Shown: positions 1 to 64,000 of the stretch, one piece after another
Numbering within the stretch: the first letter of the stretch is position 1
Layout of the letters: each line of letters opens with the position of its first letter
Source of the DNA: Holophagales bacterium
GTDB taxonomy: Bacteria > Acidobacteriota > Thermoanaerobaculia > Multivoradales > Multivoraceae
DNA: 64,000 bases
Assembly (NCBI GenBank): GCA_009836625.1
Contig: VXVC01000001.1
Coordinates: 62,001 to 126,000, forward strand
Direction: 5' to 3'
The notes under the pieces: generated by a model
The model's database searches: none
Told to the model about the DNA's origin: nothing
What the model saw: only the letters and a program-made list of their open reading frames with translations
Made by a program: the position numbers and the translations under genes

Positions 1-41
1 TGGCGCGGGTTCTGACCGTTCTGCGTGAGAAGGCGAAGTGA
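1..41 (+). CDS. rpmC: 50S ribosomal protein L29, C-terminal end (partial)
   Basis: Only the last 12 codons and the stop are inside the window (ending [12 protein letters not shown]). This resembles the C-terminal helix of L29, and L29 is the gene normally found directly before rpsQ in the S10 operon. The TGA stop at 39-41 overlaps the GTG start of rpsQ at 38, so the two are probably translationally coupled. The assignment rests mostly on position and the short basic tail. Confidence 0.8.
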   Translation, partial: ARVLTVLREKAK

Positions 42-322
42 ATGAAATGAACGCTGAGCAAGCAACAACGCGGGGCCGCCGGCAGGTCCGGGTCGGCAAG
101 GTCGTGAGCGCGAAGATGGACAAGACGGTCGTGGTGGCGGTCGAGAAGACGGTCATGCACCGGCTCTACCACCGACTGATGAAGAAGTCGTCCCGGTTTG
201 TCGCCCACGATGAAGCGAACGATTGCCGCGAGGGAGACGTCGTTTCCCTCGTCTCGACCCGACCGCTCTCGCGCCGGAAGCGCTGGCGTGTGCAGCGAGT
301 CGTCAAGCGGGCGGAAGGGTAG
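38..322 (+). CDS. rpsQ: 30S ribosomal protein S17
   Basis: Small-subunit protein that binds the 5' domain of 16S rRNA. The 94-residue product has the S17 OB-fold signature: [17 protein letters not shown] near residues 20-36, followed by the H-x-x-Y-x-x stretch and a basic C-terminal tail. A GTG at 38 overlaps the rpmC stop (GTGA) with a purine-rich AGAAGG just upstream; an in-frame ATG at 47 is the alternative and would give the more usual N-terminus. The protein is slightly longer than the ~84 residues typical of the family because of its N-terminal extension. Confidence 0.95.
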
Positions 323-330
323 GCAGGGCC

Positions 331-699
331 ATGATCCAGATGGGAACGATGCTCGATGTCGCCGACAATTCGGGGGCGAAGCGCATCTCTTGCATCCAGT
401 TGCGGGGCGGTTCCTCGGGCCAGTACGGCGCGCTGGGCGACGTGATCACGGCTTCCGTCAAGGAGGCGACGCCGGAAGGCACGGTCAAGAAGGGCCAGGT
501 CGTCCGAGCGGTCATCGTGCGCACCCGCAAGGAACGGCGCCGTCGCGACGGCAGCTACATCCGGTTCGACAACAATGCCGCGGTTCTGATCAACGAGGCG
601 CGCGAGCCGATCGGCACCCGTGTCTTCGGGCCGGTCGCTCGTGAGCTGCGGGAGCGGCGCTTCATGCGGATCGTGTCGCTGGCGCCGGAGGTGATTTGA
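331..699 (+). CDS. rplN: 50S ribosomal protein L14
   Basis: Large-subunit protein at the subunit interface. From ATG 331 the product is 122 residues, exactly the usual L14 length, beginning [17 protein letters not shown] and containing the family stretches around [11 protein letters not shown] and [17 protein letters not shown] at the C-terminus. The open frame extends upstream to 223 but those residues are not L14-like, so 331 is the start. It lies 8 bp after rpsQ and 1 bp before rplX in the canonical spc operon order. Confidence 0.98.
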
Positions 700-700
700 C

Positions 701-1042
701 ATGGGTCAGGTCAAGAACAGGAAGAGACTGAAGATCAAGAAGGGCGACGAGGTCCTCGTCATCGCGGGCCGCAACCGCGGAACGCGCAGCCGGGTGCTAC
801 GGGTGCTTCCGGGTTCCGAACGAGCCATCGTCGAGCGCGTGAACATGGTCAAGAAGCACGAGCGGCCGAATCCGCAGCGCCAGGTCCAGGGCGGCATCCT
901 GGAACGGGAGGCGCCGATCCACATCTCGAATCTCAAGGTGATCTGCCCTGACACGGACAAGCCGACGCGAGTGGGCCGGCGCCGCCTCGAGGACGGCAAG
1001 CTGACCCGGTACGCGAAGGTCAGCGGAGCGGTGTTGAGCTGA
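701..1042 (+). CDS. rplX: 50S ribosomal protein L24
   Basis: Assembly-initiator protein of the large subunit. The 113-residue product carries an N-terminal KOW motif ([20 protein letters not shown], about residues 12-31) and the following [19 protein letters not shown] segment typical of L24. It sits between rplN and rplE as expected; the last A of its TGA stop is the A of the rplE ATG (1 bp overlap), suggesting coupling. Confidence 0.97.
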
Positions 1043-1584
1043 TGGTTCCCCGACTCAGGACCCTGTATCAGGAGGAGGTCACGAAGAGCCTCCAGCAGGA
1101 GTTCGGCATCGCCAACCCGATGGCGGTGCCCCGGCTGGAGAAGATCGTTCTCAACATGGGCATCGGCGAAGCGATCCAGAACATCAAGGTACTGGAGAAC
1201 GCCGTTCCCGAGCTGGCGCTGATCGCCGGGCAGCAGCCCGTGATCACCCGCGCCCGGAAGTCGATCGCCGCCTTCAAGCTGCGCGCGGGAATGCCGATCG
1301 GCTGCCGCGTCACCCTGCGGCGCAACCGGATGTGGTACTTCCTCGACCGGTTGATCACCGTCGCACTGCCGCGGGTCCGGGACTTCCGGGGCATTTCGGA
1401 CCGGAGCTTCGACGGCCGGGGCAGCTACACCCTGGGCATTCGCGATCACCTCATCTTTCCCGAAGTCGACTACTCCAGGAGCGACGGCTCCAAGGGAATC
1501 AACGTGACGCTCGTGACGTCGGCGGAGTCGGACGCCCAGGCACTGCATCTTCTGCGTGGCCTCGGCATGCCGTTCGCGGATTGA
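1042..1584 (+). CDS. rplE: 50S ribosomal protein L5
   Basis: Binds 5S rRNA in the central protuberance. The 180-residue product is of standard length, with the conserved [12 protein letters not shown] near residue 33, [19 protein letters not shown] near 69, and a C-terminal LLRGLGMPF. It overlaps rplX by 1 bp. It is followed after only 49 bp by rpsH: the rpsN (S14) gene that usually lies here is absent. Confidence 0.98.
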
Positions 1585-1633
1585 ACGTCCACCGGCAGGA
1601 AACGAGTACTCCAGGTAATCCAAGGACGGACCG

Positions 1634-2032
1634 ATGACCGTAACCGACCCCATCGCGGACCTTCTGACGACGATCCGCAACGCCCTGATCGTCAAGCACG
1701 ATCGCACCGAGGCGCCCGCCTCGAAGCTGAAGATCGCGTTGTGCCGGGTGCTGCGCGACCAGGGCTACATCAGTGACTACGAGGTGTTCGACTCGCCTCC
1801 TGGCCGGACACTGCGGATCTTCCTCGCCTACGACAAGCAGGGGGTGCCGGCGATCACGAGGGTGCGCAAGATCAGCAAACCGGGACGTCGCATCTACCGA
1901 GCGGCCGACGATCTGAAGCCGGTGCTGAACGGCCTGGGAGTCGCGATCCTCTCGACATCGCAGGGCCTTCTGACCGACGCCCAGGCGCGACGGCAGCGGG
2001 TCGGCGGCGAAGTCCTGTGTGAGGTGTACTAG
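1634..2032 (+). CDS. rpsH: 30S ribosomal protein S8
   Basis: Small-subunit assembly protein binding helix 21 of 16S rRNA. The 132-residue product starts TVTDPIADLLTTIRNA, has the central RVLRDQGYISDYEV segment and the C-terminal GVAILSTSQGLLTDAQARRQRVGGEVLCEVY, all diagnostic of S8. The ATG is preceded by AAGGA about 9 nt upstream. It directly follows rplE, so S14 is missing between them. Confidence 0.98.
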   Translation: MTVTDPIADLLTTIRNALIVKHDRTEAPASKLKIALCRVLRDQGYISDYEVFDSPPGRTLRIFLAYDKQGVPAITRVRKISKPGRRIYRAADDLKPVLNGLGVAILSTSQGLLTDAQARRQRVGGEVLCEVY

Positions 2033-2035
2033 AAG

Positions 2036-2581
2036 ATGTCGCGGGTAGGAAAAGCGCCGATCTCGTTGCCGGAGAAGACGACGGTCGCGGTCAACGGCGG
2101 CACGGTGACGATCGAAGGGCCCCGGGGCAAGCTGCAGCAGCCGCTCCAGCCGGGTATCGAAGTACGGGTAGAGGACGGCGTGGTGACCCTGCACCGTTCC
2201 GGCTCGACCGGTGAGGCGCGGGCCCGGCATGGTCTGGCGCGTGCGTTGCTGGCGAACGCGGTGGTCGGCGTCACGGAGGGCTTCCGGAAGGAACTCGAGA
2301 TCGTCGGTGTTGGCTATCGGGGACAGGTCAAGGGTCGCGAGGTGCACCTGGCGCTCGGGTACTCCCACCCCGTGGTCTACCCGGTTCCGGAGGGCGTTGA
2401 AGTGGCGATCGACGAACGAGCGAACCGCATCACCGTTTCCGGTAACGACAAGCAGCAGGTGGGACAGGTTGCTGCCGACCTGCGCAGCCTGCGCAAGCCC
2501 GACGCGTACAAGGGCAAGGGCATCCGCTACCGCGACGAGGAGATCCGGCTCAAGGTCGGCAAGGCGGCGGCGACCGCATAG
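2036..2581 (+). CDS. rplF: 50S ribosomal protein L6
   Basis: Large-subunit protein near the sarcin-ricin loop. The 181-residue product has the two L6 repeats: [20 protein letters not shown] at the N-terminus, LVGVGYRGQ-type sequence in the middle ([24 protein letters not shown]), and the C-terminal [23 protein letters not shown]. It begins 3 bp after the rpsH stop. Confidence 0.98.
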
Positions 2582-2591
2582 GAAACAAGGC

Positions 2592-2978
2592 ATGAGTGAC
2601 TTGCGCAGAAAGAGAACGCTTGACCGCGGCCGCCGGAGGCAGCGGGCGCGATACCGCGTCCGCAAGAAGCTCCGCGGCTCGCAGGAAAGGCCCCGTCTGG
2701 CCGTGCACAAGAGCCGGCGTCACATCTACGCCCAGTTGATCGACGATCGGTCGGGCAACACGCTGGCCTTCGCGAGTTCGCTCGAGTCGGCTCTCCAGGG
2801 GTCGCTTGAAGGTTCGACGGGAAATCGCAAGGCGGCGCAGGCGGTGGGTCAGGTCCTTGCTGAGCGCGCCCGGGAAAAGGGCTTCCGCGCGGTCATCTTC
2901 GACCGGGGCGGATTCCTGTATCACGGCAGGATCCAGGCGCTTGCCGACAGCGCGCGCGAGGGAGGCCTCGAATTCTGA
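2592..2978 (+). CDS. rplR: 50S ribosomal protein L18
   Basis: 5S rRNA-binding protein of the central protuberance. From ATG 2592 the product is 128 residues with the basic N-terminus, [20 protein letters not shown] near residue 36 and the C-terminal [26 protein letters not shown] typical of L18. The frame stays open upstream inside rplF, but those residues are not L18-like. An AAGG sits just ahead of the ATG. Confidence 0.98.
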
Positions 2979-3014
2979 TGGACCGCGGGCGGCAAGGGAG
3001 CAAAGGAGTGAACA

Positions 3015-3626
3015 GTGGCTAGGGACATCGATCTCGACAGCGAGTTCTTCGAGCAGGTTGTCGACATCAACCGCGTGACGAAGGTCGTCAAGGGCGGCAA
3101 GAACTTCTCGTTCACGGCCCTGGTCGTCATCGGCGACGGCGCCGGCCGCGTGGGCTACGGCTCGGGCAAGGCGAAGGAGGTCCCGGCCGCCATCCGGAAG
3201 GGCATCCAGATCGCCAAGCGCAATCTGGTGCAAGTGCCGCTTGCCGGAACCACGATCCCGCACGAGACGGTGGGCGTGTTCGGCGCCGGCCGCGTCATGT
3301 TGAAGCCGGCCTCGGAGGGGACCGGCGTGATCGCCGGCGGAGCGGTACGAGCCGTGGTCGAGGGCGCCGGCATCCAGGACATCCTGACCAAATCGCTGGG
3401 GACGACGAACCCGCAGAACGTGGTCAAGGCGACTTTCGCCGGGCTCATGTCGCTGCGCAACGAGAAGCAGGTTCGAGCGCTGCGAGGCCTGGAGTCGCTC
3501 GACGGACTGGCTGGCGGTTCGACGAATGGAGGCAGTTCAACAAGTGGAGGTGCCGAAAGTGGCAGGCAAGACGATACGGATTCAGCAGATGCGGAGCGCG
3601 ATCGGGAGGCCGAAGCCGCAACGTGA
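3015..3626 (+). CDS. rpsE: 30S ribosomal protein S5 with acidic Ser/Gly-rich C-terminal tail
   Basis: Small-subunit protein important for decoding accuracy. GTG start at 3015 follows a purine-rich AAAGGAG at about 3002-3008. The S5 double-stranded RNA-binding fold is clear: [20 protein letters not shown] near residue 16, [19 protein letters not shown] near 48 and the C-terminal domain with [13 protein letters not shown]. At 203 residues it is longer than the usual ~165-175; the extra ~35 residues are Gly/Ser then Asp/Glu rich. The DNA of this tail contains the ribosome-binding site and first 68 bp of rpmD in another frame. Confidence 0.96.
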
Positions 3627-3744
3627 GGTGCTGCGCAGCCTGGGTCTGAGGCGAATCCGCCACGTCGTCGAGCGCGAGGACACCCAGGCAGTGCGCGGCA
3701 TGGTGCGGAAGATCCCGCATCTCGTCCAGGTCCTGGAGGACTGA
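3559..3744 (+). CDS. rpmD: 50S ribosomal protein L30, overlapping the end of rpsE
   Basis: Starting at GTG 3559 the protein is 61 residues, the normal L30 length, beginning [19 protein letters not shown] and containing [15 protein letters not shown]. An ATG 33 bp upstream (3526) would add 11 residues with no L30 counterpart. A GGAGG at 3546-3550, 8 nt before GTG 3559, supports the GTG. The gene overlaps rpsE by 68 bp, far more than the usual few bases, because the S5 tail runs on into it. Confidence 0.93.
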
Positions 3745-3745
3745 A

Positions 3746-4180
3746 ATGAAGCTGCACGATCTCAAACCGGCGAAGGCCAGCCGCCGCCCGCGGAAGCGGA
3801 TCGGCCGTGGTCCGGGTTCGGGCACGGGCAAGACCGCCGGGCGCGGCCACAAGGGTCAGCGTTCGCGGGCGGGCTTCTCGAGGCGCGCGGGCTTCGAAGG
3901 CGGTCAGATGCCTCTGGTCCGCCGGGTGCCGAAGCGCGGGTTCACGAACATCTTCCGCACCGAGTACACGGTGATCAACGTCGGCGATCTGGATGGTCTC
4001 GGCGAGACGATCGATGTCGAACTCCTCGTCTCCCGCGGACGTGTACGCCGCGGCATGAAGCTCAAGGTCCTCGGCGACGGGGATGCGCCGTCCGGGGTGA
4101 CGGTGCGGGCCCACCGGTTCAGTACCTCCGCGCGCGCCAAGATCGAAGCCGCGGGCGGCGTCTGTGAAGTGATCGGCTGA
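3746..4180 (+). CDS. rplO: 50S ribosomal protein L15
   Basis: Large-subunit protein reaching into the peptidyl-transferase region. The 144-residue product shows the L15 pattern: MKLHDLKPAKASRRPRKRIGRG, then GSGTGKTAGRGHKGQRSR and GFEGGQMPLVRRVPKRGF in the extended N-terminal part, and the globular domain ending KIEAAGGVCEVIG. One base separates it from rpmD, and secY follows after 11 bp. Confidence 0.98.
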   Translation: MKLHDLKPAKASRRPRKRIGRGPGSGTGKTAGRGHKGQRSRAGFSRRAGFEGGQMPLVRRVPKRGFTNIFRTEYTVINVGDLDGLGETIDVELLVSRGRVRRGMKLKVLGDGDAPSGVTVRAHRFSTSARAKIEAAGGVCEVIG

Positions 4181-4191
4181 CGGAGTAGCTC

Positions 4192-5577
4192 GTGGGCGTC
4201 GAGAGTTTCCGCAACATCTTCGCGATTCCGGATCTCCGGAATCGGGTGTTGTTCATGCTGGGCCTGCTGGCGGTCTACCGGATCGGCTGCATCATTCCGA
4301 CTCCGGGCATCGACCCTCTGGCCCTGAGCGAGTTCATGGAGCAGATGCAGGGCACGGTGCTGGGGTTCGTCAACACCTTCACCGGCGGCAGTCTGGGCCG
4401 TGTGGCGCTCTTCGCCCTCGGCATCATGCCCTACATCTCGGCGTCCATCATCCTGCAACTCCTGACCGTCGTCGTGCCCTATCTCGAGAAGCTCTCCAAG
4501 GAAGGCGAGATGGGCCGGCGCAAGATCACCCAGTACACCCGCTACGGGACCGTGGTCATCTCGATCATCCAGGGGACGACGATCGCGTTCTTCCTGGAGA
4601 ACCTGACCTCGCCCGGAGGCGCGAACCTCGTCCTCAACCCGGGCCTCGGGTTCAAGTTCGTCACCGTGCTCTCGCTCACGACCGGCTGCGCCTTCGTGAT
4701 GTGGCTGGGCGAGCAGATCAGCGAACGGGGGATCGGGAACGGCATTTCGCTCATCATCTTCGCCGGCATCGTGGTCGGTCTGCCGGGCGCCGTGCTCGGC
4801 CTCTTCGGCCAGCTCCAGAGCGGCGCCATGTCCCTGATCAAGATCCTGTTGCTGTCGGTCTTCATGCTCGTCGTGGTGGCCTTCATCGTCTACATGGAGA
4901 GGGCGCAGCGGCGGATCCCCGTGCAGTACGCCAAGCGGATCGTCGGCCGCAGGCAGTACGGTGGACAGAGCACCTACCTGCCACTGCGCGTGAATACGGG
5001 CGGAGTGATTCCGGTCATCTTCGCGAGTTCCGTGGTCACCGTGCCGGCGACGGTGGCCGGGATGATCCAGTACGAGCCGATTCAGCGCATCTCCACGGCC
5101 ATGCAGTGGGGCCAGCCGGTCTACTACCTGCTCTACGTGGCGGCGATCATCTTCTTCTCGTACTTCTACGTTTCGATCATCTTCAACCCGAACGACCTGG
5201 CCGAGAACATGCGCAAGTACGGCGGGTTCATCCCCGGTATCCGCTCCGGCCGGCGGACCTCCGAGTACATCGACCGCGTGCTTACCCGCCTGACCCTGGT
5301 CGGCTCCCTCTATCTGGCGGGCGTCTCCGTGCTGCCCGAGTTCATGATCGCGGGCTTCAAGGTCGGTGGCATTCCCTTTGTCGGTTCGACCCTGGACAAC
5401 TACGCGCCGCTATGGCTCACCGAAGGCATGGGGATCAACTTCTACTTCGGCGGCACGTCGCTTCTGATCGTGGTCAGCGTCGCGATGGACACGCTCCAGC
5501 AGATCGAGAGCCAGCTGGTGATGCGGAACTACGAGGGCTTCATGAAGCGGGGCCGGATCCGGGGCCGCCGTGGCTGA
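4192..5577 (+). CDS. secY: Preprotein translocase channel subunit SecY
   Basis: Central channel of the inner-membrane Sec translocon. The 461-residue product has ten predicted membrane segments, the N-terminal RNRVLFMLGLLAVYRIG segment, plug-region residues GGSLGRVALFALGIMPYI, the cytoplasmic loop with RRIPVQYAKR near residue 240, and NPNDLAENMRKYGGFIPGIR near 335. GTG 4192 has GGAG 7 nt upstream. The stop lies 5 bp inside adk (8 bp overlap), the standard spc operon arrangement. Confidence 0.98.
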   Translation: MGVESFRNIFAIPDLRNRVLFMLGLLAVYRIGCIIPTPGIDPLALSEFMEQMQGTVLGFVNTFTGGSLGRVALFALGIMPYISASIILQLLTVVVPYLEKLSKEGEMGRRKITQYTRYGTVVISIIQGTTIAFFLENLTSPGGANLVLNPGLGFKFVTVLSLTTGCAFVMWLGEQISERGIGNGISLIIFAGIVVGLPGAVLGLFGQLQSGAMSLIKILLLSVFMLVVVAFIVYMERAQRRIPVQYAKRIVGRRQYGGQSTYLPLRVNTGGVIPVIFASSVVTVPATVAGMIQYEPIQRISTAMQWGQPVYYLLYVAAIIFFSYFYVSIIFNPNDLAENMRKYGGFIPGIRSGRRTSEYIDRVLTRLTLVGSLYLAGVSVLPEFMIAGFKVGGIPFVGSTLDNYAPLWLTEGMGINFYFGGTSLLIVVSVAMDTLQQIESQLVMRNYEGFMKRGRIRGRRG

Positions 5578-6142
5578 TTCGCTGCGCATCGTGCTGCTCG
5601 GGGCACCGGGCTGTGGCAAGGGCACGCAGGCCGCGCGCCTTGAGGAGACGCTCGGGATTCCGGCCATCTCGACCGGCGACATGTTGCGCGCGGCGGTCTC
5701 GGCCGGCAGCGAGCTGGGCCGGCGGGTCGGGGGTGTAATGGCCTCGGGTGCGCTGGTCGACGACGATCTCATGGCCGAAGTGGTTCGGGACCGGCTGAGC
5801 CAGCCCGATGCGGACGCGGGCTTCCTGCTCGACGGCTATCCGCGGACCGCTCCGCAGGCCGGAACGCTCGAGGAGATCCTCAACGGGAGCCAGATCGACC
5901 ACGTCGTCACGATCGATGTACCGGACGAGGAGCTGGTCCAACGCATCGTCCTTCGCGGACGCGGCGCGGACGACCGGGAGGACGTCGTGCGGGAGCGGCT
6001 GCAGGTCTACTCGGCGCAGACCGAGCCTCTGATCGCTCACTACGAGGGTCTGGGGTTGCTGCGGCGGGTCAACGGCAACGTCCCGATCGAGCAGGTCACG
6101 GTTGCGATCGAGGCGGCTCTGGCGGGGACGGCGAGGGCCTGA
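5570..6142 (+). CDS. adk: Adenylate kinase (short form without LID insertion)
   Basis: Catalyses ATP + AMP to 2 ADP in the cytoplasm. The 190-residue product has the P-loop GAPGCGKGTQAARLEE near residue 10, STGDMLRAAV near 32 and FLLDGYPRTAPQA near 84. The region after RGRGADDREDVVRERL goes straight on without the ~27-residue zinc/LID insertion of the long form. GTG start at 5570 overlaps secY by 8 bp. The methionine aminopeptidase gene that often follows adk is absent here. Confidence 0.97.
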   Translation: MADSLRIVLLGAPGCGKGTQAARLEETLGIPAISTGDMLRAAVSAGSELGRRVGGVMASGALVDDDLMAEVVRDRLSQPDADAGFLLDGYPRTAPQAGTLEEILNGSQIDHVVTIDVPDEELVQRIVLRGRGADDREDVVRERLQVYSAQTEPLIAHYEGLGLLRRVNGNVPIEQVTVAIEAALAGTARA

Positions 6143-6184
6143 CACAAGTAGAATGAGGAGTTGGCGAACGAGGAGAACGCTGGT

Positions 6185-6406
6185 GTGAAGAAGGAAGAGG
6201 CGATCGAAGTAGAGGCCACGGTAGTGGAGACACTGCCGAACGCAGTCTTCAAGGTCGAGCTTGACAACAAGCATCAGGCCTTGGCCCACATCTCGGGCAA
6301 GATGCGCAAGCACTTCATCCGCATTCTTCCGGGAGACCGTGTGCTGGTCGAACTCTCTCCCTACGATCCCGGTCGCGGCCGGATCGTCTACAGGCTGAGA
6401 ACCTGA
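6185..6406 (+). CDS. infA: Translation initiation factor IF-1
   Basis: Occludes the ribosomal A site during initiation. GTG at 6185 gives a 73-residue protein starting [19 protein letters not shown] after the initiator, with the S1/OB-fold core [19 protein letters not shown] and the ending [11 protein letters not shown]. This matches the family length of ~72. An upstream TTG at 6161 (81 residues) is directly abutted by GAGGAG with no spacing, whereas GTG 6185 has GAGGAG at 6170-6175 with a 9-nt spacer, so I prefer 6185. A TAGAAT hexamer at 6149-6154 could be a -10 element, but no -35 is visible. Confidence 0.92.
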
Positions 6407-6447
6407 CGGCCAGTTCGGTGTTCAGCGGCGTTCAGAGGAGTCATCAA

Positions 6448-6561
6448 ATGAAAGTGCGAGCGTCAGTCAAGAGGATGTGTGTCAAGTGCAAGGTGGTCAG
6501 GCGCCGCGGTGTGATCCGCGTCATCTGTGAGAACCCCAAGCACAAGCAGCGGCAGGGCTGA
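6448..6561 (+). CDS. rpmJ: 50S ribosomal protein L36
   Basis: A 37-residue protein ([20 protein letters not shown] at its N-terminus) with the zinc-ribbon ligands Cys11, Cys14, Cys27 and His32 of the zinc-binding C+ form of L36. It stabilises 23S rRNA folding in the large subunit. GAGGAG lies 8 nt before the ATG. It sits between infA and rpsM as in most bacteria. Confidence 0.96.
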
Positions 6562-6581
6562 AGAGGACCAGGAGAGTTCCT

Positions 6582-6962
6582 ATGGCAAGAATCGCGGGGA
6601 TCGATCTACCGCAGAACAAGCAGGTCGGCATCGGCCTGACCTACATCTACGGAATCGGGCGCTCTCGGGCTCAGTCGCTCCTGACCGAGGCCGGGGTCGA
6701 GGCGACGGTCAAGGTCAAGGACCTGACCGAGGACGAGACCGGGCGCATTCGCCAGGTGGTCCAGGACGCCGGAGCGGTCGAGGGCGACCTGCGCAAGGAA
6801 GTCACCCAGAGCATCAAGCGGTTGATGGAGATCGGCAGCTACCGGGGGGTAAGGCATCGCAAGAGCCTGCCCGTTCGCGGCCAGCGCACGCACACCAACG
6901 CACGCACCCGCAAGGGACCGCGTCGCGCAACCGTGGCCGGTAAGAAGAAGGTCGGGAAGTAG
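6582..6962 (+). CDS. rpsM: 30S ribosomal protein S13
   Basis: Small-subunit head protein contacting the P-site tRNA and L5. The 126-residue product begins [20 protein letters not shown], has [14 protein letters not shown], the [19 protein letters not shown] segment near residue 88 and a basic Lys-rich tail. An AGGAG sits about 8 nt before the ATG. First gene of the alpha-operon block here. Confidence 0.98.
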
Positions 6963-6991
6963 ACCGGAGAGGGCCAGAGAGGGCGAAGCAC

Positions 6992-7366
6992 ATGGCAAAG
7001 GCGAGAAAGGAGAAGCGCGTCGTGCCCCACGCGGTGGCGCACGTCAACGCGACCTTCAACAACACCCTGGTCTGCATCACGGATCCGGACGGCAACGTCC
7101 TGACGTGGTCGTCGTCCGGCCGCAACGGTTTCAAGGGATCGCGCAAGGGAACGCCCTTCGCTGCTCAGGTCGCGGCCCAGGCGGTCGGCTATCAGGCCAA
7201 GGACATGGGCGTGCGGACTGTCGACGTGCTGGTCAAGGGGCCTGGCGGCGGCAGGGAGTCCGCGGTTCGAGCGTTGCAGGCGACCGGCATCAGCATCCGG
7301 TCGATCCGCGACGTCACCCCGATCCCGCACAACGGCTGCCGTCCCCGCAAGCGGCGCCGGGTCTGA
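6992..7366 (+). CDS. rpsK: 30S ribosomal protein S11
   Basis: Platform protein of the small subunit. The 124-residue product shows [20 protein letters not shown] near residue 16, [19 protein letters not shown] near 44 and the C-terminal [18 protein letters not shown], all S11 hallmarks. It is followed by rpoA rather than by rpsD (S4), whose usual slot is only about 78 bp long here and empty. Confidence 0.98.
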
Positions 7367-7444
7367 ACCTGGTTCGCTGCCCCCACAGTTCGCGAGAAAT
7401 CAACGTTTCCATCTGGAACGCAATCGAGATAGGTAGGAGTGAAC

Positions 7445-8431
7445 ATGCTCTGGAAGGGATTCCAACGCCCCAAGCGCGTCGAAATCGACACCGAGACGCT
7501 GACCGACAGCTACGGAAAGTTCTCGGCCCAACCGTTCGAACGCGGTTTCGGCGCGACGGTCGGTAATGCGCTGCGCCGCAGTCTGCTTTCGGCGATCGAA
7601 GGCGCCGCGATCACTGCGGTGCGCATCGATGGCGCGCTGCACGAGTTCTCGTCGCTCGAGGGCGTCGTCGAAGACGTCACGGACATCATTCTCAACCTGA
7701 AGCAGGTACCACTCCGGTCTCTCGACGGTGCGACCCGGGTGATCACCCTCGACGTCACGGGCCCGCGCGAAGTCGCAGCCGGCGACTTCGAGACGGATGC
7801 CAGCGTCGAGATCCGGGACGCGGCGAGCAGGGTGGCCACGCTCAACGAACGGGGCCGGCTCCGCCTCGAGGCGCAGGTCAAGAACGGCCGCGGCTACGTC
7901 AGCGCGGACCGCAACCTCGAACAGTCGATGGGCATCGGCTGGATTCCGCTCGACTCGGTGCACAGTCCGGTGAAGCGCGTGAACTACCGCGTGGAAGCGG
8001 CCCGACTCGGTCGTACCACCGACTATGAACGGTTGATCGTGGAGGTCTGGACCGATGGCACGGTGACGCCCGAAGAGGCGATGTCGCGCGCCGGCACCCT
8101 GCTGCGCGACCACCTGACGATCTTCATCAACGCCGAGGAGAGCCTGATCACGGACACCGTAGCCGAAGAAGAGATCGACGGTGGTGACCTGGGTGTCCTG
8201 CTCCACAAGGCGATCGACGACCTGAACCTGAGCGTCCGGTCCGCGAACTGCCTGCGAAACGCGAACATCAACACGGTCGGCGACCTGGTGGTGCGCAGCG
8301 AGAAGGAGATGCTCGAGACCAAGAACTTCGGGCGCAAGTCGCTCGAGGAGATCCAGCAGGTACTCGACAAGATGGGTTTGTCCTTCGGCATGGAGGTTCC
8401 CGAGAACGCGGAGAGCGGACTGCAGGCCTAG
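7445..8431 (+). CDS. rpoA: DNA-directed RNA polymerase alpha subunit
   Basis: Scaffold for RNA polymerase assembly and contact point for activators and UP elements. From ATG 7445 the product is 328 residues: an N-terminal dimerisation domain with [20 protein letters not shown] near residue 32, a flexible linker, and a C-terminal domain with [20 protein letters not shown] and [19 protein letters not shown] at 7435-7439 lies 5 nt before ATG 7445; an in-frame GTG at 7439 overlaps that site and is unlikely to be the start. Confidence 0.98.
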
Positions 8432-8474
8432 CGGCCGCTGAACCGTTCCCGAGCTTCCCCGGGAAGGAGCGAAA

Positions 8475-8837
8475 ATGCGTCACGGAGTTGGCTACAAGAA
8501 ACTCGGCCGGACCACGGCCCATCGCCGGGCCATGTTCCGCAACCAGCTCGCTTCGCTGGTCGAACACGGCCGCATCCAGACGACCCTGGCCAAGGCCAAG
8601 GCCCTGCGGCCGGTCGCCGAAAAGATGATCACCCGCGGCCGCGAGGACACCGTCCACGCGCGCCGCCTCGTCCGCCGCTGGCTCCCCAACCGCGACCACG
8701 TCAAGAAACTCTTCGACGAGATCGCCCCCCGCTACGCCGACCGCCCCGGCGGCTACCTCCGCATCACCAAGCTCGGCCCCCGCAAGGGCGACGCCGCCGA
8801 ACGCGCCGTCATCGAGTTCGTCGACACCGACGAATAG
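8475..8837 (+). CDS. rplQ: 50S ribosomal protein L17
   Basis: Large-subunit protein next to the exit tunnel. The 120-residue product begins MRHGVGYKKLGRTTAHRRAM, continues FRNQLASLVEHGRIQTTLAKAK and ends with ITKLGPRKGDAAERAVIEFV, as in L17. AAGGAG precedes the ATG. It closes the ribosomal cluster and is followed within a few bases by a GC-rich hairpin. Confidence 0.98.
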   Translation: MRHGVGYKKLGRTTAHRRAMFRNQLASLVEHGRIQTTLAKAKALRPVAEKMITRGREDTVHARRLVRRWLPNRDHVKKLFDEIAPRYADRPGGYLRITKLGPRKGDAAERAVIEFVDTDE

Positions 8838-8841
8838 CGGT

Positions 8842-8858
8842 GCCGGCCTTCGGCCGGC
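8842..8858 (+). terminator. Hairpin after the alpha operon
   Basis: Perfect 7-bp stem GCCGGCC / GGCCGGC with a TTC loop starting 4 bp after the rplQ stop, followed by only a weak T-rich run (GTGTTT). A second stem, GCCGCC / GGCGGC with the same TTC loop, follows at 8870-8884. The position suggests transcription termination or mRNA 3'-end protection for the ribosomal operon; the lack of a proper U-tract keeps this tentative. Confidence 0.55.
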
Positions 8859-8909
8859 GCGTGTTTCTGGCCGCCTTCGGCGGCAGCGTGGCGACCTCGG
8901 TTGCACCCG

Positions 8910-9081
8910 CCTGCAGCGGACCGAAGGAGGGGGTCCCTGCGGCCGCTCGCACTTTCCGACTAGATGAGAGTGGAGTGCTCGCTTCGGTCGGCTGCGCTCC
9001 GGTTGGTCGTCGGACGATGAGTGGGCGTCGGCCGTCGCTTGCCTCCAGCCCGCAGGGACCCCTCCTCCGGTCCGCTGCAGG
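8910..9081. repeat. Long imperfect inverted repeat (arms 8910-8942 and 9050-9081)
   Basis: The left arm (33 bases, starting CCTGCAGCGGACCGAAGGAG) is the near-exact reverse complement of the right arm (32 bases, ending CGGTCCGCTGCAGG), differing by one indel and one substitution. The 107-bp interior is not obviously symmetrical. It could be a decayed small mobile element, a structured RNA or the edge of an excised insertion. No transposase is visible and no target-site duplication was recognised. Confidence 0.6.
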
Positions 9082-9156
9082 CTGGAGATCCTCGAGCTGA
9101 GCGTCCGGCTGAGCCTTAGCGGTACTCGACGCAATTGCCTGTGGCGTTCGGACTCC

Positions 9157-9306
9157 TCAACCGCTGAGATACTCAACAGCAAGGTCCGCCGCTTTCCGAC
9201 GGTGCCACTTGCTCGTGTACTGACGCTTTAGAGCGGTCGTGGTCCGATAGCCGACCCTGAGGAGGAGCTCCTCCAGCGGCATGAGCTGATCCTGATAACC
9301 CAACAC
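9157..9306 (-). pseudogene. Possible gene remnant (49 codons), function unknown
   Basis: Read on the minus strand from GTG 9306 (or ATG 9282) to the TGA at 9159-9157, the frame encodes a balanced, protein-like sequence containing QDQLMPLEELLLRVGYRT and KRQYTSKWHRRKAADLAVEY. The frame also stays open further upstream with sensible residues (ERPDVASLRCGVV). Third-position G+C, about two thirds, is lower than in neighbouring genes. I do not recognise a family. It may be the 3' end of a decayed gene, a real small gene, or chance. Confidence 0.3.
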
Positions 9307-9404
9307 GACACCGCATCGCAAGCTAGCGACATCAGGGCGTTCGACGACCTCCAGCCTGCCGCGGACCGCGGCAGGCGGGTGCCGCCGGGCACGCGCCCGC
9401 GCAG

Positions 9405-11501
9405 CTAGCCGTCTTCGTCTTCCCGCTTCGCCTCGGCGATGATCTTCTCCTGGATCTGGCGGGGGACTTCCTCGTAGTGGGAGAAGGCCATCGTGAAGCT
9501 GGAGCGGCCCTGGGTCATCGAGCGGAGGGCGGGGGCGTAGGTGAGCATCTCGGCCATGGGGACGGTGGCCTTGACGATCTGGGCGTTGCCCTTGGCTTCC
9601 ATGCCCTGGGGGCGGCCCCGGCGGGAGGAGAGGTCGCTCATGATGTCGCCCATGAAGTCTTCGGTCGTGTTGATGTCGACTTTCATGACCGGTTCGAGGA
9701 GGGTCGGCGCCGCCCTCGCCATCGCGTCCTTGAAGGCAAGCGAGCCGGCGACCTTGAAGGCCATCTCCGACGAATCGACGTCGTGGTACTTGCCGTCCTG
9801 GAGTCGGACCCGGAAGTTGCCGACCGGGTAGCCGGCCAGGTAGCCGCGGCCAGCCGCTTCGAGCAGTCCCTTCTCGACCGCCGGGCGGTAGTTCTGGGGG
9901 ATGGAGCCGCCGAAGATCTCGTCGACGAACTCGTACTCCTCCGGGGTGGCGACCGGTTCCATCGTGATCGTGCAGTCCGCGAACTGGCCGCGGCCGCCGC
10001 TCTGCTTCTTGTGCCGGCCGTGGCCGACGGCGGTTCTCTTGATCGCTTCCCGGTAGGGCACCTTCGGCGGGTGCAGGATGACCTCGACCTTCGACCGGCT
10101 CTTCAGCTTGGACACCGCGATCTCGACGTGGAGCTGGCCGGCGCCCGAGAGCAGGAACTCCCCGGTCTGGGGGTCGCGGCCGGCGCGGAGGCTGGGATCT
10201 TCCTCGACCAGACGGAGGACGGCTTCGCCGATCTTCTCCTCGTCGCCCTTGGTCTTCGGCTCGATCGCGAACGAGATGGCCGCGACCGGGGCAGAGGGGA
10301 AGTCGAGCTTGACCGGCCGCTCCCGGCTCGTGATCGAGTCGCCCGTCGCGCTGGACTTCAGCTTGGCGACGCCGCCGATGTCGCCCTCGACGAGTCGGGG
10401 AACGTCCTCCCCGTTCTTGCCCTGCATGTGCATGAGGTGGCCGATGCGCTCCGCCTCCTCGCGCCCGGCGTTCCAGTAGACCGTGTCGGAGCCCAGGTTG
10501 CCCGCCACGACGCGCAGAAGGGAGATGCGGCCGGTGAAGGGATCGTTCATCGTCTTGAAGAGGATCGCGCTCACCGGTGCTCCGTCGCCTCGATCCAGTT
10601 CCACGGGTTCGCCGCCGAGATCGGACGCCGGCATCGTCGGCGCGTCCGCCGGCGAGGGCAGGAGCTGGACCACCGCGTCGAGCAGAGCCGAGTTGCCGAT
10701 GCCGTGGCCGCCGGACGACATGGTCACCGGAAACAGGGCACGGGACCTGATCGCGGCCTTGAGCCCCTGGATCAACTGCTCCTGGGTCAGATCGCCGTTC
10801 TCGAAGTAGGCCTCCATCAACTCGTCGTCGCTCTCCGCGACCGCTTCGGTCAGCTTGTTGCGCCAGTCGTCGATCTGGTCCGCGAGTTCCGACGGCGGTT
10901 CGGAGGGCTGGCTCCGGCCGGCGCCGTCCAGGTCGTACGTGTAGGCCTTGCGGCTCAACAGGTCGACGACGCCGGTGAAGTCCTTGCCGGCGCCGATCGG
11001 GATCTGGACAGGCAGGGCCATGCGGTCGAAGTTCTCCTGAAGTTCCGCGATGCAGCCGGTGAAGTCGATGTTGTCGCGGTCCATCTTCGTCAGGTGGAAC
11101 ATCACCGGCTGTTCCATCTCGCCGGCGATCTCCCAGGCCTTTTCGGTCATGACCTGGGTCGGCGAGGCGGCGTTCACGCAGAGAAGGGCGGCGTCCGCGG
11201 CGCGCATGCCGGAACTGCTCTCGTGGACGAAGATGCCGGAACCGGGGCAGTCGATCAGATTGACCTTGTGGAGCGCGGCGCCGGCCGACCAGGGCGTGTA
11301 GCAGACGGCGAGGCCGATCGAGATGCCGCGCCGGACCTCTTCGTCGTCGAAGTCCGTCACCGTGTTGCCGTCTTCGACCCTGTTCTGCCGGTTGAAGACG
11401 CCGCCGGTGTAGAGCAGGCCGGCGAGCAGTGTCGTCTTGCCGGTGTCGTTGTGTCCGACGACGGCGAGGTTGCGTATTTGTTCCGAGTTCTCGAGTTGCA
11501 T
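9405..11501 (-). CDS. Elongation factor G-like GTPase (EF-G paralogue)
   Basis: A 698-residue protein with EF-G domain order: GTPase domain, domain II, then domains III-V. The P-loop is GHNDTGKTTL (residues 16-25), the switch I motif RRGISIG (57-63). The G3 motif reads D84-C-P-G-S88, so the catalytic His of canonical EF-G (DTPGH) is Ser here; the G4 motif is TKMD (138-141) instead of NKMD. This matches the divergent EF-G-2-type subfamily rather than the housekeeping factor. ATG 11501 has GGGAG 5 nt upstream; the frame extends 15 codons further. Its cellular role is uncertain. Confidence 0.85.
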   Translation of the reverse strand: MQLENSEQIRNLAVVGHNDTGKTTLLAGLLYTGGVFNRQNRVEDGNTVTDFDDEEVRRGISIGLAVCYTPWSAGAALHKVNLIDCPGSGIFVHESSSGMRAADAALLCVNAASPTQVMTEKAWEIAGEMEQPVMFHLTKMDRDNIDFTGCIAELQENFDRMALPVQIPIGAGKDFTGVVDLLSRKAYTYDLDGAGRSQPSEPPSELADQIDDWRNKLTEAVAESDDELMEAYFENGDLTQEQLIQGLKAAIRSRALFPVTMSSGGHGIGNSALLDAVVQLLPSPADAPTMPASDLGGEPVELDRGDGAPVSAILFKTMNDPFTGRISLLRVVAGNLGSDTVYWNAGREEAERIGHLMHMQGKNGEDVPRLVEGDIGGVAKLKSSATGDSITSRERPVKLDFPSAPVAAISFAIEPKTKGDEEKIGEAVLRLVEEDPSLRAGRDPQTGEFLLSGAGQLHVEIAVSKLKSRSKVEVILHPPKVPYREAIKRTAVGHGRHKKQSGGRGQFADCTITMEPVATPEEYEFVDEIFGGSIPQNYRPAVEKGLLEAAGRGYLAGYPVGNFRVRLQDGKYHDVDSSEMAFKVAGSLAFKDAMARAAPTLLEPVMKVDINTTEDFMGDIMSDLSSRRGRPQGMEAKGNAQIVKATVPMAEMLTYAPALRSMTQGRSSFTMAFSHYEEVPRQIQEKIIAEAKREDEDG

Positions 11502-11567
11502 CGACGCTCCCGTCGCAGGCGTGGAAACAGCCGCAGAAGATACCACGCGCGCGGCGCTCTTCGGCGC

Positions 11568-12953
11568 TCAGCCGGCCGCTTGCACCTCGGTCGTTCCGAG
11601 CCCGTCGAGCTGCGGCAGGAGCTCGTCCGCGGGGCCGACCGCGACGATCGTCAGGCTTTCGGGAGACAGGTGGCGGCGGCAGACCTCGAGAACGTCTTCG
11701 TCCGAGGTCGCGCGAACCCGTTCAGGCCAGCGGTCGTACTCGTCCCGTTCGAGGTCGAAGACGGCGAGCGTCTGGAGGCGGGATGAGAGGCCCTGGATCG
11801 TCTGCAGCGTGTAGGGAAAGACGCCGACCATGTAGTTGCGGGCGTCGTCGAGTTCGGACGCAACAGGCGGTTCGGCGCACATCCGCTCGACCTCGTCGAT
11901 CGTCTTCCGGCAGGCGGCGCCCGCAACTTCGTTGGCCACCGCTGTCGAGATGACGAAGGGGCCGGGGCCGCGGCGGAAATCGAAGGCGCTCGAGACGCCG
12001 TAGGTGTAGCCGTGCTTCTCCCTGAGAGTGAGGTTCAGCCGGCTCATGAACTTGCCTCCGAGGATGGAGTTCGCCACCTGGAGCCGGACGCGGTCGGGGT
12101 GATGTCGCGGCACGCCGGAGTGACCGATCCGCAGTTCGGCCTGCGCGGCGCCGGGCCGGTCGACGACCACGACGCGACGCGCGGGCGGCGAAGGAGACTC
12201 GGGTTCGAGGCTTTCGGGCCTGGCGTCGAAGCGGCGGGCGTGGGCCCGGAGCTGCGGTTCGACCGTCTCCTCGATCGCCCGGCCCACGCGGCCGCGCCCC
12301 AGATCGCCGACCGCGATCAGGTGGCACGAGCCGGCTGCGAGGGCCCGGTCGTGAAACGCGGCGATGTCCTCGCGGGTGATCGCCGCGGTCGTGCTCCGGT
12401 CGCCGATCGCCGGGTAGGCGTAGGGCGTGGCGCCGTAGATGGCGCGGGCAAAGGCGATCCTGGCCTGCGCGGCCGGGTCCCTGCGACGCCGCTCGATCTC
12501 GGCCAGGCGGCGCCTCCGCCGGCGCTCGACTTCTTCGCCCAGGAAGGCTGGTTCGGCGGCGGCTTCGGAGACCAGCTCCAGGCCGGCGGCGACATCGTCG
12601 GCGCCGATCGTGGTGCCGACGGCCGCGTTCTCCCAGCCGCAGGAAGTCGAGATGGCGGTTCCGAGGTCCTCCGCGGCGGCGGCGAACTCGAGCGCGTCGC
12701 GTACCCTGGTTCCGGCGCCGCGAAGTCCGGCGGTGAACGAGGCGAGGCCGGCGCGCTCGGGACTGTCGAGTTCGCTGCCGCCGGGCATGAGCAGCACGAC
12801 GGTGACCAGGCCGCAGTCCTGAACGTCGAGGGTCCATAAACGGGCGCCGGACTCGAGCTCTTCGACCTCGAAGTTCGGGAAGGAGCAGCTCTTGCCGGGG
12901 CCGGGGACAGGCGGCCGGCCGCGGTCCAGTGTTGCTTGTCCGTTCGCGGTCAC
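11568..12953 (-). CDS. M16 family peptidase-like protein, inactive (non-catalytic) subunit
   Basis: A 461-residue insulinase/processing-peptidase fold protein. At the place of the zinc motif HxxEH it reads LASFTAGLRGAGT, so the zinc ligands are missing, as in beta-type partner subunits. Later parts are typical for M16, e.g. GGKFMSRLNLTLREKHGYTYGVSS near residue 315. GTG 12953 overlaps the stop of the upstream active M16 gene (GTGA), pointing to translational coupling and a heterodimer. No signal peptide is obvious, so it is probably cytoplasmic or periplasmic by another route. Confidence 0.88.
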   Translation of the reverse strand: MTANGQATLDRGRPPVPGPGKSCSFPNFEVEELESGARLWTLDVQDCGLVTVVLLMPGGSELDSPERAGLASFTAGLRGAGTRVRDALEFAAAAEDLGTAISTSCGWENAAVGTTIGADDVAAGLELVSEAAAEPAFLGEEVERRRRRRLAEIERRRRDPAAQARIAFARAIYGATPYAYPAIGDRSTTAAITREDIAAFHDRALAAGSCHLIAVGDLGRGRVGRAIEETVEPQLRAHARRFDARPESLEPESPSPPARRVVVVDRPGAAQAELRIGHSGVPRHHPDRVRLQVANSILGGKFMSRLNLTLREKHGYTYGVSSAFDFRRGPGPFVISTAVANEVAGAACRKTIDEVERMCAEPPVASELDDARNYMVGVFPYTLQTIQGLSSRLQTLAVFDLERDEYDRWPERVRATSDEDVLEVCRRHLSPESLTIVAVGPADELLPQLDGLGTTEVQAAG

Positions 12954-14242
12954 GACTTCGGCACCACGATGATGGCGGCGCGTCGTTCTGCGGCGAGGGC
13001 GCGCCGGGCCAGGTCCCGCACCTGTTCCCGGTCGACCCGGAGCAGGCGCTCGGGTTCGGAGAAGATCCTGGACGGATCGTCGAAGTAGGTCGCCGCGCAG
13101 GACAGGCGGTCGGCGCACAGGGCCAGATCCTGCCGGCTGTCGTGGTGTGCGAGCAGCAGGCTCCGCCGCGCCCGCTCGAGTTCCTCGGCGGTCGGACCGG
13201 CCGACCGGATCGCTTCCACGTGTTCGAGCACCGCCCGTTCGAGGGTTTCGGCGTTCGCCAGGGGGTCCGGCTCGCGGTTCTGGCAGGTGGCGACGATGGC
13301 GAAGGTGGCGCAGATCTCGGTGGGCAGGATGACCGTGGAGACGGACTGCGCGATCTGGCGTTCATAGACGAGGTCGCGATGGAGCCGGCTCATCTTCCCG
13401 GAGGCGAGGATCATCGCCAGCAGCTCGCCGGCGTACCAGTCGTCGCTTCCGTAGCCGTCGACGCACCAGGCGGAGTAGGAGCGCGGCAGTTCGATCGAGT
13501 CCTCGAGGATCTCCCGTGATTCGCCGCGGGGACCGATCTCGCTCGCCTGTTCGACGGCGGGCGGCGCCGGCAAGGGCCCGGACGGTAGCTCCCCGAAGTA
13601 GCGCAGGACCTGCTCGAGAGCGGCTTCGCCGTCAATGTCTCCGGCCAGGGTAAGGACCGCGTTGTTGGGCCGGTACCAGGTGCGGAAGAAGTCCTCGACG
13701 CTGTCGAGGGTAGCGGCCTCCAGATCGTCCATGTAGCCGATCACCGGCCAGGCGTACGGGTGATTGGCGCCGTTGGGGCGCCGGTAGAGGAGTTCGCTCA
13801 GACGTTCCCCGGCCAGGCCGTACGGCTGGTTGTTGACACGCTGCAGGCGCTCGTTCATGACCACCGAGCGCTGGTTCTCGAACTTCGCCTCGGTGAGGGC
13901 CTCGAGCAGGAAGCCCATGCGGTCGGATTCCAGCCAGAGGCCGAGCTCCAGGTGGTTCGCGGGCAGGGTCTCGTAGTAGTTCGTGCGGTCGTACCAGGTC
14001 GAGCCGTTGGCGACGCCGCCGACCTTCTGGATGTGCTCGAAGTGGCCGTTCTCGGACACGTTCGCCGATCCCTGGAACAGCATGTGCTCGAACAGATGCG
14101 CCAGGCCGGTACGGCCCGTCTTCTCGTTCTTCGAACCGACGTGGTACCAGACGTTCACGGCCGCCAGGGGCAGCCGCGGGTCTTCGTGTAGAACGACCCG
14201 CATGCCGTTCTGGAGTTCGTGTTGCTCAAGGTACTCCGACAT
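12950..14242 (-). CDS. M16 family zinc metallopeptidase, catalytic subunit
   Basis: A 430-residue member of the processing-peptidase/insulinase family that degrades or trims peptides. The zinc motif H49-L-F-E52-H53 is intact and a downstream Glu near residue 131 (in NERLQRVNNQPYG) fits the third ligand. The start ATG 14242 gives MSEYLEQHELQNGMRVVLHE, the usual beginning of the first domain, without a signal peptide. Its stop overlaps the start of the inactive partner by 4 bp, so the two are most likely one enzyme. Confidence 0.92.
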   Translation of the reverse strand: MSEYLEQHELQNGMRVVLHEDPRLPLAAVNVWYHVGSKNEKTGRTGLAHLFEHMLFQGSANVSENGHFEHIQKVGGVANGSTWYDRTNYYETLPANHLELGLWLESDRMGFLLEALTEAKFENQRSVVMNERLQRVNNQPYGLAGERLSELLYRRPNGANHPYAWPVIGYMDDLEAATLDSVEDFFRTWYRPNNAVLTLAGDIDGEAALEQVLRYFGELPSGPLPAPPAVEQASEIGPRGESREILEDSIELPRSYSAWCVDGYGSDDWYAGELLAMILASGKMSRLHRDLVYERQIAQSVSTVILPTEICATFAIVATCQNREPDPLANAETLERAVLEHVEAIRSAGPTAEELERARRSLLLAHHDSRQDLALCADRLSCAATYFDDPSRIFSEPERLLRVDREQVRDLARRALAAERRAAIIVVPKS

Positions 14243-14260
14243 CGGCCGCGTAGTGTATGC

Positions 14261-14280
14261 GGCCGGCCCGGGGGCCGGCC
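14261..14280. other. GC-only palindrome between divergent M16 and lexA genes
   Basis: Perfect 9-bp arms GGCCGGCCC and GGGCCGGCC separated by GG, located between the divergent M16 start (14242) and the lexA promoter. It could be a cruciform or hairpin insulating the two transcription units, or simply a local GC-rich repeat. It does not look like a LexA operator of any type I know. Confidence 0.5.
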
Positions 14281-14299
14281 GGTGAAGGGCCGGCGCCGG

Positions 14300-14328
14300 T
14301 TGTCTTACGCTGGGTTTGCGTCTACCAT
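14300..14328 (+). promoter_or_regulatory. Candidate sigma-70-type promoter of lexA
   Basis: TTGTCT (14300-14305), a 17-bp spacer, then TACCAT (14323-14328), each matching the -35/-10 consensus at 4 of 6 positions. The expected transcription start would fall at about 14335, only a few bases before the lexA ATG at 14338, and no Shine-Dalgarno is visible, so the mRNA may be leaderless. No palindromic SOS box is evident in or around it. Confidence 0.4.
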
Positions 14329-14337
14329 TGGCTGTCG

Positions 14338-14961
14338 ATGGACGACTTCCTCACCGAGCGCCAGAAGCAGGTCCTCGATTTCGTCTGCGAGTTCCACCAG
14401 AGGCGGGGTATCGCTCCCACCCACCTGGAGATCCGCCGCCGCTTCGGCTACCGGTCCTACGGCACTGTCCACAAGCACCTGAAGCTCCTGAGGCAGAAGG
14501 GGTACCTGCGCGGCGGCTGGAACCAGAAGCGCGGCCTGGAGTTGACGGAGAAGACGCTGCGCGGCCGGCGTCCTCCTGCGAACTCCGTTCCTTTCCACGG
14601 CCGGATCGCCGCCGGCCGGCCGATCGAGGCGGTTCCGGGCGTCGACGACCTGCCGGTGCCGGAGCACCTGCTCGAGGGCGGCCCGGCCGGCCGCCACTAC
14701 GTCCTCGAGGTAGAGGGGGACTCGATGATCGACGACGGCATCTGCGACGGTGACCTCGTGGTGATCGCTGAACGGGATCAGGCCCAGTCGGGGCAGGTGG
14801 TCGTCGCGCTGATCGACGACGAGGCGACGCTCAAACGCTACTTCCCTGAAGGCGACTCCATCCGGTTGCAGCCGGCGAACCGGGAGATGGAGCCGCTCTA
14901 CGTCGCCGCGGATCGACTCCGCCTCCAGGGGATCGTGGTCGGGCTGATGCGCCGCTACTGA
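14338..14961 (+). CDS. lexA: LexA SOS-response repressor
   Basis: Transcriptional repressor of DNA-damage genes that cleaves itself when RecA filaments form. The 207-residue product has an N-terminal winged helix-turn-helix (FHQRRGIAPTHLEIRRRFGY near residues 19-38) and a C-terminal S24 peptidase-like domain. The cleavage site Ala92-Gly93 (IAAGRPIE), nucleophile Ser129 (GDSM) and general base Lys166 (ATLKRY) are all present. ATG 14338 is chosen because the upstream in-frame extension is not LexA-like. recN at 37164 is a likely target but shows no operator. Confidence 0.96.
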   Translation: MDDFLTERQKQVLDFVCEFHQRRGIAPTHLEIRRRFGYRSYGTVHKHLKLLRQKGYLRGGWNQKRGLELTEKTLRGRRPPANSVPFHGRIAAGRPIEAVPGVDDLPVPEHLLEGGPAGRHYVLEVEGDSMIDDGICDGDLVVIAERDQAQSGQVVVALIDDEATLKRYFPEGDSIRLQPANREMEPLYVAADRLRLQGIVVGLMRRY

Positions 14962-14992
14962 TCGCCGCAGTCGTGCCGTAGCTGTGCGGCGA
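14962..14992. terminator. Bidirectional hairpin between convergent lexA and amidase genes
   Basis: TCGCCGCA (14962-14969) pairs perfectly with TGCGGCGA (14985-14992) across a 15-nt loop in the 33-bp gap between two convergent stop codons. Position fits a shared terminator; there is no U-tract on either side. Confidence 0.45.
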
Positions 14993-14994
14993 CC

Positions 14995-16785
14995 TCAACT
15001 GCCGGCGGTGACGCTGCGCTCGGCTCCCGCGCCGGGCACGCCGTAGTAGGAAAGGACCCCGTTCACGATCGCCTCGGCGACCCGTTGACGGTAGGCGCGG
15101 GTCTTGATCAGGCGCCGATCCTGATCGTTGCTCAGGTTGCAGACCTCGAGCAGGACCTTGGCTGGTATCCGGTTGAAGCGGAGTTGCGCCGGTACGTAGA
15201 CCCGGCGTCCGCGCCAGATCCGATCGCGGATCGGATTATTGTGATGGACGCTCAGGTCGGCGCGGCGGAAGCTGTCGAGCAGGTGCTCGGCGAGATCGCG
15301 CGACAGGCCCTTGCTGGTCGTCCGTTCGGTTCGCGTGAAGGAGACACGGGGTTCGGCCCGGACTTCACGGCGCGTGTTGTACACCCTGCCCGACTTTCCG
15401 TAGTTGTTCGTGATGCCGACCAGACCCGGAATGTAGACCATGGCGCCGTTCAGCGACGGGTGCAGCGAATCCGCGTGAATCGAGATGAAGATGACCTGAC
15501 TGGGCTCGGCGCCGGCCTGGCGGCTCTGCCGGTAGATCGAGTTCGACAGGTACCACCGGAAGTTCGTCGCCACCGCCGCGTTGTCGATGCGGTACGGGGG
15601 GTTCGTGAGCACCGCGTGTCCACGGGAATGCGGCAGCACGTCGCTGTTCTGGATCCGGAACGTGGCGCCATCACGCGTGGTCGGCACGACAGCGGCGGCC
15701 GTGCGGCTCTCCAGGATCCGTTTGGTGCGCAGCATGATGTCGTAGACGTAGGCGCTCTCCCAGATGCCGCCGACAGGCGCCCCGGTGTCGCGGCCGCCGT
15801 GGCCGGCGTCGAGCACCACCGTGACCCCGTCGAGATCGAGGGCCAGCAGTTCGTTCTCGATCTGCTCGGAGGCGGAGCGCTGCGCTTCCCACTCCTGCCG
15901 TTGCGGATGATCGGGTGGCAGATACCGGGCCGAGAGCAGGTCGAGCGGGATCTTGACCTCGTAGCCGACGGGGAGGTCGCGCACATCGCGGATCGCGTTG
16001 CGCTCCCTGATCTGATCGACCAGTTCGTTCACGTCGGCGGCGAGGAGCCGGCCGGTGAAGCGCATGACGACGCTGGAGTAGAGGGCTTCACCGGCTCTCA
16101 GCCGGTAGCTGGCGTAGTCGCCCTGCGCGTCGGAGGCATAGCGGACGAAGGGCCCGTCGGCACTGAAGGAACCGGCTCCGGAATCCGCCGCCGTGACCAC
16201 CTGGCGGGTTGCTGCGGCAGGCAGCATGCCGGCATAGGGCTCCGAGAGCGTGTCGCGCGGGATGAGAATGACCTGACCGGGTCGGATGACGTTGCTGGTC
16301 AGGTTGTTCGCCCGCCGCAGAGTCCGGTGGTTCTCGCCCGAGCCGGTGAACCACTCCGCGATGCTCCACAGGCTCTCCGACCTGGCGCCGCGCGAGGCGG
16401 AGGCGACACGGTGTCGCCAGCCTTCGGCGGTGGGCTGGTCCCTCGGCAGCAGGGCGCGAATGACGGCTTGCCGGTGTCGCGCGGGCAGCAGCTCAAAGGG
16501 CACCTTGTACCGGACGCCGCGACGGAGTCGTTGGACGCCTCCGTTCGCCCGGCTCAGGGCTGAGGCGTGCCGTGAGTTGCCGCAGAGCCGCTCAGCGAAC
16601 GCCAGCAGACCTTCGTTGCGCCGTGGCTTCGCCTCGATGTGGATCCTGCCGGAGGCGGCCAGTACCGCGACCGGACTCGGCGATCCGATCTCCGGCACGG
16701 CCATGCGCCGGGTGGCCGCGTCGCCCGTCGCGGGCAGGAGCACGGCAAGGACGACGGCCACGACGACGGAGGCGCGCACGCTCAT
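14995..16785 (-). CDS. Secreted N-acetylmuramoyl-L-alanine amidase with LysM-like region
   Basis: Cleaves the amide bond between MurNAc and the stem peptide in periplasmic murein. The 596-residue product has a signal peptide (hydrophobic VVVAVVLAVLLPATGDA), an N-terminal region with LysM-like segments (e.g. ESLWSIAEWF then NVIRPGQVILIPRDTL), and a C-terminal amidase_3 domain with the zinc motifs VVLDAGHGGRDTGA, WESAYVYDI and FISIHADS. ATG 16785 overlaps the gatA stop (ATGA). The pairing with gatA is a frequent-overlap arrangement, not evidence of shared function. Confidence 0.93.
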   Translation of the reverse strand: MSVRASVVVAVVLAVLLPATGDAATRRMAVPEIGSPSPVAVLAASGRIHIEAKPRRNEGLLAFAERLCGNSRHASALSRANGGVQRLRRGVRYKVPFELLPARHRQAVIRALLPRDQPTAEGWRHRVASASRGARSESLWSIAEWFTGSGENHRTLRRANNLTSNVIRPGQVILIPRDTLSEPYAGMLPAAATRQVVTAADSGAGSFSADGPFVRYASDAQGDYASYRLRAGEALYSSVVMRFTGRLLAADVNELVDQIRERNAIRDVRDLPVGYEVKIPLDLLSARYLPPDHPQRQEWEAQRSASEQIENELLALDLDGVTVVLDAGHGGRDTGAPVGGIWESAYVYDIMLRTKRILESRTAAAVVPTTRDGATFRIQNSDVLPHSRGHAVLTNPPYRIDNAAVATNFRWYLSNSIYRQSRQAGAEPSQVIFISIHADSLHPSLNGAMVYIPGLVGITNNYGKSGRVYNTRREVRAEPRVSFTRTERTTSKGLSRDLAEHLLDSFRRADLSVHHNNPIRDRIWRGRRVYVPAQLRFNRIPAKVLLEVCNLSNDQDRRLIKTRAYRQRVAEAIVNGVLSYYGVPGAGAERSVTAGS

Positions 16786-18242
16786 TGAACTGGCTCCGGC
16801 CGGCACTCGAAACCCGTTTCCCGTTCGAACGCCCGGGCTGCCCGCAGCGCAGTGCCGTCGGCGAACGGACGCGCCAGGATCTGAAGCCCGAGGGGGAGGC
16901 CACGGCTGTCGAGGCCGCAGGGGACCGAGATGCCCGGTATGCCGGCCAGGCTGGTCGGCGTCGTGAACACGTCCGAGAGGTACATCGCCAGCGGATCGTC
17001 GACCCGCTCGCCGAGTCTGAAGGCGCCGCCGGGGCTGGTCGGCGTCACCAGCAGTTCGGCCTGCTCGAAGGCGTCGGCGAATTGCTGTCGCAGGGCCCCG
17101 GCGATCCGCGCCGCGCGGCCGTAGTAGGCATCGTAGTAGCCCGAGGACAGGGCGAAGGTGCCGAGAATGATCCGCCGCTTGACCTCCGGGCCGAAGCCCT
17201 CGCTGCGACTGTCTGTGTACATCTCGCCGAGGGAGCGGGCGCCGGCGGCGCGGTGGCCGTACCGGCTGCCGTCGAATCGGGCGAGATTCGCGCTGGCCTC
17301 GCTGTTGGCGAGCACGTAGTAGGTGGCGACAGCCGTTTCGACCAGTGGGACGCTGACCTCGACCAGTTCCGCGCCGCAGCGCGCGAGTGCCTCGAGCGCC
17401 TGTTCGAAGCCGCGCGCCGCGTCACCCTCCAGCGAGGAAGTCCTGACCTCGCGGATTGTGCCGACCTTCAGCCCTTCAATGCCGTCCTCGATCGGTTCCA
17501 GAAAGTCACTGACCGGTTCTTCGCTGCAGGTGGAGTCCCGCGGGTCGGGTCCGGCTATGGCTCCGAGCGCGAGGGCCGCGTCTCGCACGTTGCGGGCTAG
17601 CGGTCCGATCTGGTCGAGTGAGGAGGCGAAGGCGACCAGACCGTAGCGCGAAACCCGGCCGTAGGTGGGCTTGACGCCGACCACGCCACAGAAGGCGGCC
17701 GGTTGCCGGATCGAGCCGCCGGTGTCCGAGCCCAGCGCGAGGGGCACCTCGGCCGCCGCGACCGCGGCCGCCGAGCCGCCGCTCGAGCCGCCGGGCGCCA
17801 TGGCCAGGTTCCAGGGATTGCGCGTCGTGGCCAGGGCCGAGTTCTCGCATGACGAGCCCATGGCGAACTCGTCCATGTTCACGCGACCGACGGGCACGGC
17901 GTCGGCAGCCACCAGGCGCTCAACGGCGCCTGCCGTGTAGGGCGCGCGGTAGCCGGCGAGGATGCGCGAGCCGCAGTTCAGTTCGTGCCCCGCCAGGGAC
18001 ATGTTGTCCTTCAGGGCCGTCGGTACGCCGGCGAGCGGACCGAGGGGCAACCCTTCGTCCCTCCGGCTGTCGATGCCGGCGGCTCGCTCGGTCGCTTCAT
18101 CCCGCCAGAGTTCGAGAAAGGCGCCAACGGAGCCGTCGGCCTTCTCGATCCGGGCGAACGCTGCTTCGACCGTATCGACCGCGTTCCGTTCCCCTGAACG
18201 GATCGCGGCTGCCAGTCCCTCCGCCGTCAACGGCTGCATCAC
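16782..18242 (-). CDS. gatA: Glutamyl-tRNA(Gln)/aspartyl-tRNA(Asn) amidotransferase subunit A
   Basis: Glutaminase subunit that supplies ammonia to convert Glu-tRNA(Gln) or Asp-tRNA(Asn). The 486-residue product is a complete amidase-signature enzyme with the catalytic triad Lys78 (ALKDN), cis-Ser153 and Ser177 (GGSSGGSAAA and SDTGGSIRQPA). It overlaps gatC by 4 bp upstream and the amidase by 4 bp downstream. gatB is not in the window and must lie elsewhere. Confidence 0.96.
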   Translation of the reverse strand: MMQPLTAEGLAAAIRSGERNAVDTVEAAFARIEKADGSVGAFLELWRDEATERAAGIDSRRDEGLPLGPLAGVPTALKDNMSLAGHELNCGSRILAGYRAPYTAGAVERLVAADAVPVGRVNMDEFAMGSSCENSALATTRNPWNLAMAPGGSSGGSAAAVAAAEVPLALGSDTGGSIRQPAAFCGVVGVKPTYGRVSRYGLVAFASSLDQIGPLARNVRDAALALGAIAGPDPRDSTCSEEPVSDFLEPIEDGIEGLKVGTIREVRTSSLEGDAARGFEQALEALARCGAELVEVSVPLVETAVATYYVLANSEASANLARFDGSRYGHRAAGARSLGEMYTDSRSEGFGPEVKRRIILGTFALSSGYYDAYYGRAARIAGALRQQFADAFEQAELLVTPTSPGGAFRLGERVDDPLAMYLSDVFTTPTSLAGIPGISVPCGLDSRGLPLGLQILARPFADGTALRAARAFERETGFECRPEPVQ

Positions 18243-18574
18243 TCGTCGCCGCCCGGCGTTGCCTTGACTTGCGGTACGAGCAGGAAGCGGTCGAGTGAGG
18301 CGGGTGCGTTGTCCAGGAACTGGTCGAGCAGGGGAGTTTCATCCAGGTCAGCGGGTCCTGCCGCGGCAGCCGGCCGGGGAAGGTCGTTGTCGGCGACGTC
18401 ACTGGCCGTTTCGGTCTCTTCGAATGAGGCGGCGCCGTCATCGAACTCGCGGAGCTGATCGATGTAGTCGACGATGTCGGAGAGCTGACCGGCGAACGTC
18501 GCTTCTTCGCGGGCCGAGATCCGCAGTCTTGCCAGCTCGGCAATCCGCCGGACCTCTTCGACACCTAGAGACAC
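18239..18574 (-). CDS. gatC: Glutamyl-tRNA(Gln)/aspartyl-tRNA(Asn) amidotransferase subunit C
   Basis: Small belt-like subunit that clamps GatA to GatB. The 111-residue product has VEEVRRIAELARLRIS at the N-terminus, the LSDIVDYIDQLREFD helix, and a C-terminal LDQFLDNAPASLDRFLLVPQV similar to the DxxPxxxxxxxxFxVPxV ending of GatC. It is slightly longer than the usual ~95 residues through an acidic central linker. ATGA overlap with gatA supports the call. Confidence 0.93.
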   Translation of the reverse strand: MSLGVEEVRRIAELARLRISAREEATFAGQLSDIVDYIDQLREFDDGAASFEETETASDVADNDLPRPAAAAGPADLDETPLLDQFLDNAPASLDRFLLVPQVKATPGGDE

Positions 18575-18597
18575 TTCGCTATAAGTCTAGCAGGTGC

Positions 18598-18684
18598 GCG
18601 GGTCCTCTGACCCGCTGCCGCCGCAGGCAGGTGACCCCGGGTCTTCTGACCCGGGGGAGAGAACGCGCCGGCCGTCAGGCCGGC
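18598..18684. repeat. Cluster of three tetraloop hairpins between greA-like gene and gatC
   Basis: Three perfect hairpins lie in the 136-bp gap: GCGGGTC-CTCT-GACCCGC (18598-18615), CCCCGGGTC-TTCT-GACCCGGGG (18635-18656) and GCCGGCC-GTCA-GGCCGGC (18667-18684). They lie downstream of the greA-like stop on the minus strand, so they may terminate that transcript. A near-identical copy of the first one, including its GTGCGC lead-in, occurs at 51734-51754, so this is a dispersed element and not only a local terminator. Confidence 0.7.
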
Positions 18685-18710
18685 TCTATCTTGGTGGCGT
18701 CAGGCGGCTC

Positions 18711-20774
18711 CTAACCGCTCGCGGGAATCGTCTCGATCGCGCGCAGCGTGAACGTCTCGCCGTCCAGCTCTACACGTGCTCCGGGCTCCGACCCCAGGAG
18801 ACGGCCGGCGAGGTCCGACTCGTACGAGATGATTCCCCGTTCCGGCGCGCTCTCCCAGGGACCGAGGATGGTCAGGGTGCGCTGTTCGCCGCTGTCCGAC
18901 TCGAGTGTTGCCCGGTTACCGATGCGCAGTCGGTCGCAGGCGGCGCTCGTGACGTCGATCGGCGTCGAGCGCTGCAGGTCCTGCTGCAGTTGGGTTGCCA
19001 GGGCTGTGAGGTACTCGTGGCGTTGTCGCGCGGACTTGTACTCGAAGTTCTCGCGCAGGTCGCCGAGAGCGCGCGCCTCCTCGATCGCCTTGCGATTCGC
19101 CGGAATCTCCTCCTTGACCAGCTCCCGCAGCTTCTCGCGCTGCGCCTCGATCGAGGCTGGCAGTGCGTAGAGGTCGTCGCTGCCGCTGTCCTGGTCCGCC
19201 TGAAGGTCGGGGAACTTCAGGTGGAGGGCTGCCAGCAGGGGTTCCCGGCGGTAGTCCTCGAGCGCTGCATGACGGATCGCGACGTCGGCCTGACGAGCCT
19301 CGTCGAGGGTCAACTCCGGAAGGAGCTTGGGCGCGGTGCCGCCGGAATCGAACAGGGTCTTGATCCGGGCGCGGAAAGGGGCGAAGGCATCGTGCCGCAG
19401 CGCCTGGATCAGCAGGTTCAGGAGGCGGCTCTGCCGACCTTGCCGCAGCGACGGCTCGGAGGCGGCCCGTTCGACCAGCCAGGTAAAGGCCGCGGGAGTG
19501 CGGTGAGGCTGGACCTGGGCGCGAGCGGCGCAGCGGCTCAGCGTCTCCTCGTCCAGCACCGCGGCGATTGAGTCGATCGCCTTCGTGTCGGATTCCAGCA
19601 GGAAGCGTCGTTCGAGCACCTCGAGCCAGTCGTCCCGGCAGGCCGGGAGCAGGGCGTAGCCCTGTTCTCGGGCGGCACGCTGGTCTAGCGACGCAAAGAA
19701 CTCCAACGGATCCGGGAGGTTCCGCAGCAGGTCCTCGGCTGGCCAGGAGGGCTCGGCGCCGAAGCGCTCGAGGGCGTAGCGGACTTCGAAGGCGAGCGGG
19801 GGCTGAGCGTCCCTGAGTGCGCGGCTGAGGCGATCGAGCGCCTCCGCCATCCGGCCTCGGAGTTCCTGCGACTGGTTGGCCGCGCGTCGCAGGAGCCCGA
19901 CCTTCTGCCGGTTCGGCGCGGCCTGGAACTCGCGCCAGAGCGATTCCTCCGCGTCAGTTGCCTCGAGCCACTGGTAAGTCTGCCGGGGACCGCCGGAGGC
20001 CAGCACCTGCGGCTGCTTCCGCGCGCTGGTCCACCAGCTCGACCACCGCCGTTCGGGGATGATGCCGACAACGATGACCTTGACTTCGGCGCCGGTCAGC
20101 GGTCGGTCGTAGCTCTTGAGTGTTCGTTCCAGCAATTCCGTGGGCTTGAGCCCCTCGAGCTGCTCCGGCTCTTCCAGCTTCTGGCGGAGCACGTGCCCTT
20201 CGGGCAGCAGCTTGAGCATCTTGCCGGCTGCCCGAAAACCGACCGACACTCCGTTTGCCTTCTCCAGGTCCACCTTGAAGACGTGGAGTGGCATGTTGAC
20301 TTCGGCGATTCGGCCGGCGCCTCGACCTTCCATCTCCACGATGTCGCCAGGCCGGAACGCCAGCAGGTTGCGGAGCCGGTCCACCTTGTCCCAGAGCTTG
20401 CTCGCGTGTCCGCGTCCCTGATCGAGGTTGAGATCCTGAAGCAGGCCGTTCAGGTCGGACTCGCGGTCGCGGTAGAGCTCGTGCAGGGTGTCGAGAACGG
20501 TGTCGTAGACCTGTCCGCTGCGCACGAAGTAGTGCGCGGCGCCGCGGACGAGATCCAGGCGTGCGGCCCACATGCCGCGTTCCCGGAGTTGATCGTCAAG
20601 CAGTTCGAGGAGCGTTCCCACACGATCCTCTTCACCCAGTCGAACCAGGCCCTTGGTAATGGCGAGGAACTGCTCGACCTCGATCTCGCCTTCGATCGCG
20701 ACCAGCCAGTCCGCTTCTACTGCGTCGATGTCACCGCGCGCCAGGCTGTCTTGAGTGCTTTGCGGGATCCTCAT
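18711..20774 (-). CDS. Large GreA-domain transcript cleavage/elongation factor
   Basis: A 687-residue protein whose last ~160 residues are a GreA unit: an N-terminal coiled coil with the acidic tip motif GDLRENFEYKSAR (about 570-583) that stimulates RNA cleavage by stalled polymerase, then the FKBP-like domain with YESDLAGRLLGSEPGARVEL. The first ~520 residues are mostly helical and repeat-like; residues ~140-195 (FRPGDIVEMEGRGAGRIAEV onward) look like a CarD/Tudor-type beta domain. Long GreA forms are known, for example in Chlamydia. No ordinary short GreA is in the window. Confidence 0.82.
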   Translation of the reverse strand: MRIPQSTQDSLARGDIDAVEADWLVAIEGEIEVEQFLAITKGLVRLGEEDRVGTLLELLDDQLRERGMWAARLDLVRGAAHYFVRSGQVYDTVLDTLHELYRDRESDLNGLLQDLNLDQGRGHASKLWDKVDRLRNLLAFRPGDIVEMEGRGAGRIAEVNMPLHVFKVDLEKANGVSVGFRAAGKMLKLLPEGHVLRQKLEEPEQLEGLKPTELLERTLKSYDRPLTGAEVKVIVVGIIPERRWSSWWTSARKQPQVLASGGPRQTYQWLEATDAEESLWREFQAAPNRQKVGLLRRAANQSQELRGRMAEALDRLSRALRDAQPPLAFEVRYALERFGAEPSWPAEDLLRNLPDPLEFFASLDQRAAREQGYALLPACRDDWLEVLERRFLLESDTKAIDSIAAVLDEETLSRCAARAQVQPHRTPAAFTWLVERAASEPSLRQGRQSRLLNLLIQALRHDAFAPFRARIKTLFDSGGTAPKLLPELTLDEARQADVAIRHAALEDYRREPLLAALHLKFPDLQADQDSGSDDLYALPASIEAQREKLRELVKEEIPANRKAIEEARALGDLRENFEYKSARQRHEYLTALATQLQQDLQRSTPIDVTSAACDRLRIGNRATLESDSGEQRTLTILGPWESAPERGIISYESDLAGRLLGSEPGARVELDGETFTLRAIETIPASG

Positions 20775-20913
20775 GCGGTAGCCGGCGTGGCCTGCGGGGA
20801 GCGCGCCCGCGGCAACGGTGCGTCAACTGGACCGGTGATGGTATCAGCCGCGGCGGGTGTGAAGGGGGTTACAATGGCGTACAGCGAATGCCACATTGGG
20901 CAGAGGCGGCGAG

Positions 20914-21690
20914 ATGAGCGAGCAGAATCCGGCGCCTGAGGAACTTCAGGCGTCCGAGCAGGACCAGGCGCCCGAGGCCAGGTACGAACGGGAGTCTTTC
21001 GGCTCCTGGCTCCGCGGCCAGCGCGAGGTCCGTCGCGTCGACCTGGAGACGATCGCGCAGTCCAGCAAGATCAACATCCGCTACCTCGAGTTACTCGAGG
21101 AGGACCGCTTCGACCTCCTGCCCGCCTCCATCTTCGTTCGGGGCTTTCTGCGGGAGTACGCCCGGATCGTCGGCCTCGACCCGGACGAGGTCCTCAACTT
21201 CTATCTCGTCGCTTCGGCGGGAGGTGAGTACGACGGGTCCACCGAAGCAGCCGCCAGCTCCGCGTCGACGTGGCAGGCCGGGCGAACGGTGGCGGTCCTC
21301 GCCGGTCTGGCCTTGGTCGCGGCCGCGATCGTCTGGTTTACCGCCATGGACCGGGATCCCGGCGAGGACATGGAGACGATGGCGCCCCCGGTGACCGAGA
21401 CAGTGCCGGAACTGCCTCCAGCCGAGCCGCTGCCGGCGCGTGCCTTGCGGGTCACGATGGAGTTCCAGGGAACGAGCTGGGTGGACGTCTACGCGGACGG
21501 CGATCGAACGGTCAGCGAGCTGCGGGTGCAGGGAGAGTCGCTGACCGTCACGGCCGACGAGGAGGTGCGGCTTACCCTGAGCAGCGTGGCTGTGACGACG
21601 ATCGAAGTGAACGGCGAGCCCTTCGAGCACGGAGCGGTCGACGACGAGGAGATCGTGATCTCCGCTCCGGAGCAGGACTCCACTCCCTAG
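20914..21690 (+). CDS. RodZ-like membrane protein with N-terminal helix-turn-helix
   Basis: A 258-residue protein: acidic N-terminus, a HTH_25-type domain (SFGSWLRGQREVRRVDLETI, then YLELLEEDRFDLLPASIFVRG near residues 48-70), a single membrane segment TVAVLAGLALVAAAIVWF near 125, a Pro/Glu-rich linker and a C-terminal beta domain of the DUF4115 kind. This is the architecture of RodZ, which links MreB to the cell-elongation machinery. ATG 20914 is preferred over 20896. A TACAAT hexamer at 20870-20875 is a possible -10 element. Confidence 0.82.
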   Translation: MSEQNPAPEELQASEQDQAPEARYERESFGSWLRGQREVRRVDLETIAQSSKINIRYLELLEEDRFDLLPASIFVRGFLREYARIVGLDPDEVLNFYLVASAGGEYDGSTEAAASSASTWQAGRTVAVLAGLALVAAAIVWFTAMDRDPGEDMETMAPPVTETVPELPPAEPLPARALRVTMEFQGTSWVDVYADGDRTVSELRVQGESLTVTADEEVRLTLSSVAVTTIEVNGEPFEHGAVDDEEIVISAPEQDSTP

Positions 21691-21714
21691 CGCTTCGCGG
21701 TTGGGCGCGCACGC

Positions 21715-21743
21715 TGGACTTCCGGACTGGGTAACCGTATCCT
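21715..21743 (+). promoter_or_regulatory. Candidate promoter of tRNA-Pro
   Basis: TGGACT (21715-21720), a 17-bp spacer, then TATCCT (21738-21743), 4/6 matches each to the sigma-70 consensus. It lies 15 bp before the mature tRNA 5' end and just after the stop of the RodZ-like gene, the expected place for an independent tRNA promoter. Confidence 0.4.
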
Positions 21744-21758
21744 GCGGGGCCGGTGCGG

Positions 21759-21835
21759 CGGGGCGTAGCTCAGCCTGGTAGAGCGCACGGTTCGGGACCG
21801 TGAGGCCGGAGGTTCAAATCCTCTCGCCCCGACCA
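21759..21835 (+). tRNA. tRNA-Pro (anticodon CGG)
   Basis: A 77-nt cloverleaf with encoded CCA. The 7-bp acceptor stem is CGGGGCG (21759-21765) with CGCCCCG (21825-21831), discriminator A, then CCA. The D arm contains TAGCTCAGCCTGGTAGAGC, the anticodon stem CACGG/CCGTG encloses the loop TTCGGGA (anticodon CGG, decoding CCG), and the T arm has GGTTCAAATCC. The acceptor starting with C1-G72 is typical for bacterial proline tRNA. Confidence 0.97.
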
Positions 21836-21872
21836 TGTCTTCGGCCGCTTGCGGTCAAGTAGACTGTTGGCG

Positions 21873-23255
21873 ATGAACGCTCCGAAACTGGCAGGTTCGG
21901 CGCGGCTGATCCTCGCCTGCACCCTGATCCTCCTTCCGCTGGCGCTGCTCGCTGCTGGACCGGAGTCGGAGGCGGCAACGCCGGCCGACGGGGACGCGGC
22001 CAACGCCTCCGACCTCGAAGCGGAGGCCGGGCCGGAGGTCATCGTCGCGAGGATCGACTCGGCGATCCAGGTCGTCGTGGCCGAGTTCATGGAGCAGGTG
22101 ACCGAGGAGGCGGACCTGGCCGGTGCCGAGGCGCTGGTCGTAGAGTTGTCGACGCCGGGCGGCGAGATGCAGGCGATGCGAGCCGTCTTCACCGCGTTTC
22201 TGGAGGCCGATACGCCGGTCGTCGTCTACGTCTCGCCGAGCGGCGCCCAGGCCGCGTCGGCCGGCTTCTTCATCCTGCTCGGCGCCGACGTTGCCGCGAT
22301 GGCGCCCGGCACGAACACGGGCGCCGCCCATCCCGTGGCCGGCGGCGGCGGCGACATTCCGGGCGCGATGGGCGACAAGGTGACCCAGGACGCGGCGGCG
22401 ACCGCCCGTTCGCTCGCGGCCCGTAGCGGCCGCGACCAGAAGCTCGCCGAGGAGGCGGTTACGGAGAGCAGGTCGTTCTCGGCCGAGGAGGCCCTCGAAG
22501 CGGGCCTTGTCGATCTGGTGGCCCCCAGCCTGCAGTCGCTGCTGGTCGAGCTCGACGGTCGCGTGGTCGAGAAGCGCGGCGAGGAGAGGACGCTCCAGAC
22601 CCGCGACGCTTCGGTCCGCCGCGTCGAGATGTCCGCCTTTCAGCGGATCCGTTCGACGATCGCGCACCCGAACATCGCGATCCTGCTCATGTCCCTGGGC
22701 TCGATCGGTCTCATCTTCGAGATCACCCACCCGGGCGCGATCTTCCCGGGTGTGGTCGGCGCCATCTGCCTGATCCTGGGGCTTTGGGCGATGTCCGTGC
22801 TGCCGATCAACTACGCCGGGCTGGCGCTGCTCCTGCTGGCCGGCGTTCTCTGGGTGCTGGAGATCAAGATCCCGAGCTTCGGCATGCTGACCCTGGCCGG
22901 CGCGATCTCGTTCTGTCTCGGGGCGATGATGCTGTTTCGGGACGCCGATCCCGCGCTGCGGGCGAGCCTGAATCTGATCGTGGCGATCGGCATCACGGTC
23001 GGGCTCGTGACGCTCGGCCTCGGCCGTCTGGCGCTCAAGGCGCAGTTCAGGCGGGTGGCGACCGGCAGCGAGGGCCTGCTCGACGAACTTGGTTTGGTGA
23101 GCAGCGGCATCACCGCCGGCGCGCCGGGCAAGGTCCGGTTGCACGGCGAGATCTGGAACGCGGAGGCGGATGTGGCGGTCGCCGAGGGCGACCGCGTTCG
23201 GGTCGTCCAGGTGGACGGGATGACCCTGCGCGTCGAACCGGTCGGGGACACCTGA
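21873..23255 (+). CDS. nfeD: NfeD-family ClpP-class membrane serine protease
   Basis: A 460-residue membrane protein: signal/anchor (LILACTLILLPLALLAAG), a periplasmic ClpP-class Ser-Lys protease domain with nucleophile Ser129 (in GAQAASAG) and base Lys169 (GDKVTQDAAATARSL), several membrane segments (about residues 265-395), and a C-terminal NfeD OB-fold ending in VQVDGMTLRVEPV. The next gene is a stomatin/slipin; the nfeD-slipin pair is a widely conserved operon in which the protease is thought to act on the stomatin-like partner. Confidence 0.93.
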   Translation: MNAPKLAGSARLILACTLILLPLALLAAGPESEAATPADGDAANASDLEAEAGPEVIVARIDSAIQVVVAEFMEQVTEEADLAGAEALVVELSTPGGEMQAMRAVFTAFLEADTPVVVYVSPSGAQAASAGFFILLGADVAAMAPGTNTGAAHPVAGGGGDIPGAMGDKVTQDAAATARSLAARSGRDQKLAEEAVTESRSFSAEEALEAGLVDLVAPSLQSLLVELDGRVVEKRGEERTLQTRDASVRRVEMSAFQRIRSTIAHPNIAILLMSLGSIGLIFEITHPGAIFPGVVGAICLILGLWAMSVLPINYAGLALLLLAGVLWVLEIKIPSFGMLTLAGAISFCLGAMMLFRDADPALRASLNLIVAIGITVGLVTLGLGRLALKAQFRRVATGSEGLLDELGLVSSGITAGAPGKVRLHGEIWNAEADVAVAEGDRVRVVQVDGMTLRVEPVGDT

Positions 23256-23283
23256 TCACACTCTTGAAAGGACCTGAACCCGT

Positions 23284-24063
23284 ATGACCACCCTTCCGTT
23301 CATTGGCTTCCTCGTCGTGGCGGGCCTCTTCCTGCTCACCCGGTGGATCAACATCATGGCCGAGTACGAGCGTGCCGTCGTGTTTCGGCTGGGCCGGATC
23401 CTGGAAAAGCCGAAGGGCCCCGGCCTGGTGCTCATCCTCTGGCCGATCGACCGCATGGTCAAGGTCTCGCTGCGCACGGTGGTGCTCGACGTGCCGCCCC
23501 AGGACATCATCACCAAGGACAACGTCTCCGTGAAGGTGAACGCGGTCGTCTACTTCCGCGTGCTGGAACCGACCAAGGCGATCGTGGAAGTCGAGAACTT
23601 CCTGTTCGCGACGAGTCAGTTGGCGCAGACCACGCTGCGTTCGATCCTCGGCCAGACCGAGCTCGATCAGTTGCTGAGCGAGCGGGAGACTTTGAACGAC
23701 CAGCTCCAGACGGTGATCGACCAGCAGACCGACCCCTGGGGCATCAAGGTCTCCATGGTCGAGGTCAAGCACGTCGACCTGCCGCAGGAGATGCAGCGCG
23801 CGATGGCCAAGCAGGCCGAGGCGGAGCGCGAGAAGCGCGCCAAGGTGATTCACGCGAGCGGTGAGCTCCAGGCCTCCGAGTCGCTCGCGCAGGCGGCCAA
23901 TGCGATCAGCGCGAATCCGGTGACGCTCCAACTGCGCTACCTGCAGACCCTCTCGGACATCGCTACGGAACGGAACTCGACCATTCTCTTCCCGCTGCCG
24001 CTTGAGCTGCTGAGGGCCTTCGGCTCCTTCATGAGCGGGAAGCCGCAAGAACCCAAAGAGTGA
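23284..24063 (+). CDS. Slipin (stomatin-like SPFH-domain membrane protein)
   Basis: A 259-residue protein with one N-terminal membrane segment ([19 protein letters not shown]) followed by an SPFH/band-7 domain: [13 protein letters not shown] near residue 28, [11 protein letters not shown] near 83, then a coiled-coil rich in [18 protein letters not shown]. Such proteins form oligomeric membrane scaffolds. It follows nfeD by 28 bp and overlaps the SPOR gene by 4 bp, so the three probably form one operon. Confidence 0.94.
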
Positions 24064-24599
24064 GTCGCGAACCCTACGAACCGTATGAGGTCACCCTCAG
24101 TAACACCCAGATCGCGGCGTTCGTAGCACTTCTGGTCCTGGCGGTCGTGGGCGCCTTCGCGGCGGGAGCGTGGTGGGGTCAGTCGAACGCCACGGACCTC
24201 GCCGGAGTGCAGGAGGAGGAGCCGGTCGCCTCCGAGCCGGCCCTGCCGCCGGCTGAACCGCCTGCCGTCGCCGCTGAAACGGAGCCGGCCGGGGTCGTCC
24301 GGTTCTTCGGAGCGGCCGACGATGAAGGCGCCGGCGCCGCCGACGCTCCCAGTCAGGCTGTGGGAACCGCTCTGGTCGTCCAGGTGTTCTCGAGCGCGGA
24401 CGTCGAACAGGCGGCTTCGGTGGAGCAGAAGCTGCGGGCGGACGGCCACCGCGCGTTCGTGTCGCCGCAGACGCTGGACGGTCAGGTGATGCAGCGGGTA
24501 CGGGTGGGGCCGTTCGACGACCAGGCCGCGGCCGCGGCCGCGGCGGAGCAACTCGCCAAGCAGTACGGACTCGAGACCTGGATCACCCCGAACAACTGA
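24060..24599 (+). CDS. SPOR-domain membrane protein
   Basis: A 179-residue protein: short cytoplasmic N-terminus, a membrane segment ([20 protein letters not shown] near residue 17), a Glu/Pro/Ala-rich linker, and a C-terminal SPOR domain from about residue 103 ([20 protein letters not shown] ... [20 protein letters not shown]). SPOR domains bind denuded septal peptidoglycan, so a role in cell division or envelope maintenance is likely. GTG 24060 overlaps the slipin stop (GTGA). Confidence 0.88.
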
Positions 24600-24706
24600 A
24601 CCGCACCCCGGTCGAACCGGCCGCGACTGATGGCTTTTTCCCGGGCAGGCTGGGGCAAGCGGCCGCGTCGCTCTGGTTCCAGCTTGGCCTGAGTCTCGGC
24701 GGCGGG

Positions 24707-26179
24707 GTGTGGTGGGCGTTCTGTTTCGACGAGCGCCCCGGGTTGCTGGTTCCGGTCGCCGCGACAGTACCGCTCCTGTTGATCGTGGCGATGGTGCGGA
24801 AACCTGGTAGGCGTCTATGGCTTGGCTGGCTTCATGGCACGGTGGCCTGGCTGGTGGCGGTGCCGTGGATTGCGAGCACGCTCACCCTCTATGGCGGTCT
24901 GCCGAGTGTCGCGTCTGCCTCGCTCTTGACCCTTCTGGCCCTCTACCTGGGCCTCTATCACGGTCTGTTCTGTTGGCTTGCCGGTCCCGCTCTTGCCCGG
25001 CGGGATGTTCTCTCCTTGCTTCTTGTTCCCTCCGTTTGGGTCAGTCTGGAGTGGGTGCGCGGTCTCGGGCCGTCCGGTTTCCCCTGGAACCTGCTCGGTT
25101 ATGCCTGGGTCGATGTTCCGGGAGCCCTGGATGTCACCCGCTGGGTTGGCAGCTACGGTCTTTCCGGCCTCGTCGTGGCCTTCGGTCTCGCTTTGCTGGG
25201 GCTCGCCGACGGAAAGACCCGGCGGTTTGCGGCTGTCGCGGTCGCCGTCGTTGTTGCGCTCCTGGGGGTGGCGCGGTGGACCAACCCCGACTGGCCGCAG
25301 CGCGCGGCCTCCCCGTTGGAGGTGCGGCTGCAGCAGCCGAACATCCACATGGAGACGGTCGAGATGCAGCAGGAGTCCGCGGGCGTGCGGCTTACCCGCA
25401 TTCAGACCAACTACCAGTCGCTTTTCACTTTCAGCAGGCTGAGCTGTGAACCCGGCACCCTCGTCGTCTGGCCGGAGAGCGCGGGTTGGCCCTACGAACT
25501 GGAGCGTGACGCCGCGTTCGCCCGAGATGTCGAAGACCTCGTTACCGGCGGATGCTCGCTTCTCTTCAACAGCACCCGCCGGTTCAGATCCGGCGACGAA
25601 GAGGGCGCCTACAACTCCGCCTATCTGCTGACCCCGTCGGAGGGCGCCGCCGAGCGCCAGATATACGACAAGATGCATCTCGTGCCGTTTGGCGAGTACG
25701 TGCCGCTTGGCCGTCTTCTGCCGCGATTGCGCCAGCTTGCACGGAACACGGGCAGCTACTCACCGGGCAACGAAGTCCGTCTGCTTGATCACGGTGACGT
25801 CCGGCTCGGCGTCTCGATCTGCTTCGAGATCGTCTTTCCGGCGCAGGTCGCGGCGCGCGTACGGCGCGGAGCTTCCGTGCTGGTCACGATGACGAACGAC
25901 TCCTGGTACGGCCGTACGTGGGCGCCTTACCAGCACTTGCGCCCGGCCCGTTTCCGGGCGGCCGAGAACAGCCGGCCCCTGATCCGCGCGGCGATTACGG
26001 GCATCTCGGCGGTGATCAACCACCGGGGCGAGACCGAGATGACCGCGCCGATCGATGAGGTCTACGGCCTGGACACACCGGTTTTTCCGCTCGACAGGAT
26101 GACCCTGTTCACCCGGGCGCCACTGCTCGTGCCTCTGCTTTGCGTGGCCCTTGCCGGCTTTGCCATACTGCGCCGATGA
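24707..26179 (+). CDS. lnt: Apolipoprotein N-acyltransferase (start uncertain)
   Basis: Last enzyme of lipoprotein maturation, adding the third acyl chain in the inner membrane. Polytopic N-terminal half, then a nitrilase-like domain with the catalytic triad contexts VVWPESAGWPYE (Glu), YDKMHLVPFGEYVP (Lys) and GVSICFEIVFP (Cys). GTG 24707 gives 490 residues but falls inside what looks like the first membrane helix (SLWFQLGLSLGGGVWW). The frame is open back through the SPOR gene with no ATG, GTG or TTG nearby; a CTG at 24596 overlapping the SPOR stop is the only obvious candidate. The stop overlaps prfB (ATGA). Confidence 0.9.
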   Translation: MWWAFCFDERPGLLVPVAATVPLLLIVAMVRKPGRRLWLGWLHGTVAWLVAVPWIASTLTLYGGLPSVASASLLTLLALYLGLYHGLFCWLAGPALARRDVLSLLLVPSVWVSLEWVRGLGPSGFPWNLLGYAWVDVPGALDVTRWVGSYGLSGLVVAFGLALLGLADGKTRRFAAVAVAVVVALLGVARWTNPDWPQRAASPLEVRLQQPNIHMETVEMQQESAGVRLTRIQTNYQSLFTFSRLSCEPGTLVVWPESAGWPYELERDAAFARDVEDLVTGGCSLLFNSTRRFRSGDEEGAYNSAYLLTPSEGAAERQIYDKMHLVPFGEYVPLGRLLPRLRQLARNTGSYSPGNEVRLLDHGDVRLGVSICFEIVFPAQVAARVRRGASVLVTMTNDSWYGRTWAPYQHLRPARFRAAENSRPLIRAAITGISAVINHRGETEMTAPIDEVYGLDTPVFPLDRMTLFTRAPLLVPLLCVALAGFAILRR

Positions 26180-27301
26180 TTGCGGCCGACGCGAACCGCT
26201 CGCTCTCCGATCTGAGGATCCGTCTGGACGGCCTGCGGAGGTATCTTTGACCCGGCGGAGCTCGAGGAACAGCTAGCGGCGCTCGATCACGAGATGCAGC
26301 AGCCCGGCTTCTGGGACGAGCCGAGGAAGAGCGCGCCGCTGCTGCGCCGTCGCCGCGCTCTCGAACGCCGGCGGACGACCCTGGAACGGCTGAACGCGGA
26401 CCGGGACGAGATCGAGGCCTGGCTCGAACTGCTGGCCGAGGATGCCCTGGAGGCCGAGGACGACGCCGAGCTCGGTTCCTTCATCGACCGGGTCGGGCGC
26501 GAGTCGGCGGCGCTCGACCTGGAACTCAAGCTCTCGGGGGAGGACGACGACCGCAGCGCCCTGCTCGCCATCCATCCCGGGGAGGGGGGAACGGACTCCC
26601 AGGACTGGGCGGAGATCCTCCTGCGGATGTACCTGCGATGGGCCGAGCAGAGCGGTTTCGACGTCACGCTGCTGGAACGACTCGACGGTGAAGAAGCGGG
26701 GCTCAAGAGCGCGACCGTGGCGGTTCGGGGCGAGTACGCCTTCGGCCGTCTGCGAGGGGAAAGCGGCGTTCACCGACTGGTGCGCATCTCGCCCTTCGAC
26801 GCGGCCAAGCGGCGCCACACCTCGTTCGCTTCCGTCTACGCGTACCCCGAGGTCGAAGACGACATCGACATCGAGGTCGAGGACAAGGACATCCGGATCG
26901 ACACCTTCCGGTCGTCCGGGGCCGGCGGTCAGCATGTGAACGTGACGGACTCCGCGGTGCGGATCACGCACATGCCCACCGGCATCGTGGTCAGTTGCCA
27001 GAACGAGCGCAGCCAGATCAAGAACCGGTCGATGGCGATGAAGATCCTGAAGGCGAGGCTCTACGACAGGGAAGTGCAGAAGCGGCGCGAGGAGCAGGCG
27101 GAGCGCGAGGGTCAGAAGATGGAGATCGGCTTCGGGTCCCAGATCCGCAGCTACGTGCTGCACCCGTACCGCATGGTCAAGGATCACCGGACCAGGCTCG
27201 AGGTGTCGGCGGTCGAGCGGGTACTCGACGGCGACCTCGATCCGTTCATCGACGCCTGGTTGGGCCACCAACTCGAAGCTCCCGATGGCGGCCCGGCCTA
27301 G
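26176..27301 (+). CDS. prfB: Peptide chain release factor 2, with programmed +1 frameshift
   Basis: Terminates translation at UGA and UAA. A first reading frame from ATG 26176 encodes 24 residues ending RRYL and stops at TGA 26248-26250; continuing in the +1 frame from GAC 26249 gives DPAELEEQ and the rest of the protein, 374 residues in all. The recognition motif SPF (in ISPFDAAKRRH) and the catalytic GGQ (SSGAGGQHVNVTDSAVR) are present. The frameshift makes RF2 levels self-regulating. The ATG overlaps the lnt stop; the 3' end overlaps the next gene by 17 bp. Confidence 0.96.
26237..26251 (+). promoter_or_regulatory. RF2 +1 recoding site
   Basis: GGAGG (26237-26241), 3 nt, then CTT-TGA-C (26245-26251). 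This is the classical prfB recoding signal: an internal Shine-Dalgarno close to the slippery CTT codon in front of an in-frame TGA, with the same spacing as in Escherichia coli. When RF2 is scarce the ribosome slips forward one base. Confidence 0.95.
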
Positions 27302-28919
27302 CGTCCCCGCGGTCGACTTCGTGTCGCCGCTGCCTCCGGTCAGGTCAGGGATCGCGGACTACAGCGTCGACCTGCTCGACGAACTGGCACCCCTGTGCGA
27401 CCTGCGCCTGATCCGCCTGCCGGGCCAGGAGGTCGCGTCCCAGGTCATGGACCGCTATCGGGTGGTCGACGCCGCGGCCTTGGACCCGGGTGGACGATTG
27501 CCCTTCTACCAGATGGGCAACAACGTCTACCACGAGGGCGTCCGCCGGCTGGCCCTGGACTTCCCGGGAGTCGTGACCGTGCACGACCTGCGCCTGCACC
27601 ACCTGCTGGTCGAGTCGACCCTGGCTTCCGGCGACCTCGACGCCTACGTCAGCGGCCTCGGCGAGGAGCACGGCTGGGAGGGCGCCGCCGCGGCGCTGTC
27701 GATCCGTTGGGGCGGCCACGGCCGGGCACGGCTGTTCGAGATGCCGGCGCACCGGTCCCTGCTGCTCCGGCAACGCGGCCTCCTGACCCACAGCAACTGG
27801 GGTCTCCGGTTCCTGGAGGAGGAGCTTGGGGAATGGGCCGATGGCTGGCTGCCGCCGATGCGCCGGGTGCCAATGCCCATGCCGACGCCCGACCTCCCAG
27901 ACGCCGAGCAGGCGGCGGCCTTTCGGGAGGGAGCCGGCGTTCCCCGGTCGGCCGTGCTGATCGGCTCCTTCGGCTTCCAGACTCCGATCAAGCGCACGGA
28001 CGTGCTGCTGCGCATTCTCGCCGAGCCGGGGATGGAGCAGGTGCATGCGCTGGTCGTAGGAGATGTCGCGCCGGAGCTCGATCTCGGCACCCTGGCAGGA
28101 GAACTGGGGGTCCAGGACCGGGTCACGTTGACCGGCTTCCTCGACCCGGCCGCTTTCCCGACCGCGATCTCCGCCTGCGATCTGTGCCTCAACCTGCGCT
28201 ACCCGAGCGCGGGCGAAACCTCGGCCTCGCTTCTGCGCATCCTCGCTCTGGGCCGGGCTGCCGTGGTCTCCGACTATGCCCAGTTTGTTGAACTGCCGGA
28301 CGACATCGTGATCAAGGCCCCTCTCAAGGACGATCCGGACGTGGAGGCCGGCGCGCTCGCCGGCTTGCTGCGGGGTCTTCTCACCGCGCCGGACCGGCTT
28401 GCGGGGATGGGCGCCGCGGCGCGAGCCTTCATCGAGCGCGAGCATCGGCCGGCGTCGGCGGCCCGGGCGGTCTTCGAGGCCCTGGACGAGTGGTCGCGCC
28501 TGCCGGTCGGGAAGCCGCCGGCACTTCGGCCGCCGCGTCCTCGGGCCCCCACCTCGTTGACCTGGGGGTGGCTGCCGGGGCGGATCGACGTCGAAGGCTG
28601 CGACCCGCCCTGGCCGGGTGGTGAGCGCCGTTCGATCGTACTCGTCGTCTCGAACACGGGCTTCGCGACCTGGCTCTCTGGCCGGAACCAGGACGGCGGC
28701 GTGGTGCTGGAGCCCCAGCTCTGGAGCGGTGGCCGGGACCTGTTTCGGGGCAGGCCGTGGATTCCGCTGCCGCGGGACCTGCCGCCGGGCGACACATGCC
28801 GGATCTCCCTCAGGCTCCGGCGACCGATCGGCCGGGCGCGGCTCCGGTTCGAGCCGCACCTCTTCGGCGGTGGTTCGATGACGCTCTGCGGCGCAACGGC
28901 TTTCGACCGCGAGTTGTGA
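27285..28919 (+). CDS. Glycosyltransferase family 4-type protein with extra C-terminal domain
   Basis: A 544-residue soluble protein. Residues ~1-400 have a GT-B glycosyltransferase look: N-terminal VDFVSPLPPVRSGIADYS, GVVTVHDLRLHHLL near 97, then a nucleotide-sugar half with SFGFQTPIKRTDVLLRIL near 230, LGVQDRVTLTGFL near 275 and the ASLLRILALGRAAVVSDY region. The last ~130 residues form a separate, probably beta-rich domain with no recognised family. It overlaps prfB by 17 bp and the following membrane-protein gene by 4 bp. Donor and acceptor are unknown. Confidence 0.85.
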   Translation: MAARPSVPAVDFVSPLPPVRSGIADYSVDLLDELAPLCDLRLIRLPGQEVASQVMDRYRVVDAAALDPGGRLPFYQMGNNVYHEGVRRLALDFPGVVTVHDLRLHHLLVESTLASGDLDAYVSGLGEEHGWEGAAAALSIRWGGHGRARLFEMPAHRSLLLRQRGLLTHSNWGLRFLEEELGEWADGWLPPMRRVPMPMPTPDLPDAEQAAAFREGAGVPRSAVLIGSFGFQTPIKRTDVLLRILAEPGMEQVHALVVGDVAPELDLGTLAGELGVQDRVTLTGFLDPAAFPTAISACDLCLNLRYPSAGETSASLLRILALGRAAVVSDYAQFVELPDDIVIKAPLKDDPDVEAGALAGLLRGLLTAPDRLAGMGAAARAFIEREHRPASAARAVFEALDEWSRLPVGKPPALRPPRPRAPTSLTWGWLPGRIDVEGCDPPWPGGERRSIVLVVSNTGFATWLSGRNQDGGVVLEPQLWSGGRDLFRGRPWIPLPRDLPPGDTCRISLRLRRPIGRARLRFEPHLFGGGSMTLCGATAFDREL

Positions 28920-30631
28920 TCCACGGCACGGTCGCGCGGCGGTGGTCCTGGATCCTGCTCGCCGGGCTGCTGCTCGCCCTGTTCGCGGTGACCGTGCGGT
29001 CGGATGCCGTCGTTGCCGGCGAGCGCGAAACCACATTCCGGATGGCGGCGTTGAGCCTGGCCTGGGATGGCGACCTGACCTACCGTCGCGCGGACTACGA
29101 CCGCTATGTCCGGCTCTTCGGGGCAGAGCCCGAGGCGATCGCTCTGGAAAGCAGCACAGGCGGCGCCCGGATCGGTTTCGCGCGGCCGCCGGCGTACATG
29201 GTGGTGGCGGCGCCCTTCGTCCGCATCTCTCCCCGGCGGGGTCCGGCGCTGCTGAACTGGCTGCTGCTGGTGGTTGCGGCGGCCGGCTCGGCCCTGGTGC
29301 TCGAGCGTCGCGTCGGTCCCTGGGCGCCGGTCTGGATCGCCTTGTTCGTCGCCGGCACGACCGCCTTCACGCTGTTGCCGTTGCCGTCGCCGGGGATGTT
29401 CCGCCTCGCGACGTCGGCTCTGGCATGGGCGCTCGTCGTTCACGTGATGGGAGGTCGGCGATCGCCTAGAGGCGAAGCGCTCCGCTGGTCTCTCGTCGGC
29501 TTCCTGCTCACCCTGGCCACGGTCGCTTCGGCTGACGGTCTGAGCCTGTTGCCGGCCCTCGGGGCGGCAGCCTGGCTCGCCCTGCGGAATCCGCGCCGGG
29601 GGACTGCCTTCCTCGCCCTCGCGGTGGCGGCGGTGCTGACCGCCGGAGCGTCGCTTGGGGTCTCGGCACTGGCACGCGGCGGCTTCACGGCGGTGGAGCG
29701 AGCGGTCTTCGATCCTTCGACCGGCTTCCCGGCCGTCGACTTCGAAGCGGAGGAGTGGCGCTCCGACCCGACATCCGCGCAAACACTGCCGGTCCGTCCC
29801 GCGCTGGATCTCGAACCCCTGCTCCATGCGATCGGCGGCCGAACGATCGGGATCGTTCCGTACTGCGCGCCACTGGTGTGGGCGGCGCTCTGGGGCCTGT
29901 TCGCCGCTGGTTGGCGACGGGCACTCCTGCTTGGCGCGTTCGCGTCGGTCGCCGCGCGCGTCGTCTTCTTCCCGTTCGACCTCGGCGACGAGTCAGCGCT
30001 TGTCGGCCCCGGCGGCATCGGCGCCGTGCTGCCGATGTTCTGGTTCCTCGCCGGCCGGCTGGGCCCGGCGCGGCTTGCCGCGGTGGCGGCATCCTCGGCG
30101 CTCTTCCTGTACCCGCTCTGGCTGCGGCCCGGCGCGGCGTACGGGCCACAGCCTTTGCCCGAGGGCGCCTTGCACCGCTTCCTGCCGGCCGAGACCGGCC
30201 AGCGTCCGCGAGCCGGAGAACCGGCGGACCTGTTCGCCGGTGACGTGTGGCTGCGGCCGGTCGCGGGCAGGGTCACGCCGTTCGGCGAGTCGGGGATCCT
30301 GGTCGAAGGGGGGTCGGCGGAGTTTCTGGTCGCGTGGGAACCGGACGCGCCCGGCAGCTTGGAAGTGGGCCGCGAAGTGCGGCGGTCGCGGCTCCGGATT
30401 CTCCTGGAGCAGGAGGACACGGCCCTGGAGGTCGTGGGCGGCGAAGTCGAGGAGCGCAGGCTCCTTCCGTCAGAGCGAACATCGGTGCGTCTGCTCCTCG
30501 ACGCCCCCGTAGCGCGTCACCGGATGTGGTGGTCGAGTCGGTCCGTCGACTTGTTTCGACTGGGTCTGACCCTGGACGGCGGCGAGGATCCGGCTGCGAA
30601 CCACGTGCTGGGGATAGGGTCGGTTCCGTGA
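28916..30631 (+). CDS. Multi-pass membrane protein, GT-C glycosyltransferase-like
   Basis: A 571-residue protein with an N-terminal membrane helix (SWILLAGLLLALFAVTV), an acidic first outside loop (LAWDGDLTYRRADYDRYVRL), about ten membrane segments up to residue ~410 and a C-terminal soluble beta domain. The layout resembles lipid-linked-sugar GT-C enzymes, in which the first loop carries catalytic acidic residues, but I see no firm family motif. GTG 28916 overlaps the glycosyltransferase stop (GTGA), and its own stop overlaps the next gene the same way, so the three are co-translated. Confidence 0.72.
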   Translation: MIHGTVARRWSWILLAGLLLALFAVTVRSDAVVAGERETTFRMAALSLAWDGDLTYRRADYDRYVRLFGAEPEAIALESSTGGARIGFARPPAYMVVAAPFVRISPRRGPALLNWLLLVVAAAGSALVLERRVGPWAPVWIALFVAGTTAFTLLPLPSPGMFRLATSALAWALVVHVMGGRRSPRGEALRWSLVGFLLTLATVASADGLSLLPALGAAAWLALRNPRRGTAFLALAVAAVLTAGASLGVSALARGGFTAVERAVFDPSTGFPAVDFEAEEWRSDPTSAQTLPVRPALDLEPLLHAIGGRTIGIVPYCAPLVWAALWGLFAAGWRRALLLGAFASVAARVVFFPFDLGDESALVGPGGIGAVLPMFWFLAGRLGPARLAAVAASSALFLYPLWLRPGAAYGPQPLPEGALHRFLPAETGQRPRAGEPADLFAGDVWLRPVAGRVTPFGESGILVEGGSAEFLVAWEPDAPGSLEVGREVRRSRLRILLEQEDTALEVVGGEVEERRLLPSERTSVRLLLDAPVARHRMWWSSRSVDLFRLGLTLDGGEDPAANHVLGIGSVP

Positions 30632-31206
30632 GCTGGATTCTCCAGGTTCAGCGTCGGCTCGAGTCTGCGAAGCGGCTACCCGCGGCGCCGGACGGCGAAG
30701 GCACCAGCGTCGCGGTCGTCGTGCCCCTGTACGTCGAGTCTGCGGAGCTCTGGACCTTGCTGCGGGAAGAACCGAACGAGTCGCCTCCGCTCAGCTTCCC
30801 GGCGGCAGCCTTCGAGGGTGACGACCCCTGGCCTACCGTGGCTCGCCTCGGCAGCGTCGGTCTCGGTGTCGACCCGTCGCGGATTCTCCGGCTCGGCGAG
30901 CTGGACGAGGTCGGCGGCAGCGGCGGCTTCCGGCTGCGGGCATGCGTGGTCGCGGTTCCGTCTCCCGAGGAGGATGGCAGCAACACGGAGGCGCCGGGCG
31001 TGCGGCTTCCGCTTTCGGCGCTCCGGCACCCCCGGCTGGTGGAGGAACGGACCTTCGAGATCGAGGGACAAGAGGTGCCGCTCGCCGTTTATCACCTCGG
31101 ACGGCACCGGTTGTGGGGGCCGGCCCTCGACGTGCTGCTCCAGCTTCTGGAGCTGCTGGAGGGCCCCGAAGCAGCGCGGGAGCCCCAGGCCGCCAGCCTG
31201 AACTGA
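30628..31206 (+). CDS. Degenerate Nudix-fold protein, probably not a hydrolase
   Basis: A 192-residue protein that aligns by eye with CoA-diphosphatase-type Nudix proteins: [20 protein letters not shown] (28-47), [12 protein letters not shown] (55-66), then [20 protein letters not shown] and [11 protein letters not shown]. Where the Nudix box should give RExxEExG it reads R73-L-G-S-V-G-L-G, so the metal-binding glutamates are gone; the usual FPGG is FPAA. GTG 30628 overlaps the membrane-protein stop (GTGA). It may serve as a binding or regulatory partner of the two upstream proteins; this is inference. Confidence 0.65.
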
Positions 31207-31256
31207 CTAGAATGCGCCGGATCCGACCCGCCGGATCGCTGAACCAGGGGAGAACC

Positions 31257-32318
31257 ATGGCCGATATCGCGCGCATCGAAGAGCTTCTGGGCAGTGAGGC
31301 GGAGAGCCTCCTCGGACACGTTTGCACGGGAGTCCCGAAGGACTACCTGACGGTGCCGGGACCCGACATCGTCGACCGGGCGTTCGGGCCCTCCGACCGG
31401 AACAACCGCACTCTGGCGAGCCTGGAACGGCTGCTCGGGCATGGCCGCCTGGGTGGCACCGGCTACGTATCGATCCTGCCCGTGGACCAGGGAATCGAGC
31501 ACTCCGGCGCCGCCTCGTTCGCGCCGAACCCGATCTACTTCGATCCCGAGAACATCATCCGTCTGGCGATCGAGGGCGGCTGCAACGGCGTCGCCTCGAC
31601 GCTCGGCGTGCTCGGCAGCATCGGTCGCCGCTACGCGCACAGGATCCCGTTCATCGTCAAGATCAACCACAACGAGAGCCTGACCTATCCCCACACGTAC
31701 CACCAGGTCCTGTTCTCGCAGGTGGAGCAGGCATGGGATCTGGGCGCCACGGCGGTGGGCGCGACGGTGTACTTCGGCGCCGACGTCTGCCGCGAGGAAC
31801 TGGTCGAGATCGCCGAGTGCTTTCAGCAGGCCCACGAACTCGGCATGGCCTGCATTCTCTGGTGCTACCTCCGCAATAGCGCCTTCGTCGTGGACGGCGT
31901 CGACTACCACGACTCGGCGGACCTGACCGGGCAGGCGAACCACCTCGGCGTGACGATCGAGGCGGACATCGTCAAGCAGAAGCAGGCGACGAAGAACGGC
32001 GGCTACCCGGCGGTCGGCTTCGGCAAGACCCATGACCTCGTCTACAGCGACCTGGTGTCCGACCACCCCGTCGACCTGGTCCGCTGGCAGGTCGCGAACT
32101 GCTACATGGGCCGGATCGGGCTGATCAACTCCGGCGGTTCCTCAGGCGGCGCCGGGGACCTGGCGGCCGCGGTACGGACGGCGGTCATCAACCGCCGCGC
32201 CGGCGGCCAGGGACTGATCTCCGGCCGCAAGGCGTTCCAGCGGCCGATGGAGGAGGGGGTGGAACTCCTGAACCACATCCAGGACGTCTACCTCTGCGAC
32301 GACATCACGATCGCGTAG
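31257..32318 (+). CDS. fbaB: Fructose-bisphosphate aldolase, class I (FbaB/DhnA type)
   Basis: Reversible cleavage of fructose 1,6-bisphosphate through a Schiff base. The 353-residue product resembles E. coli FbaB, with [12 protein letters not shown] near residue 73, [13 protein letters not shown] near 108, Lys240 in [16 protein letters not shown] as the likely Schiff-base lysine, and [19 protein letters not shown] near 283. AGGGGAG lies 6 nt before ATG 31257. A TAGAAT at 31208-31213 may be a -10 element. Its 3' end overlaps the convergent patatin gene by 14 bp. Confidence 0.95.
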
Positions 32319-33456
32319 CGGCCCCGCCCAGCAGGGCCGCGATCTCGCCGTGGCGTGCTTCAGCGTCCCTTTCGCCGACCTGGATCAGAGCCCGGATGTA
32401 GTCGGGCTGGAACATCAGGAGACTGAGCAGATCCGGGCTCTTCGTGTCGCGGGTGCCGAGGCCGCGGGTCATGAAGCGGAACGCTTTGGGCAGCCGGGGC
32501 TCGAACCGGCTGGCGAGCCGTCCCAGGTCCTCGGAGGGCCGCAGCAGCACCAGGTCGACGAGGCGGAGCGGGCCTCGTTCCGACTCCGGCATTCGGGCCA
32601 GCAGGCCGTTGACGAGTTCCATCCGGTTCGCGTCCTGGTCGAGCTGATCCAGGAAGACCGCGTTCAGGAGCACGCCCGCGAACTGGGCCGGCGGCGGGTA
32701 GGCGGCGGCTGCCGCCCTCGGCGCCAGGGGCTCGTGGCGCGTGGACACCGCGATCAGGCGATCGCAGCCGAGGTGCAGGGCCGGCGAGAGCGGTGAGGTC
32801 AGACGGACGCCGCCATCGCCGTGCCAGGCGTCGCCGATCCGCACCGCCGGAAAGATCAGCGGCAGCGAGGCGGAGGCGAGGACGTGGTCGAGCGTCAGCA
32901 GCGCTCGCTCCGAGCGGCGTTTCGGCCGTTCCCAGGTCTCGATGTCGCGGCCCTGAACCCAGGTCACGGTCTGTCCCGTCGACCACTCGACGGTCGTTAC
33001 GGCGACCGCGTCCAGCCGGCCGCGCGCCAGGTTCTTGGCGATTCCCGGCAGGACGCGGCCGTTCGCTGCCTCGACGCCGAGGACGTTCGCGAGGTGATTG
33101 CCGAGCGGTGAGGTGTCGACCAGGCCGCGGACCTGAGGCCGGTAGCGCAGTCCGCCCGAAGCCAGGTTCAGCAGCCAGCGGAGGACCATCTTCCCCAACG
33201 ACCAGCCGTCGTCCCGGAACACGTGATCGGGCGTCAGATCGAGCCAGGTGCGCATGAGCTCCTCGGTCGCCTCCTCGGCGCTTCCCGTGTGCGAGGCGAG
33301 GAAGGAAGCGTTGATCGCGCCGGCCGAAACGCCAGTCAGCACGTCGAAGTGGAACTCCGGAAGCCGCTTCGCCAGGTGCCGGACCAGCCCGACCTGGTAG
33401 GCCGCCCGCGCCCCGCCGCCGGTGAGGACGAGGCCGATTCGGGGCCTGTTCGACAT
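32305..33456 (-). CDS. Patatin-like phospholipase
   Basis: A 383-residue lipid acyl hydrolase of the bacterial patatin family. It has the oxyanion loop [16 protein letters not shown] near residue 8, the nucleophile elbow GVSAG (serine near residue 45) and the catalytic Asp in [18 protein letters not shown] 33456 gives a start right before the conserved first strand; the frame runs further upstream but without similarity. No signal peptide, so cytoplasmic or membrane-associated. Convergent 14-bp overlap with fbaB. Confidence 0.92.
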
Positions 33457-33548
33457 CTCTGGAACACTAGTTTCATGTACAGGACACCGCAACGTGGGCG
33501 AGAATGAGCCGTGGTGGAAGTCCTGCACGGCGTATGAGGACGCAGCGT

Positions 33549-34316
33549 ATGGAACTGGGCAACGGTGCAACGATCCGCTCCGTCTATCTCGGGCGAGTGA
33601 GCTATGAGGCCGGCGTCGAGCTGCAGCACCGGCTCCGGCAGCAGCTTCTGGACGGCGAACCCGGTGCCTCGGATACGTTGCTCCTGCTCGAGCATCCGCC
33701 GACCTACACGGTCGGCAGGAACTGCGACCGGAGCGATGTCCTGGCGGAACCCGACTGGCTCCGCCAGCGGGGAATCGCGGTCGCCGAGTGCGACCGCGGT
33801 GGGCGCGCGACCTACCATGGCCCGGGACAACTCGTCGGCTACCCGGTCATCGATCTGAGGGCGGAGCGCCGGAACGTCCGCGGCTATGTCCGGGACCTGC
33901 AGGAGGTCCTGGTCCGCACGTTGGCGACGTTCGGCGTCGCCGCGGTGGGCGGCGAGGAGCGGGAGCGGATCGGCGTGTGGGTCGATCGCCGGAAGATCGC
34001 TTCGATCGGCATTCATCTCCGGCGCTGGGTCACCACGCATGGCTTTGCGCTCAATGTCTGCACCGACCTGGACGACTTCGCCGGCATCCTCTCCTGTGGT
34101 TTCGATGCCGGTGTGATGACTTCGATCGAGGAGCTCACCGGTCGGCGGCCTGGTCTGCAAGACGTCGCCGGGTGCTGCGCGGAGAACTTCGCGCGTGTCT
34201 TCGAGCGCCGTCTGGTCTCCGTGGAGCCGGCCGGGATCGGCTTCGGGACGGCGTTGCGCACCGGTAGGATCCGGAGCGATACGCGGCCGCTCGAGAGTCG
34301 GTCGCCCGAGTTGTAA
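33549..34316 (+). CDS. lipB: Octanoyl-[acyl-carrier-protein]:protein N-octanoyltransferase
   Basis: Transfers octanoate from ACP to lipoyl domains. From ATG 33549 the product is 255 residues with LLLLEHPPTYTVGR near 44, RGGRATYHGPGQLVGYPVID near 83, the catalytic Lys149 (DRRKIASIGIH) and Cys183 (LSCGFDAGVMTSI), matching the Lys/Cys dyad of LipB. Upstream in-frame ATGs (33534) are possible. It lies 5 bp before lipA, so octanoylation and sulphur insertion are co-encoded. Confidence 0.95.
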   Translation: MELGNGATIRSVYLGRVSYEAGVELQHRLRQQLLDGEPGASDTLLLLEHPPTYTVGRNCDRSDVLAEPDWLRQRGIAVAECDRGGRATYHGPGQLVGYPVIDLRAERRNVRGYVRDLQEVLVRTLATFGVAAVGGEERERIGVWVDRRKIASIGIHLRRWVTTHGFALNVCTDLDDFAGILSCGFDAGVMTSIEELTGRRPGLQDVAGCCAENFARVFERRLVSVEPAGIGFGTALRTGRIRSDTRPLESRSPEL

Positions 34317-34321
34317 CGCGC

Positions 34322-35254
34322 ATGGACGAACTCGTTTCCATCGGCGCTCCGCCGCCCGTCGCCGGCGTGTCGCGCCTGCCGCGGCCGGACTGGCTGCGCA
34401 TCCGGCTCAGCACGCCGGAGCCCTATCACCGCGTTCGCCGGCTGATGGAAGGCCTGAACCTGAACACGGTGTGCGAGGAAGCGCGTTGCCCGAACATCTA
34501 CGAGTGCTGGGGCGAGCACGGCACGGCGACGTTCATGATCCTGGGCGACACCTGCACCCGCCGCTGCGGGTTCTGCGCCGTCCACACGGGGCGTCCGGCG
34601 CCCGGCGTCGACGCGGACGAACCGGCGCGGGTGGCGGAAGCCGCGGCTGCCATGGGCCTGCGCCACGTCGTCGTCACCTCGGTGGACCGCGACGATCTTC
34701 CGGACGGCGGCGCCGGGCACTTCGCCGACACGATCCGCGCGATCCGGGAGCAGTTGCCTGGGGCCGCAGTCGAGGTGCTGACTCCGGACTTCCGGGGCGT
34801 GGAGGATGCGCTCGACATCGTGCTCGCCGAGCGTCCGGAGGTCTTCTCGCACAACATGGAGACAGTTCCCCGGCTCTACCGGCAGGCGCGTCCCGGCAGC
34901 AGCTACGAGCGAAGCCTGGCGCTGCTGGCGGAGGCGGCGGCCAGGCGCGACAGCGGCTGCTACGAAGGCAGGGTGAAGACGGGTCTGATGGTGGGCCTGG
35001 GCGAGACGATGGCCGAACTCGAAGCGACGATCCGGGACATCCGGTCGGCGGGAACCGGGATCCTCACCATCGGCCAGTACCTGCAGCCGACTCGCGACCA
35101 CCTGCCGGTCGACCGCTACGTGCACCCGGACGAGTTCGCCCGGCTGCGCGGCTTCGCTCTCGGCCTGGGCTTTCGGCACTGCGAGTCGGGTCCGCTGGTG
35201 CGCAGCAGCTATCACGCCCACGAGCACGTCGGCGATCCGGCTGCCAGCCTCTGA
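34322..35254 (+). CDS. lipA: Lipoyl synthase
   Basis: Radical SAM enzyme that inserts two sulphur atoms into protein-bound octanoate. The 310-residue product has the auxiliary-cluster cysteines Cys51, Cys56 and Cys62 (CEEARCPNIYEC), the radical SAM triad Cys78, Cys82, Cys85 (TCTRRCGFC) and the C-terminal serine motif VRSSYHAHEHV that ligates the auxiliary cluster. It follows lipB closely and precedes a proline dehydrogenase gene by 10 bp. Confidence 0.98.
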   Translation: MDELVSIGAPPPVAGVSRLPRPDWLRIRLSTPEPYHRVRRLMEGLNLNTVCEEARCPNIYECWGEHGTATFMILGDTCTRRCGFCAVHTGRPAPGVDADEPARVAEAAAAMGLRHVVVTSVDRDDLPDGGAGHFADTIRAIREQLPGAAVEVLTPDFRGVEDALDIVLAERPEVFSHNMETVPRLYRQARPGSSYERSLALLAEAAARRDSGCYEGRVKTGLMVGLGETMAELEATIRDIRSAGTGILTIGQYLQPTRDHLPVDRYVHPDEFARLRGFALGLGFRHCESGPLVRSSYHAHEHVGDPAASL

Positions 35255-35264
35255 TGGAGCCGCC

Positions 35265-36242
35265 ATGACCGTCTTCTCGAGGGTCGTCGGCTGGTCCCTG
35301 CCGCTGATGCCGCCGCCGCTGGTGCGCTGGGCGGCCGCGCCCTACGTGGCCGGCGACGAGCCGGCGGACGCCCTCGACTGCGCCGCCGCGCTCAACCGCC
35401 GCGGACTCGCCGGCACCCTGGCGCTGCTGGGCGAGGAGATCGACAGCCCGAAACTCGCCGCCGAGGGAACGGGGCTCTATCTCGACCTCGTCGACGCGCT
35501 CGCCGACCGCGGTCTCGACTGCAACGTGTCGGTGAAGCTGACGCTGCTGGGCCTCAAGGTCTCCCGCGGCCTCTGCCGCGATCACCTGTTCGAACTCGTC
35601 CGGCGGGCGGAGACCCGCGGCAACTTCGTCCGGATCGACATGGAGGACCACACCTGCACCACGGCCACCCTGGACCTCTACCGGGAGGCCGTGGCCGCTT
35701 CGCGAACGCGCGCCGCGATCGGAGGTCCGACGGGTTCCGGCGCCGGCGGCGACGCGGTCGGCGTGGTGCTCCAGGCCTACCTGCACCGCACTCTCGCCGA
35801 CATCGCGGCGCTGCCCGAGCGCGCCAACGTGCGCCTGTGCAAGGGCATCTACGTCGAACCGCCAGGCGTGGCGATCCAGGACTACGGCAAGGTGCGCCGG
35901 AACTTCCTGGCCTGCCTCGAGGCCCTGTTCGACCGCGGCGCCTACGTCGGCATCGCCACCCACGACGACTACCTGCTCCGGCAATCGGCGGCGATGATCG
36001 AGCGCCGCGGCCTCGCGGGCGACCGCTACGAGTTCCAGATGCTGCTGGGGGTGACCGAGGAGCGTCGCGACCGGCTGGCGAGGGCCGGGCACCGCGTGCG
36101 GATCTACGTGCCCTACGGCCGGCAGTGGTACGCCTACTCGACCCGCCGCCTGCGCGAGAACCCGAGCATCGCCGGCCACGTGGCGCGGGCGTTCTTCCTG
36201 CGCCTGATGCGCGGGCAGACGGGCACCGACTGGGGCAAGTAG
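35265..36242 (+). CDS. Proline dehydrogenase (monofunctional)
   Basis: FAD enzyme oxidising L-proline to pyrroline-5-carboxylate. The 325-residue product is a TIM-barrel ProDH without the P5C dehydrogenase half of PutA: FVRIDMEDHTCTTATLDLYR near residue 123, VGVVLQAYLHRTLADI near 165, NVRLCKGIYVEP near 187, YEFQMLLGVTEERRD near 255 and the C-terminal IYVPYGRQWYAYSTRRLREN. It lies next to proC, which makes proline from the same intermediate. Confidence 0.93.
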   Translation: MTVFSRVVGWSLPLMPPPLVRWAAAPYVAGDEPADALDCAAALNRRGLAGTLALLGEEIDSPKLAAEGTGLYLDLVDALADRGLDCNVSVKLTLLGLKVSRGLCRDHLFELVRRAETRGNFVRIDMEDHTCTTATLDLYREAVAASRTRAAIGGPTGSGAGGDAVGVVLQAYLHRTLADIAALPERANVRLCKGIYVEPPGVAIQDYGKVRRNFLACLEALFDRGAYVGIATHDDYLLRQSAAMIERRGLAGDRYEFQMLLGVTEERRDRLARAGHRVRIYVPYGRQWYAYSTRRLRENPSIAGHVARAFFLRLMRGQTGTDWGK

Positions 36243-36306
36243 GGCAGAATCGTCGCCTTCCGCGAGCGCGCCAGCTTCGCGGTTCATCTCAGAGGGAGAC
36301 GGGAAG

Positions 36307-37155
36307 GTGACTGCGAGTATCGACAGGGACGCTGCCCGAAGCGGCGAAGCCCGCGTCGCCGTGATCGGCGCGGGCGAGATGGGCCGAACGTTGATCGGCG
36401 GCTGGCTGGATGCCGGCGCCGTCGACGCCGGGTCCATCTTCGCGACCGCCGGACACGAGGAGCGGATCGCGGCCGTGGGCGAGAGGTTCGGGATCGAGGG
36501 CGCGGTCGACAACCGCCGCGCCGCCGAGTTCGGCGACATCGTTCTGCTGGCGGTCAAGCCGCAGACGGCGGACGAGGTGCTTCAGGAGATTGGCGATCTG
36601 CTCCATCCGGACCAGGTCCTCGTCTCCATTCTCGCTTCGGTCCGAACGTCCTACATCGAGGATCGCGTGCCGGCCGAGGTTCCGGTCGTGCGCGCGATGC
36701 CGAACACGCCGAGCCGAGTCGCCGCCGGCATGACCGCTCTGTCGCCGGGCCGTTTCGCGTCCGCCGACCACGTGGCGCAGGCGGAGCGCCTGTTCCTGCC
36801 GCTCGGGCGCACCGTGGTGGCAGACGAGAAACACATGGACGCGATCACCGGGCTGTCGGCTTCGGGCCCGGCGTTCCTCTACATCGTGATCGAGGCGCTG
36901 GCGGAAGGCGGCGTCAAGGCCGGCCTGCCGCGGAAGATGGCGATCGAGCTCGCGGCCCAGACCTGCCTCGGCGCAGGCAAGATGGTCATCGACACGGACC
37001 GGCACCCGGCCCTGCTCAAGGACGAGGTGACGACGCCGGCCGGCTGCACCGTCGACGGCATTCTGCGCCTGGAGGAAGGTGGTCTCCGGGTGACGCTGAT
37101 CAAGGCGATCATCGAGGCGGCCGCGCGCGCCCGCGAACTCGTGCCCGACGAGTAG
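36307..37155 (+). CDS. proC: Pyrroline-5-carboxylate reductase
   Basis: NAD(P)H-dependent last step of proline synthesis. The 282-residue product has the Rossmann motif VIGAGEMGRTLIGGWLDAG near residue 19, VRAMPNTPSRVAAGMTAL near 131, AITGLSASGPAFLYIVIEAL near 179 and the C-terminal LKDEVTTPAGCTVDGILRLE of the dimer domain. GTG 36307 is preceded by AGGGAGACGGGAAG. Upstream neighbour is proline dehydrogenase, which catalyses the opposite overall conversion. Confidence 0.97.
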   Translation: MTASIDRDAARSGEARVAVIGAGEMGRTLIGGWLDAGAVDAGSIFATAGHEERIAAVGERFGIEGAVDNRRAAEFGDIVLLAVKPQTADEVLQEIGDLLHPDQVLVSILASVRTSYIEDRVPAEVPVVRAMPNTPSRVAAGMTALSPGRFASADHVAQAERLFLPLGRTVVADEKHMDAITGLSASGPAFLYIVIEALAEGGVKAGLPRKMAIELAAQTCLGAGKMVIDTDRHPALLKDEVTTPAGCTVDGILRLEEGGLRVTLIKAIIEAAARARELVPDE

Positions 37156-37163
37156 GAGCGCCC

Positions 37164-38879
37164 ATGCTTCGCTCCCTGCGCGTCCGGAACCTGGCCGTGA
37201 TTGAACGGGCGGAACTCGAGTTCGGGCCCGGGCTGAACGTGGTCACCGGCGAGACGGGAGCGGGCAAGTCCCTGGTCGTCGATTCGCTTTCGCTGCTCGC
37301 CGGGGGGCGCGCAAGTTCGGAGATGATCCGTACGGGCGCCGGCACGCTGGCGGTGAGCGGCCTCTTCGAGTCCTCGGGCGCCGCATGGCGCGGTCAGCTC
37401 GAAGAGGCCGGTGTGCCGGCGGACGGCGACGAACTCCTGGTGCGCCGGGAGGTCACCCGGGAGGGACGCAACCGGGTGTTCGTCAACGACCATCCGGTCA
37501 CCGCGAGGCTGCTTTCGACGGTCGCCCACGGTCTGATCCGCATCTTCGGCCAGCGGGACGAACTCGGCATGCTGTCGGCCGACCTCCAGCGGGCCTGGCT
37601 CGACCGCTCCGGCGGCGACTCGCTGGCGGCGCTGGTCGATTCATGCCGCGAGGCCTGGGGCGCCTACCGCGAGGCTGCCGACCGGCTCGAGCGGCTCTCC
37701 CTGGACGACCAGCTTCGCCAGGAACGGATCGACCTCCTGAAGTTCCAGACCTCGGAGATCGACGCCGCGCGTCTGCTGCCCGGCGAGGACGAAGAGCTTC
37801 GGGCCGAGCGCGAGGTGCTCCGCCACGCCGAGGCGATCGCGGGGGCGCTGCACCGGGCGATCTCCCTGCTCAGCGACGACGAGCTGGCGGTCGACGGTCG
37901 AGTCGCGCAGGCCGGGAACGCGCTTTCGGACATTTCGCGGTGGCAGCCGGAGGCCGCGTCCTGGGTCGAGACCCTGGCCGGGGTCGGCGCGAGCGTGAAC
38001 GACCTCGCGCGGGAGTTGCGGAGCCGGGCGGCCGGCTGCGAGTCGGAGCCGGCCCGTCTGAACCAGATCGAGGAGCGGTTGAGCGTGATCGAGCGTCTGA
38101 CCCGCAAGCACGGCGGCAGCAGCTCGGATGTCCTGGAGCACGGCCGCCGCCTGGCGGAGGAACTGTTCGAGCTGGAGACCGCGGATGTTCGCCGGGAGGA
38201 GGTGGAGCGGGAAGCCGCCGAGCGCCTCGCCGAGTACGCCGGGCACGCCGAGGCGCTCTCCGCTGCCCGGCGGGAACGGGCCGGCGCCCTCGAGCGCGAG
38301 GTCCACGGTCATCTCCTGGACCTGGCCTTCGAGCGGGCGGCGTTCGAGGTGGAGATCGCCCGCGAGCCTCGCGCCGGCAGTCCGCTCGAGCTCGATGGCG
38401 AGCGGATCGCTTTCGACGCCCGGGGCGTCGACCGGGTCGCCTACCGGTTCAGCGCGAATCCGGGCGAGGATCTGCGGCCGCTGTCGCGGGTCGCTTCGGG
38501 CGGGGAGCTGGCGCGCCTGTTCCTGGCGCTCCAGACCGCGGTCCGGGGCGGCGGCCCGGCCGAGGGTTCGACCCTCGTGTTCGACGAAGTGGACTCCGGC
38601 GTCGGCGGCGCCGAGGCGGCGATCGTCGGCCGGAAGCTCCAGCGGCTCGCCGACGGCGGCCAGATCCTGGCGGTGACCCACCTGCCCCAGGTGGCGTCCC
38701 GCGGCAACCGCCACCTCGAAGTGAAGAAGGAGGTCCACGCCGGCCGCACCCGAGTCGACGTCCACCGCCTCGACCACGAGCACCGCATCGAAGAAGTCGC
38801 CCGCATGCTCGCCGGGGAACACGTCACGGAAGCCTCCCGCTCAGCCGCCGCGGAACTGCTCGCCGCCGGGACCGAGTAG
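37164..38879 (+). CDS. recN: DNA repair protein RecN
   Basis: SMC-like ATPase acting early in double-strand break repair. The 571-residue product has the Walker A motif NVVTGETGAGKSLVVDSLSL near residue 26, long central coiled coils, the ABC signature LSRVASGGELARLFLAL near 435 and Walker B STLVFDEVDSGVGG near 465. It starts 8 bp after proC, so it is likely in the same transcript and not under its own SOS promoter. Confidence 0.97.
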   Translation: MLRSLRVRNLAVIERAELEFGPGLNVVTGETGAGKSLVVDSLSLLAGGRASSEMIRTGAGTLAVSGLFESSGAAWRGQLEEAGVPADGDELLVRREVTREGRNRVFVNDHPVTARLLSTVAHGLIRIFGQRDELGMLSADLQRAWLDRSGGDSLAALVDSCREAWGAYREAADRLERLSLDDQLRQERIDLLKFQTSEIDAARLLPGEDEELRAEREVLRHAEAIAGALHRAISLLSDDELAVDGRVAQAGNALSDISRWQPEAASWVETLAGVGASVNDLARELRSRAAGCESEPARLNQIEERLSVIERLTRKHGGSSSDVLEHGRRLAEELFELETADVRREEVEREAAERLAEYAGHAEALSAARRERAGALEREVHGHLLDLAFERAAFEVEIAREPRAGSPLELDGERIAFDARGVDRVAYRFSANPGEDLRPLSRVASGGELARLFLALQTAVRGGGPAEGSTLVFDEVDSGVGGAEAAIVGRKLQRLADGGQILAVTHLPQVASRGNRHLEVKKEVHAGRTRVDVHRLDHEHRIEEVARMLAGEHVTEASRSAAAELLAAGTE

Positions 38880-38907
38880 CGGAGCCAAGTCGCTAGGCTC
38901 ACCAGCC

Positions 38908-39495
38908 ATGCTCGACGTATGGCCCTGGGACGGCGACCTGAACGAGGTGAGAGCGGCCCTCTCCGGAGGGCGGATCCTGGCGATCCCGACTGAATCCTCC
39001 TACGGCCTGGCCGTCGATCCACGTTCGATAGCAGGCGTCGAGGCGATCTACCGCCTCAAGGAGCGGGAACGAGGCAAGCCGCTGCCGGTCGTGGTGGCCA
39101 GCCTTGAACAGGTCATCGACCTCGGCGTCGAACCGAACGAGGCGATCCGGTTTGCCGAAGCACACTGGCCGGCGCCGCTTACCGTCGTGGCGCCTCTACG
39201 GTCGGGCGTGTCCGTGCCGGCGGCCGCCGGGGGAGACACGCTGGCGGTGCGGGTGCCGGACCACGACCGACTCCGTGGATTCGTTCAGGCTCTCGGTCAT
39301 CCGCTGACCGCGACCAGCGCGAACCGGAGCGGCGAGCCGCCCGCGTGCGACCTGGCCGACCTCGAACCGATCCTCGACGCCACCGGCGCGCTGGTGATTG
39401 GCGGCGAGCGGACCCCCGGGGGGCTGGCATCCACCGTGGTATCTTGGACTTCCGCCGGTTTGCGGGTGTTGCGCCGCGGGCGCTTCGAGTTCTGA
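38908..39495 (+). CDS. tsaC: Threonylcarbamoyl-AMP synthase (TsaC/YrdC family)
   Basis: Makes threonylcarbamoyl-AMP from threonine, bicarbonate and ATP for the t6A37 modification of ANN-decoding tRNAs. The 195-residue product has GGRILAIPTESSYGLAVDPR near 22, IYRLKERERGKPLPVVVASL near 47 and LTATSANRSGEPPACDLADL near 131, matching the single-domain YrdC form (no Sua5 C-terminal domain). Confidence 0.93.
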   Translation: MLDVWPWDGDLNEVRAALSGGRILAIPTESSYGLAVDPRSIAGVEAIYRLKERERGKPLPVVVASLEQVIDLGVEPNEAIRFAEAHWPAPLTVVAPLRSGVSVPAAAGGDTLAVRVPDHDRLRGFVQALGHPLTATSANRSGEPPACDLADLEPILDATGALVIGGERTPGGLASTVVSWTSAGLRVLRRGRFEF

Positions 39496-39537
39496 TCCCG
39501 CGGCCCGCGCAGTCGTCAGGGCCAAGACTCAAAGACC

Positions 39538-41388
39538 GTGAGCCGATCCGCCGTCTCCCTCGTCGCGCTCCTTTGCGCCTGGAATCTGCCGCAGGCGGCG
39601 CCGGTAGAGGCTCAGGAGCCGGTCGCCGCGTCACGCACCGCGGGAGCCCCCGCGGTCGACCTGGACGGCGACGAGATCGGGGTCGACGAAGTCGCCCGCG
39701 GCCAGACCGGCTACGGCCTGTCCGTGTTCGCTGGCAGCGAGCCGGAGCGCTTCGGCGTCGAGGTCGTCGGTGTCCTGCGCGAGATGGACCCTGGCACGAG
39801 CTTCATCGTCGCCCGGTTGAGCGGCAAGGGGCTCGAGGAGTCGGGGGTGGTGGCCGGAATGAGCGGCAGTCCGGTCTACATCGACGACCGCCTGGCCGGC
39901 GCCGTGGCCTACTCCTGGGCGTTCACCAGCGAGGCTCTGGCGCTGATCACGCCGATCGCCGCGATGCGGCAGTTGAGCGCGCTCGATCCGGGCCAAGCGG
40001 CCGGCGGCTCGCTAGGTCTGTCTGCTCCGGGAGCGCCCGCGCCCTTCGAGCGCTCGGTGCGGCAGATCCTCGAACCTCCGGAGGACGTGGCCGAGGCTGT
40101 CCGCGAAGTCGTGGCCGAGCAGCTTGGGGCTCTGTTGACCCCGTCCGACTGGGGCGGCCGCGGCGCCTCGATCGCCATGCTGGGCTTCGGCGAGCCGGTG
40201 CGGCGGATGCTCGCCGCCGCTCCCGCCGGGCGGGCTGAGGCCTTCGACGCACCCGAACTCGGCGCGGGCAGCGCGGTTGCTGGCGTCCTGATCGACGGCG
40301 ACCTGAAGCTCGCGGTCGGCGGCACGGTGACCCGCGTGGAGGACGGTGAAGTGCTGGCCATGGGTCACCCCTATCTCGGCGTCGGACCCCTGGGAGTGCC
40401 GATGGCGACGGTGGAAGTGGTCGGCGTTGTCCCCCGGCTCAACAGCTCGACCCGGCTCAGCAACATCGGTCCTGTGGTCGGCGCCTTCGACCAGGATCGC
40501 TTCGCCGGGCTCAGGGGCACGCTCGGCGCCGAGGCCCGGACGATCCCGATGACGATCGATGTGGAGACGCCGAACGGCGAGTCTCGACGTTTCGACCTTC
40601 GGCTCGCCGACCTGCCGATCATGCTGCCGTCGCTGGTCGGCATCCCGACCATGCAGGCACTCGATTCGGCCTCGTACGGCGCCGGCGAGAGCAGCCTCGA
40701 CATGACCGGCACCTTGCGGCTGCGAGGCCACGCCGACGTGCCGCTGCGCCAGGTCTTCGACGGCTCGAACCCCGGCATCCGCGCCGCCTTCTACCTCATC
40801 GCCCTGGTGGGCGCCCTGGTCCACTCGGACTACGAGGCGGTGGAGGTGGAGGGCATCGACCTGACTCTGACGCAGGGCCACGCTCCCCGCATGATCACCA
40901 TCGAGCGGGCCCAGGCATCGTCCAGCCGGGTTCGCGCGGGCGACACGGTCCAGGTCGTCTTCGATTTGCGCCGGCATCGCGGCGACCGCTTCCAGGAGAC
41001 GCTGGACGTGGTCGTTCCCGAGGACCGGCGCCCCGGCCGCTACTACCTGTTCGTGGGCGACGGCGTCAGCATCGACGCCGCCCGCCTCCAGCTTCAGCCA
41101 GGCAAGGCCTCCTCTCTCGAGGACGAGCTGAAACTGCTGCGGTCCTTCCAGTCCCAGAGCCGGCTCGCCGCGCTCGGCGTCGTGCCGGCGCGTGGGCTGA
41201 TCGTCGAAGGTCGACCGCTGCCGGACCTGCCGGCCACCGTGCGGTCGATCTGGCAGGCGTCGCCGCTGCAGGGGGAGCCGCGGGCCCTGAACCTGGCGAT
41301 TGTCAGCGAAGACGGTCGCGATCTCGGCACGCCGCTCGACGGTCTGTTCCGGATCGACCTCCAGATCCTGCCGGGCACGACGCCGTGA
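39538..41388 (+). CDS. Secreted SpoIVB-type (S55 family) serine peptidase-like protein
   Basis: A 616-residue protein with a signal peptide (SAVSLVALLCAWNLPQAAPVEA). Residues ~50-290 resemble the S55 domain of SpoIVB: GQTGYGLSVFAGSEPERFGV, then VVAGMSGSPVYIDDRLAGAV with the putative nucleophile Ser in GMSGSP (about residue 107), and VLAMGHPYLGVGPLGVPMATV near 278. The rest is probably beta-rich. In endospore formers SpoIVB is a signalling protease; no sporulation genes are seen here. GTG 39538; its stop overlaps the next gene (GTGA). Confidence 0.8.
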   Translation: MSRSAVSLVALLCAWNLPQAAPVEAQEPVAASRTAGAPAVDLDGDEIGVDEVARGQTGYGLSVFAGSEPERFGVEVVGVLREMDPGTSFIVARLSGKGLEESGVVAGMSGSPVYIDDRLAGAVAYSWAFTSEALALITPIAAMRQLSALDPGQAAGGSLGLSAPGAPAPFERSVRQILEPPEDVAEAVREVVAEQLGALLTPSDWGGRGASIAMLGFGEPVRRMLAAAPAGRAEAFDAPELGAGSAVAGVLIDGDLKLAVGGTVTRVEDGEVLAMGHPYLGVGPLGVPMATVEVVGVVPRLNSSTRLSNIGPVVGAFDQDRFAGLRGTLGAEARTIPMTIDVETPNGESRRFDLRLADLPIMLPSLVGIPTMQALDSASYGAGESSLDMTGTLRLRGHADVPLRQVFDGSNPGIRAAFYLIALVGALVHSDYEAVEVEGIDLTLTQGHAPRMITIERAQASSSRVRAGDTVQVVFDLRRHRGDRFQETLDVVVPEDRRPGRYYLFVGDGVSIDAARLQLQPGKASSLEDELKLLRSFQSQSRLAALGVVPARGLIVEGRPLPDLPATVRSIWQASPLQGEPRALNLAIVSEDGRDLGTPLDGLFRIDLQILPGTTP

Positions 41389-43676
41389 GGAGACGGCACC
41401 GTACCGCCGCGGCGACGGCCGCGGCCGCGATCCTGCTGCTCGCCGGCACCGGGACCACCGCCGCCTCGGAGGTCCAGATCTGGCGCGCCAACAGTCAGGC
41501 CGCCTTCCTTGCCGGCGAGCTGGTCGACGTCAGCGTGGATCGCCTGGGTGTTCTGAGGCTGGCGCAGCGCGCGGAGCAGATCGCCACCCTTTCCGAGCCC
41601 TTCCTGTTCTCCTTTGCCGGCGCGAACGGCCGCTTCGCGGCCGGGACCGGAAACTCGGGCAAGGTGCTCGAGATCAGCGCCGGTGCCGACGCCGGCTCGG
41701 TTGCCGAACTCTTCGCGGCCGAGGAACCCGAGATCTTCGCGGTCTGGGTCGACGGTGCCGGTGTCGTCTACGCCGGCTCGTCGCCGGACGGCAAGGTGTA
41801 CCGCAAGCGCCCGGACGGGGAAGTCGAGGCCGTCTTCGATCCCGAGGCGAAGTACATCTGGGCGCTCCTGGGCGATGGCGACGGCGGTCTGCTGGTGGGC
41901 ACCGGCCCGGAGGGTGAGCTCCATCGGGTCGACCTGGGAAGTGGCGAGTCGACCCTGCTCTATGACAGCACGGATCTGCACATCCGCTCGCTCGCCCGGC
42001 GCGCGGACGGCACGCTGTTCGCCGGCACGGCTGGCGAGGGTCTCCTGCTGGAGATCGACACGGAGGGAGCGGCCCGCACCCTCTACGACGCGGCCGGGCC
42101 GGAGGTGTTGGCGATCGTTCCGGGCGAGGAAGGCGCCTTCTACGCGACCGCCCTGGCCTCCGAGGCGAGCTTCGTCGACCTGACCAGCGCGCGCCGATCC
42201 TCCTCGGGCGGTTCGTCGAGCGGGACCACCAGCCGCACCGGCGGCAATGGCGGCAGTTCGACGGAATCGAACGATCAGACGACCCAGGTCACGGCCCAGG
42301 CCGGGGCGATCTCGGTCGGCAGTCGCGCCGCTTCGTTCAAGGGACCTCGTTCCGAGGTACTGCGGATCGATGGAAGCGGCTCGGTCGAGTCGATCTGGAA
42401 GTTCGAGGCCGAGACGGTGTACGCCCTGAGCTACCAGCAGGGCAGGCTCTGGGTCGCCACCGGCCAGGAGGGCAAGCTGTTCAGCTACCAGAACGAGCAG
42501 ATGGTGCTGGAGAAGGATCTCGACCAGGGTCAGATCGTCGGGCTCGCGGAGGGGCCCGCGGGTCCCGTCTTCGCGAGCACGAACGCGGCGGCCGTCTACG
42601 GCTTCGTCGGCGGCGGGTCCGCCGGGTTGGCGGAGCGGGGCACGGTCACCGCCAAGCCGCTCGACGCGTCGTCGGTGGCGAGCTTCGGTTCGATCCGCTG
42701 GCGCGGCCGCGCCGGCGACGGAGTCGAGGTCGCGCTCTCGGCCCGCAGCGGCATGAGCTCGACGCCGGACGAGACCTGGTCCGGGTGGACGATGGCCTCC
42801 GTGGCGCGGGAGGCGCCGCTCTCCGACCTGCCGCCGGGCCGGTACCTGCAGTGGCGGGCCGAACTTCGCGGCAGCGGTGACCGGACCCCCGAGGTCGTGG
42901 CGGTCGAGGTCACCTACCGCCAGCACAACCGCAAGCCGGAGATCAAGAAGCTGGAGGTCCTGCCGGCGGGCACGATCCTGGTGCCGACGAACTTCAACCC
43001 CTCGAACCAGGCCTACGAACCGGCGCACCCGAACCGCGACCGCATCTTCACCGTCGTCGGGGACCCGGCGCAGACCCAGAGAGGCTCCACCAAGACCCTC
43101 TGGAAGCTCGGCTACCGGACCCTGCGCTGGGAGGCCGAGGATCCGAACAAGGACCGTCTCCGCTACCGGCTCTCGTTCGCCCGCGAGGCGGCGCTGGCGG
43201 CAGCCGGCGAGGACGGCGGGGACGAGGAGGGTCCGTGGCTGGAGGTGGCGGACGACCTGAAGGCGACGTTCTTCAGCTTCGACGCCACTGTGCTGCCGGA
43301 CGGTGTCTATCGCTTCCGCGTGGAAGCCAGTGACCGGCTCGACAACGTCGCCGGTGAGGCGCTGGAGGCGGAGGAGATATCCGCCGCGGTGGTCGTCGAC
43401 CACAGTCCCGCCCGGCTCGTCTCCGCGACCCGTGACGGCGACCGGGTGACGGCGGTGGTCGAGGACGCCTGGAGCCCGTTGCGTGAAGCGGTGATCAGTG
43501 TCAACGCGGGTGAATGGCGTTCCGTCCGGGTCGAGGACGGCCTCCTCGACAGCCAGCGCGAGACGCTTTCCACCCCGGCTCCGGAGGGCGCCCGCCTGCT
43601 GCTGCTGCGGCTGACCGACGCCGCCCACAATGTCACCACCATCGACCTCTCAGGCCAACTCGGGAGCGGCCAATGA
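41385..43676 (+). CDS. Secreted beta-propeller protein with C-terminal Ig/Fn3-like region
   Basis: A 763-residue secreted protein (signal: TAAATAAAAILLLAGTGTTA). Residues ~60-430 contain repeats of the type AGTGNSGKVLEI, AGSSPDGKVYRK, VGTGPEGELHRV, AGTAGEGLLLEI and VATGQEGKLFSY, indicating a beta-propeller. A Ser/Gly/Thr-rich linker (~268-303) interrupts it. The C-terminal part (FGSIRWRGRAGDGVEVALSA, later LPDGVYRFRVEASDRLDNVA) looks like beta-sandwich domains. It overlaps the S55 peptidase gene and coaD by 4 bp each. Function unknown; partner or substrate of the peptidase is a reasonable guess. Confidence 0.78.
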   Translation: MRRRHRTAAATAAAAILLLAGTGTTAASEVQIWRANSQAAFLAGELVDVSVDRLGVLRLAQRAEQIATLSEPFLFSFAGANGRFAAGTGNSGKVLEISAGADAGSVAELFAAEEPEIFAVWVDGAGVVYAGSSPDGKVYRKRPDGEVEAVFDPEAKYIWALLGDGDGGLLVGTGPEGELHRVDLGSGESTLLYDSTDLHIRSLARRADGTLFAGTAGEGLLLEIDTEGAARTLYDAAGPEVLAIVPGEEGAFYATALASEASFVDLTSARRSSSGGSSSGTTSRTGGNGGSSTESNDQTTQVTAQAGAISVGSRAASFKGPRSEVLRIDGSGSVESIWKFEAETVYALSYQQGRLWVATGQEGKLFSYQNEQMVLEKDLDQGQIVGLAEGPAGPVFASTNAAAVYGFVGGGSAGLAERGTVTAKPLDASSVASFGSIRWRGRAGDGVEVALSARSGMSSTPDETWSGWTMASVAREAPLSDLPPGRYLQWRAELRGSGDRTPEVVAVEVTYRQHNRKPEIKKLEVLPAGTILVPTNFNPSNQAYEPAHPNRDRIFTVVGDPAQTQRGSTKTLWKLGYRTLRWEAEDPNKDRLRYRLSFAREAALAAAGEDGGDEEGPWLEVADDLKATFFSFDATVLPDGVYRFRVEASDRLDNVAGEALEAEEISAAVVVDHSPARLVSATRDGDRVTAVVEDAWSPLREAVISVNAGEWRSVRVEDGLLDSQRETLSTPAPEGARLLLLRLTDAAHNVTTIDLSGQLGSGQ

Positions 43677-44155
43677 CCCAGCGAGTGGGCGTCTTCCCCG
43701 GTTCCTTCGACCCGGTCCACAACGGCCACGTCGACCTGATCGAGCGCGCCCGCCGGCTCTTCGACGTGCTCTACATCGCCGTCCTCTACAACGAGCAGAA
43801 GCAGGCCCTGTTCTCGGTGGAGGAGCGGATCGATCTGCTACGCGACCTGGTCGGCGACTCCGGCGATTGCCGGGTCGAGAGCTTCAGCGGCCTCCTCGTC
43901 GACTACGCCCGCGAACGGAACGCCACCGCCGTCGTCCGCGGCCTCCGCTCCGGCGCCGACTTCGACTACGAGCTCCCGATGACCCTGATGAACCGCCGCC
44001 TCGCCCCTGGCATTGACACAATCTTCCTGCTACCGGCGCCGGAGTGGATCTACCTTTCGAGCAGGCTGACCAAGGAGGTCGGCAGCCTCGACGGCAACCT
44101 GTCGGGCGTGGTGCCGCCCGCGGTGCTGGAGGCGCTACGCCGGAAGCTGGGCTGA
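43673..44155 (+). CDS. coaD: Phosphopantetheine adenylyltransferase
   Basis: Penultimate step of coenzyme A synthesis, adenylating 4'-phosphopantetheine. From ATG 43673 the product is 160 residues, the usual length, with GVFPGSFDPVHNGHVDLIER (HxGH motif at 16-19), AVVRGLRSGADFDYELPM near 86 and the ISSR-like WIYLSSRLTKEVGSLDG near 123. ATGA overlap with the beta-propeller gene. Confidence 0.97.
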   Translation: MTQRVGVFPGSFDPVHNGHVDLIERARRLFDVLYIAVLYNEQKQALFSVEERIDLLRDLVGDSGDCRVESFSGLLVDYARERNATAVVRGLRSGADFDYELPMTLMNRRLAPGIDTIFLLPAPEWIYLSSRLTKEVGSLDGNLSGVVPPAVLEALRRKLG

Positions 44156-44179
44156 GGGGCGCGCGGCCCTCCGGCGCTC

Positions 44180-45868
44180 CTAGATCGACTTCGGGCCGAC
44201 CTTCCCGGTCGAGGTCAGGTTCGTTCCCGTCAAGGGGTCGTGCACCGTGATCACGTACGAGTGTTCGCGGCGGCGGAGTTGCAGATCGGTCTCGTAGTAG
44301 AAGATCTGGCCCGGCTGCGGTTCCTGGGAACCAGTGATCGGGACTTTCTCGAAGGACACTTCGGAGCGGTTGCCGCCTTCGTCCATCGCCGTCACGCGAA
44401 TCTCCACCACGCTGAGCCACTCGCCGGCGACGGGCAGGAGCTGGATCTCGTCGAGGGGGATCGCCACCTCGACGTTCACCGACATCTTGCGGCGGCCGGC
44501 GCGAACCGGCTTGGAGAAGTGCACTTCGAGCGGTAGTGCGTCGGGCGGATCGCCGAACAGCAGCGCTGCCTTCGCCGTCATGTCGAGCTCGTGGTCGCGC
44601 GACATGTCGACGTAGCCTTCGCGTGCGCGGGCGTTGAGGTCGGCCCGGCCTGCGAGCCGCACCACGATCTGATGGAACCTGTTGTCCTCACGGCGCTGGG
44701 GCTCGAAACCGAGCCAGTAGTACGAGCGCGTGTCCGCCGCCACGCTGGCCAGCGCCACGTCCCGCCGGAAGTTGACGAGTGGGACGCCGCCGGTCGAGCG
44801 GGCCAGCAGGTGCAGCGTGCTGTGCACGGTGTCCTCCCTTTCGAGCGCACCAGTAAGGGCGCCTGCAGGGTCGACTGCACCGTTCGCGCGCACCCCGGTC
44901 GACGCGTCGCCCCCGAAGCTCCTCACGGGACCCGGCACGTCAACCGGGTAGAGCGAGAAGCCGATCAGGTTCGCCGTCGACACCAGAGGACCGTAGAGTT
45001 CATCCTCGCTCATGATCCGGCGATCCCGCGGCAGGCCGCCGTCGGGGAGATTCGCTCGCGTGTAGATCGCCACGGACCTGGGCCAGCCGCCAGCGAGCAG
45101 CAGCATCACCTTGCGGCCTGGCTGGCGGGAGAACTGACGCATCGTAGCCATCGCGGCCAGCACCGAACTCTCCAACTGGTTGTTCAGGCGCTCCCTGTAG
45201 GAGTGTTGCGCTCTGGAGAAGAGAGAGGCAAGGCTCCTGGAACCTTCGGGCTGGACCGCTTCGACATCCGCTCGCACTTGCCGGTCCGTATCGGCCAGGC
45301 TCCGTGCGGTGAGCTGCTTCATGCCGCGGGTCGGCCGCTCGCGCGCCCGGTCCAGCGCCTCCTCCAGCTCCATCGAGCGCGGCGTCCAGCCCGTCAGCGT
45401 CTCGGCGCTCTTGCCGTCGAACGCGACGACCGCCACCCGGTCCACCGGACGCAGCGTTCGGAGGTCGTCCCTCAAGCGGTCGAGCACCCTGTTGCGGTCG
45501 CGCTTGATCGAGAAGAGGTCGTCGATGAAGACCAGGAAGTTCGTGCCGACCGGCGCGTCCGGGTCCACGCTCGGCACCGCGGCCATGTCGCCATTCCGGG
45601 CCCCCAGGGCGAGGCCGTCCTCGATCTCAGTGAAGTAGTCGATCGGTGTGGGCTTGCCGTCGACCAGGAGCTCAAAGTCCGACGGCTTCAGTCCTTGGAC
45701 GCGGTTTCCCTGACGGTCGGTGACGACGACCTCGACGTTCACGACGCGAACGTCGATCGTCTCCGAGAACACCTCGGGGATCTCCACCTCCTGGCCCGTC
45801 GCCGGGGCAGCCGCCCACACGAAGGCTGCGAGAAGCCAGGCGACCAGGAGGGTTCGCCGGGACCTCAC
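44180..45868 (-). CDS. Secreted VWFA-domain protein (Acidobacteria-type)
   Basis: A 562-residue protein with a signal peptide (LLVAWLLAAFVWAAAPATGQ). Residues ~38-85 carry the family opening VRVVNVEVVVTDRQGNRVQG and GLKPSDFELLVDGKP, followed by a von Willebrand A-like fold with FLVFIDDLFSIKRDRNRVLD (a degenerate MIDAS) near 110 and VDRVAVVAFDGKS near 138. This layout corresponds to the 'VWFA-related Acidobacterial domain' family, frequent in multiple copies in Acidobacteriota. It is convergent with coaD. Ligand unknown. Confidence 0.85.
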   Translation of the reverse strand: MRSRRTLLVAWLLAAFVWAAAPATGQEVEIPEVFSETIDVRVVNVEVVVTDRQGNRVQGLKPSDFELLVDGKPTPIDYFTEIEDGLALGARNGDMAAVPSVDPDAPVGTNFLVFIDDLFSIKRDRNRVLDRLRDDLRTLRPVDRVAVVAFDGKSAETLTGWTPRSMELEEALDRARERPTRGMKQLTARSLADTDRQVRADVEAVQPEGSRSLASLFSRAQHSYRERLNNQLESSVLAAMATMRQFSRQPGRKVMLLLAGGWPRSVAIYTRANLPDGGLPRDRRIMSEDELYGPLVSTANLIGFSLYPVDVPGPVRSFGGDASTGVRANGAVDPAGALTGALEREDTVHSTLHLLARSTGGVPLVNFRRDVALASVAADTRSYYWLGFEPQRREDNRFHQIVVRLAGRADLNARAREGYVDMSRDHELDMTAKAALLFGDPPDALPLEVHFSKPVRAGRRKMSVNVEVAIPLDEIQLLPVAGEWLSVVEIRVTAMDEGGNRSEVSFEKVPITGSQEPQPGQIFYYETDLQLRRREHSYVITVHDPLTGTNLTSTGKVGPKSI

Positions 45869-45887
45869 AGAGGTTCGCCGCCCGTGT

Positions 45888-46952
45888 TCAGTTTGCGCCG
45901 CGGTGGACGCTGCCGCCGGCGTCGACGGTCCAGGTGTCCGTGCCGTGGATCAACTGGTCGAGGGTCTGCGGCCTCGCCGTCGTCAGCTCGTCGATCTGGT
46001 CGATGACGCCGGCGTCGTACGTGGGGGCGTCGATCGCGCGGAGGACGCCCAGCGGGACCGGGAAGTCGCCAAGGCCGTCGCCGGTGGAGATGCTTGCCAT
46101 CTGGAACGCCAGGGACGGATTCGCGTGCTTCTCGTCCCACACGAGGCAGTCGTCGGCGGTCTTGCCATTACCGAGTTCGATGACTTCGAAGTCCGTTCCG
46201 GTGAAGCGCAGGCCCTTGTCCTGGTTGTCGCCGAACACCAGCGGCTTGCCGTGCTCGAGGTAGAGGCCGTTCTGCTGCCGGTTTTCCTTGTCGGTCAGGG
46301 CGCCGAACGCCTTGTCGTTGTAGATGTTGCAGTTCTGCATCACCTCGACGAACGCCGAGCCCTTGTGGGCCGCCGCCCTCTTCAGCACCTCCTTGAGATG
46401 GGGCATGAAGATGTCGACGCTGCGCGCGACGAACGTGGCGCCGGCGCCGATCGCGATGTTCAGCGGGTTGAAGGGGAAGTCGACCGAGCCGTGGGGCGTC
46501 GACTTCGTCCGCTTGCCGAGTTCGCTGGTGGGCGAGTACTGCCCCTTCGTCAGGCCGTAGACCCGGTTGTTGAACAGCAGGATCTTGACGTTGACGTTCC
46601 GGCGCAGGGTGTGAATCAGGTGGTTGCCGCCGATCGACAGGGCGTCGCCGTCGCCGGTGACGACCCAGACGTCGAGGTCCGGCCGGGTCATCTTGATCCC
46701 GGTCGCCACCGCCGGCGCGCGACCGTGGATCGAATGAAAGCCGTACGTGTTCATGTAGTACGGAAAGCGGCTGGAACAGCCGATCCCGGACACGATGACG
46801 AACTTCTCGCGGGGGATTCCCAGCTCCGGGAACACCTGCTGGACGGCGGAGAGGATGGCGTAGTCGCCGCAGCCGGGACACCAGCGGACTTCCTGATCGC
46901 TCTGGAAGTCCTTTCTGGTCAGCGGCGTCGCTTCGGTTGTCGGCATGTCCAC
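45888..46952 (-). CDS. korB: 2-oxoacid:ferredoxin oxidoreductase, beta subunit (KorB type)
   Basis: TPP-binding subunit of the oxidoreductase that decarboxylates 2-oxoglutarate (or a related 2-oxoacid) to the acyl-CoA with reduction of ferredoxin. The 354-residue product has VRWCPGCGDYAILSAVQ near 27, GIGCSSRFPYYMNTYGFHSI near 56, and the TPP/Mg motif VVTGDGDALSIGGNHLIHTL near 96. It follows korA by 1 bp. GTG 46952 or ATG 46946 can be the start. Confidence 0.92.
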   Translation of the reverse strand: MDMPTTEATPLTRKDFQSDQEVRWCPGCGDYAILSAVQQVFPELGIPREKFVIVSGIGCSSRFPYYMNTYGFHSIHGRAPAVATGIKMTRPDLDVWVVTGDGDALSIGGNHLIHTLRRNVNVKILLFNNRVYGLTKGQYSPTSELGKRTKSTPHGSVDFPFNPLNIAIGAGATFVARSVDIFMPHLKEVLKRAAAHKGSAFVEVMQNCNIYNDKAFGALTDKENRQQNGLYLEHGKPLVFGDNQDKGLRFTGTDFEVIELGNGKTADDCLVWDEKHANPSLAFQMASISTGDGLGDFPVPLGVLRAIDAPTYDAGVIDQIDELTTARPQTLDQLIHGTDTWTVDAGGSVHRGAN

Positions 46953-46953
46953 T

Positions 46954-48819
<1,866 letters not shown>

Positions 48820-48959
48820 GGTGGTTCTTGGGATGTGGCAGCCGGGCGCTATCGGGGGCGGAACCTCTGCCCGCCGCCGCGCCTGCGGGCTCCGTCCGCG
48901 GGACAGTCTGGAGGCAGATAGTACCATGACGCTGCCCCGCGGATCGGCGAGAACCCCAG

Positions 48960-51023
48960 GTGCCCAGTCGCGAGAAAAGAGCGAGCCGAAGCAGGCCATG
49001 GCGGCGAGTCGCGTGGCTGTCCGGGGCGGCTCTCGTGCTGGCGCTCTCGATCGTCACGGTGTCGCTGGATGCGCCCCTGGTGCTCGACCTGCTTGCCTGG
49101 ACCCTGATCACAATCGTCGGGGGTGCAGCCGGCTGGACACTCGTGGTCTGGCTGCAGCGCCGGTTGCTGTGGCGGGTGGGCCGGCGACTCGCTTTCAGCT
49201 ACGTGCTGTTGGGGCTGCTGCCGTTCCTGCTCAGCCTGGTGCTGGTCATCGTCGCGGCCTATCTGCTATCCGGCTTCTTCCTCGGCCATCTCTACCGCGA
49301 CGCGGCGATCGGTCTCCACGAGGAACTCGAGGCGGTGTCCGGGTTCCTTCTCCAGCCCCTCGAAATGGGGCTTCTGGACCCCTCCGCATTGCCTGCCGCC
49401 CAGGGTGGCGCCGCGCTGGCGTACTACCAGGACGGGATCCGGGCGGGCGGGGATCCGCGGGCGCCGGCGACCTTTCCGGCGTGGCTGGAGACGGACGAGG
49501 CGACCGACGGTCAGAGGCGGCGCAGCAGGGTTCCTCCGCTGGTCGCGTTGCCCGACGGGTCGGCCACGCTTGCAGCGGTGTTTCGCAGGGGGCCCTCGGG
49601 AGTCGTTGCGTTCTACGACCCGGCGGCAAGGGGGCTACTGGAACGGGAGCTGAGCCGGCGAAGCGACGTCTGGACCCGGCTCCGCGGCCGGGGCGAGACG
49701 GACGGCGCGGGCTGGACGGTCCAGGTCTTCGGGGGTGGGCAGTTCGTACTGCAGCCGTTGGCGCGGACCCAGGGGAGTGTGGAGCGCGAGGACTTCTTCG
49801 AATCCCTGAACGCGAGTTCTCCCTTCAGCATCGTCGGTGTCGAGATGGCCGGGCCGCTCAATGCGTTCGCCGACGGCGCGCCGGTCTCGGCGCCGGTCTC
49901 GGTGTCGTTGGCGGCGACCCAGCCGATCGTCTTCCGCCATCTCTTCTCGGCCTCGAGCCAGGTGGACACGCTGGGCTGGTTCTTCTTCGGCATTGCCACT
50001 TTCATGCTCTTCGACGTCTTCGTCGCGGCGACGATCATGGCCATGTTCATGATCCTCGGGCTCAGTCGGGCCGTGAACCGGTTGAGCGCGGCCACCGGGG
50101 CCGTGCAGGCGGGAGACTTCTCGGCCCGCATTCCGGTGCGGCGCAAGGATCAGCTCGGCGCGCTCCAGCGGTCGTTCAACGAGATGGCGGCGGGCCTTGA
50201 GCGCCTGATCGCCGAGCGCACGGCCCGGAGGGCCCTGGAGCAGGAACTCGAGTTCGCGCGCGAAGTCCAGAAGAACCTGATTCCGGGCCAGGGACTCCAG
50301 GTGGAGGGGGTCGAGTTCGCCACCTTCTTCGAGCCCTCGGCCGCGATCGGCGGCGACTACTTCGACATCCTCGAGCTTCCCGGTGAGTGGGAAGGAGACA
50401 GGGGCCGGCTTGGCGTGGTCATTGCGGATGTGGCCGGCCACGGCCTCTCGGCCGGTCTCCGCATGGCGATGCTCAAGGCCGGCCTGCTGACCCTGGTGGA
50501 AGAGGGCAAGCCGGCGCGGCAGTTGCTTCCCGCTCTGGACGGCCTGGTGCGCAAGGAGAGCGACCGCGTGTTTGTCACCGCGAGTCTCTCCCTGATCGAC
50601 GTGTCGACCGGTGTGGTCGAGATGACGAACGCCGGCCATCCTCCCGCCTACCTGCTGCGGAATGGCGAGATCGAGGAGATCCTCCTTTCCGGATCCCCGC
50701 TCGGCGCGCTCGGCGCGGACTACGGCTTCCGGCGGTTCGAGCTCAGGCCGGGCGATGTCATGGTCTGGCTCTCGGACGGCTTCATCGAGGCCGCGGACGC
50801 CGACGGCGAGGTCTTCGGCTACGAGCGCACGATCGACTCCCTCAAGGGCTCGGCCGACAGCGCCATGGAAGTGCGGGACCGCATTCTCGGCGACATCCGC
50901 CGCTACACCGAAGGCGTGGGCGCCGAGGATGATCTCACTTTGGTCGTGATGCGCTACCAGCCGGAGGCGGCGACCTCCGAGACGCCGGTCGACCAGGAGC
51001 TGCTGCGGGCGGCCGGCGGCTGA
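48960..51023 (+). CDS. Membrane-bound SpoIIE-type PP2C serine phosphatase with HAMP domain
   Basis: A 687-residue sensor phosphatase. N-terminal membrane helices (about 18-38, 42-65 and 78-105), a large extracytoplasmic sensor region, another helix near 340-365 (GWFFFGIATFMLFDVFVAAT), a HAMP linker (SAATGAVQAGDFSARIPVRR) and a C-terminal SpoIIE/RsbU phosphatase with FEPSAAIGGDYFDILEL, VVIADVAGHGLSAGLRMAML, VWLSDGFIEAADADGE and EDDLTLVVMR supplying the metal-binding aspartates. Such proteins dephosphorylate anti-anti-sigma factors; none is encoded nearby. GTG 48960 has no clear ribosome-binding site. Confidence 0.9.
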   Translation: MPSREKRASRSRPWRRVAWLSGAALVLALSIVTVSLDAPLVLDLLAWTLITIVGGAAGWTLVVWLQRRLLWRVGRRLAFSYVLLGLLPFLLSLVLVIVAAYLLSGFFLGHLYRDAAIGLHEELEAVSGFLLQPLEMGLLDPSALPAAQGGAALAYYQDGIRAGGDPRAPATFPAWLETDEATDGQRRRSRVPPLVALPDGSATLAAVFRRGPSGVVAFYDPAARGLLERELSRRSDVWTRLRGRGETDGAGWTVQVFGGGQFVLQPLARTQGSVEREDFFESLNASSPFSIVGVEMAGPLNAFADGAPVSAPVSVSLAATQPIVFRHLFSASSQVDTLGWFFFGIATFMLFDVFVAATIMAMFMILGLSRAVNRLSAATGAVQAGDFSARIPVRRKDQLGALQRSFNEMAAGLERLIAERTARRALEQELEFAREVQKNLIPGQGLQVEGVEFATFFEPSAAIGGDYFDILELPGEWEGDRGRLGVVIADVAGHGLSAGLRMAMLKAGLLTLVEEGKPARQLLPALDGLVRKESDRVFVTASLSLIDVSTGVVEMTNAGHPPAYLLRNGEIEEILLSGSPLGALGADYGFRRFELRPGDVMVWLSDGFIEAADADGEVFGYERTIDSLKGSADSAMEVRDRILGDIRRYTEGVGAEDDLTLVVMRYQPEAATSETPVDQELLRAAGG

Positions 51024-51032
51024 GGAGAAGCG

Positions 51033-51725
51033 GTGCGCGTCGTCGTCCGGGTCGCCTTGGCGGCCTCGGTTCTGCTGGCCGTCGCGGCGGCGGCCGGCGC
51101 CGAACTCGCGATTCTCACCAACGGCCATCGCTACAAGGTGACTGACTGGGAAGTCCAGCACCGTGGCGAGGCCGTGGGCGACGAGCGGATCCGGTTGACC
51201 CTCGAGGGCGGCGGCACGGTGACCCTGCCGCTGATCCAGGTCGAGCGCATCGTCGATGACGAGATCGTCGAGGAGCCGCCGCCGGATTCACCGGTCGAAC
51301 CCGGTTTCACCTTCGACTATCGCTCCGGGCAGGCGGCGCCGGCGACGCCCTACGGGGAGCTCTTCCTCCAGGTCGGCCGCGAGCACGAACTGAATCCCGA
51401 CTTGCTGGCCGCTCTGGCGCGGGCCGAGTCGAACTACGACCCAGCCGCCGTGTCCTCCAAGGGTGCCCGTGGGCTTCTCCAGTTGATGCCGGCGACCGCC
51501 GAGCGGTTCGGAGTGTCTCCGCGCGAGCTTCACGACCCGGCCCGGAACGTCCTCGCCGCGGCCCGCTACCTGACCTGGCTCCGCCGCCGCTTCGAGGACG
51601 ATCTGCCGCGCGTGCTCGCCGGCTACAACGCCGGCGAAGGCGCCGTCGACGCCCACGACGGCGTTCCGCCCTACCGCGAGACCGTGACCTTCATCGGCCG
51701 CGTCTACGGCTTCCTCGGCCTGTGA
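51033..51725 (+). CDS. Secreted lytic transglycosylase (SLT domain)
   Basis: Periplasmic murein hydrolase producing anhydro-MurNAc ends. The 230-residue product has a signal peptide (VALAASVLLAVAAAAGAE), a ~60-residue N-terminal domain, and a C-terminal SLT domain with LNPDLLAALARAESNYDPAA (catalytic Glu in AES), SKGARGLLQLMPATAERFGV and VLAGYNAGEGAVDAHDGVPP. GTG start 10 bp after the phosphatase gene. Confidence 0.92.
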   Translation: MRVVVRVALAASVLLAVAAAAGAELAILTNGHRYKVTDWEVQHRGEAVGDERIRLTLEGGGTVTLPLIQVERIVDDEIVEEPPPDSPVEPGFTFDYRSGQAAPATPYGELFLQVGREHELNPDLLAALARAESNYDPAAVSSKGARGLLQLMPATAERFGVSPRELHDPARNVLAAARYLTWLRRRFEDDLPRVLAGYNAGEGAVDAHDGVPPYRETVTFIGRVYGFLGL

Positions 51726-51736
51726 ATACTGGGTGC

Positions 51737-51754
51737 GCGGGTCTTCTGACCCGC
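51737..51754. terminator. TTCT-loop hairpin between convergent genes
   Basis: GCGGGTC-TTCT-GACCCGC, a perfect 7-bp stem, 11 bp after the lytic transglycosylase stop and 47 bp from the xerD stop on the other strand. With its GTGC lead-in it repeats the element at 18594-18615 almost exactly (one base different in the loop). Likely a bidirectional terminator or dispersed REP-like unit. Confidence 0.6.
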
Positions 51755-51801
51755 ATCAGGCGCGATGCCGCGAAGCGGCGAGCGCGAGCTGCTCGGCGCC
51801 T

Positions 51802-52728
51802 TTACCGCGCCCGCGGGTGGTACTGGTCGTACAGCGTCCGCAGGCGGTGCTCGTGGATGTGCGTGTAGATCTGCGTCGTCGTGATGTTCGCGTGTCCGAG
51901 CATCACCTGGACGGCGCGCAGATCGGCGCCGTGCTCCAGCAGATGGGTGGCGAAGCTGTGGCGCAGCACGTGGGGGGAGAGATCGGGTATCCCGGCCCCC
52001 CGGCCGTAGTTCCTGAGCAGCTTCCAGAATCCCTGCCGGGTCAGTCCGCTGCCGCGGTAGCTGACGAAGACGACATCGTGGCGACCCTTCGCCATCACCG
52101 GCCGCACCTCGCGGAGGTAGCGGTGAAGCCAGTTCTCGGCCGATTCGCCGACCGGCACCACCCGTTCCTTGGCACCCTTGCCGAACGCGATGAGGTAGCC
52201 GGCGTCGAGCTGAAGCTGGGTCCGTTCGAGGCTGACCATCTCGCTGACGCGCAGGCCGGTGGCGTAGAGCAGCTCGATCATCGTGCGGTCGCGGACCCCC
52301 GCCGGACGGCTTGTGTCCGGGGCGTCGAGCAGCGTCTCGACCTGATCTTCGCGCAGCACCTTGGGTAGCCGGCGCGGCAGCCTGGGCGGGTAGAGGTTGA
52401 CCGCCGGGTTGTCGCCCCGGTCGCCCTCGTTCACCAGGAAGGCGTAGAACCGGCGCATCGAGACCAGGGCGCGACTCACCGAGCGGGGCGACAGCCCGTC
52501 CCGGCGCAGGCGCCGCAGGTGCTGTCCGAGCTGATCGACGGATGCCGTCAGCAAGTCGCCGCCAGCGTCCTCCAGGTTGCCCGCCAGCCGCGCCAGATCG
52601 CGCCGGTAGGCGTCGACCGTGTGCTGGGAAAGGCCGCGTTCCACCAGCAGCCCGTCGAGATAGCGGTCCAGCGTCCGCTCGCTCTCGGACACCCTGGCGG
52701 GTCCGCTCAACGTGCTGGTAGCGGCCAT
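51802..52728 (-). CDS. xerD: Tyrosine recombinase XerD-type
   Basis: Site-specific recombinase resolving chromosome dimers at dif. From ATG 52728 the product is 308 residues: N-terminal SAM-like DNA-binding domain (RYLDGLLVERGLSQHTVDAY) and catalytic domain with Arg in ATGLRVSEMVSLE, Lys in AFGKGAKERVVPVG, SPHVLRHSFATHLLEHGADL (H..R), LGHANITTTQIYTHI with the nucleophile Tyr. A TTG at 52773 is an alternative longer start, but it overlaps the divergent M28 gene start. No integrase-associated cargo is present, so it is taken as the housekeeping enzyme. Confidence 0.93.
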   Translation of the reverse strand: MAATSTLSGPARVSESERTLDRYLDGLLVERGLSQHTVDAYRRDLARLAGNLEDAGGDLLTASVDQLGQHLRRLRRDGLSPRSVSRALVSMRRFYAFLVNEGDRGDNPAVNLYPPRLPRRLPKVLREDQVETLLDAPDTSRPAGVRDRTMIELLYATGLRVSEMVSLERTQLQLDAGYLIAFGKGAKERVVPVGESAENWLHRYLREVRPVMAKGRHDVVFVSYRGSGLTRQGFWKLLRNYGRGAGIPDLSPHVLRHSFATHLLEHGADLRAVQVMLGHANITTTQIYTHIHEHRLRTLYDQYHPRAR

Positions 52729-52772
52729 TCCTATAGCCAACAATCTATCAGTGCCCGCGCTACGATTCCCCA

Positions 52773-54422
52773 ATGACCAGACGAACCATCGCCGTAGCCC
52801 TTTGCCCGCTTGCCCTGTTCTTCCTCCTAGGTGCTTGCACCCAGCCGGCCGCCCAGCTCGATACCGCGACCCAGCTCGCCACCTGGATCGCCGACCTCTC
52901 CGACGACGCGATGGAGGGCCGCGGCCCGGGTACCGCGGGTGACGTCATGGCGCGGCAGTACATCGCCGACGTGATGGCCGGGATGGGCCTCGAACCCGCC
53001 GCCGCGGACGGCAGTTGGGAGCAGCCGTTCGACATCGTCAGCATCGACGCCACCGTGCCCGAAACCTGGACCTTCCGTTCGGGCAGCGGCGACAGCGTCG
53101 AGTTCGCCTTCTGGGACGAGTTCATCGCCCATAGCGGCGTGCAGTCGGATCGGGCCGCGATCGAAGACGCCGAGGTCGTGTTCGTCGGCTACGGCATCCA
53201 GGCGCCCGAGTACGGCTGGGACGACTATGGCGATGCGGACCTCGCCGGCAAGGTGCTGGTCATGCTGAACAACGACCCGGACTGGGATCCGGACCTGTTC
53301 GAGGGTGACCGCCGCCTTTACTACGGTCGCTGGACCTACAAGTACGAGAGCGCCGCGGCCCAGGGCGCGGCGGGCGCGGTCATCATCCACACGACCCCCT
53401 CGGCCGGCTACCCGTTCCAGGTCGTGCAGACATCCTGGACCGGCCCGCAGTTCGAACTCCCCGCGGAGGGAGAGCCCCGCGCCCAGATCAACGCGTGGCT
53501 GACGGAGGAGGCGTCACGCCGCCTGTTCGAACTCGCCGGCGTCGACTACGACGAGACCCTGGAGTCGGCACGGAGCGCCGACTTCAGCCCCGTGCCTCTC
53601 GGCCTGTCGACGAGCCTGGCGCTCACCAATACGGTCACCAGCGAGCAGACGGCCAACGTGCTCGGCGCGCTGCCGGGCAGCGACCCGGAACTCGCCGACG
53701 AGTGGATCGTCTTCACGGCCCATCACGACCACCTTGGCGTTTCGCCGGACGAGAGCCTGGAAGACCGCATCTACAACGGCGCTCTGGACAACGCGGCCGG
53801 CGTGGCCCAGGTGCTCGCCATCGCCAGCGAGCTGGAGGCGCAGAACCCCGGTCCGAGCCGCTCCATGCTGTTCGCCCTCGTCGGCGCCGAGGAGCAGGGC
53901 CTGCTCGGGTCCGAGTACTACGCGGCCCACCCGACCGTGCCCCCGGGCAAGATGGCCGCCAACATCAACTACGACGGCGGCAACCAGTGGGGCCGGACCC
54001 GCGACGTGACCTACATCGGCTACGGCAAATCGAGCCTGGACGCGGTCGTCGAGGCCGCCGCCGCCGAACAGGGCCGCACCGTCCTGCCCGACCAGTTCCC
54101 CGCAAACGGCTACTTCTACCGCTCGGACCAGTTGAACTTCGCCCGGATGGGCGTGCCGGCCATCTACCTCGACAACGGCACCGACTTCATCGACCAGCCC
54201 GAGGGCTGGGGTCGCGACGTCCTGCAGGCCTGGACCGAGAACATCTACCACCAGGTGTCCGACGAGTACGGCGAGGACTGGAACTTCGAGGGCATGGTCG
54301 ACGACGTCGAACTCGGCCTGGCCTGCGCCCGTGCGATATCCGAGAACCCCGAACTCCCGTTCTGGAACCCCGGTGACGAGTTCGAAGCCGCCCGGCTGGC
54401 GGCGCTTGCCGCCGTCGAGTAG
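52773..54422 (+). CDS. M28 family zinc aminopeptidase, lipoprotein
   Basis: A 549-residue exported peptidase. The N-terminus ends in a lipobox (LFFLLGAC, lipidated Cys near residue 22). A PA (protease-associated) insert spans roughly residues 110-240. The M28 metal ligands are in VFTAHHDHLGV (His), GALDNAAGVAQVLAIA (Asp), LVGAEEQGLLGSEYYAAHP (Glu pair), later Asp and His near the C-terminal part. Probably acts in the periplasm or on the outer membrane to release N-terminal amino acids. Divergent from xerD across a 44-bp gap. Confidence 0.92.
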   Translation: MTRRTIAVALCPLALFFLLGACTQPAAQLDTATQLATWIADLSDDAMEGRGPGTAGDVMARQYIADVMAGMGLEPAAADGSWEQPFDIVSIDATVPETWTFRSGSGDSVEFAFWDEFIAHSGVQSDRAAIEDAEVVFVGYGIQAPEYGWDDYGDADLAGKVLVMLNNDPDWDPDLFEGDRRLYYGRWTYKYESAAAQGAAGAVIIHTTPSAGYPFQVVQTSWTGPQFELPAEGEPRAQINAWLTEEASRRLFELAGVDYDETLESARSADFSPVPLGLSTSLALTNTVTSEQTANVLGALPGSDPELADEWIVFTAHHDHLGVSPDESLEDRIYNGALDNAAGVAQVLAIASELEAQNPGPSRSMLFALVGAEEQGLLGSEYYAAHPTVPPGKMAANINYDGGNQWGRTRDVTYIGYGKSSLDAVVEAAAAEQGRTVLPDQFPANGYFYRSDQLNFARMGVPAIYLDNGTDFIDQPEGWGRDVLQAWTENIYHQVSDEYGEDWNFEGMVDDVELGLACARAISENPELPFWNPGDEFEAARLAALAAVE

Positions 54423-54448
54423 CCGGCGGGTTACCTGGAGAGGACCAC

Positions 54449-54688
54449 ATGAGCGAAGCCCGAATAGCCGCCCGCGAACCCGCGAAGATCGAACTCGAGG
54501 CCGGCACCTACTGGTGGTGCCGCTGTGGCCGGTCGGAGAACCAGCCCTTCTGCGACGGGTCCCACCGGGGCACGGGGTTCGAACCAATGCGCCTCACGCT
54601 GGAGGAGGATCGGCGGGTTGCTCTTTGTCAGTGCAAGCGCAGCGACAGGATGCCGCACTGCGACGGCAGCCACCGGTTCCTGGACTGA
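54449..54688 (+). CDS. Double CDGSH iron-sulfur protein (mitoNEET-like)
   Basis: A 79-residue protein with two CDGSH zinc-finger-type [2Fe-2S] motifs: Cys24, Cys26, Cys35, His39 ([16 protein letters not shown]) and Cys60, Cys62, Cys71, His75 ([16 protein letters not shown]). Each 3Cys-1His set binds a redox-active, labile [2Fe-2S] cluster. Two motifs in one chain match the CISD3/Miner2-like type. Role here unknown; redox sensing or cluster transfer are possibilities. Confidence 0.93.
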
Positions 54689-54693
54689 GTGGC

Positions 54694-55950
54694 TCAGCCG
54701 GGCACGATCTCCGCGTCGTGCCCGCACCACACGAGACCTGACACCAGCTTCGGTAGAAACCGCGTCGACTTGGGCGGCAGCAGGTCGCCGTCTTCGGTGG
54801 CCAGCGCAAACTGCTTCGGCGTCATCGGCGGCAGGAAGACGCCGGCGGTGATCTTGGAGTTCTTCAGCAGGGCGACGATCTCTTCGGGGTCGGCCTCGTA
54901 GGCGATGCTGCCGTCGGTGGCGGACTCGATCGGCACGCCGGTGGTCTTCAGCAGGTGATGGTGGAGCAGGACGGCGGGCAGGTTCGCCTTGCGGCCGGGA
55001 GTGTCGGCCGGGGCGGCGTCCGGGTCGAGGGTCCAGAGTTCGGGGGCCTCGTCGCCCTGGAACCAGACGGCGAGCGCCGGCTGGGCGGCCGCGGCCACGC
55101 GGGCGGCGATCTCGTCTCCCTCCGTCGTCTCCAGCGGCTCTCTCACGAGCGGCAGGGCGGACATCGGCTCGCGGTCGACCGGCACGCGGACGCCACGATG
55201 GACCGGGTCGATCCGCAGGTTCGCGGAGGCCAGGCTGGTCAGCACGACCATCTTGCACGCCCCGGCGGTTCCGCTTGCGGCGTCCTGTTCGGCGGCGTAC
55301 GTCTGCGCCACCTGGGTGCGGTGGTGACCGTCGGCGATCGCGGCACGGGCGCCTGTCAGGGCTTCGGCGTAGGCGGCGATCCGCTCGCGGTCGGTGATCC
55401 GGTAGAGCGAGTGGACATCGCCGGTCCAGGGATCGGTGTGGCCGACCAGGGCGTCGCCGCTGGTGCCGCCGCAGTCCTCGGCGAGCAGGCGCTCCAGGGT
55501 GCCATCGTCTTCGGCGAGGTAGAACACGGGTTCGATGTCGATCCGGCTGAGCCGCAGCAGGTCCAGGCGCTCGGCGATCGACTTCGCGACGGTCTGCTCG
55601 TGGGGCCAGAGGTCTCCTTCACGTCCTGGCTCGACGCCGACCAGCGCGCACAGGCCGAGGCGACTCGATCCGTCGGGCTGGGTGATCGCGTACGGATAGA
55701 CCGACGGGGTTTCGTCCCTGGTGACGACGCCCTGCTCGAGCCACTCGCGGTGGAGCGCCGCCGACCGCTCGTGCGGCGTCGTGCCTTCGTCGCCGGCGGG
55801 CTTCGTCACCCGGGCGAACTGGTACGGCGAGTGCGCGTGCAGGCGGTCGCGCAGGGTCTCGTCGATCTGGTCGAACGGCGGCGCCGCCTGCGCGGCGGCG
55901 TCGACCACCGCGGAGTTGTAGCGGTAGCCCTGAAAGGCGTAGAGCTTCAT
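54694..55950 (-). CDS. DUF1015 family protein
   Basis: A 418-residue cytoplasmic protein of the DUF1015 family, recognised by AFQGYRYNSAVVDAAAQ at the N-terminus (the usual APPYDV region is degenerate: AAPPFDQID), HSPYQFARVTKP near 40, a LWPHEQTVAKSIAERLDLLR segment near 119 and the very characteristic AIADGHHRTQVAQTYAAE near 200. Biochemical function is not certain. It lies 38 bp downstream of clpB on the same strand. Confidence 0.88.
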   Translation of the reverse strand: MKLYAFQGYRYNSAVVDAAAQAAPPFDQIDETLRDRLHAHSPYQFARVTKPAGDEGTTPHERSAALHREWLEQGVVTRDETPSVYPYAITQPDGSSRLGLCALVGVEPGREGDLWPHEQTVAKSIAERLDLLRLSRIDIEPVFYLAEDDGTLERLLAEDCGGTSGDALVGHTDPWTGDVHSLYRITDRERIAAYAEALTGARAAIADGHHRTQVAQTYAAEQDAASGTAGACKMVVLTSLASANLRIDPVHRGVRVPVDREPMSALPLVREPLETTEGDEIAARVAAAAQPALAVWFQGDEAPELWTLDPDAAPADTPGRKANLPAVLLHHHLLKTTGVPIESATDGSIAYEADPEEIVALLKNSKITAGVFLPPMTPKQFALATEDGDLLPPKSTRFLPKLVSGLVWCGHDAEIVPG

Positions 55951-55988
55951 GTCGGCTCCTGGGGGTTCGGGCGTGGAGGAATGCTGTT

Positions 55989-58637
<2,649 letters not shown>

Positions 58638-58666
58638 ATCGTTTCAGGTTCTCCTGCCTGGCGAAC

Positions 58667-59647
58667 TCAAGTGTCGTTGCTGGTGGGGCCGGAGGCGTCG
58701 TAGGCCGGCTCGAACGCGGAGGTCTCGGCCAACTGCTCGAACAAGGCTCTCTCCTCGTCAGTCAACTGCGTGGGAACGACGACCTGGATTTCGGCGAGCA
58801 GATCGCCGTCTGGTCCCTTCGGGTTGGGCAGACCGCGGCCCCGCAGCCGCATCTTCCGTCCGGTGGAGGAACCGGCGGGGAGCCGTGCCTCGGCGGTTCC
58901 GCCGAGGGTCGGGATCCGAACCTTGCCGCCGAGTGCCGCCGTCCACGGTGAGACCGGCACGTCGCAGTGGAGGTCGCGATCGCGGCGCCGGAAGACGGGA
59001 TGCGGCAGGGCTTCGACCCGAAGCAGCAGGTCGCCGTCCGCTCCGCCCGCACCCTTTCCGCCCTGGCCGCCGAGCCTGATCGATTGGCCCGGCAGCACGC
59101 CCTGCGGTATCCGGACTTCGAGTCTCCTTGTCCGGCCGTTGGAACGGTCGAGGAACTCGATCGTCTGGGGGCCGCCTGCGGCCAGGTTCTCAAGGCTGAG
59201 CGGCAGGGAGACCTCGTGGTCCCGGCCCCGGCGAGGAGGCGACCAGGTCGACTGCCGGCCGCCGCCGGGGAAGCCCTGGGGTCCCGCGCCGCCGAAGAGC
59301 ATGTCGAAGAACGAGCTGAAGCCGGAGCCGCCGCCGGCACTTCGGAACTCGAATCGACTGTCGCCGCCCCCGAAGTCGAAACGGAAGCCCTCCCAGCCGG
59401 GCGGCGGCGCGCCTCCGGTCTGGACCTGCTTCCAGGCGGAGCCGTACTGGTCGTACTTGCCGCGCTTGGCCGGGTCCTTCAGCACCTCGTAGGCCTCGCC
59501 GATGTCCTTAAAGCGGGCTTCGGCACCCGGGTCCTTGTTGACGTCCGGGTGGAACTGTCGCGCCAGCTTGCGATACGCCCTCTGGATGTCGGCGGCCGGC
59601 GCTTCCCTGTCGACGCCGAGCGTCTGGTAGTAGTCCTTGTACTCCAC
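58667..59647 (-). CDS. DnaJ/CbpA-type co-chaperone without zinc domain
   Basis: J-domain protein stimulating DnaK ATPase. The 326-residue product has an N-terminal J domain with His33-Pro-Asp35 (QFHPDVNKD), a Gly/Phe-rich region (~75-140) and two C-terminal beta-sandwich substrate-binding domains (VRIPQGVLPGQSIRLGGQGG near 177), but no CxxCxGxG zinc repeats, so it is the CbpA-like class. The operon with clpB, and the HAIR-like element upstream, suggest heat-shock control. Confidence 0.93.
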   Translation of the reverse strand: MEYKDYYQTLGVDREAPAADIQRAYRKLARQFHPDVNKDPGAEARFKDIGEAYEVLKDPAKRGKYDQYGSAWKQVQTGGAPPPGWEGFRFDFGGGDSRFEFRSAGGGSGFSSFFDMLFGGAGPQGFPGGGRQSTWSPPRRGRDHEVSLPLSLENLAAGGPQTIEFLDRSNGRTRRLEVRIPQGVLPGQSIRLGGQGGKGAGGADGDLLLRVEALPHPVFRRRDRDLHCDVPVSPWTAALGGKVRIPTLGGTAEARLPAGSSTGRKMRLRGRGLPNPKGPDGDLLAEIQVVVPTQLTDEERALFEQLAETSAFEPAYDASGPTSNDT

Positions 59648-59703
59648 GTGCTTCCCTGTTCTGAGCGCGGTCCTGAGCGATTTCGACCCAACTTCGGCGG
59701 ATA

Positions 59704-59724
59704 GTTTAGTCTAACCCACTCAAC
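59704..59724 (-). promoter_or_regulatory. HAIR-like operator upstream of the dnaJ-clpB operon
   Basis: On the coding strand the sequence reads GTTGAGT-N7-ACTAAAC, compared with the HspR-binding HAIR consensus CTTGAGT-N7-ACTCAAG: 6/7 and 5/7 matching positions with the correct 7-base spacer. It lies about 57 bp upstream of the dnaJ-like ATG in a notably AT-richer patch, and a TAAACT that overlaps it could be the -10 hexamer. HspR is not encoded in the window. Confidence 0.45.
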
Positions 59725-59752
59725 TTTGGAAGCGTACGCAGTCCACATGCAC

Positions 59753-59780
59753 GGAGGGCGCGACCTGCGTCGCGCCCTTC
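59753..59780 (-). terminator. Strong hairpin after the ferredoxin gene
   Basis: AGGGCGCGAC (59755-59764) pairs perfectly with GTCGCGCCCT (59769-59778) around a 4-nt loop, extendable by a G-T and a G-C pair to 12 bp. It lies 29 bp downstream of the ferredoxin stop, between that gene and the dnaJ-clpB promoter region. No U-run follows it. Confidence 0.5.
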
Positions 59781-59808
59781 GGAAAGCGTCTGAAATCGGC
59801 TCAGCCCG

Positions 59809-60060
59809 TCACGGCGGGTCGAAGCCGAATGCCGTGTAGTTCAGCGCGATGTACTTCTCCTGGCCCTCGGGAACTTCCTCCAGGGGCAGGATCGCCTGCA
59901 CCGGGCAGGCATCGACGCACAGGCCGCAGTCGATGCACTCCTCCGGGTGAATCAAGAGCAGTTCCCAGTCGTCATCGTCGTAGATGCAGTCGACGGGGCA
60001 GACATCGACGCATGACGTGTCCTTCACGCCGATGCAGGGTTCGAAGATGATGTGGGTCAT
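59809..60060 (-). CDS. 7Fe/8Fe-type ferredoxin
   Basis: An 83-residue electron carrier beginning MTHIIFEPCIGVKDTSCVDV. The first cluster motif has Cys9, Cys17 and Cys21 (C-x7-C-x3-CP), the second CIDCGLCVDACPVQAI (Cys42, 45, 48, 52). The first motif has the long x7 spacing of seven-iron ferredoxins, where a [3Fe-4S] and a [4Fe-4S] cluster are bound. It could serve the KorAB enzyme, but is not linked to it. Single-gene unit between two hairpins/promoter regions. Confidence 0.94.
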   Translation of the reverse strand: MTHIIFEPCIGVKDTSCVDVCPVDCIYDDDDWELLLIHPEECIDCGLCVDACPVQAILPLEEVPEGQEKYIALNYTAFGFDPP

Positions 60061-60144
60061 CGGACTCTTCCTCGCGGGCCGCGCGCCGCCCCGGTCTGAA
60101 GTCCGGACGGCCTTGAAACGCGGCAGACAGTAACAGAGTCGCCA

Positions 60145-61293
60145 TCAGGAGGAAAGACGCTCGGCGGCGGTAAAGCGGTACGGGAGCATGACTTCCGGGA
60201 TGCTTAGCCAGGGGTCGTCAGGCTGCTGATCGAGTACCAGCGGCGGGATCATCCTGGCGGTGAGCGGGGCCAGCAGGATGCCGTTGCGGAAGTGGCCGGT
60301 AGCGACGTGCAGTCTCTCGCTCAATCGGCCGACGATGGGCCAGGGGTCGGGCGTACCGGGCCGCAAGCCGGCCCAGTGTTCGACGGGCTCACGGTCCTTC
60401 AGGGCGGGCAGCACGGCGGCGGCCCCCGTCGCCAGATCCGCGCTGACTTCGTCGGTCAGGCTGAGATCGAAGCCGGCGTGTTCGACGGAGGCGCCGATCA
60501 GCAGGCGCCCGCCGGCCCGGCGCACGGCATAGAACGCCGGCGTACGGATGGCGCCTGTGAACGGCCAGTCGATTCCGTCGAAGGCGATCATCTGACCCTT
60601 GACGGGGACGATGGGGAGTGCCGGCAACCCGTGGACCCGGGGAGTCCAGGCGCCGCCACAGACCACAACGGCGCCGGCGGCGCGTTCGAAGCCATCGCCC
60701 GACGCGACGACATGACGGGGCGCTTCAGCGACCCGCTCGACCGTGGCGCGGTGAAGGACGACCTTCCGGTGTCGCAGCGCCGCCGCCGCCGCCGTCGCGG
60801 CCAGGCGGTTGTCGACCCGGTGTTCCCCTGGCAGCAACAGCGCTTCCTCGATCCCGGGGCGCAAGTCGGGCACCAGCTCGCGTAGCTCGGTCGGGTCGAG
60901 ATCCCGGGCCGCTTCGCCCAAGCCAAGCGCCCGCGCCTTGATCCCATCGAGGACCTCGCGGCCTTCAGGGTCGAGGACCGGCAGGAGCGAGCCGGAGTCG
61001 TCGTAGTCGATCGACATGCCGCTCTCCTGTTCGAGCGCGGGCGCCAGATGGCGCCAGAGGTCGCGCGACCGAATGGAGATCCTGGCGAACGCCTGGTCGG
61101 CGATGCTCTCCGCGATCGGCGCGATCATGCCGGCCGCGTTGGGCGACGCCGCGCCCTCCTGCCGGTCGTCGACGACCTCGACCCGGACTCCCGCGAGAGC
61201 GAGCTCGCGAGCGATCAGCAGTCCGATCAGGCCGCCGCCGACCACGAGGACATCGGGCCGCGGCCCCGGGCCCGAGGCATCCCGCCGCGCCAT
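60145..61293 (-). CDS. FAD-dependent amine/glycine oxidase (ThiO-like)
   Basis: A 382-residue DAO-family flavoenzyme with the Rossmann motif VLVVGGGLIGLLIARELALA near residue 15, GAVVVCGGAWTPRV near 207, VPVKGQMIAFDG near 229 and the C-terminal TGHFRNGILLAPLTARMIPP. The size and the GHFRNGILLAP ending fit glycine oxidase ThiO, which makes the imino-glycine for thiamine thiazole. No other thi genes are nearby, so the substrate is not certain. The ATG shares one base with the previous stop (TGATG). Confidence 0.85.
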   Translation of the reverse strand: MARRDASGPGPRPDVLVVGGGLIGLLIARELALAGVRVEVVDDRQEGAASPNAAGMIAPIAESIADQAFARISIRSRDLWRHLAPALEQESGMSIDYDDSGSLLPVLDPEGREVLDGIKARALGLGEAARDLDPTELRELVPDLRPGIEEALLLPGEHRVDNRLAATAAAAALRHRKVVLHRATVERVAEAPRHVVASGDGFERAAGAVVVCGGAWTPRVHGLPALPIVPVKGQMIAFDGIDWPFTGAIRTPAFYAVRRAGGRLLIGASVEHAGFDLSLTDEVSADLATGAAAVLPALKDREPVEHWAGLRPGTPDPWPIVGRLSERLHVATGHFRNGILLAPLTARMIPPLVLDQQPDDPWLSIPEVMLPYRFTAAERLSS

Positions 61294-63701
61294 CAGTTGT
61301 CGGCCAGCGCTTCAGCGTGCAACCGGGCGCGTGGCGCAATCTCCGGCCCGGCGTCGGATCGGAGCCGCCCGCGTTCGGTCGAGGCAAGCGCCTCGAAAAC
61401 GGCGCGGGCCCGTGGTCGGTACTCGTCCCGTCCCTCCTCCGCGAGGATGGTCAGGGCCAGTCCCAGCATGTACTGGACCGTGTCGCGGCCGAGTCCGCTG
61501 CGGCCGGGCGCCTCGATCGTCCGAAGCTGGCGGACCGCCTCCGTCTGGTCGCCGCCGGCGAGCAGCAGGTTCGCCAGATCGAGTTCCAGAAGCCACCGCG
61601 GGATGTCTCCGGTGCGCTCCAATTCCTGGTGCAGCCGGGCCGCGACGGCCGCAGGCAGCAGGTCGGGATCGAACGCGTCGAGCAGGGTCCATCCCCATTC
61701 CGGTTCGACGCTGCGGACCGTGACTCCGTCTCCGTCGCGGGTGACGATTTCGACCGCATCGCCGGCTTCGAGGCGTTCAACGGCGTTCGTCAACTGGATC
61801 GTGGAAGACGCCGGTTCCCCGGCGATCCTGACGACTTCCATGCCGGGTACGAGCCCCGCCGCCGCGGCCGGACCGCCCGGGTCGACCGTGGCCACGATCG
61901 GCACGCCTCCGGCCAGGGAGTCGATCCCAGCTCGGGAGTCGATCAACTCGGCGCCGAATCGGGGCGTCAGTCGCCCGAGGTGCGGATCGAGGGCTGCAGC
62001 CAGTCGCTGGAGCGCGCCCTGCCCTAGCCGCCGATTCTCGATCCGCAGGGTCCGTACGTCGGGAGACGGCGGTCCGGGGACGGCCGGCCACCACCACAGG
62101 TCGACCGCGTCGGCGACGAGGTCGTCGTTCAGGACGGCGGCGACGTAGAGCGCCGCCGGCAACCTCGCCTGGACCTGCTCCTGGATCGCCGTCCAGTCCA
62201 GCTCGCGTTGGGCTGTGTTTCGGGCCCGCAGCGTGTTCGCGTCGACGCCCAGTTCGGCGAGCAGCCCTATTCCTTCGGCGTTGCGATCGAGGACGGTGTA
62301 CGTGCCGGCGCCGCGAAGCGCATCGAGCGCGACGTCGACCGCGCGGACCCCGGCGGGGTCGTCGCCGAGCACGCCGAGGTAGACCAGCGCCGGCCGGAGC
62401 TGGACATCGATGTCCACCCGACGCCGATCCTCGGCGACCACCGAGGTTTCGAAGTAGCCGAGCGTGCCGTGGGTCACCGACAGGTCGTACGCTCCCGGCG
62501 GCAGGCGAACCTGGGGCGGGGACCTGGACCAGTCGGGCCTGAGCACGCGACCGTTGCCGAGAACACTCGCGCCTTCGTTCAGGCCCACCAGGCCGATCAC
62601 CGCCTCCTCGCGCTCCAGGACGATCGGCGGCAGGTCGTAGTCAACCAGGTCGGGGAGCTGAAGACTCGTGCGGAAGCTACGGAAGCCGTCCTTCTCGATG
62701 TCGATCCGGTAGCGGCCGGTCGGCAGATCGTCGAGCCACAGTTCGCGCGAGAAGTCCTCGGGCGGGTGGTTCGCGGCGGCTCCCTCCGGCCGGAACCAGG
62801 GCTCGGCCTGGCCCTCGGTCAGTCCGCTTTCGATCCCGTTGACGAGGACGGCGGCGCCGGTCGGGGCGGTGCGCAGGCGGACGACCGCACTGTCCCGCTC
62901 CAGTTCGACCTCGACCTCCAGATCCCGTCCCCCGGTGATGGCGAAGGCGGCGGTGGTCTGCAGATAGCCGGGGCGGGACACCTGTGCCAGGTAGGAACCG
63001 ACCAGCATCGCGGTGGGCTCCGGCGGCACGAACGGTTCGGGTTCGTCCTCGGACGCAGTGGAGTCGTCGCCTCCGACGGCCGGCTCCTCCTCCGCGCTTT
63101 CGCTTTCGGCCGCGTCTTCCTCGGTGGGCGGTGGCTCGGGGGGCGGCGCGGCGTTCTCGAACGCCAGGTCGCCGACGCGGATCTCCGCATCCAGCGGCGT
63201 GACCAGGAAGGAAACCCGGCCGACCAGTTCCTCCTTCCGGCCCTGCAGTCGGTCCGTCAACTGCCTGCCGGCGGTCTCCGCGTTCAGTTCGAACAGCGGG
63301 TCGAGCCGGATGATCCGGTCGAGCGCCTGGTCGGCGCCCTCCCGGTCCTCCAGCGTCCAGCGGGCGGCTGCCAGGTAGAGCCAGGCAGTGCGCAGAGTCT
63401 CGAACAGTCGTGGGTCGTCGGCGGCGAGGTTCCGTCCGCCTCCGGCGTCGGCGGCGAGCGGTTCGAGAGTGTCGATCACCTCCTGCAGCAGCGGAACGGC
63501 TCCCTCCGAGTCGCCGCCGGCATAGATGTCGCCGGCCTCGCTGAGAGCGGCCGCCGTCTGGGGTGGCAGCCGTGTCGACCGCTCGATCTCGAGGTCGCTT
63601 CGGCTGATCTCCTGGACCCCGACTCGCTGCGCGGAAGCCGCGCCGTGGAAACCGGCCAGGACCGTCAGGACGGCCGCGACGACGAGCATGTTCCTGGACA
63701 T
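61293..63701 (-). CDS. Secreted TPR/PEGA/PDZ-type protein
   Basis: An 802-residue exported protein (signal MLVVAAVLTVLAGFHGAASA). Order: an N-terminal TPR-like region (~30-150), PEGA-type beta repeats (VRLRTAPTGAAVLVNGIESG near 280, LPTGRYRIDIEKDGFRSFRT near 335), a central alpha/beta domain (~440-560), a PDZ-like domain (GVPIVATVDPGGPAAAAGLV near 615, GMEVVRIAG) and a C-terminal TPR-like tail. PEGA repeats occur in surface/envelope proteins. An acidic linker (~195-230) separates the first parts. No catalytic motif is seen. ATG 63701 has GGAG upstream; the NHL gene ends 6 bp before it. Confidence 0.75.
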   Translation of the reverse strand: MSRNMLVVAAVLTVLAGFHGAASAQRVGVQEISRSDLEIERSTRLPPQTAAALSEAGDIYAGGDSEGAVPLLQEVIDTLEPLAADAGGGRNLAADDPRLFETLRTAWLYLAAARWTLEDREGADQALDRIIRLDPLFELNAETAGRQLTDRLQGRKEELVGRVSFLVTPLDAEIRVGDLAFENAAPPPEPPPTEEDAAESESAEEEPAVGGDDSTASEDEPEPFVPPEPTAMLVGSYLAQVSRPGYLQTTAAFAITGGRDLEVEVELERDSAVVRLRTAPTGAAVLVNGIESGLTEGQAEPWFRPEGAAANHPPEDFSRELWLDDLPTGRYRIDIEKDGFRSFRTSLQLPDLVDYDLPPIVLEREEAVIGLVGLNEGASVLGNGRVLRPDWSRSPPQVRLPPGAYDLSVTHGTLGYFETSVVAEDRRRVDIDVQLRPALVYLGVLGDDPAGVRAVDVALDALRGAGTYTVLDRNAEGIGLLAELGVDANTLRARNTAQRELDWTAIQEQVQARLPAALYVAAVLNDDLVADAVDLWWWPAVPGPPSPDVRTLRIENRRLGQGALQRLAAALDPHLGRLTPRFGAELIDSRAGIDSLAGGVPIVATVDPGGPAAAAGLVPGMEVVRIAGEPASSTIQLTNAVERLEAGDAVEIVTRDGDGVTVRSVEPEWGWTLLDAFDPDLLPAAVAARLHQELERTGDIPRWLLELDLANLLLAGGDQTEAVRQLRTIEAPGRSGLGRDTVQYMLGLALTILAEEGRDEYRPRARAVFEALASTERGRLRSDAGPEIAPRARLHAEALADN

Positions 63702-63707
63702 CCTCAA

Positions 63708-64000
63708 CTACTCCAGGACCAGAACCTGGCCGAGCCGGCTGTCGGCGACGAAAATCCGTGCCTGACCGTCGACCGCGACGTCCTCCGGGGTTCGCAGCTC
63801 CTGGCCGCCTGGCAGGACGGGTCCGAGGGCGGCCAGCGGCGTGGCGACCGGATCGTAGACGAGGATCTGCAGCGTGCCGGCGTCGAGCACGTAGCGGTTG
63901 CCGAACGCGTCGACGTCGAGCGCGACGGGTCTCCTCCAGTCGGCCCGGAAGGCCTCCTCGAAACGTCCGTCGGCCGCGAATCGCAACACCGAGGGTGGTG
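63708..64000 (-). CDS. NHL-repeat protein, C-terminal part (runs off window)
   Basis: The frame is open to the right edge, so only the last ~97 residues are seen. They contain NHL-like repeats: RFAADGRFEEAFRADWRRPV, ALDVDAFGNRYVLDAGTLQI, and RTPEDVAVDGQARIFVADSR, each a strand set of a beta-propeller blade. It ends 6 bp before the ATG of the PEGA/PDZ gene, so the two are probably co-transcribed and both extracytoplasmic. Confidence 0.75.
   Translation of the reverse strand, partial: PPSVLRFAADGRFEEAFRADWRRPVALDVDAFGNRYVLDAGTLQILVYDPVATPLAALGPVLPGGQELRTPEDVAVDGQARIFVADSRLGQVLVLE

Follow-up and report, generated by a model that had tools for sequence, protein, structure and literature searches.

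A serine peptidase of S55 type with predicted swapped barrels and its secreted beta-propeller partner in the Acidobacteriota

Two adjoining genes of a Holophagales bacterium, encoding an S55-type serine peptidase and a secreted beta-propeller protein, represent a phylum-wide module of Acidobacteriota. Among 297 genomes, 281 carried the protease and all 281 of these also carried the propeller (280 complete and one cut by a contig end), while the propeller was found in 0 of the 16 protease-negative genomes (Fisher test of the raw counts 280/1/0/16, kinship being ignored: 1.5e-25). Sequence comparison further indicates that the catalytic domain of the peptidase is a circular permutation of the SpoIVB domain, with the Ser barrel placed first and the His barrel second. 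The pair lies in a window of 64,000 nucleotides, which is the whole stretch of DNA that was analysed, and its features are collected in Table 1.

The S55-type peptidase and its propeller partner

A sequence-only reading had assigned the peptidase to the S55 type from its nucleophile motif, and profile search bore this out. The 616-aa protein matched PF05580 (Peptidase_S55) with 26.6 bits, above the cut-off of 25 (E 7e-6), over profile positions 125-192 of 210 only, which represent the GMSGSP half, and scored 28.7 bits against TIGR02860 (SpoIVB), below the equivalog cut-off of 305.25. S55 annotation in acidobacteria is already in print, and of 199 genomes from this phylum 167 had a PF05580 match above the cut-off. 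The Ser half aligned with S55 by hhalign at 97.8-98.1% (E 1e-12), a score reached by 0 of 150 column shuffles, and VIA and Foldseek matches over residues ~40-153 of the AF2 model point to a PA-clan Ser barrel fold; by VIA, the Ser barrel of the model matched residues 308-426 of 9lnf (Z 6.9) and 124-238 of 4ynn (Z 8.2). The linker showed pLDDT <50 at residues 157-161 and 198-235, and the spacing from Ser to His ranged from 138 to 219 residues across the family. A hydrophobic N-terminus was present in 58 of 61 homologues by a simple hydropathy rule, and a Pfam scan with E up to 1 found no PDZ domain in the 616-aa protein.

The 763-aa partner matched Reg_prop with 25.3 bits (cut-off 20.4), the single stretches each scoring below the cut-off. 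Its AF2 model aligned by VIA with virginiamycin B lyase 2z2o over 285 residues (Z 32.5, rmsd 2.2, model residues 59-411). Conserved residues of the partner sit in folded regions, and its segment 261-311 is long and of low model confidence. Histidine kinase and receiver domains were absent from this protein in profile scans.

The gene overlaps described from the sequence were both recovered. The peptidase and propeller ORFs are present and overlap by 4 bp, the propeller GTG at 41385 overlapping the peptidase stop (TGA, 41386-41388), and translation of the propeller is probably coupled to that of the peptidase. The propeller stop in turn overlaps the ATG of coaD (assigned by TIGR01510, 179.5 bits) by 4 bp at 43673; this second overlap is confined to part of the class of the window organism and lies outside the conserved unit.

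Table 1. Features of the peptidase-propeller locus in window coordinates. Invariance of S109, H277 and D320 refers to a set of 138 proteins, 61 from genome regions and 77 from named records, in which the window protein is counted twice and other genomes may be duplicated too.
Feature	Position	Strand	Description
Predicted circularly permuted S55-type serine peptidase gene	39538..41388	+	616 aa, GTG start, Sec-type signal sequence
Hydrophobic N-terminal signal region	39538..39615	+	residues ~1-26; AF2 helix 4-15
Ser barrel	39670..39981	+	residues ~45-148; counterpart of the barrel that is C-terminal in SpoIVB/trypsin-like proteases
S109, predicted nucleophile	39862..39864	+	aligns with SpoIVB Ser378; invariant 138/138
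Variable linker	39982..40266	+	residues ~149-243; low model confidence
His barrel	40267..40527	+	residues ~244-330; corresponds to the SpoIVB N-terminal barrel, placed second; AF2 strands
H277, predicted general base	40366..40368	+	aligns with SpoIVB His236; invariant 138/138
D320, predicted third triad residue	40495..40497	+	SpoIVB column Asn290; invariant 138/138
C-terminal beta-rich region of peptidase	40528..41385	+	residues 331-616; no Pfam match
Secreted beta-propeller partner gene	41385..43676	+	763 aa, GTG start
Beta-propeller of partner	41547..42617	+	residues ~55-411
Beta-sandwich-like region of partner	42618..42989	+	residues ~412-535; invariant R454, W465, W468
C-terminal beta-rich region of partner	43077..43673	+	residues ~565-763; AF2 strands

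Order of the catalytic halves

In the window protein Ser109 lies ahead of His277, against the S55 order of His then Ser. Among the PF05580 matches listed in 199 genomes, none extended to profile positions below 94, and the annotation of these proteins over half a domain would be explained by a swapped barrel order. A single-sequence search of the window His half against Pfam gave no match. By comparison, PF05580 was the commonest family in a Pfam-wide scan of 46 His halves (7/46), and 4 of 10 His halves scanned singly matched it, all inside profile positions 12-98. Homology of the His half is shown in relatives, the window's own His half being too diverged. Aligned alone by hhalign with 4 canonical sequences, the His half gave a weak P of ~0.01, with 1 of 150 shuffles reaching the score.

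When the halves were restored to SpoIVB order, two Pfam S55 stretches became one in 4 of 4 informative relatives, with scores rising from 50.4 to 56.4, 50.2 to 55.1, 48.0 to 53.1 and 46.5 to 51.2 bits. With a local HMM built from 5 canonical sequences, reordering lifted the score in 137 of the 138 homologues, and a stretch spanning both barrels was obtained in 34 of 138 reordered proteins as compared to 0 of 138 native ones; in a control with the His half shuffled, scores rose in 16 of 138 and none spanned. Small gains were also seen with alternative breakpoints at 0.4, 0.6 and 0.75 (112, 103 and 114 of 138, respectively) and are therefore, by themselves, weak proof of permutation, while a breakpoint at 0.3 gave 32 spanning stretches with lower scores. 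The strand order in the AF2 model, a predicted structure, is consistent with barrel 2 followed by barrel 1. Foldseek and VIA did not reveal the permutation, their matches mostly filling the Ser barrel (Foldseek match to 9lnf: E 0.46, prob 0.97). No report of a permuted S55 peptidase was found in the literature searched, which comprised open-access papers only. The first alignment, of 22 proteins, left out L031, which represented a wrong ORF.

The window protease shares with SpoIVB (PF05580, TIGR02860; PDB 9lnf) the GMSGSP nucleophile barrel and, as seen in relatives, the GTVT..FGH barrel, and in the alignment its S109 and H277 pair with SpoIVB Ser378 and His236. It differs from SpoIVB in the reverse order of its barrels, in the lack of a PDZ domain (N-terminal in SpoIVB), in a score far under the equivalog cut-off and in a host that is not a spore-former. 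Moreover, the family carries Asp where SpoIVB has Asn290 (N,S,N,N,N in the canonical proteins, i.e., Ser in one of them), Ala or Ser in place of Thr393 and, in most cases, Gly in place of Asp363. S109, H277 and D320 represent a predicted Ser-His-Asp triad, which may be brought together in space as such; the D320 equivalent lies 43 residues past the His in 134 of 138 homologues. Passages of the SpoIVB crystal structure report place Asp363 ~24 Å from His236 and treat the third catalytic residue as doubtful (PMC12502668), a question on which the invariant Asp at the Asn290 column bears.

Distribution and genomic context of the pair

The coupling of the S55 protein to the propeller, proposed from the window, proved stronger than could be seen there. 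In addition to the co-occurrence of both families across genomes, the operon was kept in 57 of 60 regions, a count that includes the partial propeller of L051 (frame broken at 323 codons and left out of the propeller alignment), and the genes were unlinked in 3 of 60. Among named loci, the operon was found in 72 of 80, or in 72 of 77 when only loci offering 500 bp of room or more are counted. Neither a lack of S55 profile similarity nor a lack of conserved adjacency in relatives was thus encountered. Set A3 left out L095, L097 and L098 as near-copies and L102 as an ORF without a stop within the contig; 64 propeller ORFs from the 80 loci passed the length and stop filter, and 63 of them plus the window made up A4.

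The pair was also found in Brocadiales (Planctomycetota) and in single genomes labelled as other phyla. Plasmid searches yielded a relative of neither protein, a viral_contigs search yielded none of the S55 protein, and the protease-propeller pair had no report in the open-access papers searched. The overall interpretation as an S55-type, non-sporulation, propeller-coupled system was upheld in these respects, and both of the proposed roles of the propeller, as substrate or as regulator, are compatible with the data. The putatively permuted halves, the full set of Ser, His and Asp, and the occurrence in Brocadiales and in the single genomes labelled as other phyla go beyond it.

The flanking genes of the pair are not conserved. 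No sporulation genes were identified among the 10 proteins around the pair, and Spo0A_C had no match in the genome, a B. subtilis positive control being detected. The claim that the window has no sporulation genes therefore stands for these 10 proteins, and both negative searches agree with a non-sporulation setting of the S55 protein. The gene order in Bacillota is recN-spoIVB-spo0A; recN beside the S55 gene was considered as a meaningful link and judged to be a coincidence, as it is limited to the taxonomic order of the window organism. Neighbours were also rejected as a functional clue, the ECF/anti-sigma and oligopeptide importer genes being clade-bound. Antisense ORF clusters (e.g., 45 loci on the minus strand) were interpreted as shadow ORFs arising in GC-rich DNA, and cluster 'r804', mostly a shadow ORF, was ignored.

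Possible function in the envelope

We consider it reasonably likely that the two genes form an envelope module in which a dedicated propeller partner gates a permuted S55 serine endopeptidase or presents clients to it. The protease would be exported and would adopt the two-barrel fold of a PA-clan serine endopeptidase of S55 type, with a Ser barrel, a flexible linker, a His/Asp barrel and extra beta domains in this order. The partner would be exported too, providing a scaffold of propeller and beta-sandwich, and would most likely dock on the protease and gate it or present clients, replacing the missing PDZ domain; proteolytic activity of the S55 protein, its contact with the propeller and the gating are all predicted. 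The protease shares with HtrA, DegS and DegQ the PA-clan Ser barrel (the 4ynn match above) and a probable envelope location, but differs from them in barrel order, in the absence of PDZ and in having a separate propeller protein as partner. In its propeller fold, the partner resembles virginiamycin/streptogramin B lyase (2z2o) and the periplasmic propellers of hybrid two-component sensors such as BT4663, but identity is 11-12% and the partner has no kinase domain. Ycf48 (5ojr) and the dispase autolysis-inducing protein DAIP (5fzp), which are linked to proteases, are also propellers, the resemblance being one of fold only.

The tight operon and the co-loss would fit equally well if the propeller were the substrate, i.e., one dedicated client that the protease matures or removes after export, and propeller segment 261-311 might be cleavable. 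The conserved propeller residues are located in folded regions, however, and this alternative appears unlikely. Still more doubtful is a SpoIVB/DegS-like switch, in which a site-1 protease would act on an anti-sigma factor or a comparable membrane client and the propeller would serve as sensor. Passages of the SpoIVB report provide a precedent, as SpoIVB activates pro-sigmaK processing (PMC12502668); of 61 regions (the 60 plus the window), 16 have relatives of ECF sigma factors in the neighbourhood of the pair and 11 have relatives of zf-HC2 anti-sigma factors, their orientations differing among named loci, and the genome carries M50 proteases. These neighbours are nevertheless clade-bound and missing at most loci, and both ECF genes and M50 proteases are ubiquitous (M50 in 14 of 14 control genomes).

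Peptide foraging, where external protein would be cut by the protease and the products would enter through an oligopeptide ABC importer, is in line with 12 of 61 regions in which the propeller is followed on the same strand by a gene of solute-binding protein family 5 and with dipeptide-type permeases near the pair (19/61), but importer genes are missing at most loci, including the window and Brocadiales, and near-universal, mostly single-copy retention would be unusual for a foraging enzyme, making this very improbable. A pseudo-protease scaffold that retains the S55 fold for structure only is hardly credible, since invariance of S109, H277 and D320 in 138 of 138 proteins would be unexpected for a dead enzyme this diverged, even though the third catalytic residue is disputed even in SpoIVB, going by passages of its structure report (PMC12502668).

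Taking the gated two-gene module further, we find it marginally probable that a permuted chymotrypsin-type fold in nearly all Acidobacteriota and in Brocadiales, with a full triad including the Asp lost in SpoIVB and acting only with a dedicated propeller, represents an undescribed core envelope proteolysis system. Peptidase clans are sorted partly by the linear order of catalytic residues, according to passages of a published account (PMC3434108); the barrel swap would alter this order and could therefore serve as a natural test of fold tolerance. Moreover, the joint retention and joint loss of protease and propeller across a poorly studied phylum suggest a shared envelope process, which can be tested in one operon.

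Order of the catalytic barrels

The S55 motif call of the sequence-only reading was confirmed by the Pfam S55 profile, which matched the window peptidase at 26.6 bits in the GMSGSP half only (profile positions 125-192 of 210); no second S55 match was found in the 4.3 Mb source genome. Profile-profile alignment of this Ser half with SpoIVB sequences, i.e., B. subtilis SpoIVB (PDB 9lnf) and proteins of Monoglobus, Sedimentibacter and Subdoligranulum from plasmid records, gave a probability of 97.8%, and none of 150 column shuffles equaled the score. S55 peptidases outside sporulation are already known, since a comparative genomics study lists the SpoIVB peptidase (S55) widely among acidobacteria, although not in Acanthopleuribacteraceae (PMC8841776). 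The window-type peptidase lacks the PDZ domain of SpoIVB, in line with a PDZ survey, where PDZ-SpoIVB is listed for no Acidobacteria (PMC6411480).

While SpoIVB carries its His236 barrel first and its Ser378 barrel second, the conserved order in the peptidase family is GMSGSP, a variable linker, and then GTVT...FGHP and QDR...G. Taking the Pfam, reordering, model and VIA results together with the contrary points, it is very probable that this family represents a circular permutation of the SpoIVB catalytic domain. In an all-Pfam scan, PF05580 was the family matched by most His-half segments (7/46, best E 0.032). When scanned singly, 4 of 10 His halves matched PF05580 (profile 12-98), three from Brocadiales or other Planctomycetota and one titled KSB1. 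Once the halves were rejoined in SpoIVB order, all four relatives gave one continuous match (profile 12/13-192/202), compared to two stretches in native order, with a gain of 4.7-6.0 bits. The window peptidase scored 29.4 bits in native order and 30.4 bits after reordering, with only the Ser half matched; its own His half had no Pfam match. Aligned by itself, the His half gave a weak hhalign result (P about 0.01, with 1 of 150 shuffles scoring equally well).

A local HMM built from five canonical proteins was also applied to 138 homologues. Of these, 137 scored higher once reordered (median +2.5 bits), and a stretch across both barrels was found in 34/138 after and 0/138 before reordering; with a shuffled His half, scores rose in 16/138 and no spanning stretches were found. 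Other breakpoints gave median changes that were smaller gains or losses, with small rises at 0.4, 0.6 and 0.75 (112, 103 and 114 of 138, respectively), at 0.9 (34/138) and at 0.15 and 0.3 (0). Spanning stretches at breakpoints 0.4, 0.3, 0.6 and 0.75 numbered 34, 32, 11 and 1; these breakpoints mostly likewise place His-barrel before Ser-barrel sequence.

The AF2 model of the peptidase (pLDDT 84, pTM 0.81) has Ser-half strands at 57-62, 70-84, 87-95, 112-115, 118-126 and 134-139, with S109 between the third and fourth, and a helix at 140-148; after the linker, strands follow at 246-254, 258-268, 271-274, 283-298, 304-321 (which holds D320) and 324-329, with H277 preceding 283-298. We take this order to be that of the chymotrypsin fold, but with its second barrel placed ahead of the first. 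VIA placed model residues 40-153 on SpoIVB 308-426 (Z 6.9, 109 residues, rmsd 3.8) and 43-152 on DegQ 124-238 (Z 8.2, 102 residues, rmsd 3.0), which are the C-terminal barrels of both proteins; Z values of this size are modest. Across 199 genomes of the phylum, the listed PF05580 matches, which are the stronger ones, all start at profile position 94 or later, so no SpoIVB-ordered S55 was seen among them. No mention of a permuted S55 was found in the open literature searched, and a new architecture for this peptidase is well supported.

Catalytic residues and canonical spoIVB

S109, H277 and D320 are invariant in all 138 homologues (the window protein being counted twice), with a His-to-Asp spacing of 43 residues in 134 and 44 in the remainder. 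In an alignment that took in 18 of the 138, they align with SpoIVB Ser378, His236 and Asn290, and three alignment modes agree. The D320 column reads N, S, N, N and N in the five canonical proteins, and the alignment suggests that the permuted family may retain a triad that SpoIVB altered. Thr393, which has been suggested to complete the SpoIVB active site as its third residue, corresponds to Ala/Ser in the permuted family, and Asp363 to mostly Gly. In the SpoIVB structure, Asp363 was reported to be displaced by about 24 A from His236 (PMC12502668).

In four IMG/VR contigs (L176, L177, L178 and L179), canonical spoIVB is present only as its 3' end, around position 2001, beginning at the catalytic-Ser codon; a long open frame just upstream reads like a large serine recombinase. 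These look like mobile elements integrated inside spoIVB. Integration of mobile elements is known inside other sporulation genes.

The peptidase-propeller gene pair

The 4-bp overlap between the peptidase stop and the propeller start, and the 4-bp overlap of the propeller ORF with coaD at 43673, were both borne out by the ORF coordinates.

Features of the peptidase-propeller locus
Feature	Position	Strand	Remark
recN, with tsaC between recN and the S55 gene	37164-39495		upstream of the S55 gene
Peptidase ORF	39538-41388	+	616 aa
Propeller ORF	41385-43676	+	763 aa
Acidobacterial VWFA-domain protein (TIGR03436)	44180-45868	-	159 bits; adjoins coaD

Among the matches listed, the closest named relatives come from MAGs whose titles read Acidobacteriota, Holophagales or Thermoanaerobaculia. 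Adjacency of the pair is conserved in relatives: of 60 regions, each from a different genome of the phylum and sampled at roughly one per family, 57 have a propeller homologue downstream of the peptidase gene and on its strand. A start is possible within about 150 bp of the peptidase stop in 53 of these 57 frames, the gap being about 0.4-2 kb in the other 4, and at exactly -4 in 18/60 regions. The three remaining genomes (G051, G197 and G086) have a propeller elsewhere. Among the best-scoring 80 of at least 574 relatives, hence a non-random sample, the propeller is directly downstream in 72 loci, including all 8 from Brocadiales/Planctomycetota. Three of the 8 exceptions have <500 bp of sequence left downstream; the others are L115, L126, L133 and L138 (the last three titled Blastocatellia or Pyrinomonadaceae) and L152 (a KSB1-titled contig). 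A pair of the acidobacterial type is also found in L140, a MAG titled Bifidobacterium breve, which is probably mislabelled or mixed.

Genes other than the pair differ from order to order. In the window, proC, recN and tsaC-type genes lie upstream; the position of recN resembles the recN-spoIVB-spo0A arrangement in Bacillota. As recN upstream of S55 was limited to the window's order among the 60 regions, this proximity is probably a coincidence.

Both proteins were sought in one set of 297 genomes: 281 contained S55, and 280 of these had a propeller match with E of 2.2e-54 or better; in the sole exception (G159, E 2.3e-24) the propeller gene is cut by the contig end. The threshold for a complete propeller was set after seeing the gap between these two values. 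In the 16 genomes without S55, an absence borne out by profile search in all 16, no propeller match was better than 5.7e-17. Nine of them, from five families, are at least 96% complete, which suggests several independent losses; the remaining seven are 64-87% complete, and one missing contig could remove both genes. Fisher's test on these counts (280/1/0/16) gave 1.5e-25, without correction for kinship. No mention of the pair was found in the open literature searched. The earlier interpretation as a possible periplasmic protease-substrate or protease-regulator system is partly supported; the two-gene module itself is strongly supported.

Propeller partner and predicted function

Both window proteins have a hydrophobic N-terminal stretch, and by a simple hydropathy rule so do 58/61 peptidase and 54/57 propeller homologues, which makes export of both proteins likely; lipobox-like motifs are rare (5/61 and 1/57, respectively). 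The AF2 model of the partner (pLDDT 84.5, pTM 0.71) has a propeller at about 55-411 followed by beta-rich regions. VIA matched it to virginiamycin B lyase 2z2o (Z 32.5, 285 residues, rmsd 2.2), with G-protein beta and other propellers tying within 1 Z unit. Columns invariant in 64/64 propeller proteins include R454, G456, W465, W468, N515 and P518.

The pair is predicted to consist of a serine endopeptidase of the envelope and a propeller protein dedicated to it, which could gate the peptidase or present clients. SpoIVB is regulated by its PDZ domain, and the absence of this domain would leave room for such a partner. Peptide-importer genes lie beside the pair in 12/61 regions and ECF/anti-sigma genes in others; these neighbors give hints only and are clade-bound. 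In 11 regions (L042, L043, L053, L058, L066, L072, L076, L078, L089, L092 and L094) a convergent zf-HC2 anti-sigma-related gene is found downstream of the propeller, and most of these also carry ECF sigma and TPR genes.
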